This document shows, one piece after another, positions 1 to 31,201 of a DNA stretch of 31,201 nt. A model generated the notes under the pieces. That model searched no databases and had not been told where the DNA came from. It saw only the letters and a list, made by a program, of their open reading frames with translations. The number at the start of each line of letters is the position of its first letter. Positions within the stretch are counted from its first letter, which is position 1. The stretch is from IMG/VR virus record IMGVR_UViG_3300044821_000025, positions 1-31,201 of that record; one strand, written 5' to 3'. The translations under genes and the position numbers were made by a program. The DNA comes from a virus.

Positions 1-142
1 GCACGAAGTAAGTGGTACATTACTTGCTTATCTAGATGAGTATTTCCTACCAGAAGAACTGTACGATTGGTTGGATAAGGAAACTAGTGAACCACAACCT
101 TCCCATTCTGATCAATCTCAGCAGGACGAGATTCCCCATTAA
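1..142 (+). CDS. C-terminal end of an unidentified plus-strand protein (partial)
   Basis: An open frame enters from the left edge (first full codon at base 2) and ends at TAA 140-142, giving 46 residues. The readable part (for example LLAYLDEYFLPEELYDWLDK) looks like a real amphipathic, acidic protein end with a polar Gln/Ser-rich tail. The function cannot be told. It runs against the minus-strand operon and overlaps the last gene of that operon by 59 bases. Because the genes at the right edge of the window are also on the plus strand, it is plausibly the last gene of that early/replication block on a circular or permuted genome. That link is inference. The short length leaves room for a chance open frame. 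Confidence 0.5.
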   Translation, partial: HEVSGTLLAYLDEYFLPEELYDWLDKETSEPQPSHSDQSQQDEIPH

Positions 143-2099
143 TTGTAGCAACAGTTAATCCACCAGTGCCCGCTAATGCCCTCAAAAGTATTCTACTTGT
201 TGTGGATGCTGCGGGAGCGCTAGCGGGCATTTTTGCAGCTTCTATCATTGCACGTGCAGTGGTAGGATTGAGCATTAACTTATTTACTACCCCTTCAATT
301 CCATATAACCCTAATACTTCAGCCCCACTAGCAGCTAAATGAGATAGTGGGCTACTATGTCCTGTTATTGCCATTGCAAGTGATGTAGCGGGAATTGTAA
401 ATCCAAGGGTAGCTTTCTTCCACTGCATAACATGACTCATAAATGGGAATGATTGAGCAGGAATAGCAGCCTGAGTAGTTAACCAATTCTTCCAATTAGA
501 AAGTGCCTGTGAAGGAATTGCAGCAGCATACACGTCTTGTTTAGCAACTAATTGCTGCAAAGCCCTTTTAGCATCAAATTCACCAGTTTCATTAATCCCA
601 TTCTGCAGCATATCTTTCATTGCAGTGCCCGCTAAATACTTCCTTCCAGATGTACCAGTTGCAGTTAAGAATCGTTGTGTAGAAGGTAAATCTTTAAGGG
701 CATCCAAAGCAACCTGATTATAGGTTACATCAGGGGAAACTCCAGCTTTAAGCAGTTTCTGTGTTAGTTCAGAATTAGCAAAATTGGATTGTGCGATCTT
801 AGTATTTTGTAAAGCAACGTAGCGGGCATAATGATCTGCTCCCCATTTCTGGATAGAAGCATCCATATCAGAAGTAAGGCTACGATCCAATGCAGTAAGT
901 TGCTGAGCTAATTTACCCTTTACACCAGAAAGGTCAGTAGTTCCTGATTCAACCCCACTAGGAGTTGTCTTAAGAGAATTCAGCTTATCAATAATCTGTT
1001 CATGCATTGCATTGATACGTTGAAATTCCATCTGAGGAGATTGCTTAACTCCTGATCTATTTACTGTAGGGGGTTCTTCTAGAATAGTATGTACTAAGTC
1101 ATCAATCCCTTTAAATGGCCCTTCTACCATACGGGCATTAGGAGAAATAGATTCTAGTTCCTTAGATATCTGGTATGCAGTCTGTGACGTATTCTGAAGA
1201 GTAATAGGAGCTTCAATCTTAACACGATTTATAAGATTACCATTCTGATCCACTACATCACGAAATGCCTGCGAAGGAACATTAGAAAGTCTACCTTCAA
1301 AATCAGTCCTAGCATGTTCTAGATTGGACATCGTATCCTGTTGTAACTTGGATACAGTTTTACCAATTTTCCCTTCTAAAGGAGCCAAATCCTCAGCTAG
1401 CGGGCCAGCAATTCTCTCCTGCTGTAATCCTTTCTGCTTTGAGATAAGAGCACTCTTCTCCTTAGGAGTAAATACATTTTCTGCCCATTCTGCTGATTTA
1501 TTGCCCGTTGCTTGTCCTACAGAAAGTGGAGTTTCAGGAGTTGCCCGCATTGCCTCTACAACTTGTGGGCTACGATTTACCGGGAACATTCCTTTCAATT
1601 TATCAATAAACTTACCTCCTATTCCACCGATACCTTCTATAGCCTTTCCTCCTAATTGATTAGCAAGTTCTTCTGATCCCGCTGTTGTTAATTGTCCAAC
1701 TGGAGATTGATCGGGAGGGGCACCAAAAATATCAGGTTGAAGTGCTTGTAATCTCTGCATTAAAAGATTGCCAATTAATCCCCCACCAATTGCACCTTGT
1801 GGACCTCCCGGAGAACCTAAAACTTCACCTGCAACAGTTCCCGCTGTACGAGTATAAGGTGCTATATATTTTCGAAAATAACCTTGTGCAGTTGGTTGTT
1901 CAGTAACACTTCCAGAAGGAGTCGGAGCACCTTCTCCAGCTTCAGGCATTCTCCCTTTTGGTGCAACAGGTTTTAAATCGAGGCTATATTCCTGATAGTT
2001 AGTTACATTAGGCTTTTGTGTAAGATTTGGCCTAATAGGAGTCTTGCCCGCTGGAGTGTTAATTGGCTGGAGATCAAGACTATATTCTTGTTCAGGCAT
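84..2099 (-). CDS. Putative internal virion (ejection) protein, 671 aa
   Basis: Last gene of the structural operon. Family unrecognised by sequence; the role is inferred from position after the nozzle and fibre genes and from composition. The N-terminus holds a duplicated short motif, QEYSLDLQP near residues 4-12 and QEYSLDLKP near 36-44, separated by a Pro/Thr-rich linker. Residues about 85-115 form a small-residue segment with several Gly-x-x-x-Gly steps (SPGGPQGAIGGGLIGN) that could insert in a membrane. The rest is long, mostly helical and Gln/Ala/Leu-rich with a second hydrophobic stretch near 570-610. Podovirus ejection proteins are commonly large, helical and placed here. Start ATG has AGGAA nine bases upstream, one base after the preceding stop. 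Its 3' end overlaps a convergent plus-strand gene. Confidence 0.55.
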   Translation of the reverse strand: MPEQEYSLDLQPINTPAGKTPIRPNLTQKPNVTNYQEYSLDLKPVAPKGRMPEAGEGAPTPSGSVTEQPTAQGYFRKYIAPYTRTAGTVAGEVLGSPGGPQGAIGGGLIGNLLMQRLQALQPDIFGAPPDQSPVGQLTTAGSEELANQLGGKAIEGIGGIGGKFIDKLKGMFPVNRSPQVVEAMRATPETPLSVGQATGNKSAEWAENVFTPKEKSALISKQKGLQQERIAGPLAEDLAPLEGKIGKTVSKLQQDTMSNLEHARTDFEGRLSNVPSQAFRDVVDQNGNLINRVKIEAPITLQNTSQTAYQISKELESISPNARMVEGPFKGIDDLVHTILEEPPTVNRSGVKQSPQMEFQRINAMHEQIIDKLNSLKTTPSGVESGTTDLSGVKGKLAQQLTALDRSLTSDMDASIQKWGADHYARYVALQNTKIAQSNFANSELTQKLLKAGVSPDVTYNQVALDALKDLPSTQRFLTATGTSGRKYLAGTAMKDMLQNGINETGEFDAKRALQQLVAKQDVYAAAIPSQALSNWKNWLTTQAAIPAQSFPFMSHVMQWKKATLGFTIPATSLAMAITGHSSPLSHLAASGAEVLGLYGIEGVVNKLMLNPTTARAMIEAAKMPASAPAASTTSRILLRALAGTGGLTVATINGESRPAEIDQNGKVVVH

Positions 2100-2100
2100 T

Positions 2101-3561
2101 TTATTCCTGTGAGTGTATTACTTTATAAGTCTTACTCTGAGGATCAAGGAGAAGTGTTTCTCCAGATGGTGATTGTCTTACTATTGGTACTATCTTACCA
2201 TTGATAAGTACGTTCTTGCCAATAAATGTTTTAAGAAGATCATGCTTCTCAAGTATTTTTACCTTCTGATCCCATGGAGCGGACCCAAGTTTATCTGCCA
2301 TTATCTGGCTATAAGCCTGATATCGGAGTGTAGCAATATTATGTTCCGCTTGATCCTTGGTAATACTAGAGTTAGCCATTGCATTAGCCTGATTATTAAT
2401 CTCAGGCATATTCAATCGGTTTAATCCATTCAAGGAACGTACCAAAGCAGGTGCCATTGAAGTAATCTGTGCTTGTAGATTCTTAAGATCAGTACCAATT
2501 ACAGCTCCCTTTAGTTTAGTACCTAAAGCCCCAAGTGCAGTATCTCCTAATTTATCTTTCATCTGATCCATAATACTAAAGGCACCTTCTAGATCTTGTA
2601 CCCCATTTATGGCTTCAATATTCTTAGGAGGAATAGCTACATGACCAATTCCATGTAAAGCCGTAGTAGCATGGGTTCTTACAGCAGAGGGAATTTGTGA
2701 TAATCCAGCTTCTCCAGTATCCAATTGATCTACAGCAGCTGCAATATCATCAGCAGATACCTGATTATGTGATTTTGCAGCTACAACACGAGACATTGCT
2801 GCAATATTAGCAGCTGTAATACGTGATTGATTAGTTAGTTTATTATTCTCCTTAGCAGCATCCAATTCCATAATCTTCATGGTACGGGCATTTCCTTCTT
2901 TTTGGCCCGCTAAAGCTCTTGCATAAGGATACTCACCCGCTGCTTCTGCACCTTTTAATGATCCAGCATTCTGAGCAAGAATTGGTCCAAGAGCCTTCAA
3001 AAGAGCAGTTTGCTGAGAAATTCCAGCTTGTGCCTGCTGCTGGTTAAAATTAGACTGGATTGGAATTCCACCAGGGAATAACTCCTTTAGTGGACCTGAA
3101 TATCCCTGTTCCGGAGTCATATTGTAAGTATAATTGGAAGCAGGATTTTGTTGTGTACTAGGATGAAATGCTGGAGAATTAGGATCAGATTGGTCCCTAG
3201 ATTGTGCTGCTGCCATCCCAGGTGAACCAATACTATAAGGCTCTACAGATTGTGCAACAGGACTCTGAAAAGATGGAGATTGTTCCTGTTCTGGAGTCGG
3301 TGGAGGTGCTCCAGCGGACCCAGGGCCATTTCCATACAACCTATTAAAATGTTCTTGTGCCTGCATTTGTGCAAGCATAAGACTCTGCTTTAAGGTATCC
3401 TGATGGAATTTAGCGGTATCCTTAATCTGTTGCTGAGCATTTTCATGAGTCTTTTGAGCCATCTCATACTCATGCTGCTCCCGCAATTGCTCTTGCTTTA
3501 ACTGTCGATTCTTAAAATATGCCCCGAGAATCGTTTCGGGTCCGGACATATCTACTGGCAT
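2101..3561 (-). CDS. Putative internal virion (ejection) protein, 486 aa
   Basis: No family recognised. Residues about 15-75 are a highly charged Gln/Glu/Lys-rich helix (LKQEQLREQHEYEMAQKTHE), probably a coiled coil. It is followed by a Pro/Ser/Gln-rich low-complexity linker (about 80-165) and then an Ala/Ile/Leu-rich helical body with a long regular segment from about 225 to 430. This arrangement resembles the middle one of the three internal ejection proteins of short-tailed phages, but the assignment rests on gene order and composition only. The start ATG follows the previous stop by one base, and its ribosome site GGAGAA is formed from the end of the previous gene, suggesting coupled translation and similar dosage to its neighbours. 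Confidence 0.5.
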   Translation of the reverse strand: MPVDMSGPETILGAYFKNRQLKQEQLREQHEYEMAQKTHENAQQQIKDTAKFHQDTLKQSLMLAQMQAQEHFNRLYGNGPGSAGAPPPTPEQEQSPSFQSPVAQSVEPYSIGSPGMAAAQSRDQSDPNSPAFHPSTQQNPASNYTYNMTPEQGYSGPLKELFPGGIPIQSNFNQQQAQAGISQQTALLKALGPILAQNAGSLKGAEAAGEYPYARALAGQKEGNARTMKIMELDAAKENNKLTNQSRITAANIAAMSRVVAAKSHNQVSADDIAAAVDQLDTGEAGLSQIPSAVRTHATTALHGIGHVAIPPKNIEAINGVQDLEGAFSIMDQMKDKLGDTALGALGTKLKGAVIGTDLKNLQAQITSMAPALVRSLNGLNRLNMPEINNQANAMANSSITKDQAEHNIATLRYQAYSQIMADKLGSAPWDQKVKILEKHDLLKTFIGKNVLINGKIVPIVRQSPSGETLLLDPQSKTYKVIHSQE

Positions 3562-3562
3562 A

Positions 3563-4195
3563 TTATTCTCCTACATAAGTACCGGACGAATCAGTATAAC
3601 CACCACCACCACCACTTCCACCAATCCCTTTTAGAATATTTCCCCATCCTCCACCAGCTTCTATTCCTGCACCTAATCCACCAAACAAACCACTCAACAT
3701 TCCCATAACTCCACCCCCACTCTTAGTTTGAGTGGAATGTCCAGTTTGATTTGTTGTAGTTCCATAAGGAGTAGCACGGAAAGCATTTACCGCACCCGCA
3801 AGATTCTGCTGTAATAATTGTTGTCTAAGCAACGGCATCTGGTTGGAAACTTGTGTTTGCTGTCCAATTCTATTTCCCTCATTTGCAGCAGTTGCAGCGC
3901 CCGCTAATGGAGAATAGGTTAAACCGCGGGCTGCAAGAACAGATTGCAATATATTATTATTAGCTTCAGATCCTCTATTAATATTTGCATTAGCTCCAGC
4001 TTGATACCCCTGTAAATTGGAACCTTGCATCCCTTGTTGAGCTTGCTTCATTATAGATTGCATGAAAGCAAGTTGTTCAGGGCTTAAATTAGGAGTAGAA
4101 GTTCCTGTCTGGGATGAATCTGTAGTGGTGGTTTGTGGTGCATTACCAAATAATCCCGATAGACCACTCAATACAGGCATTACAAAAGCTGACAT
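3563..4195 (-). CDS. Putative small ejection or DNA-injection protein, Gly-rich, 210 aa
   Basis: Small protein with a hydrophobic glycine-bearing N-terminus (FVMPVLSGLSGLFG, residues 4-17), a Gln/Asn/Ala-rich helical centre (about 40-145; SPEQLAFMQSIMKQAQQGM) and a C-terminal glycine-rich region (GMLSGLFGGLGAGIEAGGG) ending in a six-glycine tract. Two amphipathic Gly-x-x-x-Gly segments at the ends and a helical Gln-rich middle are typical of small pilot or injection proteins that form transient pores, though I cannot name the family. It is the first of three consecutive genes with this flavour at the end of the operon. The ribosome site AGGAG overlaps the stop codon of the upstream fibre gene. 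Confidence 0.5.
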   Translation of the reverse strand: MSAFVMPVLSGLSGLFGNAPQTTTTDSSQTGTSTPNLSPEQLAFMQSIMKQAQQGMQGSNLQGYQAGANANINRGSEANNNILQSVLAARGLTYSPLAGAATAANEGNRIGQQTQVSNQMPLLRQQLLQQNLAGAVNAFRATPYGTTTNQTGHSTQTKSGGGVMGMLSGLFGGLGAGIEAGGGWGNILKGIGGSGGGGGYTDSSGTYVGE

Positions 4196-4202
4196 AATTC
4201 TC

Positions 4203-5333
4203 CTAAGTTGGATCTACTTTTCCTGTAGCTATCCCAGCGGTAAATGTTATAGAGCCATTACTGCCACCAGCAGTTAATTTTGCCAGGGCAATTGTATAAT
4301 TTAATCCTGCATTAGCTCCAATGTAAAGGCTACCAGTAACTAATCTAATAGCAGCTCCACCACGTAGATATAAGTTACCAGAAACTGATTCAATACCCAT
4401 ATCTCCAGAAGAACGATATACACCTGTACCACTTCCAATACAGGAAATATTGCCCCCAGCGGAAACTGTAAAATCTGTCCCCGCTGTAACACCTAAATAT
4501 TGATTAGCTGTGAAATCTATATGAGAGCCAGAAGTTACTGAATAAAAGGTACCTGTCTGAAAGTAAATATCAAATGCAGCTACAGCAGTAAATGATCCAT
4601 CAGCCTGTATTGAAGTATTGCCACCAGCTGTAATAGAATGTAGTGTTATAATTCTACCATTTAGGGTAAGATCGCCATATGGATATGTGCCCGCTGTAGC
4701 CTGTTGTATTACTCCAGTCGCTAACTCTAATGCAAGAACAGCGGGTAAACCTGTAACATCTAAAGATCCTTCTACCCTAGCCCCATTAGTAAATATACTT
4801 TTCCAAGAGTTAGCATTACCCTTACCAAGATCATAAGTATTGGATAGATTAGGATATACATTCCTATTAGTATAGAGACCAGCAGGACTCGCACCATCTA
4901 TATTATCCCTAGCAACCAGCTGATTATTATAATCATAAAGACATAACCCATGTACTGCATCCTTAATATAAGTTATATAATACTGACTAGTAGACAGCAA
5001 CGTTGCAGCCGCTTGTCTAAAGAGTACAATAAGAGTATCAAATCCTGATCTAAATGAATTCTTCTGCTGGAATACATTAGGTTTACTAAGATAAGCTAAA
5101 TCAGTTCCCTCTAGACCAGGGACACTAGTTCGGTTACTCCCGGGTAGATTTTTTGGTGTAACCGCCTGCTTTAACTGTGACTTATTGACTACTGAAGTAG
5201 GATTAGTACTTACACCTACATTGGAAATAGATCTACCGTGTAAATTAAGATTGTTCTGTGTGAGGTTAGTAATCTGATCTTGTAGCTGTTGTATAGCTAC
5301 CTGAGCATCCTGTAATGATTGTATGGCTATCAT
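4203..5333 (-). CDS. Tail fibre or spike protein, beta-rich, 376 aa
   Basis: The N-terminus (residues about 5-35) is a Gln/Leu/Ile heptad-like coiled coil (LQDAQVAIQQLQDQITNL), a usual trimerisation element of fibres. A segment near 165-185 (NLSNTYDLGKGNANSWKSIF) matches the recurrent phage-fibre pattern 'Y-x-L-G-x-x-x-x-x-W-x-x-I/L'. Residues about 185-370 are repetitive Gly/Thr/Ser beta strands (for example TAGTDFTVSAGGNISC) compatible with a triple beta-helix shaft. No catalytic domain or intramolecular chaperone is seen. Start ATG overlaps the stop of the nozzle gene as ATGA. It probably attaches to the tail hub formed by the two preceding proteins and contributes to host recognition. It has no signal peptide, unlike the tailspike and fibres further upstream. 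Confidence 0.65.
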   Translation of the reverse strand: MIAIQSLQDAQVAIQQLQDQITNLTQNNLNLHGRSISNVGVSTNPTSVVNKSQLKQAVTPKNLPGSNRTSVPGLEGTDLAYLSKPNVFQQKNSFRSGFDTLIVLFRQAAATLLSTSQYYITYIKDAVHGLCLYDYNNQLVARDNIDGASPAGLYTNRNVYPNLSNTYDLGKGNANSWKSIFTNGARVEGSLDVTGLPAVLALELATGVIQQATAGTYPYGDLTLNGRIITLHSITAGGNTSIQADGSFTAVAAFDIYFQTGTFYSVTSGSHIDFTANQYLGVTAGTDFTVSAGGNISCIGSGTGVYRSSGDMGIESVSGNLYLRGGAAIRLVTGSLYIGANAGLNYTIALAKLTAGGSNGSITFTAGIATGKVDPT

Positions 5334-8300
5334 TTAAATCCCTCATACATCTTACTCATGCTTCCCGCTGCGGTGATCCACTTTGCACTAGTAGACATTC
5401 CAGATAGCTGAATCCTTAATTGTCCGTACCAACGATAGAATGGGAATGTAGAAACTGGTGAAATAATCTCTACCCTTACTACACTTCCTACTACAGTCTT
5501 AGGTAATTTCACAATATATACTTGATCGACTAGGCGTAGCGTTGGAAAACTACCAGAAACAGCCAGTACATCATCAGCAAAAACATTGTAATTAAGACTA
5601 TACCCTTCCGTGACAAGTCTTAACCTCATTTCTAAAACTTTACCCATCACATCCATTTGGAGTGGGCCAAGTTGATCAAACAATCTAGGGATTGGTAATT
5701 CCTCTACATTGAGGTTCTGTAGGAATCCATGGAAGTCAAATGGTTTGGCTCCCGATAATGTTCCTCCATAGTCAATTCCAAATGTGTCGGATTGGAACAT
5801 ATGGTAAACTGTTTTCTTATTTGGCGTATTAAATGTGGAAGTTGGACCCACAGCCACACCATCCACAATAGGAGAGAATACAACATCATTACCGTTGGTG
5901 TTAATGATAAGTGGTAATGTTCTAACACGTTTCTTAGTGGGAACACCAAGATTGTCCCCTTGTATAAACTGATAAGTTATAGGGTCAGGCTGTGGTACTA
6001 GATTCTTTGCAACTAGCATCCCATAGTATTCAAACTGGTGTATGCCGTCGCCATAGATGAGTAAACCAACATTATAAGCATAGACTTCCTGATTAAACTG
6101 ATAGGATACTACAGTCTTATCATAGGTTGTAAAAGTCTGAGCGGGCCACGAAATTCCATCGAGAATTGGTGTTATAGTTACTGTTTGTCCTAAAGTATCA
6201 ATTGTTATGGGTAGAACTGTTAAGAGTTTCCTACCTGCTGAACCAAAATCAGTTGGTGGAACACGAAGATATATGTGAGGTTCTGGCCTGGCACTATAAT
6301 CTATACTCCAATCAGACATTCTGAAATTGGCAGGTGTACCTTGAATAATTATTCCAAATCTCTTATTTCTATCAATTGGGCACCCATGAAGATCATTTAC
6401 AACTTCTCCCCCATTCCCAGTAACATTGGTAAATGATATCCCATTAATATTTGTATCAGAATATAGGGATACCGTTACATTGTCCGTATTTACAAATTGC
6501 TTAAGCGTGAATAGATCTTTACGGGTAAAACTCTCACTATTATCCAATAGCGGACTTTGTACATAAATTGGGCCCGGAGAACCACCACCTTCAAACTGAA
6601 CTACATTCTGTCCCACAATAGCAAGTACCTGACCATCATCTTCCTGTGCAAAAGAAGTTACAGCCGAAGTCTTCCTATACCATGCCTGTTTGTTAATATT
6701 GTATACAAATGTGGAATAGGATAGATCTATATGTTGTACTGCAAAGGCTAGCTTGTTCTTATAAAATGTTAGAGCACAAGGGGTATTGTTTCCACCTTTA
6801 ATGTTAAATCCAAGGACTCCATAACAAGTTTGACCACGCCATAATTGATCAAGTTCAGCAGATATGGATTCTGTATAAGTTCCAACTAATCTCCTGAGCC
6901 CATCGCTAGCAACGTACACAAGAGCAGTATTGAGATAAGTAACAGCGCGAGAAATAGGGGGCTGTTTGATTCCAAGAGGAGAAATGGTGACATCAAATGT
7001 TCCGTCCGATTGTTGTTGGTATGTCCCGCTAACCATGTAAATATCTTGGGTAGTTCCAATTACTAACACATTAGCTGTCTTTACTACAAATAAACACTGT
7101 TCAAAAGTACTACCAGAAAGAGTAAGTACGATGCGGGCATCATAAGCATCAGGATTCAGATAGTCTGTCAAGTAAAGGTTGCGTTTCGTCAGCAACGCCA
7201 TCCTTCCCGCTACTGGTCCTTCAATTCCTATGATATCATCAGTTATACTCGTCAAAGATGCAAGATACAAATTAAGGGTAATACCATTTAACTGTAATTG
7301 TGTATCAGAAAGGGTGTCCGCTGCGTGTAACCATCCACCTGCTCCATCTGGATAAGAAATACAACAAAAATATGGCTGATCTAATGCACCACCAGCACGA
7401 AAATACCATATCTGGTTTACTTGTGCATCTATTCCAGTTAAATTTGGTGCTAAATCTACCCATCCACTTATTACTGTAACCTGTTTAGAGGGAGGTGATG
7501 CTGGTGATTTACCTACATAAATACCACCGTTGTTAAACACATTAACCTGATAATAGGTGTAAGGAACTGCATCAATATCATTTCCCGCTATTAGGCCAGA
7601 TTTGGTCCCACCTTTAAATTCAAACGGGACACCAATAGAATAGTTACCGGTAGCTGCGAAGGTATTAAAAATAACCCGAATTCCGTATACAGTTGACCAG
7701 TCCAATCCAGCGGTGACTCCGGCCCTTTGGAAATCCGCCCGTTGAGCAGAAAGAGTGGCCCACCATGTTGCTCCATCTCGTACAAAAGTTGAAGATGACC
7801 ATTCATAATAATAGTAATCTATAACATCTGCTGTTGTTCCACCTGCACCCGCTGGAGGAGTTTGTAACATTGCCTCAACACGTATTGTATCTATATTAGC
7901 AGAATCGGCAATCTTAACTGCTAGACAAAACGTGTCAATATCAGTAGAAGAACCACCGTCTAAAAACGACGTAAGATCTAAATGGGCTACTGGTTTATAC
8001 TGAAGTACAAATCTAAGAGTAGTAGCATCTGGAGCCCCAGTTACATACGAATCCCCAGAAGCTGTAATTGTACCTTCTAATGCTGTAAATAGAGTGAAAT
8101 TAGTTGTAAGACTTCCATACCAAGAAGCATAAGATCCATCTCTAGAAGTTGGAGTAGGAGTTCCTGGTTGAGTTAATCCCCAAGGCAATACTGTTGTGCC
8201 ATCATTCTTAACTTTCTTAGACCCAGATGCAATAAATATCTGACCAAAGCCCGAACCAGCAGCAAAATTGTTACTTCCACCAGAGATAATACCAACTCCA

Positions 8301-8563
8301 TAACCTCCTGGTCCAGTATCTTCTACTACTGATCCACCAAATAATCCTACCAGTCTATACTTTGTATTATTAAGTGTCTTAGAATAGCACCAAAGTGGGG
8401 TAGCACCAAGAGGATTATTGTTAAGTTTAACATCGCCCGCTGCAAGAGAAAGTGCTCCCTTCTCATCTACAGTAACATTATCCATCCGTAGAAGACCATT
8501 TGGCCTCCCATTATAAATATCGTCTCCAGGAATGTAGCCAGCGGACCAATCCTTCTGTCTCAT
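5330..8563 (-). CDS. Tail nozzle / tail tubular protein B-like, 1077 aa
   Basis: Very long beta-rich protein starting MRQKDWSAGYIPGDDIYNGR and followed by a 'GLLRMDNVTVDEKGALSL' segment. This opening, in which a few residues lead into an 'N-x-x-x-D-x-x-G-x-L-x-x' strand, is characteristic of tail nozzle or stabilisation proteins of podoviruses (T7 gp12-like and similar). The centre (about 430-680) is rich in short WD/propeller-like strands with phrases such as GRMALLTKRNLYLTDYL and NVLVIGTTQDIYMVSGTY that fit a six-bladed propeller around the channel. It is longer than T7 gp12 (about 794 residues), with extra beta domains at the C-terminus (about 790-1060; repeated 'LPITIDTLGQTVTITPILDG'-type strands, twice). 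Start overlaps the upstream stop as TAATG. The family is fairly certain; extra-domain roles are not. Confidence 0.65.
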   Translation of the reverse strand: MRQKDWSAGYIPGDDIYNGRPNGLLRMDNVTVDEKGALSLAAGDVKLNNNPLGATPLWCYSKTLNNTKYRLVGLFGGSVVEDTGPGGYGVGIISGGSNNFAAGSGFGQIFIASGSKKVKNDGTTVLPWGLTQPGTPTPTSRDGSYASWYGSLTTNFTLFTALEGTITASGDSYVTGAPDATTLRFVLQYKPVAHLDLTSFLDGGSSTDIDTFCLAVKIADSANIDTIRVEAMLQTPPAGAGGTTADVIDYYYYEWSSSTFVRDGATWWATLSAQRADFQRAGVTAGLDWSTVYGIRVIFNTFAATGNYSIGVPFEFKGGTKSGLIAGNDIDAVPYTYYQVNVFNNGGIYVGKSPASPPSKQVTVISGWVDLAPNLTGIDAQVNQIWYFRAGGALDQPYFCCISYPDGAGGWLHAADTLSDTQLQLNGITLNLYLASLTSITDDIIGIEGPVAGRMALLTKRNLYLTDYLNPDAYDARIVLTLSGSTFEQCLFVVKTANVLVIGTTQDIYMVSGTYQQQSDGTFDVTISPLGIKQPPISRAVTYLNTALVYVASDGLRRLVGTYTESISAELDQLWRGQTCYGVLGFNIKGGNNTPCALTFYKNKLAFAVQHIDLSYSTFVYNINKQAWYRKTSAVTSFAQEDDGQVLAIVGQNVVQFEGGGSPGPIYVQSPLLDNSESFTRKDLFTLKQFVNTDNVTVSLYSDTNINGISFTNVTGNGGEVVNDLHGCPIDRNKRFGIIIQGTPANFRMSDWSIDYSARPEPHIYLRVPPTDFGSAGRKLLTVLPITIDTLGQTVTITPILDGISWPAQTFTTYDKTVVSYQFNQEVYAYNVGLLIYGDGIHQFEYYGMLVAKNLVPQPDPITYQFIQGDNLGVPTKKRVRTLPLIINTNGNDVVFSPIVDGVAVGPTSTFNTPNKKTVYHMFQSDTFGIDYGGTLSGAKPFDFHGFLQNLNVEELPIPRLFDQLGPLQMDVMGKVLEMRLRLVTEGYSLNYNVFADDVLAVSGSFPTLRLVDQVYIVKLPKTVVGSVVRVEIISPVSTFPFYRWYGQLRIQLSGMSTSAKWITAAGSMSKMYEGFK

Positions 8564-10092
8564 TAGTAACCTACAATAGGACCATAATTAGGTGGTAGAA
8601 TAGGATGCTGTTTCTTCCATGGCCTTTGAATTGCCAAATCCGACAATTGACGTTGTTTCGATGTATATAATCTATCTACAGAAGTCTTGTTCAGCTCCAT
8701 CTGTTTATCGTATCTACTTTTCCAATACATCGCAACATCAGGAACTTGGCCTAATCCTTCTTTAGCAAAACACTTCCAAAGAGTATAGTATCTTACCGTC
8801 CGCCGGTACAAATAATCCGGAAGCTCAGAATAAGGCATACATTCATAAATAGATACAAAACAAGATACCACACACTCAGAAAGAAGATTGGTGTCTTGAT
8901 ATACCGTAGTTGCATCCGATAACACAGGTAAGTTTTCATAAGGAACAGGGTATAACCGTAAAGTACGATAACCTTCAAATTGCCAAGTTGCCCAACGCGG
9001 CCGACTCTGCTGAGTACGATACACAGGACTCAACATCGCAACTTGGGCTTGAGTTAACATATCTACTTTAAATCCTCGATATGTTATCCTAGTAATTTCT
9101 TTCACTTTCTGATCAATCTGGTACGTACCCACTCCTAACTGTATATTTAGCGGAACACGAATCCAAATAAGATTCAAACCAGAAGAAATATCATTATCCC
9201 CTTGTGCTATTAGCCGTACAATAGTAGCATCATCCCACAATCTACCATTTATATCATTAAGATAACGTCTTATGTATGGAACAAGATCCTGTCTTGTTGG
9301 TCCCTGTGTCCTTAGAGTAGAAGTAGGAACATACCTATAATAGCTAAGTAATGTATCGCCTACTTGAGGAATAGCTGCTGGTAAGAATGTAATATTTCCA
9401 CTAGTAAGGATATAATCAAATCCCTGCTTAAGTAATACCCCATTTCTATACAACTCCAAACTACTATAAGGAACTGGTTCATACGCAAGAGTAAAAGTAG
9501 TAGCTACACCATCAGGAACTCCAACTGGTGCTTCTGCATACTGAAAAGCGGGAACAAAGGGACAATTACCAAGTGCTACATAACTTACAGCACAAGTATC
9601 AGCCTTTGTGATTACCTGACCATATGGCACTGGGGTATTATTAGGATTACCACAGTATACTGGAGTTTGCTGATACGCAGCTGTAAATTCAAAGGTCTTA
9701 GCACTTATCTGATTATAATCAATACCAAGCACCTGAAATAGTCCATTTCTATACACAACTGGTTGTGTCTGGGGGTAATATTGAAGTGTGAATTGGTTCC
9801 CGCTAATGGTGGGTTCTTCAAAGTCGTAAAGTACTCCAGGAGTATAAGTAAATAGGCTTGGACCTGTAGAATAGCAACAAACTAAAGTATCCCCAATAGC
9901 GGGCGCTGTAACAAATGTGAAATTAGGAGGAGGGCCAAAAGTATAATCAACCCCTAATATTTGCAATACCCCATTAAGGTAGACCTTGAGATAAGCAGGA
10001 TTCGGGACGGGACCAATAACATGGAAATATTGGTTAACCCCATCAATTACTCCGCCCGGTATCTCATTGTTAACAAAATTAGGGAAGTTCAT
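8563..10092 (-). CDS. Fusion of three beta repeats with a tail adaptor-like domain, 509 aa
   Basis: Residues 18-254 contain three copies of a beta-strand module found in phage structural proteins. Each carries the same core: LKVYLNGVLQILGVDYT (35-51), PVVYRNGLFQVLGIDY (111-126) and LELYRNGVLLKQGFDYI (212-228), followed by a 'ITF-x-PA-x-x-GDTLLxxY' strand. Residues about 262-509 form a different, helical domain (TRQDLVPYIRRYLNDI then ATIVRLIAQGDNDISS) that resembles head-to-tail adaptor proteins, ending in a basic tail. The pairing of surface-type repeats and an adaptor domain in one chain is unusual. The gene sits between another adaptor-like protein (overlap ATGA) and the nozzle (overlap TAATG), which supports a place at the portal-tail junction with the repeats pointing outward. 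Confidence 0.55.
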   Translation of the reverse strand: MNFPNFVNNEIPGGVIDGVNQYFHVIGPVPNPAYLKVYLNGVLQILGVDYTFGPPPNFTFVTAPAIGDTLVCCYSTGPSLFTYTPGVLYDFEEPTISGNQFTLQYYPQTQPVVYRNGLFQVLGIDYNQISAKTFEFTAAYQQTPVYCGNPNNTPVPYGQVITKADTCAVSYVALGNCPFVPAFQYAEAPVGVPDGVATTFTLAYEPVPYSSLELYRNGVLLKQGFDYILTSGNITFLPAAIPQVGDTLLSYYRYVPTSTLRTQGPTRQDLVPYIRRYLNDINGRLWDDATIVRLIAQGDNDISSGLNLIWIRVPLNIQLGVGTYQIDQKVKEITRITYRGFKVDMLTQAQVAMLSPVYRTQQSRPRWATWQFEGYRTLRLYPVPYENLPVLSDATTVYQDTNLLSECVVSCFVSIYECMPYSELPDYLYRRTVRYYTLWKCFAKEGLGQVPDVAMYWKSRYDKQMELNKTSVDRLYTSKQRQLSDLAIQRPWKKQHPILPPNYGPIVGY

Positions 10093-10748
10093 GGTAAGCT
10101 CGGCATCGGAAACTCAAGATCATTAAGTTGCATCATAAGATCTGATTTCATCCTAGAAGCCACATGAGTCTTTAACTGGGATAATTCAGCCTCATAATCC
10201 TGCCAATATTGCTGTGACTTCTGAAATTCCTGCTGTGAATCTAATAGGTCCGCTGTACACCAATTCTCGATTGTACGGTTAAATGGGTCGGGAATTTGGA
10301 GAATTTGAGTATCAGAAGTAAGATTATCTTTAGCCACCTTATAGAATAAGTCAAAAGACAATCCAGCACCAGACTTATAGTGTGGGAAGAAGCTAAGATA
10401 TTGGTAGTTTACAATGTATGCAAACCAAGGCGTTCCATTACTAGCTTCCCAATCAAATCGGTACTTATCCAAGAATCTAGAATCTATAACAGGCACCCAC
10501 CGATTTGTAGCCTTATTGAATATTCTTGTTATCCGCCAGAAACCAGGTATAGTATTATACAAATCATAATATAGCTGACCATTAACAAAGGTGATATTGG
10601 TTGTGGCCTCATAGCATTGCGAATTGAGTAGTATTTCATCATAACCATCCTGTAGAGATTCCAATACACTAGTCTGGTCGAAGTAGATACCTAAAGCATC
10701 ATTCAGATTTTGCTGAATGGTATTTTGCATCTCAAGACGGTTTACCAT
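10089..10748 (-). CDS. Head-tail adaptor-like protein, 219 aa
   Basis: The protein starts MVNRLEMQNTIQQNLNDALG, followed by a 'SVLESLQDGYDEI' helix. This 'helix, xxDxYDEI' layout is seen in adaptor or connector proteins encoded near the nozzle gene in many uncultured podoviruses. The centre is Tyr/Phe/Trp-rich (about 50-140) and the C-terminus is a charged helix (QQYWQDYEAELSQLK). I chose ATG at 10748 because it overlaps the tailspike stop (TGG TAA within GCATGGTAAAC), giving the same coupled arrangement as its neighbours. An in-frame extension upstream to 10841 would overlap the tailspike far more and adds an unlikely hydrophobic cysteine-rich leader. Function by analogy and position; moderate certainty. 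Confidence 0.55.
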   Translation of the reverse strand: MVNRLEMQNTIQQNLNDALGIYFDQTSVLESLQDGYDEILLNSQCYEATTNITFVNGQLYYDLYNTIPGFWRITRIFNKATNRWVPVIDSRFLDKYRFDWEASNGTPWFAYIVNYQYLSFFPHYKSGAGLSFDLFYKVAKDNLTSDTQILQIPDPFNRTIENWCTADLLDSQQEFQKSQQYWQDYEAELSQLKTHVASRMKSDLMMQLNDLEFPMPSLP

Positions 10749-12430
10749 GCAACCACATCCTTTGGGAAGCGGGTCCAGTGATTCGTAGCATAGCAAACAT
10801 AAAAGAATAGTCCATCTAAAGAAATAGAACGAAAAGTACAAGCAGCTGTACTATTAGCAGGAGGAGTAACCCATTGTGGCACATTTCCGCCCGCTAGAGT
10901 CATATTTATGTGCCCGCTAACGGTAAGATCATTCTGCATAGTAATATTACCAGATGGGGCAATACGCATCTTCTCCACACCATTTACATAGAAGATACAA
11001 TCTCCATTAGTAGCAAGAGCTGATAATCCACAAATTCCAATAGTATTATCTGCTGCTACTTCCATCATCCCGATTACTGTGCCACCAGTATCCTTTCCTG
11101 CATAAGCCTGATTGTTTGGTACCAATAAGGAATTGGAGAAATCAGTTTGAAGTGCTGTTGGGCCTACGAAATGATTCCCAAATACATTCATCATTACATA
11201 GGTACTGTTAGCGGGCACGGATATAGTAGAACCAGAATTCTCTTCCATAATAACATTACTATAGAAGTTAACTCCCGCTGAGAACCTAATTGATTGCTGT
11301 GTACCTAGATTGATCCAGCAATTACTAATTGTACCTGGAGAGCCTGTTGTATCAATAAGATACTGAGAAATAGCACCATTATCCCTAACCTTTATATGGT
11401 TATGCTTCATTCCCCCATTAGTCTCAAACATCATTAGACTAAAGTTAAGGGCAGGTAAATCAGTATCTATATTAGAATATTCTAAGGAACCATATATATC
11501 AGCTAGTTGTGGATATCCCTCAATATGGCCCGTAAACATGAATCTGGTATTGGCACCCTTGAGTAATAGTGCATAGAAATATACAACATTAGTACTTGTA
11601 AGGTAGATATGATTACAAGTTACATCTACAGTTCCATCAAGCGTAAGAGCTGCATTGCGGGCACCAAATAGCGCATTCGATGAGCCTGAAAAAGAAATCT
11701 GACTAACCGAAGTTGTACCACCATACATTGTACGATAAGCAGAAGTAACAGAGTAGATATTTGTAGCAGTAATAACTACTGGTGCATCGGCCTGTACAAT
11801 TAGGGTATCATAATTCTGTAACTCTGCACCAAAATTGTATAATCCTATTGTTCCCCTACCTCCATTAGCGGTCGCATCCGATCCTAAATACACATAAACA
11901 TCTAACATCCTAATATACTGGGATAGATTTGTAGTAGTTCTACCTTCTAGTACACCGATCTTATTAGGTGTATTGATCCCAGAGTAGAACTTAAGATGTT
12001 CTAAAGTTACATTGAAACTACCTGAAAGATCTACACAAGCCCTAACCCCAGTATCACAATAGATTGCGGACCCATTAGAATTTTCTCCCTCTATTGTTAG
12101 TCCCGCTTTCTGGGTTATGTTCAAACCAGCTGTTATTCTGCATCCGCTAACGCTACGATTGACAAATACCTTAGATACCCCAGAATCTATAGCCCGCTGG
12201 ATCGCTGTAGTATCATCTGTAGTTCCATCACAAACTGCCCCAAAATCCATAATGGAAACGTGTTCATTCAGCTTATCCCTTACATTACGGGTAACGGCAT
12301 TATTGTGGTCATTTGTATATGGAACTAGATCCGCATTCTGGTGCTTAATCTGTTTGCGAGCATCAATCTGCTGCTGACCAAAACCTAATAATGTGAAGAT
12401 ACAAAGTATTAGAACAGGTCTCTTTTCCAT
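10742..12430 (-). CDS. Tailspike-like pectate-lyase-fold protein with N-terminal signal peptide, 562 aa
   Basis: Residues 58-82 (VSIMDFGAVCDGTTDDT then AIQRAID) are the signature start of the pectate-lyase-3 right-handed beta-helix fold found in phage tailspikes that bind or cut polysaccharide. Residues about 90-430 are repeating short beta strands (ITQKAGLTIEGEN, GNHFVGPT) of the helix. The C-terminal 60 residues (NSTAACTFRSISLDGLFFYV) resemble a small fibre tip. Unusually the N-terminus MEKRPVLILCIFTLLGFGQQ is a Sec signal peptide (basic n-region, 14-residue hydrophobic core), where a tailspike would normally have a virion-binding domain. It overlaps the methyltransferase by 22 bases (ribosome site AGGAAGAG). 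It may be an exported depolymerase rather than, or as well as, a virion part. Catalytic residues are not identifiable by eye. Confidence 0.6.
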   Translation of the reverse strand: MEKRPVLILCIFTLLGFGQQQIDARKQIKHQNADLVPYTNDHNNAVTRNVRDKLNEHVSIMDFGAVCDGTTDDTTAIQRAIDSGVSKVFVNRSVSGCRITAGLNITQKAGLTIEGENSNGSAIYCDTGVRACVDLSGSFNVTLEHLKFYSGINTPNKIGVLEGRTTTNLSQYIRMLDVYVYLGSDATANGGRGTIGLYNFGAELQNYDTLIVQADAPVVITATNIYSVTSAYRTMYGGTTSVSQISFSGSSNALFGARNAALTLDGTVDVTCNHIYLTSTNVVYFYALLLKGANTRFMFTGHIEGYPQLADIYGSLEYSNIDTDLPALNFSLMMFETNGGMKHNHIKVRDNGAISQYLIDTTGSPGTISNCWINLGTQQSIRFSAGVNFYSNVIMEENSGSTISVPANSTYVMMNVFGNHFVGPTALQTDFSNSLLVPNNQAYAGKDTGGTVIGMMEVAADNTIGICGLSALATNGDCIFYVNGVEKMRIAPSGNITMQNDLTVSGHINMTLAGGNVPQWVTPPANSTAACTFRSISLDGLFFYVCYATNHWTRFPKDVVAW

Positions 12431-12927
12431 ATCTCTTCCTGTGATAGTGGTCTCTTTCCTTTTACTGCCCGCACAATGGTGTTATAATCTTCTTTAACCT
12501 CGGGCATCGACTTTACATCTTTAAATCCCAGTTGTACAAGTAAATGCTCAAAATGAGGAGTATACATCAACGAAATATGGGTATCAGCGGGATATAGTTG
12601 TCTTCCATATATCGTAGCGGCCCAAAATTCTCTCATTCCCTTCTTGTTATCAATGAAGTTCTGTGCACACTTCACAAATTCAGGATAAGCAACATACAGA
12701 ACACCACTGTCTGTCATTACACGCCAAATCTCAAGTAAAATATTGGGATGTAACCTCTTAGGCAGGTGCTCTATTACATGGAAGAAATAAACTTTTTCTA
12801 CAGAATCGTCTGGAAACGGAAGAGGCTTTGTGAAATCTGCCAGGACGTCGGGTTTGACAGACTTCTCGATATCTAAATTTATAGCATTAGGCATTTTGTT
12901 AACGCCACAGCCAAGATTCAGAATCAT
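12409..12927 (-). CDS. SAM-dependent class I methyltransferase, 172 aa
   Basis: Motif I is MILNLGCGVNK at the very N-terminus (LNLGCG residues 3-8, the S-adenosylmethionine-binding loop), with an acidic residue after strand 2 in INLDIEKS. The FFHVIEHLP segment near residue 50 is the usual 'H-x-x-E-H' of methyltransferase-11-like domains. Length 172 is short but complete for a stand-alone core fold. The substrate cannot be read from the sequence. It overlaps the glycosyltransferase upstream by ATGA and the tailspike downstream, so its target is probably a surface glycan or a virion glycan rather than DNA, because no DNA-target recognition region is present. That substrate idea is inference. 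Confidence 0.7.
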   Translation of the reverse strand: MILNLGCGVNKMPNAINLDIEKSVKPDVLADFTKPLPFPDDSVEKVYFFHVIEHLPKRLHPNILLEIWRVMTDSGVLYVAYPEFVKCAQNFIDNKKGMREFWAATIYGRQLYPADTHISLMYTPHFEHLLVQLGFKDVKSMPEVKEDYNTIVRAVKGKRPLSQEEIWKRDLF

Positions 12928-13691
12928 TTGAAAGCCTCTTCCATCTCCTTTGCGTAATCATGTCCCCTGTCTCCGTCTACTGGATTGGGGTTCATCATTG
13001 CCGCAAGTTCGGGAAATCCTTCTTCAAACTGTTTCTTTAGAAGAGCAGCATTCTTATCACAAACAATTAGCGGGTCCAGAATATGACCAGTAGGAACTCC
13101 AGGGTGCATATAGATGGAAATATTACGGCGTCCGTAATGCCTCTGTAACTTCATGCAACAATATACATCTTCTGTACAATTTGGCATTGTAACGAAATAA
13201 GGCGGCTCGACGTCCTTAAATATACTAACCTTAAAGAGGGCTGTAGCATTCCCAATCGCATCAAGCCTTACCAATCCTTTTTCATCCACGTAATGTGCCC
13301 AATCATCGAAATATTCCAGCCCAGAAGGTAGCGGGCCATTAGAGGTAAATAACTTGTCCAGCGGATCAATGAAGGACATATTGTGATAAGGATAGCCGCG
13401 AATAATAGTGTTGGCCATGATGATGTCTTTGTCAGCTTCCTTCAGTGCACGATATGTGGAGGGTGACAGGATCATATCATCATCAATAAAATATATGTAA
13501 TCAGCTTCATTCCTAAGGGCATGAACTACTGCTGTATTACGCATATTGTCGATTGAAGTTCGGATGGGGTTATACAGCATGAAAGTATCATCTGTATCTC
13601 TCCCCATCCTAAACCATTCTTGACAATGGGAGGAATATGCCTGTCCTTTTACTTCAGTTAGGGTATTCACTCCTACAAGTGTTTTACTCAT
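12924..13691 (-). CDS. GT-A type glycosyltransferase, 255 aa
   Basis: A GT-A-like fold is indicated by the DxD-type metal/nucleotide-sugar site FIDDDMILSP (residues 69-78, with three aspartates) at the end of a strand. It follows a typical helix-strand start (TSIDNMRNTAVVHALRNEADYI) as in family 2-like enzymes. Further conserved-looking elements are an acid-bearing CTEDVYCCMKL helix near residue 170 and a His near GHILDP. It lacks a transmembrane segment, so it is a cytoplasmic enzyme. The acceptor is unknown. Its position next to a methyltransferase and a tailspike suggests it decorates a virion or cell-surface sugar. Ribosome site GGGAGGAAT precedes the start. Confidence 0.65.
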   Translation of the reverse strand: MSKTLVGVNTLTEVKGQAYSSHCQEWFRMGRDTDDTFMLYNPIRTSIDNMRNTAVVHALRNEADYIYFIDDDMILSPSTYRALKEADKDIIMANTIIRGYPYHNMSFIDPLDKLFTSNGPLPSGLEYFDDWAHYVDEKGLVRLDAIGNATALFKVSIFKDVEPPYFVTMPNCTEDVYCCMKLQRHYGRRNISIYMHPGVPTGHILDPLIVCDKNAALLKKQFEEGFPELAAMMNPNPVDGDRGHDYAKEMEEAFK

Positions 13692-13711
13692 ATTCCTCCC
13701 ATTCTTACATT

Positions 13712-14086
13712 TTACGCAGTTGGTGGAGCAGGCGGAGTAACAACAATCCCAGCACTTTTTGTAACTAAAGCCTTACTCGCAGACTGAACTGCATCCAAAG
13801 CAGCCTGATCTGAAGGAGATAGAACTCCAGGAGAATTCTGGAAATCGGTAATCAGCTTATCCAAAGCTGCAATTCCAGTAACAATAGCATCCAGCGTAGC
13901 GGAAATAGCGGAAAGATCCGCCCTTTGCCCAACGGCCCAGTCTGTAATCTGTGACATGAAATCTTGTTCCTTTTTGATATTCTCTGTTAACAAGTCCAAT
14001 AGTTTGGAAAATCCAGTCCGGTTAGTGATTAGATCTTCTAAAGCCCTAGCAATTTGTGTGAACTCATAGCTTATTTCCGACTTCAT
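13712..14086 (-). CDS. Small coiled-coil structural protein, 124 aa
   Basis: The sequence QRADLSAISATLDAIVTGIA then ALDKLITDFQNSPGVLSPSD is an Ala/Leu/Ile-rich helical repeat with a loop and a Ser-Pro-x-Asp-Gln-Ala-Ala-Leu helix, a pattern I know from small coiled-coil proteins of phage structural regions. The C-terminus is a short Thr/Pro-rich tail (VVTPPAPPT). No membrane segment, so it is not a holin. It overlaps the previous gene by 23 bases. The start ATG is preceded by GGAGG at the right distance. The function is not established. It could be a small virion or assembly factor. Confidence 0.5.
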   Translation of the reverse strand: MKSEISYEFTQIARALEDLITNRTGFSKLLDLLTENIKKEQDFMSQITDWAVGQRADLSAISATLDAIVTGIAALDKLITDFQNSPGVLSPSDQAALDAVQSASKALVTKSAGIVVTPPAPPTA

Positions 14087-14312
14087 TCGCCTCCCCTTCT
14101 TTTACCCCTCTAGCGAAGGCTTCTTTCTTTGTTATTTCAACTAGAGCATCCATCTTAGAATTAGTATTCTTTTCCAAACTTACCATTGCATCCTTAACTC
14201 TTGCTAGATGATCCTGATTTCTCTTTGCCAAGATATTATTAAGGATGCCAAGTATCGCTGCAATTGTAGATCCAGTAGCCGATATTAAAGAAACAATTAC
14301 AGCATCACTCAT
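14064..14312 (-). CDS. Small single-TM protein with coiled-coil tail, 82 aa
   Basis: Residues about 3-30 (VIVSLISATGSTIAAILGI) form one hydrophobic membrane segment, followed by a charged amphipathic region (about 35-80; AKRNQDHLARVKDAMVSL) likely to be a cytoplasmic coiled coil. This arrangement is found in small holin-like or spanin-like proteins, but sequence alone does not discriminate. It starts within an ATGA overlap with the upstream TM protein and overlaps the downstream coiled-coil gene by 23 bases, so three small helical proteins are translated as a coupled set. No endolysin is seen beside them, which weakens a lysis cassette reading. Confidence 0.45.
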   Translation of the reverse strand: MSDAVIVSLISATGSTIAAILGILNNILAKRNQDHLARVKDAMVSLEKNTNSKMDALVEITKKEAFARGVKEGEANEVGNKL

Positions 14313-14683
14313 TTGTGCCTATTCTCTAAAAAGTTATCCACAACATAGTTATCAACCAAGCAAGGTTTTGCTCGCAATTCGATGGTCAATTCCTTGATAG
14401 AAGCTGCAAGATCAATCCTTGTACGTTCTGCTTCTTCAATAATCTTCCTAAGCTCCTGATTACTAGTTGCTGCTGTGGTCATAGCTGCTGTTACAGTTTC
14501 AGCCATTTTAAGGAGTGCTTCATCCTTAATCCTGGTCTGTTTCCAAAGTGCAACAATACCTAGACCTAGCATCCCTATTACACCCACATCTTTACTGGAA
14601 CCGATAATATTTACAGCATCTCCAGCTGCTTCAAGTAAGAACATTTGTGTTAGAAAGGGGATAATCCCCATAATTATCCCCAT
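14309..14683 (-). CDS. Small membrane protein with coiled coil, 124 aa (holin- or spanin-like?)
   Basis: Two hydrophobic stretches at the N-terminus (GIIMGIIPFLTQMFLL, residues 2-17; GVIGMLGLGIVALW, about 33-46) are followed by a long charged helix from about 50 to 110 (ETVTAAMTTAATSNQELRKI) and a mostly polar C-terminus. Holin/XhlA-like or membrane-anchored assembly roles are possible. It lies directly after the capsid-decoration gene (9-base gap, ribosome site AAAGGA) and forms an ATGA overlap with the next small TM protein. Two start codons in tandem (ATG at residues 1 and 5) might give two products, a feature known in some holin/antiholin pairs, but that is speculation here. Confidence 0.4.
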   Translation of the reverse strand: MGIIMGIIPFLTQMFLLEAAGDAVNIIGSSKDVGVIGMLGLGIVALWKQTRIKDEALLKMAETVTAAMTTAATSNQELRKIIEEAERTRIDLAASIKELTIELRAKPCLVDNYVVDNFLENRHK

Positions 14684-14692
14684 CCAATTCCT

Positions 14693-15241
14693 TTACATGG
14701 AGCGTACAAATACTTTCGCGTAGACGCCAATTCCTGAGACAGCAGACCATGTTCCATAAATTCCAGTGCCCACACTTGCAGTAAGCGTAGCACCAGAAGC
14801 TAGGGAAGTTTGGGAAGGCATTGCAAAGTTAGCAATCCACGGATAAAGTGAATCACTATTTGCAGTTCCCGCTGTTGACCTGGACAATCCACCGTTAACC
14901 GATTCCGCCTGCAAAATATCCCCAACAGCAATAGCGGGATAAGATACATACGAAATGGTAGAAGCGGAGCGTGTCATCAATGTAATCTTTGCATTGAGAA
15001 CAAGCCCATAAGCGATAATATCATCAACAGCCCCTGCAGAAATACTTCGTGGTGCAATTCCTGCAAAAAGTCCAGCCTGTTGATTTGCCGCAGCGGTCGC
15101 AATGTTTACAACATCAACTCCATCATTGGTATTGTTAGCATTAAAAGATGCAACAGCCCCAGCGGGAATTGCTACTGTATCCGCATTGCGGACCGTAATT
15201 AGTAGCTGATTTGCTTTCGCGCCTAGAGTCGGTGATCGCAT
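14693..15241 (-). CDS. Capsid decoration-like protein, 182 aa
   Basis: A beta-rich protein of the kind encoded directly after the major capsid gene: NQLLITVRNADTVAIPAG, with VGDILQAESVNGGLSRS later, ends in a short strand. The composition (Ala, Ser, Thr, Val, Ile; few charges) and position suggest a decoration or head-stabilising protein that caps the capsid surface. I do not recognise the exact family. It has an excellent ribosome site (TAGGAGAAAATA before ATG), consistent with high expression. The 50 bases before it, after the capsid stop, hold only a weak 4-bp inverted repeat (GTCC-GGAC) and no strong terminator. Confidence 0.5.
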   Translation of the reverse strand: MRSPTLGAKANQLLITVRNADTVAIPAGAVASFNANNTNDGVDVVNIATAAANQQAGLFAGIAPRSISAGAVDDIIAYGLVLNAKITLMTRSASTISYVSYPAIAVGDILQAESVNGGLSRSTAGTANSDSLYPWIANFAMPSQTSLASGATLTASVGTGIYGTWSAVSGIGVYAKVFVRSM

Positions 15242-15291
15242 TATTTTCTCCTAAACTTAAAGTATTCTCACCTATTAAAGTCCCTAAGGAC

Positions 15292-16383
15292 CTAGATGTA
15301 CCAAGTCAAAGTGCGAGGGAGATTAAACCAAACACCTTGCTTCCTGCGGTTAGATACGCAAACATTTCCCATCCACAGGATATGAGCAACTCTGGCATCC
15401 TGATTTACGGGCTTCATGAATGGAGTAGCAACGAAATTGGTCTGATCGTCATACTTAACTGAGATGAACTTTGTATTCAAGAAATACATTGTTCCCACAC
15501 CAGTATTCGGAGTCAGGGTTCCATTCATAACATCGGGAACAAATTCGTCCCAGGTAAGAATGGCACGGCGGAATTTAATATTCTCAAAGGGGAACTTATC
15601 GTCAGAATCTGATTGGCGACGGTATACCTGATAATACGCAGTGTTCACAATCTGGTAAGTATACTGATCACACAGAATAAAATCGGGCGGACCACCAGGG
15701 CCCTTTGAACAGGAATTGTAGACCTTATCCATTTCCAGTAGAAAATCACTGGCTTTAGAAGCGGTAGACAAGGCAGTCTGGAGATACTGATTCTGCCACC
15801 AAGAATAACTATTTTGGTTGATACTACCAACCATTGTACTTGAAGTAGGATCAGATTTTACAAGCATTGGAAGTGGTTCTACACCCAATGCTCCATTAAA
15901 TGGCGAAGAATCATTTGTGGTAAGAGATGCACCACCACTTGCAAGACTTCCTTGTAGGCAAGCCTTTGCGAATCGTTCTTTAATCCCAAGTTCAGCCTGC
16001 ATGATCTTGGCTTTCAGAAGATCAATAATCCGATCGGTGGCGGAATTCTGTCTTTCTTCCTTACGAGAGATCGCAACGGGAACTGCAAGTTGGCGCCAAT
16101 CGAAGAAAGCAGAAGTAATTCCATCTGTCGGATCAGTATTAAGAGTATCGTACCCTTCGTACCAATCCGCAGTTCCAAGAGCGTACATTAGCGGGATCTG
16201 AATGGCAACTCCACCATCCAAACCTACATACATTCCATTTTCCTGTATGCGATAAAAGAACGCATTGGACTTAGAAATGTTATCCGTTAGGGTACGCTGA
16301 TAATTAAAGAGCGAAGTAGACAGAATAGCATCATAATTAATGGTATTCTGACTAGGCGCTGATGCTGAACCGTATGTACTCAT
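15292..16383 (-). CDS. Major capsid protein, 363 aa
   Basis: Protein of the size and shape of HK97-fold capsid proteins of podoviruses. The opening is a flexible polar arm (about 1-30), followed by a long helical/beta region, with phrases such as RIQENGMYVGLDGGVAIQIP, KIMQAELGIKERFAKACLQG (spine helix) and DQYTYQIVNTAYYQVYRR. It ends in beta strands (HILWMGNVCVSN then RRKQGVWFNLPRTLTW). It follows the scaffold and precedes the decoration gene, the standard order. No protease gene and no obvious cleavable delta domain are seen; a separate scaffold is present. Start is 12 bases after the scaffold stop. Identification rests on context and overall pattern. Confidence 0.75.
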   Translation of the reverse strand: MSTYGSASAPSQNTINYDAILSTSLFNYQRTLTDNISKSNAFFYRIQENGMYVGLDGGVAIQIPLMYALGTADWYEGYDTLNTDPTDGITSAFFDWRQLAVPVAISRKEERQNSATDRIIDLLKAKIMQAELGIKERFAKACLQGSLASGGASLTTNDSSPFNGALGVEPLPMLVKSDPTSSTMVGSINQNSYSWWQNQYLQTALSTASKASDFLLEMDKVYNSCSKGPGGPPDFILCDQYTYQIVNTAYYQVYRRQSDSDDKFPFENIKFRRAILTWDEFVPDVMNGTLTPNTGVGTMYFLNTKFISVKYDDQTNFVATPFMKPVNQDARVAHILWMGNVCVSNRRKQGVWFNLPRTLTWYI

Positions 16384-16395
16384 TTAAACTCCCAT

Positions 16396-17181
16396 CTAAA
16401 TTAGGCGTTCATTACGAAAGCCAGCTCGTACTGCTTCGTCAATAGATGGAAGTTTGGAACCTTTCCGTACAGTAGTTTCATCAACTTCAGTAGAAGAGGG
16501 AAGAACCTCTTTAGCATTGCGATTTATCTTACCAACGGTCTTTTCAACCGTTTTAGCCTCCACACGTCCCTTAGAAGCTATAGTATAAAGATCCTCAAGA
16601 TAATCCTTCATAGTTGTGTCTTTACCCATATTGACACGCTTAGAAATCTTATCCATCTCAGCCATAAGCTCTTTTGCATCGGAATGGCGGGACTGTAGAT
16701 CTTTCATCTCCATCTCAATTTCCCGTTCCGTTTCAACTCTAACCCGTTCCTCCATACTCATTTGTATGGGTTTGGTAATATTCTCAGCTTCACTCTTTAC
16801 AAGTTTAGTAATAGCGGGGGCTAGAGCCTCTAATAAATAGTGGAACTGGGGATCTACATCTTCCTTGAGTGCATCAAGAACTGTCTTAGTTGCTTGTTTT
16901 GGTGCAGTCTCTTGTTGTGCAACTTGTAATCCTGCCCGCTGCGCCAATACTGCAATAATCTCACGAGACTGTTTTGGATCCGAAAGGGCATTAACCAATT
17001 GCAGCGCATTGGAAATTGTTTCCTCAGGTACATCCTTAAAACGGGAAACCTTCGGTTCTTCTACTTTTGGCTCTTCTTTAACTTCAGTTTTAGTTTCAAC
17101 CTTGGGAGTTTCAACCGTAGGTTGTGGATTTTCTGCGACGGCAGCTGCTACTGCCTTATCTAGTGCGGTTTCTGTTGCCAT
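16396..17181 (-). CDS. Capsid assembly scaffold protein, 261 aa
   Basis: Highly charged, low-aromatic protein: a Pro/Glu/Lys/Val-rich start (residues 20-47 with repeated PKVE), helical regions (about 55-160), a very acidic-basic helix (MEERVRVETEREIEMEMKDL) near 145-165 and a basic C-terminus (GSKLPSIDEAVRAGFRNERL). This matches phage scaffolds, which are helical, exit the capsid or are degraded, and bind the coat through a basic C-terminal helix-turn-helix. It lies just before the capsid gene. The start ATG is directly adjacent to the stop of the preceding 57-aa gene (TAAATG). Confidence 0.7.
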   Translation of the reverse strand: MATETALDKAVAAAVAENPQPTVETPKVETKTEVKEEPKVEEPKVSRFKDVPEETISNALQLVNALSDPKQSREIIAVLAQRAGLQVAQQETAPKQATKTVLDALKEDVDPQFHYLLEALAPAITKLVKSEAENITKPIQMSMEERVRVETEREIEMEMKDLQSRHSDAKELMAEMDKISKRVNMGKDTTMKDYLEDLYTIASKGRVEAKTVEKTVGKINRNAKEVLPSSTEVDETTVRKGSKLPSIDEAVRAGFRNERLI

Positions 17182-17355
17182 TTAGTTTGGTCCTGTTCCT
17201 GTTCGAGGATTCTCTTTGCGAGACAAGGAAAATCCATGGGATGGGGAGTCAGCCTCATTAGTAAGTTGACCCTTTTTCTTCATTTTCTTAATCTTAATCA
17301 TCGCCTCAACAAGACGATCTTTAAAGGTTCCTGGAATAGTGCCATATTTCATCAT
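17182..17355 (-). CDS. Small basic protein between portal and scaffold, 57 aa
   Basis: Very short gene: translation from ATG 17355 reads MMKYGTIPGTFKDRLVEAMI and continues with a Lys-rich stretch (KIKKMKKKGQ) and a Ser/Pro/Arg tail ending in ...GTGPN with TAA at 17182-17184. The start overlaps the portal stop by ATGA, and its stop is immediately followed by the scaffold ATG, so it fills the gap exactly. This fit and the coupling support a real gene. No family is recognised. Its position between portal and scaffold suggests a minor assembly component or an accessory to procapsid formation, but there is no direct evidence. Confidence 0.6.
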   Translation of the reverse strand: MMKYGTIPGTFKDRLVEAMIKIKKMKKKGQLTNEADSPSHGFSLSRKENPRTGTGPN

Positions 17356-19253
17356 ACAGGTCTTGTCCCCAATTGGTTTGTAAGTTGATTCTGAATATTC
17401 TCTAAAGTCGGTCCAGTTGCATTTGCAGTAACTTGTTGGGCCTGTTGTCCCGGCCCACCCGCACCTTTCGGTGCAGAAGCAGCTTGAAGAGCCTGAAGTT
17501 TCTGAACAAGCATCAATTGTGCTACTTGCTGCATTCTCCCGATAACTTTTTCGTTCTTATACCCAAGTCTGTAGGCGGTTTCCCTAATAAGGAGTGGGTC
17601 GGCTGACAATTCAGGGAACTGAGCAAGTGTGGAAATGAAGAGTAGGAATTTCTGTTTGTCGTCGTCTGCTTCAACGGGGGAAAGTGAGTCAAGCGAGATA
17701 TTGACTTCGAAGTTGAAATCGTCTTCAAAGGATTCTCCATTCTTCTTCTTCAGATCGTTCGTGGTAATCTGATGCCAAATATACTGTACTTCCTGCATGT
17801 ATTGCCCGAAGGCAGGAGCAGGAACTTCCATTTTAACCCAAACAGGAAGGGTAAACTTTTCCTCTGCAAGTAGGAGCATTTCGCGTCCAATTTCCTGTAG
17901 CCAGCGGGCCACCTGAAGTTTTGCCCTTGAATCTTTAATAGCGGCCTTTTGATTGATAATGTTGGCTTGTGTTGCAGTAGTGCGATCTGCCTGACCACGC
18001 ATTTCCTCTGAAGTCGCAGAGATGAGGTTAAAATCATCTTTACTTACTTGTAATGCTTGTATAGAAGATGGTCCTAAATCAGCATTTGGAATAGGAAAGA
18101 CTGCGGTAGTAATATCACCTTCCGCTGCAACAAATGTTCCATCCCCACCATTAATCAACTTATCCTTTTCTTCTTCTCCAGTAAAAGCTGATTCCTTAAA
18201 TACGTACTTTCGTGTGAACCTTTTACGATGGTTTCTGGCCTGTTCTCTTGACTCATTATATTCGTCTTGCGGGCTTTTCCACTGAGAAACTGGAGGTAAT
18301 GGGTACCACCCCCTTAACAATCTATTATACCTTAATGCAAATAGCGGGAGTCTCTCAAATGATTTCTCGTAAAGGAAGATACCCTGTTGATCCGCTAGAA
18401 GGTATCTCATCTTCTTACGGTTATCAAATATGTGCCAAACCTTACATAGATCCCCTGTTTTAATCAACATCTCGATTTCGGGACCATATTCATTATCCAC
18501 GAAATCAGAAGATCTACCACCTGCCCAAGTAAGCTGGTCTATATTCTTGAGATTCTTATTAGCCTTTAAATCTTCTGTTCTTACATATTCCCAATAACCA
18601 CACCAATTACAACGGTCAAGCCTAGAAGTATCAAGGCCACCAACACGAAAGTGGGATGCGACAACTCTTTTAACATATATTCTTTCCGATTGTGGCAACT
18701 TCTCAGGTTGCTTTAGCGGATTTCCGTCTGATCCATGGTATGGCTGGTAATCTGATTTAAGGATCGGTTTGTCTGCATTTGGATTAATTACCCAGTCTGC
18801 CTCATATCCTACTTCTATAACCCCAAATCGGAACATCGAATCGAGAATAGACGTCTCAACTTCATCGGCAAAATTTATTACATAGTCCGTAGCGAGAGTA
18901 TTAATCAGATCCTCACGTAACTGTGATCTCTTGATTGCGCCTTCGATATCGTATTCGAATCCTTCTGGTTTAGGTTTAATATGAAACTGTGGAGCAGTGA
19001 AAAGTAGGGTAGGGAGTTTGATCTGAATGGTGGAAAAAATGAGGTTAATTGTGTAGGGTTCGTAATTCGTTCCAGAGGGTTCCCACTGCTCCCCAGCATA
19101 ATAGGATTCCATCTTTGTGCATTTGAACTTCTGCTGCCATCGTTCAAAATGCTCATTTTGTGCTTTTATACGCTCTAACCAAACATTCGCACGGGGATCG
19201 GAATACCCCCCAGCAGCCGATGTTTGATTAGAAGAATGTCCGTATTCGGCCAT
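17352..19253 (-). CDS. Portal protein, 633 aa
   Basis: Identified by position (after terminase and before scaffold/capsid) and by pattern. The N-terminus has an amphipathic helix (NVWLERIKAQNEHFERWQQK), then a typical portal segment YYAGEQW, and NYEPYTINLIFSTIQIKLP before the wing region. The stretch QWKSPQDEYNESREQARNHR near 325-350 is the long helical portal core. The next region (KYVFKESAFTGEEEKD) and the ATSEEMRGQADRTTATQA segment are commonly found in podovirus portals. The C-terminus is a Gln/Ala/Gly-rich tail (GGPGQQAQQVTANATG) that could be the barrel end. It overlaps the 57-aa gene by ATGA. Confidence 0.8.
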   Translation of the reverse strand: MAEYGHSSNQTSAAGGYSDPRANVWLERIKAQNEHFERWQQKFKCTKMESYYAGEQWEPSGTNYEPYTINLIFSTIQIKLPTLLFTAPQFHIKPKPEGFEYDIEGAIKRSQLREDLINTLATDYVINFADEVETSILDSMFRFGVIEVGYEADWVINPNADKPILKSDYQPYHGSDGNPLKQPEKLPQSERIYVKRVVASHFRVGGLDTSRLDRCNWCGYWEYVRTEDLKANKNLKNIDQLTWAGGRSSDFVDNEYGPEIEMLIKTGDLCKVWHIFDNRKKMRYLLADQQGIFLYEKSFERLPLFALRYNRLLRGWYPLPPVSQWKSPQDEYNESREQARNHRKRFTRKYVFKESAFTGEEEKDKLINGGDGTFVAAEGDITTAVFPIPNADLGPSSIQALQVSKDDFNLISATSEEMRGQADRTTATQANIINQKAAIKDSRAKLQVARWLQEIGREMLLLAEEKFTLPVWVKMEVPAPAFGQYMQEVQYIWHQITTNDLKKKNGESFEDDFNFEVNISLDSLSPVEADDDKQKFLLFISTLAQFPELSADPLLIRETAYRLGYKNEKVIGRMQQVAQLMLVQKLQALQAASAPKGAGGPGQQAQQVTANATGPTLENIQNQLTNQLGTRPV

Positions 19254-19264
19254 GAACTTCGTTC

Positions 19265-19444
19265 CTATTTCTCTAATTCTTCTGCTATCTTATTAGCTAA
19301 ATATTTAAGATCAATTTCTTGAAAATATGTCACAATATGAACAGGTAATTGATCTGTAACATCTGTTGGTAGCTTGAAGTAAGCTCCGAGTTTTTCAAAT
19401 TCATTTTCTAATACAGATAAGATTATAGTATCAATAGACGCCAT
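19265..19444 (-). CDS. Small acidic helical protein between terminase and portal, 59 aa
   Basis: Translation from ATG 19444 reads MASIDTIILSVLENEFEKLG and continues to a Glu/Leu/Lys-rich end, ...ANKIAEELEK, with TAG at 19265-19267. The start overlaps the terminase end by 14 bases in another frame, with GAGG four to five bases before ATG. The stop leaves an 11-base gap to the portal start. This tight fit and the amphipathic pattern support a gene. No family is recognised. Many phages carry a tiny protein between TerL and portal, so I suggest an accessory packaging or assembly factor, at low certainty. Confidence 0.6.
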   Translation of the reverse strand: MASIDTIILSVLENEFEKLGAYFKLPTDVTDQLPVHIVTYFQEIDLKYLANKIAEELEK

Positions 19445-20981
19445 GTACCCTCACACCAAACCTGGGAGAATAACCAGTAGCTTTATACATCTTTAATTGA
19501 TTCCTAAGATCACTAAATGAGTTTTCGGGAGCCCTAGGTTTTGATACTCCAGGGGAATTAAAATGTGATGCACAGTAATAACGTACTGGGTCATACGCGT
19601 GGTCCGTAACAGAATCATCCCGCTCATCGGAAAAAATGTCCTGACCGTTGATGGAGCCAATTTTCTTGCGCTTTTGAGCCCGCAATTGCTGGATTGCATG
19701 ATAACACCCCGATGGATATTCAGGACTCCTTTCGATAAAATATAATTTTGGTGCCCCAAATTCATGTGTTATAGGATGCTGCCAGCTCTGTGAGCTTCTC
19801 AATAATTCAGATATTCTATTCCTCGTCGCCATCTCATTGTTGTCAGCGGGCTCAAAGAATATCGGTGGTGCATCAATAGATTTATCCGAATATTCATCAC
19901 ATTGTGACCATCTTCCACCATACTTCTGCATGGTTTTCTTGGCACATTGCGGGTCAATTAGATTTTGGAGGTATCGCTCTCGCCCAGATAAGTCACTGAT
20001 AGCTTTTCTGTGATCCGATATAAGCGCGTTTGGCTGATAATATTCTCTATAGCAGTAGTAGTTTCCTTTGTAAGCAGAAAACCAAAGGCAACAAGTGGGG
20101 GCTGAATCTCCATGGTCCAAAACGCGCGCAAGATGTCCCTTTTCGATAATGGTTTCAACATATTTTGAATCAATATCCCTTCCAATTCTCAGTATACACT
20201 GGTCAGGAACCATGTGAATCTGACCACCTGGAATACCCCACTTACCTAAAACAAACCTATCCACCCATGTTTTGTCATTTTCCATCATGGTTTCAAGGAG
20301 TTCTGGATCAACTGTAGCAGTTGTAGTAGCTCCTTGAACCATAAAGTGATTCTTCTTATATTTTGTCTTCCATTCCTCCGAATCTGGATGGAAGCGTCGA
20401 TAAATCCAGTGTAATTCAGAATCAGGATTACACAGAATTGCCATATAATTGGGAACTTTGGGTCGGCCATCCACGAAGCGTGGCCAGTTTTCGTTTCCCT
20501 TCAGAAGTTCTGGAGGAACTTTCGCCCCATCCCAACGACCGACCCTAGCGGACAACATTAGAAACATAGCCTCTGTTATTTCTTCAGCCTGATCAATTAG
20601 TACACTATTTACTTCAAGGCCACGAATCATTCCATCGTCCGTATCCTTCAAATTCATCCAAATTACTTCCGAACCATTGACGAAAACAGTTTTATTGAGA
20701 GAATCTGCTCTATTACCTCCCATGTTTGCGGCATATAGCTCTGGCGGACAAAGCCCCGGTTTGAAGAAAGTTCGCATTGTTGATTGACGCAGCTTACTTT
20801 CCTCAAAACGGGCAATGGCTACCTTATAACCGGGGAAGGTTGAGAGAAGGTAGACCATTTTCTGACATCCCACATATGTCTTTCCGTTACCAAAACCACC
20901 AGAAAAGCAGGAATTCCTAACCGTGAGGTTAAAGAACTCCTTCTGTTCTGGTGTACGGAAAGATATGGGGATTTGAATCAT
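19431..20981 (-). CDS. terL: Terminase large subunit, 516 aa
   Basis: ATP-dependent DNA packaging motor and headful nuclease. The Walker A motif is GGFGNGKT (residues 28-35) and Walker B is VLIDQAEE (about 127-134), giving the ATPase half. The nuclease half begins near 285 with RVLDHGDSAPT (D289, D292), then a central acid in LIDPQC (343) and a late acid cluster ending TDHAYDPVRYY near 470-480, as expected for a RuvC-like nuclease. Length 516 fits phage TerL. It sits directly upstream of portal and downstream of a short basic protein (ATGA overlap). A matching small subunit is not adjacent. The best candidate lies 6.6 kb upstream (27627-27947), separated by the exported-protein cassette. Confidence 0.9.
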   Translation of the reverse strand: MIQIPISFRTPEQKEFFNLTVRNSCFSGGFGNGKTYVGCQKMVYLLSTFPGYKVAIARFEESKLRQSTMRTFFKPGLCPPELYAANMGGNRADSLNKTVFVNGSEVIWMNLKDTDDGMIRGLEVNSVLIDQAEEITEAMFLMLSARVGRWDGAKVPPELLKGNENWPRFVDGRPKVPNYMAILCNPDSELHWIYRRFHPDSEEWKTKYKKNHFMVQGATTTATVDPELLETMMENDKTWVDRFVLGKWGIPGGQIHMVPDQCILRIGRDIDSKYVETIIEKGHLARVLDHGDSAPTCCLWFSAYKGNYYCYREYYQPNALISDHRKAISDLSGRERYLQNLIDPQCAKKTMQKYGGRWSQCDEYSDKSIDAPPIFFEPADNNEMATRNRISELLRSSQSWQHPITHEFGAPKLYFIERSPEYPSGCYHAIQQLRAQKRKKIGSINGQDIFSDERDDSVTDHAYDPVRYYCASHFNSPGVSKPRAPENSFSDLRNQLKMYKATGYSPRFGVRVHGVY

Positions 20982-21160
20982 TTCTTATTCCATTTCTTAG
21001 CATTTTCAGCAAAAACAGCCCTCTTGCGGACAGCGGGATCAGAAGAGCCTTCGGCCTTCTCTATTTTAGAAGCAGGAATCTTTTTCCCAGGGGGAGTACC
21101 TGTGTCTTTGTGAAGCAATCCTTTGTGGGAAGGCTTAATGTGAATACCAGATTTGGACAT
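20978..21160 (-). CDS. Small basic phage protein (IHIKPSHKG-type), 60 aa
   Basis: Short basic protein reading MSKSGIHIKPSHKGLLHKDT, then a TGTPPGKKIPASKIEKA linker and a final RKRAVFAENAKKWNK. I recognise this pattern as a widespread small protein of unknown function encoded near the terminase or connector genes in many uncultured phages. The conserved ends are IHIKPSHKG(L/K)LH and RKRAVFAENAKKW. It overlaps TerL as ATGA (translational coupling), so it may be a packaging accessory. The biochemical function is not known. Confidence 0.6.
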   Translation of the reverse strand: MSKSGIHIKPSHKGLLHKDTGTPPGKKIPASKIEKAEGSSDPAVRKRAVFAENAKKWNKK

Positions 21161-21161
21161 T

Positions 21162-21392
21162 TCAGTCTACCAAAGAACCATAATCTGTGTGTTGCAGAGA
21201 ATGATTCTCCAGATGAGTCTGAGAACCCTCAGTTAGCGGGCATTTCACTTTGGAACCCTGTGAAAGTCCGTGTTCCGATGCGGAACCAGAATCTCCACCC
21301 TTTCCAATTGCTGTTGGATGCCCAAATTGATGCCCTTCATGATTCTTGGGAGCACCTTTACCACCATGTTTCGAAAAGTTACTCGATTTCAT
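21162..21392 (-). CDS. Small hydrophilic Gly/His/Lys/Ser-rich protein, 76 aa
   Basis: The protein is soluble and of low complexity: MKSSNFSKHGGKGAPKNHEG, continuing with Gly/His/Lys and Ser clusters, and few hydrophobic residues. It is probably unstructured or nucleic-acid binding, but no family is recognised. The ribosome site is excellent (TTTAAAGGAGAAACAATG). It ends one base before the next gene. The composition contrasts with its neighbours. A plus-strand open frame across this interval (20951-21406) is likely a shadow of this pair. Confidence 0.55.
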   Translation of the reverse strand: MKSSNFSKHGGKGAPKNHEGHQFGHPTAIGKGGDSGSASEHGLSQGSKVKCPLTEGSQTHLENHSLQHTDYGSLVD

Positions 21393-21402
21393 TGTTTCTC
21401 CT

Positions 21403-22659
21403 TTAAACTGTCATTGGAAGTGGAAATAAACCATTAGTACCTAATGGAGATCCCATAGTTATATTGAATAGCTGAACTGGACCAACTTGATTATCTACAC
21501 CTACTGCACCAGTATATTTCCCTGTATTCGTCGAGACTAGGAAACCTTCTACTTTAGCCGTAGCGGGCCAAATCCTAATTAACATTAAGTGCATAGATGA
21601 TGTAGTACCATCTAATGTATTAGGATTTCCTGAGCAGAAATTAGCCGTATCTCCTGTTCCCGCTTGACCTTGGCAGTTACAAAATAACTGGTGAACAGTC
21701 TGGCCTTTAGGAGAAGTAGAAGTTATTGCCGGTTTCTGCCAAACCCATCCACTTGTATAACCATCAATATCATGCCCACAAGTTATCATTGCTAAATTAG
21801 GCCAAGTGGTTAATCCATTCCAAGTTCCATCAGAACCGGACCACATTTGATTCCCGGCATTTGAATCGGGTGCATCAGCCATGGAATAAAATGCTGTACT
21901 ATAAGTATCTCCACGAGCAAACTGTGTACCATTTGTATGGAGATATCCATGAGTAGTTATCCAACATTCGTGATCTGGATAAGTATTGTGAATTCCTCTT
22001 GCCCAAACTAAAACAGCAGATCGAGGAAATAACTCTACAGATATTATGAGTATCTTTCTACCCTGAATTAACACTCTCATATAACTATTTGCAGTAGAAA
22101 TCGGATAAGTTCCATCAGGATAGGTTCCACCGTAAAAAGCTACATCCCCACTACCTAAATCCATTCCCCCAGAATATTTTGCGGCTGTATTGGTAGGGCT
22201 CCAAGCTCCATTCTTATCATCACGGAACATATAACCAAGCTGACTACGGTTAATTGTGCTTGCATTAAAGTAATCATGATTACCACAGCAGCGGGCCACA
22301 AACATTTTAGGAGTTGCAGCTTCAGCAATATTATATGCAGTTACAGAATTGATCTGTGCTTGATTATAGCTATTGTTATCGGTAGAATTAACACAATCTC
22401 CAACTGTAATAAAACCTTTAATGTTAAGGGCTTGTCCTAATACACTCAAGTTTCTATTAGTTACAGCCCAGTTTATTAGTTGATTATAAGCTGTTGCTCC
22501 TGCACAAGTTGAACCATCAGCAAGATTTTGTGGGTCAGGTACCATTGCAATTGTAAAAGGAGTAGTAGAGATAGCGGACGCACGTTGTGTGAATAAAGAT
22601 GCGCCCGCTAACACCTTTCCAAATCTTCTACGAGTTATGTTGTATCTTCCTCTTCTCAT
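21403..22659 (-). CDS. Tat-exported calcineurin-like metallophosphoesterase, 418 aa
   Basis: Probable exported enzyme that cleaves phosphate esters with a two-metal site. The N-terminus MRRGRYNITRRRFGKVLAGA holds a twin-arginine motif (TRRRFGK, residues 9-15) before a hydrophobic stretch, a Tat signal. Metal-site motifs in order are MVPDPQN (D42, with Q where classic enzymes have DxH), TVGDCVN (D88), CCGNHDY (N127, H128, D129), THGYLH (about 230-240) and ITCGHDIDG (about 290-300). Together these match calcineurin-like phosphoesterases, with the DxQ variant known in some secreted members. Start overlaps the upstream stop as ATGA. The substrate is unknown; a cell-wall or extracellular phosphodiester is plausible. 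Such an enzyme inside a phage structural operon is odd. Confidence 0.75.
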   Translation of the reverse strand: MRRGRYNITRRRFGKVLAGASLFTQRASAISTTPFTIAMVPDPQNLADGSTCAGATAYNQLINWAVTNRNLSVLGQALNIKGFITVGDCVNSTDNNSYNQAQINSVTAYNIAEAATPKMFVARCCGNHDYFNASTINRSQLGYMFRDDKNGAWSPTNTAAKYSGGMDLGSGDVAFYGGTYPDGTYPISTANSYMRVLIQGRKILIISVELFPRSAVLVWARGIHNTYPDHECWITTHGYLHTNGTQFARGDTYSTAFYSMADAPDSNAGNQMWSGSDGTWNGLTTWPNLAMITCGHDIDGYTSGWVWQKPAITSTSPKGQTVHQLFCNCQGQAGTGDTANFCSGNPNTLDGTTSSMHLMLIRIWPATAKVEGFLVSTNTGKYTGAVGVDNQVGPVQLFNITMGSPLGTNGLFPLPMTV

Positions 22660-23939
22660 AACATTTTATGCTTTACAGCAGAACCCACTACACTAGTATC
22701 ACCAATTGTTAACCAACCAAATTCTCTAGCAGTATCAACAACATTCCAATTAATCACAGCCGATCCAGTGGAAAATGATACCGTATTTACAGATGCTTGC
22801 GTTGTAGGTGCTGCACTAGCTTCTGTCATCGTTCTAAATAATAAATTCTGCACCATCGAAGTAGAAGCTACTTGGATAGTTGCCCCATTTTTCAATCCCA
22901 CAAAATTGCTGAAATAATTAGTTCCATCTGAACCACCAATAGATAATCTTGCATGGGTTACATTAGTAGCAGAATTGGTATGATTAAAGGAAATCATCGA
23001 AATACCCACTGGAGTATTACCAGTTGTTGTAAATGTTTGATTACCAGTAACAACGGGCTGTGTAGAAACTCCGCCAATCCAAGTTCCACCCGCTATCGCT
23101 AAAAATACAAGATCAGGACCAGTATTACCAGCTGTTATAGACCAATTTAGGGTAAAAGTTGTAGCACCCATTGCAGTGCAAGCCGCTTGCCATGCAATTG
23201 TAGTTGTAGAAGATGATTCCCAAACTAAAAGATTAGGTAGTTGCCATGAAGAAGTAACTGATGTTGCAACTGCTGTTGTTCCCTGTGTTCCAATTCCTAT
23301 TGTTTGTAAGGTATCAGTTCCTACACAAAATCCATAGGATAACCCCCAATTCGTAGCAGGGGTAGCAGGAGTATTTGAAGAACTAGCAGTTGCACCAGAA
23401 GTGAAAAATACTACGCTAGGCTGAAATCCAACCGTGTAATTCTGAGTACCTGTCGCAGCAGGAGTTGATGCAGTTATAACGCGGGCAGTAATTGAAGAAC
23501 CACCATCTGCTTCATAGTTAAAAATTCTAGAACCAGCATCACCAGTCCATGTTGCTGTAAATCCTGTCCCAGTAATTGTTATATTTGCTTCAGCTACTAA
23601 TGTTCCCGCTGCTTCAGTATAGAATGAAAGCCTATTTAAGGTAGTATTGCGCTTAGAAACAGTATTTTGTGTTGCACCACCGGAATCAGTAAATCCTGCC
23701 CATGAAGATGCACAATTAGTTGCAGAAGAATAGAATGCACAAAATCCAATCATCATGCGGGCACTTGCAACGGACCCTGTAGTAGTTTGATCTGTTGCAA
23801 AAATTCTTAGTGCAGTAGGCTGCCATCCAATAGTTACAGTTGTTGCACCCTGAACAAAAGAACCAACAGCATGCTTTACATCGCCCCTAACTAGCGGGCA
23901 CCCTAACAAAAATAGAATTGTGAGAAACCGAAGGTTCAT
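22656..23939 (-). CDS. Exported beta-repeat protein with 'GFxPxxV' modules, 427 aa
   Basis: The start MNLRFLTILFLLGCPLVRGD is a signal sequence: basic residue, hydrophobic core and a possible lipobox LLGC at residues 11-14. The mature part contains related beta modules with the strand pattern 'G-F/W-Q-P-x-x-V/L-x-x-F/I': VTIGWQPTALRIFATD (about 35-50), YTVGFQPSVVFFTSGA (about 165-180) and a third, more divergent unit near NTPVGISMISFNHTNSA. I know this module from phage and secreted proteins with shell or adhesive roles. The body is Thr/Ser/Ala-rich. The start (residue 5 of a longer frame) overlaps the previous stop as ATGA. It could be a surface adhesin or a virion-associated fibre; nothing distinguishes these. 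Confidence 0.55.
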   Translation of the reverse strand: MNLRFLTILFLLGCPLVRGDVKHAVGSFVQGATTVTIGWQPTALRIFATDQTTTGSVASARMMIGFCAFYSSATNCASSWAGFTDSGGATQNTVSKRNTTLNRLSFYTEAAGTLVAEANITITGTGFTATWTGDAGSRIFNYEADGGSSITARVITASTPAATGTQNYTVGFQPSVVFFTSGATASSSNTPATPATNWGLSYGFCVGTDTLQTIGIGTQGTTAVATSVTSSWQLPNLLVWESSSTTTIAWQAACTAMGATTFTLNWSITAGNTGPDLVFLAIAGGTWIGGVSTQPVVTGNQTFTTTGNTPVGISMISFNHTNSATNVTHARLSIGGSDGTNYFSNFVGLKNGATIQVASTSMVQNLLFRTMTEASAAPTTQASVNTVSFSTGSAVINWNVVDTAREFGWLTIGDTSVVGSAVKHKML

Positions 23940-24673
23940 TGGTGCCCCCAAATCTGTAGTTTGATATTCTTAGTAGTAGTATTTGCAGTTCCCGATAGAT
24001 CTAGTTGCTGGTGAGATGTAATAGTGGAAGTTGTCATATTGCCCGCAACAGCATATCCTGTGGTTCCATCAGTTGTTCCATAGTTTATTGGATTTACACA
24101 AACCATGGTCATTACATTAGCACCACCATTAATCTTAACTAGAACAGTCTGAGAACCAGCATCAGACAAACACATTATTTCAGTAAGAGTTTTGGTGTTT
24201 AGATCATTATTCAGGATTCCATGAGATGTGAGATCACCAGTTACCAGTGCAATACCATTCTCTGTTCCTACTTCGTATCCCGCTATTCGATAAGTAACAG
24301 AAGGTCCAGTTCCTCCTGTAGAACCTGTTGCTCCTTGCGGGCCTACTCCCCCGGTTGTAATTGAACAGACACCAGAAGTTACACCAGAAAATGTAATTGT
24401 AGCAATATTAGAACTAGTTGCTACTACAGAAGTTACAGAAGTGGAAGCACCTGTAGAACCTAAAAGATTTCCAGCACCATCATAGCAAGAAACCCAAGGA
24501 GTTGTAGTACCCAATCCATGATTACAAGCTAGCGGGCCAGCTGTAGCGGAAACTGTACAAGAATAAGGATTATTTCCTGGATTACTAGATCCTCCCCCAC
24601 CCCCGGAACCGCCGATTACTAGTTGAGCAAAAACTGAAGTAGAATAAAGAAAAACTAATAGTCGAAGGCTCAT
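23936..24673 (-). CDS. Exported collagen-like fibre protein B, 245 aa
   Basis: A signal peptide, MSLRLLVFLYSTSVFAQ, cleaves after SVFA (V at -3, A at -1), then a GGSGGGGGS linker. The mature domain (PYSCTVSATAGPLACNHGLG through YEVGTEN) is clearly homologous to protein A upstream. A short collagen-like run, GPQGATGSTGGTGPS, follows, then a beta-rich C-terminal domain ending KNIKLQIWGHQ. Collagen-like triplets often trimerise in phage fibres. The start (codon 5 of a longer frame) overlaps the previous gene at ATGA, and the last residues of A and B are almost identical, as expected for a tandem duplication. The role is inferred to be a fibre or adhesin tip; location is exported, or virion after export. 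Confidence 0.6.
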   Translation of the reverse strand: MSLRLLVFLYSTSVFAQLVIGGSGGGGGSSNPGNNPYSCTVSATAGPLACNHGLGTTTPWVSCYDGAGNLLGSTGASTSVTSVVATSSNIATITFSGVTSGVCSITTGGVGPQGATGSTGGTGPSVTYRIAGYEVGTENGIALVTGDLTSHGILNNDLNTKTLTEIMCLSDAGSQTVLVKINGGANVMTMVCVNPINYGTTDGTTGYAVAGNMTTSTITSHQQLDLSGTANTTTKNIKLQIWGHQ

Positions 24674-25737
24674 TGATGCCCCCAAAATTGGAGTCTAATA
24701 TATTTTGTAGTTCCGTTAGCAGTCCCTGTTAAATCCCATTGATCGTGTGCAGCGACTGTGTTCACCATAACTTGAGATTGTGCACAACCAGTAGAACCAT
24801 CTGTAGCAGCACAAGAAAAAGAAGCATGAGGATAGCAATTCATTGTAAAAATAGTGGAAGCATTAACACTTACTGTAATCGGTTGCGTTCCAGTATCAGT
24901 AGTACAAGTAGCTTCTGTAACTAGTTTTGGAATAGAATCATTAATAAAGAAAGAATATACAGTCAGGTCAGAAGTGAGAAGTGGAACTGAGGAGAATATT
25001 TCATAACCGCCCAATCTAAATGTAACCGTAGGACCAGTAACACCTTGTGAACCTAGCGGACCAGTAGGGCCAACACCACCAGTACTTATTGTACAAGATC
25101 CATTTGTAGTTCCTGAAAATGTAACAGTTGCAGTATTTGCTGTAGTAGCTACTACAGATGTTACAGAAGTTGTGGCTCCGGTACTACCTAAAAGATTGTG
25201 GGAATTATCATAGCAGGCAACCCAAGGAGTCCAAGTCCCTAATCCATGTGTGCAAGAAACTGGTCCCGCTGTCGCAGTTATCAGACAGGAAAATGGGGTA
25301 TTTCCAACTCCCCCGCCAGCGGGAACCCAACTTGTATAAGAAATTCCTGCTACAGGTTTTGTAAATGAAAGTGTCTGCCCATCCATTGTAGGATCAAGTG
25401 GGGGCAAATAAACTATAGTTTGGGAACCACGAGAATCAGGAGCAGCAAATGCGAAGAAATTAGTAGGATCACCCTGAGGATACCAGCGGACTATTCCTTT
25501 AGCGGGTGATAAAGATGCAGTAATTCCATTATTACATAATAACGGATTACCGAAACTAGTAGAACAATCTGTTGCTAAAAATCCGCCAGCACCGTCTGCT
25601 ACATTTAATGTTCCCGCTACACCAGAAGAAGATCCTGCACCAGTAACAGTTCCACCACCTCCTCCGCCCGAACCCCCAGTTACAAGTTGGGCTTGAATAG
25701 GTAGCAGACTAAACATTACTAGTGCAAAGCACTTCAT
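24670..25737 (-). CDS. Exported collagen-like fibre protein A, 355 aa
   Basis: Signal peptide MKCFALVMFSLLPIQAQ is followed by a GGSGGGGGG linker. An extra beta-rich domain (about 40-140, including SPAKGIVRWYPQGDPTNFF) precedes the domain shared with protein B: GLGTWTPWVACYDNSHNLLG here against GLGTTTPWVSCYDGAGNLLG in B. A collagen-like GPTGPLGSQGVTGPT run follows, and the C-terminus ends KYIRLQFWGHQ. The shared domains look about two-thirds identical by eye, so A and B derive from a tandem duplication, A keeping an extra N-terminal domain. Starts on ATGA of the upstream gene. Likely a trimeric fibre with a receptor-binding tip; function inferred. Confidence 0.6.
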   Translation of the reverse strand: MKCFALVMFSLLPIQAQLVTGGSGGGGGGTVTGAGSSSGVAGTLNVADGAGGFLATDCSTSFGNPLLCNNGITASLSPAKGIVRWYPQGDPTNFFAFAAPDSRGSQTIVYLPPLDPTMDGQTLSFTKPVAGISYTSWVPAGGGVGNTPFSCLITATAGPVSCTHGLGTWTPWVACYDNSHNLLGSTGATTSVTSVVATTANTATVTFSGTTNGSCTISTGGVGPTGPLGSQGVTGPTVTFRLGGYEIFSSVPLLTSDLTVYSFFINDSIPKLVTEATCTTDTGTQPITVSVNASTIFTMNCYPHASFSCAATDGSTGCAQSQVMVNTVAAHDQWDLTGTANGTTKYIRLQFWGHQ

Positions 25738-26204
25738 TTTACAGACTCAGTCCACATTATAACTACTGAAACTGTTCCGGTAATACTATTGGTCCGCACG
25801 GTAAGATTGCTATTGGCTACCGTTGTTAGATATACCTTAGAAAGATCAATTGTTACAGTCCCCCCAGCGGGAATCTGATAATTTCCAATCACTGTTCCAG
25901 CACTAGAATCAGAATTGTAATAACAGGTTGCATTCGATGTAGCGGACGAATCAGGACTAACACAAGTAAATGAAGTAGCTGTAGCCTTTCCACCATTTAT
26001 TTCGATGGTAAAAGTAGTTGCAACAGTAGAAGCAAAAGTAACTCCTACAAATCGGTAGTTCTTTGTAACAGACGCAGCAGTTCCAGGCGCTTGAACTGTA
26101 TATACCGCAGCAGCACCAGAAGGAGAATCAGAATGTGTTGCTACAAATGTCTGGCCCGCTAACGGGAAAAGAGACAAAATAGAGAGTAAAGAGTATTTTT
26201 TCAC
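25734..26204 (-). CDS. Exported small beta-rich protein, 156 aa
   Basis: Starts with GTG (initiator), overlapping the stop of the previous gene as GTGA. The N-terminus KKYSLLSILSLFPLAGQTF is a Sec signal peptide with cleavage likely around AG/QT. The mature domain (about 20-156) is Thr/Ser/Val/Ala-rich, beta-stranded, with two cysteines near the middle (TSFTCVS, NATCYYN) that could form a disulfide, which fits an exported protein. No family is recognised. It opens the run of exported proteins and probably works with them, for instance as a minor surface protein. The base upstream of GTG provides a moderate ribosome site (GTAGGTAAAAAGAA). Confidence 0.5.
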   Translation of the reverse strand: MKKYSLLSILSLFPLAGQTFVATHSDSPSGAAAVYTVQAPGTAASVTKNYRFVGVTFASTVATTFTIEINGGKATATSFTCVSPDSSATSNATCYYNSDSSAGTVIGNYQIPAGGTVTIDLSKVYLTTVANSNLTVRTNSITGTVSVVIMWTESVK

Positions 26205-26341
26205 TTCTTTTTACCTACCTTTGCGGGCAACACCTTTCCCTTGGAAGCTTGGTCAAAATCCTTGACCACTTTAGGGGATAACTTGCCCTCTTTCTCCAAG
26301 ATGTGGAACTTTCCACGCTGTGCCTGTGATTTGTAAGGCAT
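26201..26341 (-). CDS. Small conserved phage protein, MPYKSQAQRG-type, 46 aa
   Basis: Short basic protein: MPYKSQAQRGKFHILEKEGK, followed by LSPKVVKDFDQASKGKVLPA and a Lys-rich end. The opening MPYKSxAQR and the DFDxASKGKxLP element are recurrent in small phage proteins of unknown function, found in structural regions. The stop TGA (26201-26203) overlaps the GTG start of the next gene. The ribosome site GGAGT lies before ATG 26341, directly after the stop of the preceding gene. Together these support a real gene. I cannot assign a biochemical role. Confidence 0.65.
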   Translation of the reverse strand: MPYKSQAQRGKFHILEKEGKLSPKVVKDFDQASKGKVLPAKVGKKK

Positions 26342-26584
26342 TTAAACTCCTAAAGCGGACGCAATTACCGCTCCACCACCATGAAAATTAGGAGGAAGTG
26401 TAGAAGCAGAAGTAGAACCAAGCCCTGCCCGCTGGATTTCAGTAAACAGCGCAGCGGAATCTATACCTTTTGACTTAATTTCTTGCATATTAGCTACCAA
26501 TTTACAAAAATAAATCATTTCTAGCTTCAAATTAGCTAGAGTTTCAGCATTTACCGCTGTTTCTAGTGTCTGATCACGCGCCAC
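26342..26584 (-). CDS. Hypothetical protein, 80 aa, GTG start
   Basis: I place the start at GTG 26584 (reading (M)ARDQTLETAVNAETLANLKL), just inside the end of the previous gene, because a longer reading to 26650 would start in the middle of that gene with an unlikely Leu/Trp-rich leader. The protein is mostly helical with a short Gly/Ala-rich end (NFHGGGAVIASALGV). No family recognised. Its stop TAA is directly followed by ATG of the next gene with a good AGGAG ribosome site. The start choice is uncertain (GGAG about 10 bases upstream of GTG). Function unknown. Confidence 0.5.
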   Translation of the reverse strand: MARDQTLETAVNAETLANLKLEMIYFCKLVANMQEIKSKGIDSAALFTEIQRAGLGSTSASTLPPNFHGGGAVIASALGV

Positions 26585-26864
26585 TGGGTTTCTTCTCCAT
26601 TTCCTGCTCCAAATCAGCTGCAAGAGGCTTAGGAAGACCAACAAGAACAACCTTTCTGTTATCCTGGGAAGAAAGAAAAGTCATGTATTTGCGGGCTAGA
26701 GCTAGTGCATTAACAGCAGAAGTCGCCTTATAATGTTTGGTCCGCAGGACGGGACCATCTTTGTAGTTAATGACATAAATGTCAGAGACTCCGCCATTTG
26801 TTGGAGTCAATTTAGAGTCTAGAATGTTGTTTACGATCCCGGTAACGGGAACTTGAGTTTCCAT
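26574..26864 (-). CDS. Hypothetical protein, 96 aa
   Basis: Small mixed alpha/beta protein: METQVPVTGIVNNILDSKLT, a YVINYKDGPVLRTKHYKA strand pair, an Ala/Leu helix (SAVNALALARKYMTFL), then a KVVLVGLP strand and an acidic/basic end (EQEMEKKPSGA). No family is recognised. It starts one base after the previous stop, with AAGGATAAA before ATG giving a good ribosome site. It belongs to a run of small genes between the sigma factor and the exported-protein cassette. Function unknown. Confidence 0.5.
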   Translation of the reverse strand: METQVPVTGIVNNILDSKLTPTNGGVSDIYVINYKDGPVLRTKHYKATSAVNALALARKYMTFLSSQDNRKVVLVGLPKPLAADLEQEMEKKPSGA

Positions 26865-26865
26865 T

Positions 26866-27111
26866 TTATCCTTCTATTTGTGCTTCAGATTCGTCTTTAC
26901 CATGCTTCTCTAGGCATTCTACAATCTTATGACATACCGCTACGAATTCTTCTGTAAGATTGGGATCAGGGAAATACCCCATTCCCATAATCTGTGGAAG
27001 AGCAAATCCTCGAATGCGGGCAACATTGAGTAGCGTGTTAAATGAGGATTCGATGCAGCGGGAAAATGCTATTGCCCGCTCGGGATCACTAATTATAGTT
27101 GTATTCTCCAT
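26866..27111 (-). CDS. Hypothetical protein, 81 aa
   Basis: The start is placed at ATG 27111 (MENTTIISDPERAIAFSRCI) because it lies four bases after the stop of the small two-TM gene (27116-27280). A longer reading to 27219 would run through that gene in another frame from a TTG codon. The protein is soluble, with hydrophobic helices (RAIAFSRCIESSFNTLLNVA) and three cysteines, ending in an acidic stretch (KHGKDESEAQIEG). No family is recognised. The ribosome site is weak, so translation may depend on coupling to the upstream gene. Confidence 0.45.
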   Translation of the reverse strand: MENTTIISDPERAIAFSRCIESSFNTLLNVARIRGFALPQIMGMGYFPDPNLTEEFVAVCHKIVECLEKHGKDESEAQIEG

Positions 27112-27115
27112 GAGG

Positions 27116-27280
27116 TCAGTTCCAGAACAACTTGTAACCAATGATTCCAACAAGTACAAAGAATAGGAGAGTTCGGATTCCCATTGGATAAGGATAGGGC
27201 TTGTCTGGTGTGTAATCAATATAGATACTGAATAGCAGTCCTATAATGTAAAATATCCAGAAGAAAATAGGTAGTGTCAT
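27116..27280 (-). CDS. Small two-TM membrane protein, 54 aa (holin candidate)
   Basis: Reading from ATG 27280 gives MTLPIFFWIFYIIGLLFSIY (residues 1-20, first TM), a polar loop (DYTPDKPYPYP), then GIRTLLFFVLVGIIGYKLFW (second TM) and a stop TGA at 27116-27118. The hydrophobicity pattern, two strong helices joined by a Pro/Tyr-rich loop with short ends, fits class-II-like holins. Translational coupling is strong: the upstream stop TAA overlaps its start (TAATG), and the next gene begins four bases after its stop. No endolysin is beside it, so holin is a candidate role only. A longer open frame that covers the same bases in another frame is probably a shadow. Confidence 0.6.
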   Translation of the reverse strand: MTLPIFFWIFYIIGLLFSIYIDYTPDKPYPYPMGIRTLLFFVLVGIIGYKLFWN

Positions 27281-27618
27281 TATAGCGAAACCCTTCCTCC
27301 CCTTTTCTGCAAGGAGAGTTCATCCATTTCCTGTTGAGGAGTTGTGATTTCTTGCATATCAGTGATGGATAGCAAGTTATTCACACTCTTAAGTGTAATA
27401 TTAACCCAATGTTTATTCTTGGAGAAGTGATATAGATCCCGCAAAAGTTGGTGGGGTTCTTTATCGTGCGGGACAGCATAGGCAAGAACTAATTCTGCAT
27501 CGGTAAGATTAACCAGAGTAACTTTGTACAGGGACATATTTGCAATTGGCCCGCTGGGAGATGCTTGAAATCTCCGGACCTTGCAAACATTTGTTCCTTC
27601 GTGAATAGGTACTGGCAT
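27280..27618 (-). CDS. Hypothetical protein, 112 aa
   Basis: The protein begins MPVPIHEGTNVCKVRRFQAS, with an alternating beta pattern (YKVTLVNLTDAELVLAYAVP), then a HQLLRDLYHFSKNKHWVNIT helix and a basic end. No family is recognised. The start is ATG 27618 (there is also a TTG four codons upstream). Its stop TAA shares bases with the start of the small two-TM gene. It lies nine bases after the TerS-like gene. Function unknown; its location suggests an early step in virion assembly or lysis timing. Confidence 0.5.
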   Translation of the reverse strand: MPVPIHEGTNVCKVRRFQASPSGPIANMSLYKVTLVNLTDAELVLAYAVPHDKEPHQLLRDLYHFSKNKHWVNITLKSVNNLLSITDMQEITTPQQEMDELSLQKRGGRVSL

Positions 27619-27626
27619 ATTGATTC

Positions 27627-27947
27627 TCAACGGGGAATAAGAATCTGCATAGCAGAGGTTCCTTCTTCTGCGCCCGCAAAAGAGAATTGAATTGCAATGG
27701 TGTTTCCACCAGACCGTTCCGGTTCCAATGCACCGTGAACTTGTAGTGCCTTTTCGATTACACGCAAGCGGGAAGGATTGTCGTCGGTATAGTTGAGAAT
27801 CTCTGACATCTTAGCAGCAATTTCCTCAAGCGATAAACCCGCTTGATCCAATATTTGCTTGGCAACTTTCTTGCCTTCAGAGTCTGGGGCCAGAAGGCCC
27901 TGGAAATCATTTCTCGTTAGTTGTAGTTGTGGTTTTAGAATCGGCAT
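27627..27947 (-). CDS. Putative terminase small subunit-like protein, 106 aa
   Basis: Small helical protein (MPILKPQLQLTRNDFQGLLA, then LDQAGLSLEEIAAKMSEILN and NPSRLRVIEKALQVHGALEP) ending in a beta strand (NTIAIQFSFAGAEEG). The RLRVIEKALQVHGAL helix resembles the 'R-x-x-A-x-E-x-x-x-x-x-H/L-G-x-x' element of phage small terminases, which bind the packaging site. Start at ATG 27947 is chosen because AAAGGA lies five bases upstream. A longer reading to 28085 begins with TTG and a Cys/Pro-rich segment unlike the rest. If correct, TerS and TerL are unusually far apart (6.6 kb). The assignment is tentative. Confidence 0.4.
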   Translation of the reverse strand: MPILKPQLQLTRNDFQGLLAPDSEGKKVAKQILDQAGLSLEEIAAKMSEILNYTDDNPSRLRVIEKALQVHGALEPERSGGNTIAIQFSFAGAEEGTSAMQILIPR

Positions 27948-28071
27948 TGGATTCCTTTTCAAGGTGGGAATGATACAGGGAATAGCGGGAAATAAATGGG
28001 AGCAGAGGTGATTGGGATAAACGGAGGGAAATATCCTTTTCACTACAAACGTAAGTTTGTTCTGCTTCCAT
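27907..28071 (-). CDS. Possible small gene, 54 aa, overlapping the TerS-like gene
   Basis: Open frame from ATG 28071 to TGA 27907-27909, reading MEAEQTYVCSEKDISLRLSQ and ending in a Thr-rich polar tail. It fills most of the otherwise empty interval between the promoter-like site and the TerS-like gene and overlaps the latter by 41 bases. There is no good ribosome site (only GGG nine bases upstream), and no family is recognised, so this may be a chance frame within a leader RNA. Codons look similar to the neighbours. Confidence 0.3.
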   Translation of the reverse strand: MEAEQTYVCSEKDISLRLSQSPLLPFISRYSLYHSHLEKESNADSKTTTTTNEK

Positions 28072-28098
28072 ATTAAATCCCGCAAGGGAGGATCGCCA

Positions 28099-28122
28099 CT
28101 GTCACCTACTGACAGTATAGCA
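28099..28122 (-). promoter_or_regulatory. Extended -10 promoter with overlapping dyad, upstream of the structural operon
   Basis: On the minus strand TGCTATACT (28122-28114) is an extended -10 (TG-N-TATACT). No good -35 is visible. A perfect 6-bp inverted repeat CTGTCA-GTAGG-TGACAG (28115-28099) overlaps the -10 and the expected start point, as for an operator. It lies directly after the sigma gene stop and before the long structural operon. The hairpin alone has no T-run, so it is a poor terminator. The promoter role is inferred. Confidence 0.45.
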
Positions 28123-28126
28123 CATA

Positions 28127-28783
28127 CTAGGAAATTCGGCTAGTGGGTCTAGTGGCCTTATCCTTCAAGGCTTTACGGGCCAGTGGGTCGGAAATGGTAC
28201 TGAGAGCCTCTACAGAAAGATTTTCTCTCCAATATTTCCTTTTTGAAGCTTTCCTATTCTCAGCCCGTTGGATAAGATCCGAAATCGGTGTAAGATTAAG
28301 CCGTTCTCTTATTTTCTTTAGCATCCTTGTATTCCTATTCTTAACTTGTTCTCTAGGTATTCCCAACTTCTTACTGATATCCTCATAGGATTCTCCTTCA
28401 AAATAAATTAAATTGAGCAAAGTACGCTCATTCCGATTAAGGCAACGTTGTGCCCGCTGCGCTAGTAAATGGGAATCGAAATCTTGTTCTATTCCTATGG
28501 AGGGATCAAATCCTACGAAGAAAATCTGTCGCCAGAAATTTGCTATGCACCTCTTGGTTATTGTTGATATCACTCCTGGGAGATAATCTACATCCCGAAT
28601 TGAGGGAAGGAACCTCCAAAGGGCCAGAAAAATTTCCTGCTCCAGGTCCTGAACATCGCCAGCGGGAACTTTCTGGTAGAGATATCTTCGATGAGATTTA
28701 ATTATAGGGATGGTAACTTCAAATAATTCCAATAAATTTTTTCTCGGAGGGTTTTCAAAAAATTCTAAAAAATTTTTGGGCAT
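28127..28783 (-). CDS. Sigma-70 family (ECF-like) RNA polymerase sigma factor, 218 aa
   Basis: Directs host RNA polymerase to selected promoters. Region 2: DVQDLEQEIFLALWRFLPS (about residues 43-61; core-binding and -10 helix), continuing into a TITKRCIANFWRQ helix. Region 4: EGESYEDISKKLGIPREQV (about 129-147) followed by NRNTRMLKKIRERL, the -35-binding helix-turn-helix. No region 1.1 or 3 is present, so it is of ECF size. A basic extension (about 168-218; RKASKRKYWRENL) follows region 4, atypical for ECF. I chose ATG 28783 (MPKNF) because AAAAGAG lies upstream, whereas the longer reading from 28870 lacks a ribosome site. It precedes the promoter-like site and the structural operon, so it may drive late genes (inferred). 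Confidence 0.85.
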   Translation of the reverse strand: MPKNFLEFFENPPRKNLLELFEVTIPIIKSHRRYLYQKVPAGDVQDLEQEIFLALWRFLPSIRDVDYLPGVISTITKRCIANFWRQIFFVGFDPSIGIEQDFDSHLLAQRAQRCLNRNERTLLNLIYFEGESYEDISKKLGIPREQVKNRNTRMLKKIRERLNLTPISDLIQRAENRKASKRKYWRENLSVEALSTISDPLARKALKDKATRPTSRIS

Positions 28784-28889
28784 ATAGAATCTCTTTTCCA
28801 GGATGGTGGTTTTTGAAAAATAAAATATGTTTGTGGTCCAAGGCAATTTGGGTGCCAAACATTGGCCCATGAATTGCGGGGAGGACCGG

Positions 28890-28909
28890 TGTGTAAGCTA
28901 TCTTACACA
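28890..28909. repeat. Inverted repeat TGTGTAAG-N4-CTTACACA
   Basis: An 8-bp perfect inverted repeat around four bases (CTAT) lies about 110 bases upstream of the sigma start, before the 30-bp repeat array. There is no T-run on either side, so a dimeric-protein operator is more likely than a terminator. Some weak resemblance exists between this half-site (GTAAG) and the 16-bp palindrome at 29339-29354 (TGTAAGC), which might mean the same regulator binds both. That is inference. Confidence 0.4.
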
Positions 28910-28921
28910 AGAAATTATTTA

Positions 28922-28935
28922 AGTTAACGTTAACT
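28922..28935. repeat. 14-bp perfect palindrome AGTTAACGTTAACT
   Basis: Perfect palindrome with two overlapping GTTAAC units, situated six bases before the first unit of the repeat array at 28941. Such symmetric sites usually bind a dimeric repressor or replication protein. It is in the gap between the minus-strand sigma gene and the plus-strand small gene, so it could affect either promoter. Confidence 0.4.
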
Positions 28936-28936
28936 A

Positions 28937-29074
28937 TGTCTAGTTGTCTAGACCAGATATCATATATAATATATTGGTATATACATCTAGTCTTATTGTC
29001 TAGTTGTCTAGACCACGATATGCATACAACTATATGTATAGACCACATACTGTTTGTTCTAGTTGTCTATACAT
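28937..29074. repeat. Array of about five 15-bp units at a 30-bp period
   Basis: A 19-bp sequence TGTCTAGTTGTCTAGACCA is present exactly twice, 60 bases apart (28937-28955, 28997-29015). Between and after them are degenerate units: 28972 (TATTGGTATATACAT), 29031 (TATATGTATAGACCA) and 29060 (TAGTTGTCTATACAT). Relative to the core TAGTTGTCTAGACCA the starts are 28941, 28972, 29001, 29031, 29060, spaced 31, 29, 30, 29 bases, about three helical turns. Each core contains the palindrome TCTAGA or its variant TATAGA. Such arrays are typical of iterons (replication origin) or of cooperative operators. It ends 22 bases before the plus-strand -35, so it is well placed to control it. Confidence 0.6.
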
Positions 29075-29095
29075 TCACCAGGGTGCATTATTTCC

Positions 29096-29124
29096 TTGAC
29101 TCCTGTTACTTTACATGGTAAGAT
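29096..29124 (+). promoter_or_regulatory. Plus-strand sigma-70-type promoter
   Basis: TTGACT (29096-29101) and TAAGAT (29119-29124) are separated by 17 bases, with the -35 matching five of six and the -10 four of six consensus bases. The predicted start is near 29130-29132. It stands just after the 30-bp repeat array and reads into the small gene ending at 29294. The first ten bases (CTTGACTCC) resemble the minus-strand promoter at 29898, suggesting both use the host housekeeping enzyme. Confidence 0.55.
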
Positions 29125-29129
29125 TAAGC

Positions 29130-29294
29130 ATGATAAAACACTTCCGCATCATTAACATGCAACGTGGTAATGTTCTTACTACAGTTTGTGCCAAAACAGA
29201 ACGTGGCGCAATTCTTGTATTCCGCAAGACTTACAGACTGGAACACAATTACCCCTGGATTTGTGCAATAGAATGGAAAGAAGAAGGGGAATAA
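29130..29294 (+). CDS. Small plus-strand protein, 54 aa (start uncertain)
   Basis: Open frame with three in-frame ATGs (29115, 29130, 29157) ending at TAA 29292-29294. The protein is basic then acidic: MIKHFRIINMQRGNVLTTVC, then a RGAILVFRKTYRLEH strand pair, a NYPWICAIEWKEEGE end. ATG 29115 lies upstream of the predicted start point, so 29130 (leaderless or nearly so) or 29157 are likely starts. No clear ribosome site is seen. The promoter before it and the hairpin at the stop argue that it is a gene. No family is recognised. A small regulator is possible, since it is divergent from the sigma gene. Confidence 0.45.
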   Translation: MIKHFRIINMQRGNVLTTVCAKTERGAILVFRKTYRLEHNYPWICAIEWKEEGE

Positions 29295-29302
29295 TCCCCT
29301 TT
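29284..29302 (+). terminator. Hairpin terminator of the small plus-strand gene (weak)
   Basis: AAGGGGA (29284-29290), loop ATAA containing the stop codon, and TCCCCTT (29295-29301) form a perfect 7-bp stem. The following bases (TTTCCC) are only weakly U-rich, so termination may be partial. It sits at the end of a plus-strand gene, in keeping with a compact gene. Confidence 0.5.
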
Positions 29303-29338
29303 CCCATTCTTCCAATACAAAGCAAATGCTAAAACACA

Positions 29339-29354
29339 ATGTAAGCGCTTACAT
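29339..29354. promoter_or_regulatory. 16-bp perfect palindrome ATGTAAGCGCTTACAT (LacI/cre-like operator)
   Basis: This perfect palindrome has a TGTAAGCGCTTACA core with a central CG, the known shape of LacI/GalR-family operators and of CcpA cre sites (consensus WTGNAANCGNWNNCW). It lies between two convergent transcription units, outside any promoter, which is unusual for an operator. It may alternatively be structural DNA, or part of a two-way terminator. The binding protein is not encoded in the window. Confidence 0.4.
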
Positions 29355-29372
29355 AACATCGCAAAAGGAAAA

Positions 29373-29390
29373 TGGGGGATTTCTCCCCCA
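29373..29390 (-). terminator. Strong intrinsic terminator of the 144-aa gene
   Basis: On the minus strand TGGGGGA-GAAA-TCCCCCA forms a 7-bp stem closed by a GNRA-type GAAA tetraloop and is followed by TTTTCCTTTT, a classic rho-independent terminator. It lies 16 bases after the stop of the gene at 29406, so this gene is transcribed as a separate unit. Confidence 0.75.
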
Positions 29391-29405
29391 ATTCCCTATG
29401 TTTTG

Positions 29406-29840
29406 TTATTCGTCTTCGTTATCTTCGTTTTCCTCGTCTTCTGGAGTACTGGCAAGTGCAGCCGCTTTCAGTTGCTCCATAATCGGCGGAAAAGAACGAA
29501 TGAAACTGAGAACTTCCGCCGTCTGTTTCTTGCGGTCGTCCTTGGACGTTGCGAATTGCGGCAACATCCTGAATCCCGCGATAAACTTCATAATGAGGCT
29601 GGTGGAAACGCCTTCGATCGAGTTCTTGGCGTTCATCAAAGCCTCGCGGCTCAGACCCTTGTTTACGAGCGAGAGCAATCGGGCAGATTCGATATTAGCA
29701 AGCTGGCTCACATCGGTTAGCGCAACGGGCGCCTCATACTGTACTTCTTTGGTGACTTTCTCGAACTTATCGAGATCGAACACCCGTTTCTTAGCGGTCA
29801 ACTTCGTTGCCTCAGTGGTGGCCGCATTAGGAGTAGACAT
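29406..29840 (-). CDS. Self-contained gene, 144 aa, acidic C-terminus (moron-like)
   Basis: The protein is mostly helical: MSTPNAATTEATKLTAKKRV, KFEKVTKEVQYEAPVALTDV, then SARLLSLVNKGLSREALMNA and SLIMKFIAGFRMLPQ. It ends in a very acidic tail (STPEDEENEDNEDE). No family is recognised. The codons use more G and C in third positions than the neighbours (many GCG, CTC, GAG, TTC codons), and the dispersed AGCGGG motif is absent, which suggests recent acquisition. It has its own promoter (29898-29870) and strong terminator (29373-29390), the structure of a moron. The long plus-strand frame opposite (29326-29982) is Ser-rich and probably a shadow. A DNA-mimic or regulatory role from the acidic tail is speculation. 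Confidence 0.75.
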   Translation of the reverse strand: MSTPNAATTEATKLTAKKRVFDLDKFEKVTKEVQYEAPVALTDVSQLANIESARLLSLVNKGLSREALMNAKNSIEGVSTSLIMKFIAGFRMLPQFATSKDDRKKQTAEVLSFIRSFPPIMEQLKAAALASTPEDEENEDNEDE

Positions 29841-29845
29841 TGTGA

Positions 29846-29864
29846 AGGGGTTCCTTTATCCCCT
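29846..29864 (-). promoter_or_regulatory. Ribosome site inside a hairpin loop, before the 144-aa gene
   Basis: On the minus strand AGGGG and CCCCT (5-bp stem) enclose ATAAAGGAA, so the ribosome site AAAGGA lies in the loop, about 11 bases before ATG 29840. Exposing the site in a loop could raise translation, or allow control by a ligand or protein. The stem is short; it may be chance. Confidence 0.3.
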
Positions 29865-29869
29865 AAGCT

Positions 29870-29898
29870 ATAGTCTCATATCCTATGCATGGAGTCAA
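29870..29898 (-). promoter_or_regulatory. Promoter of the 144-aa gene
   Basis: TTGACT (29898-29893) is a good -35. At 17 bases the -10 reads GACTAT, which matches poorly (A, A, T); TATAGC three bases further is an alternative with a 20-base spacer. The start point would be near 29863, 20-30 bases before the ATG. The -35 CTTGACTCC matches that of the plus-strand promoter at 29096. Confidence 0.4.
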
Positions 29899-30002
29899 GA
29901 AAAAAGTGACAGACACTTCAGATCTTACAATTCACGACCGACAGCGCGGGAAGGTCGCTCCAATAGGCCTTGCATGTTTTAGGCAGGTCTAGGTAACTTG
30001 GG

Positions 30003-30032
30003 GGCATCTTGGAGGCATCTATACAGGCATCT
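30003..30032. repeat. Three direct copies of GGCATCT
   Basis: GGCATCT occurs at 30003-30009, 30014-30020 and 30026-30032, spaced 11 and 12 bases, about one helical turn. All are in the untranslated stretch between the 144-aa gene and the long inverted repeat. This spacing suits a protein that binds the same DNA face three times. It could also be a chance short repeat. Confidence 0.35.
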
Positions 30033-30045
30033 TTTCTAACTGGCT

Positions 30046-30060
30046 ACTCCTTTAGAATCA
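30046..30060 (+). repeat. Direct repeat, copy 1 (ACTCCTTTAGAATCA)
   Basis: This 15-base sequence is repeated exactly at 30268-30282, inside the right arm of the long inverted repeat. The last eight bases (TAGAATCA) occur a third time, inverted, at 30157-30164. The three copies lie about 110 bases apart, so the element has a repeated building block. Confidence 0.55.
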
Positions 30061-30108
30061 GTAAGATAGCTGGAAGATCACGGTCACACGCGCACGATTT
30101 TGACCCCG

Positions 30109-30332
30109 GGGGGTACAGCCGTAGTAGGGTTTCCGGGGGGCTCTAAGCTATGTTGTTGATTCTAGGCCACTTAAGGGTGTCCGATATTGGGATTTACTCT
30201 AAATAATATCATTAATATATATATAAAAAATATTTATAAATGATAACATAGTGCGCCATATCACCCAACTCCTTTAGAATCAACAACTTACAGACACTAT
30301 TAGAGGCCCTACTACTACGCCGACCTACCCCC
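30109..30332. repeat. Long imperfect inverted repeat (~224 bp) with AT-rich centre
   Basis: All arms share one centre near 30220. From outside in they are GGGGGTA 30109-30115 / TACCCCC 30326-30332, GTAGTAGGG 30121-30129 / CCCTACTAC 30307-30315, CTCTAA 30141-30146 / TTAGAG 30300-30305, GTTGTTGATTCTA 30152-30164 / TAGAATCAACAAC 30275-30287, GGGTG 30175-30179 / CACCC 30262-30266, GATAT 30183-30187 / ATATC 30258-30262, and AT-rich TATCATT... 30207-30223 against 30229-30245 (14 of 17). About 60 base pairs can form in order. No gene is seen inside. A replication origin, a fold-back element (MITE-like) or a structured RNA are the main options. Confidence 0.65.
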
Positions 30333-30353
30333 TCTCGAGGGAGCGCACACGAG

Positions 30354-30370
30354 ACAGCCCTATTGGCTGT
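30354..30370. repeat. Small hairpin ACAGCC-CTATT-GGCTGT
   Basis: A perfect 6-bp stem with a five-base loop lies just outside the long inverted repeat and 15 bases before the AAAGGAGATATA sequence. It has no T-run and is not a typical terminator. A role in the untranslated leader of the plus-strand genes is possible. It could be chance. Confidence 0.25.
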
Positions 30371-30384
30371 AACCCCATGATACC

Positions 30385-30396
30385 AAAGGAGATATA
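30385..30396 (+). promoter_or_regulatory. Strong ribosome-binding sequence AAAGGAGATATA without a clear gene
   Basis: The sequence matches the well-known efficient T7 gene 10-type leader (AAGGAGATATA). The nearest ATG (30408) is 16 bases after GGAG, which is too far, and opens only a 29-residue Pro-rich frame ending at 30497. The GGAG could pair with CTCC at 30412-30415, which would mask it. A short leader peptide or an unusual start codon is possible. Confidence 0.3.
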
Positions 30397-30525
30397 AATC
30401 TGTTAACATGCCTCCCACCTGTGGTACACTTGCTGTAGGGCCACCATGCACCCTACCTTATCCGACCCCAAGGGCAGCCAAGTGGACCGTGATTTGATGA
30501 TTTGCAACGCTTAGAGAGAAAAATT

Positions 30526-30732
30526 ATGGTGAAATCCTTTGGATACAACAAAACAGAATGGAATAGAATTAAAAAACTACCATTCTACCACAATTCCACT
30601 GAGAATATCTACTATGAAGGTTCCTTACGGTATATCTTAAGGAATAACGAAATTATCTCGTGGGATGTTACTTATTCTCACGATATCTATGGTAAGAATG
30701 TTCCCGCTAGCCGGATTCCATTTGGATTGTAA
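30526..30732 (+). CDS. Hypothetical plus-strand protein, 68 aa
   Basis: First clear gene of the right-hand plus-strand block: MVKSFGYNKTEWNRIKKLPF, then a YYEGSLRYILRNNEIISWDV beta pair and a basic polar end. The start at ATG 30526 is supported by GAGAGAAA seven or eight bases upstream. An in-frame TTG at 30502 has no ribosome site. The protein is basic and Tyr/Asn-rich, without a recognised family. The next gene begins nine bases after the stop with AAGGAA, indicating an operon. It carries one copy of the dispersed motif (TTCCCGCTAG at 30701). Confidence 0.55.
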   Translation: MVKSFGYNKTEWNRIKKLPFYHNSTENIYYEGSLRYILRNNEIISWDVTYSHDIYGKNVPASRIPFGL

Positions 30733-30741
30733 GGAAACCCA

Positions 30742-31201
30742 ATGCCGCAATGTACAGTCTGTACAAAACCGATAGCCGATGAACGGTTATCATTATCATC
30801 AGAACTCTACGGTTTCATCCGCAAGGAGTTCTGTTCTGATTTCTGTATGATGCAGCGGTTCAACGTCCTACGCATTGTTACAGGTGAAAACTCATTGTCA
30901 TTTATTAATAGTGATAGTGCGATAAGCACTGCGATGCAATCAGTGCACGCACTTATACAACACTGTACCAATGAACAGCTGGAAAGGAAAACAAGAATCC
31001 TTACAGCCCTTTGTGGTGAATTGCAATCCCTTGTTTACCGCTATCGTGCGGCCGAAGAGAAAGCGGGAAGAGATAGCATAGCGGAAGGTAACAAGAAAAA
31101 AGACAAAAAACTAGTAGATTCTACTGTTAAGACTCGCCTTGAAGGGGAAGCAAAGTTAAAGCACACAGAGGTTAGCCCTGATGGCAAGTGTATTATTTGC
31201 C
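30742..31201 (+). CDS. Zinc-ribbon-like protein, N-terminal 153 aa (runs off the window)
   Basis: Open from ATG 30742 to the right edge without a stop. The start has AAGGAA five bases upstream. The N-terminus MPQCTVCTKPIADERL has a C-x-x-C pair, and EFCSDFC near residue 31-37 a second cysteine pair, so a four-cysteine zinc ribbon is likely. A third C-x-x-C occurs at the very end of the visible part (GKCIIC), perhaps opening a second finger. Between them is a helical segment (AMQSVHALIQHCTNEQLERK) and a very Lys-rich stretch (GNKKKDKKLVD). Zinc ribbons in early phage genes often serve in replication or transcription, but the family is not identified here. Confidence 0.6.
   Translation, partial: MPQCTVCTKPIADERLSLSSELYGFIRKEFCSDFCMMQRFNVLRIVTGENSLSFINSDSAISTAMQSVHALIQHCTNEQLERKTRILTALCGELQSLVYRYRAAEEKAGRDSIAEGNKKKDKKLVDSTVKTRLEGEAKLKHTEVSPDGKCIIC

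Follow-up and report, generated by a model that had tools for sequence, protein, structure and literature searches.

A cassette of predicted exported proteins in the late operon of a soil-type phage: candidate adhesins and envelope enzymes

The window analysed here, 31,201 bp of viral DNA with a GC content of about 41%, belongs to a soil-type phage. Five adjacent genes (21403-26204, minus strand) in this window encode proteins that begin with export signals, referred to here as SP1 to SP5. Our favoured reading, tentative and with somewhat less than an even chance of being right, is that this cassette may be a conserved modular set of late-operon genes whose products, exported adhesins and envelope enzymes, would join virions at lysis. 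Its basis lies in the sequence, namely the signals, gene coupling, conservation, a preference for Gln at the cleavage site, the Cys pattern and homology to virion domains. From these we infer export, disulfide formation, joining to virions at lysis and the substrate of the enzyme.

The five signals had been proposed from the letters alone as four of the Sec type and one of the Tat type, with a sixth exported protein in the tailspike at 12430. All six were recovered with a heuristic predictor. They combine a basic n-region with a hydrophobic core, have either small residues at -3/-1 or a twin-Arg motif, and begin at supported start codons. SP1 opens at 26204 with a GTG start and reads VKKYSLLSILSLFPLAG before the predicted cleavage site and QTF after it. 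The corresponding sequences are MKCFALVMFSLLPIQA and QLV for SP2 (start at 25737), MSLRLLVFLYSTSVFA and QLV for SP3 (24673), MNLRFLTILFLLGCPLVRG and DVK for SP4 (23939), and MEKRPVLILCIFTLLGFG and QQQ for the tailspike. SP5 (22659) is the Tat-type protein, with MRRGRYNITRRRFGKVLAGASLFTQRASA carrying the motif TRRRFGK and ending in ASA ahead of IST.

The starts of SP2, SP3, SP4 and SP5 are fixed, since each lies inside the preceding stop in a 4-bp ATGA overlap, and the cassette would therefore be translationally coupled. The next in-frame starts are at codon 9 in SP1, 7 in SP2, 53 in SP3, 10 and then 61 in SP4, 15 and 38 in SP5, and 60 in the spike. The signals of SP1 to SP4 and the spike survive a check of these alternatives, because no later start drops the signal and keeps the protein whole. 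In SP5, the overlap supports the annotated start, while a start at codon 38 is possible in principle. As a chance control, the same predictor called signals at 0 of 1,599 internal start codons. Among core genes of relatives it flagged 2 of 167, both encoding MCP. These two calls, in L022 and L048, came from over-extended ORFs and hence are not real signals. A scan of the first 18 kb of G001 found no signals. Export of the cassette products is well supported by sequence, and their translocation itself is presumed from it.

Hydrophobic N-termini can also be uncleaved anchors in the membrane or virion, or the true starts may lie downstream. Signal-like anchors of this kind do exist, as phage SAR endolysins show (PMC6116005), but we regard this explanation as very improbable here. 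The ATGA overlaps and the lack of suitable later starts speak against it, as do the Gln at the predicted cleavage site, the Tat motif of SP5 and the Cys pattern. Gln occupies position +1 in SP1, SP2, SP3 and the spike, and it does not in SP4 and SP5. When the clade's exported proteins were pooled with those from unrelated phages, a small residue followed by Gln occurred at residues 12-32 in 24 of 31, compared with 16% of internal 21-mers of those proteins (Fisher p 4e-13). This test was made without choosing a cleavage site; a rule that ignored the +1 residue put many cleavage sites in the wrong place and found Gln at 7 of 29.

Cys residues make up 1.64% of the mature exported proteins (n=30) and 0.86% of core proteins. 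Of the mature exported proteins, 22 have an even number of Cys, 6 an odd number and 2 none (even versus odd, p 0.002, an optimistic value because homologues are included), and core proteins have 55 even and 59 odd counts. SP1 and its homologues contain 2, 2, 0, 2 and 2 Cys. L101 has lost both Cys3 and Cys4 from its SP2 domain and has retained Cys1 and Cys2. Such a pattern is what disulfides made outside the cytoplasm would give, and their presence is presumed from it. The odd count of SP5 is in line with this, because a Tat substrate would fold in the cytoplasm before export.

The late operon is podovirus-like and runs on the minus strand in the order TerS-like gene, variable slot, TerL, portal, scaffold, MCP, transferase pair, tailspike and tail genes. 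Upstream of the slot lies the TerS-like gene (27627..28085, minus strand), whose C-terminus is conserved and whose true start is probably internal. A small conserved gene near TerS (26574..26864, minus strand) marks the upstream edge of the slot, and TerL (terminase large subunit; 19431..20981, minus strand) closes it. A promoter scan of the cassette region against shuffles gave no excess. The sequence-only reading had noted a TerS-TerL distance of 6.6 kb, which is correct, and had read it as looking like a standard packaging region with an insertion, which is not supported. TerS and TerL are non-adjacent in every clade member examined, with 0.5-7 kb of variable genes between them, so the slot is an old one and normal for the clade. 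Since L022, L023 and L035 carry lysis-type genes before TerL (lysozyme, NlpC/P60 and M15-like), it may be the lysis and accessory locus of the clade.

Two other features of the operon region were noted. A 144-aa protein without a known family (29406-29840), encoded upstream of the slot, is conserved throughout the clade. The transferase pair (12409-13691) comprises genes for a transferase-like protein (255 aa) and a methyltransferase-like one (172 aa). Most members of the clade retain it, with the MCP neighbour on one side and tail gene A on the other.

SP1 (25734..26204, minus strand; 156 aa) has a Sec signal at residues 1-17 with cleavage between Gly and Gln. It had been called a small beta-rich protein, and its AF2 model is indeed a beta-sandwich (pLDDT 74.5). 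Of its VIA neighbours, 9f4b_F2 ranks best (Z 10.0, 2.1 A across 96 residues); this is a baseplate protein of a Klebsiella phage, matched in its C-terminal domain. The remaining VIA neighbours are mostly generic jelly-rolls or beta-sandwiches. Foldseek found no match to the model in the PDB below E 0.001. SP2 (24670..25737, minus strand; 355 aa; signal 1-16, cleavage between Ala and Gln) is a fibre in which the signal is followed by a GGSGGGGGG linker, a 4-Cys domain, a short collagen-like stretch and a C-terminal knob. SP3 (23936..24673, minus strand; 245 aa; signal 1-16, cleavage between Ala and Gln) is its paralogue, with 53% identity over 211 aa. These two had been described as collagen-like fibres, but the collagen part amounts to only about 5 Gly-X-Y triplets; neither protein has a long Gly-X-Y run or a Pfam collagen match. 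No relation between SP1 and SP2 or SP3 was detected by profile comparison.

SP4 (22656..23939, minus strand; 427 aa; Sec signal about 1-19) is Ser/Thr-rich and, judging by its sequence, likely all-beta. The LLGC in its signal is a poor lipobox, through which the protein might be anchored as a lipoprotein. No relatives of SP4 were found in the phage collection, and SP2 alone found none as a viral-contig query. SP1, SP2, SP4 and the SP2 domain had no match among annotated phages, and SP2 to SP4 themselves matched no known virion protein.

The cassette recurs in relatives of the phage. In L002, the nearest one (TerL 64%, MCP 75%), the TerS-TerL slot encodes four exported proteins, namely two SP1 homologues and, after each of them, a large spike. 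L002 also has an exported 990-aa spike at a tail locus equivalent to that of the window spike. In L015, TerL is immediately preceded by ORFs for an SP1 homologue, a Gly-rich fibre and an SGNH hydrolase, and the tail region encodes more exported proteins. The more distant L029, L048, L019 and L034 have a single small exported protein before TerL. The homologues of SP1 share 39-44% identity (two copies, L002), 34-36% (L015) and 34% (E 7.6e-12; L098, record G005), and all of them carry signal peptides.

L098 is an unrelated phage with 66% GC, a different TerL, and a portal and coat judged by eye to be P22-like. It was reached, with L097 and L101, by a search with the 4-Cys domain of SP2, which is present in L097 and L098 and partly in L101. 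Just after TerL, L098 encodes the SP1 homologue, an SP2-type fibre with the mature start QVPVAPPVVTGGSGGGG, and a 580-aa protein with SGNH-esterase-like motifs (by eye), all with signals and ATGA overlaps. In L097, a TerL-like gene is followed by a CBM5/12-collagen fibre (collagen PF01391, 3.5e-14), a small protein and an alpha/beta hydrolase, and L101 has five exported proteins in a run. These arrangements indicate a recurring unit made up of a small beta protein, a Gly-rich fibre and an enzyme. The enzyme or spike at the end of the cassette varies from phage to phage. A genome scan with the MCP gave no match. One with TerL gave a single good match, the phage contig L095 (JAHFMX010000009.1; 42.6 kb) binned in MAG nzgw467, and a weak Gemmatimonadaceae match. 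L095 is a phage of the window's clade (TerL 41%).

SP5 (21403..22659, minus strand; 418 aa) is a putative metallophosphoesterase, as had been suggested, with DPQ, GD..N, GNHD, TH and CGHD blocks in order. This follows the order D-x-H/Q, GDxxN/D, GNHD/E, H and GHx of the metal-binding motif blocks in calcineurin-like metallophosphoesterases, from which SP5 differs by matching no Pfam, NCBIfam or PDB sequence. The AF2 model from the single sequence has a pLDDT of 33, too low for use, and SP5 alone found no relatives as a viral-contig query. Its motif blocks align with a secreted bacterial phosphoesterase on L118 at 23% identity. L118 (MT837443.1) is titled Bacteriophage sp. in GenBank, looks like a Bacteroides chromosomal fragment and encodes two secreted metallophosphoesterases. 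SP5, alone in the cassette, looks like a captured bacterial secreted enzyme.

The whole cassette might likewise consist of host secreted genes that were caught by recombination and play no set part in the life of the phage. The resemblance of SP5 to bacterial secreted phosphoesterases and the differences in the last enzyme among phages are in keeping with this, but we consider it unlikely. Several phages have SP1 and the SP2 domain near TerL, arranged in a shared order and in phage-type architectures, and region 21403-26204 agrees in GC with the rest of the window. Genes that are found in hosts, sporadic and unsyntenic, as captured cargo would be, describe SP5 only, and neither SP1 nor SP2.

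The tailspike (10742..12430, minus strand) is pectate-lyase-like, with a Sec signal at residues 1-18 and cleavage between Gly and Gln. It has a DFGA/TDDT beta-helix entry and matches the tailspike families phrog_20231 (8.6e-11), phrog_14558 (3.9e-10) and PF12708 (2.3e-5, below the curated cut-off). An N-terminal linker and a DFGA beta-helix start are common to this spike and the short-anchor depolymerases of Enterobacter phage phiKDA1 and Klebsiella phage pKP-M186-2.1. Once the signal is removed, the length ahead of DFGA is about equal, 44 residues in the mature window spike and 37-43 in the short-anchor spikes. In contrast to the window spike, related tailspikes from cultured phages lack a signal peptide in all 10 cases tested.

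Signals also precede virion-type domains in other phages. A 708-aa protein of L033 has a signal followed by a domain that matches a PHROG virion structural protein (1.1e-5), as well as Pelagibacter phage tail tube B and cyanophage structural proteins. The same L033-type virion domain follows a signal in a 246-aa protein of L015, and in a 714-aa protein in the tail cluster of G005 it stands between a signal and a beta-helix spike. A 144-aa protein of L019 has repeats in common with tail genes. Since signals stand directly ahead of virion domains and the mature spike has the length of a short-anchor spike, the signal looks like an addition to complete virion proteins. L015 additionally encodes a 1,546-aa signal-peptide protein without a family match (11682-16322), flanked by the MCP neighbour and the transferase pair.

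Tailed phages assemble in the cytoplasm, which counts against exported virion parts. That virions are finished there is the current view, and it would be challenged by cleavable signals on spikes and fibres. The sequence-only reading had offered captured host genes or exported virion or halo components. The latter is now the better supported, and the former is retained for SP5 alone. Exported virion parts are favoured because the cassette is conserved and shared with unrelated phages, because signals occur on virion-type domains, and because of the spike length.

In the proposed mechanism, the cassette, as part of the late structural operon, would supply the phage with accessory adhesins and with enzymes that act on the envelope. 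Sec would export the beta proteins, fibres and spike, and Tat the metalloenzyme, and signal removal would usually leave an N-terminal Gln. The Sec products would fold and form disulfides outside the cytoplasm. At lysis, exported fibres and spikes would meet the freed particles and attach through short N-terminal peptides or N-terminal virion domains, where they would serve in receptor binding and as depolymerases. The last enzyme of the cassette, a phosphoesterase here and an SGNH or alpha/beta hydrolase elsewhere, would act on envelope polymers of the host.

The main competing explanation is that the proteins are exported but never bound to virions, acting instead on the surface or matrix of the infected cell. 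Their roles could then be superinfection exclusion, receptor masking, or breakdown of capsule or biofilm that frees progeny. This is a distinct possibility, although on balance doubtful. The signal, Gln and Cys evidence fits it equally well, the hydrolases at the cassette end suit surface editing, and the L097 fibre carries a CBM5/12 domain. Furthermore, Porphyromonas gingivalis phages encode Q-rule secreted proteins, for which changed outer membranes have been proposed by the authors (PMC10367356). On the other hand, signals lie directly on virion-type domains and, in several phages, on spikes of the tail cluster, and a position in the late packaging and structural operon suits virion parts better than early surface editing.

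A broader proposal is that several unrelated tailed-phage lineages build the virion partly outside the cytoplasm, from spikes and fibres that are secreted by Sec or Tat, oxidised and N-terminally matured. We put this forward as conceivable rather than probable; virions would then pick up these parts only at or after lysis. A recurring cassette with cleavable export signals on its spikes, fibres and envelope enzymes would represent an unrecognised extracytoplasmic assembly step, or else a secreted arm of infection for matrix breakdown and surface remodelling. In practical use, a signal peptide with Gln directly after it, encoded beside TerL, would point to likely receptor-binding genes in uncultured soil phages. 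No description of exported tail spikes, singly or as a cassette, turned up in the literature searched, which does not prove that none exists.

Several known systems resemble the cassette in part. In Bacteroidetes, signal peptidase I leaves Gln at the new N-terminus, known as the Q-rule (PMC5837995). This N-terminal Gln is also predicted for SP1, SP2, SP3 and the spike of the present phage, and Q-rule signals would go with a Bacteroidota host that has glutaminyl cyclase. In contrast to that system, one cassette phage has 66% GC, and therefore the hosts may be broader than typical Bacteroidota. Signal-peptide and SAR endolysins, such as fOg44 Lys44 and P1 Lyz, are tailed-phage proteins that use host Sec, as the cassette proteins would (PMC6116005). 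These are lysis enzymes, whereas the window products are predicted adhesins and spikes. P. gingivalis phages encode five Q-rule signal-peptide proteins of unknown function (PMC10367356), whose Sec signals, likewise encoded by the phage, leave Gln as the first residue once removed, as predicted in the window. Unlike those proteins, the signals of the window lie on spikes, fibres and enzymes, and the cassette is common to unrelated phages.
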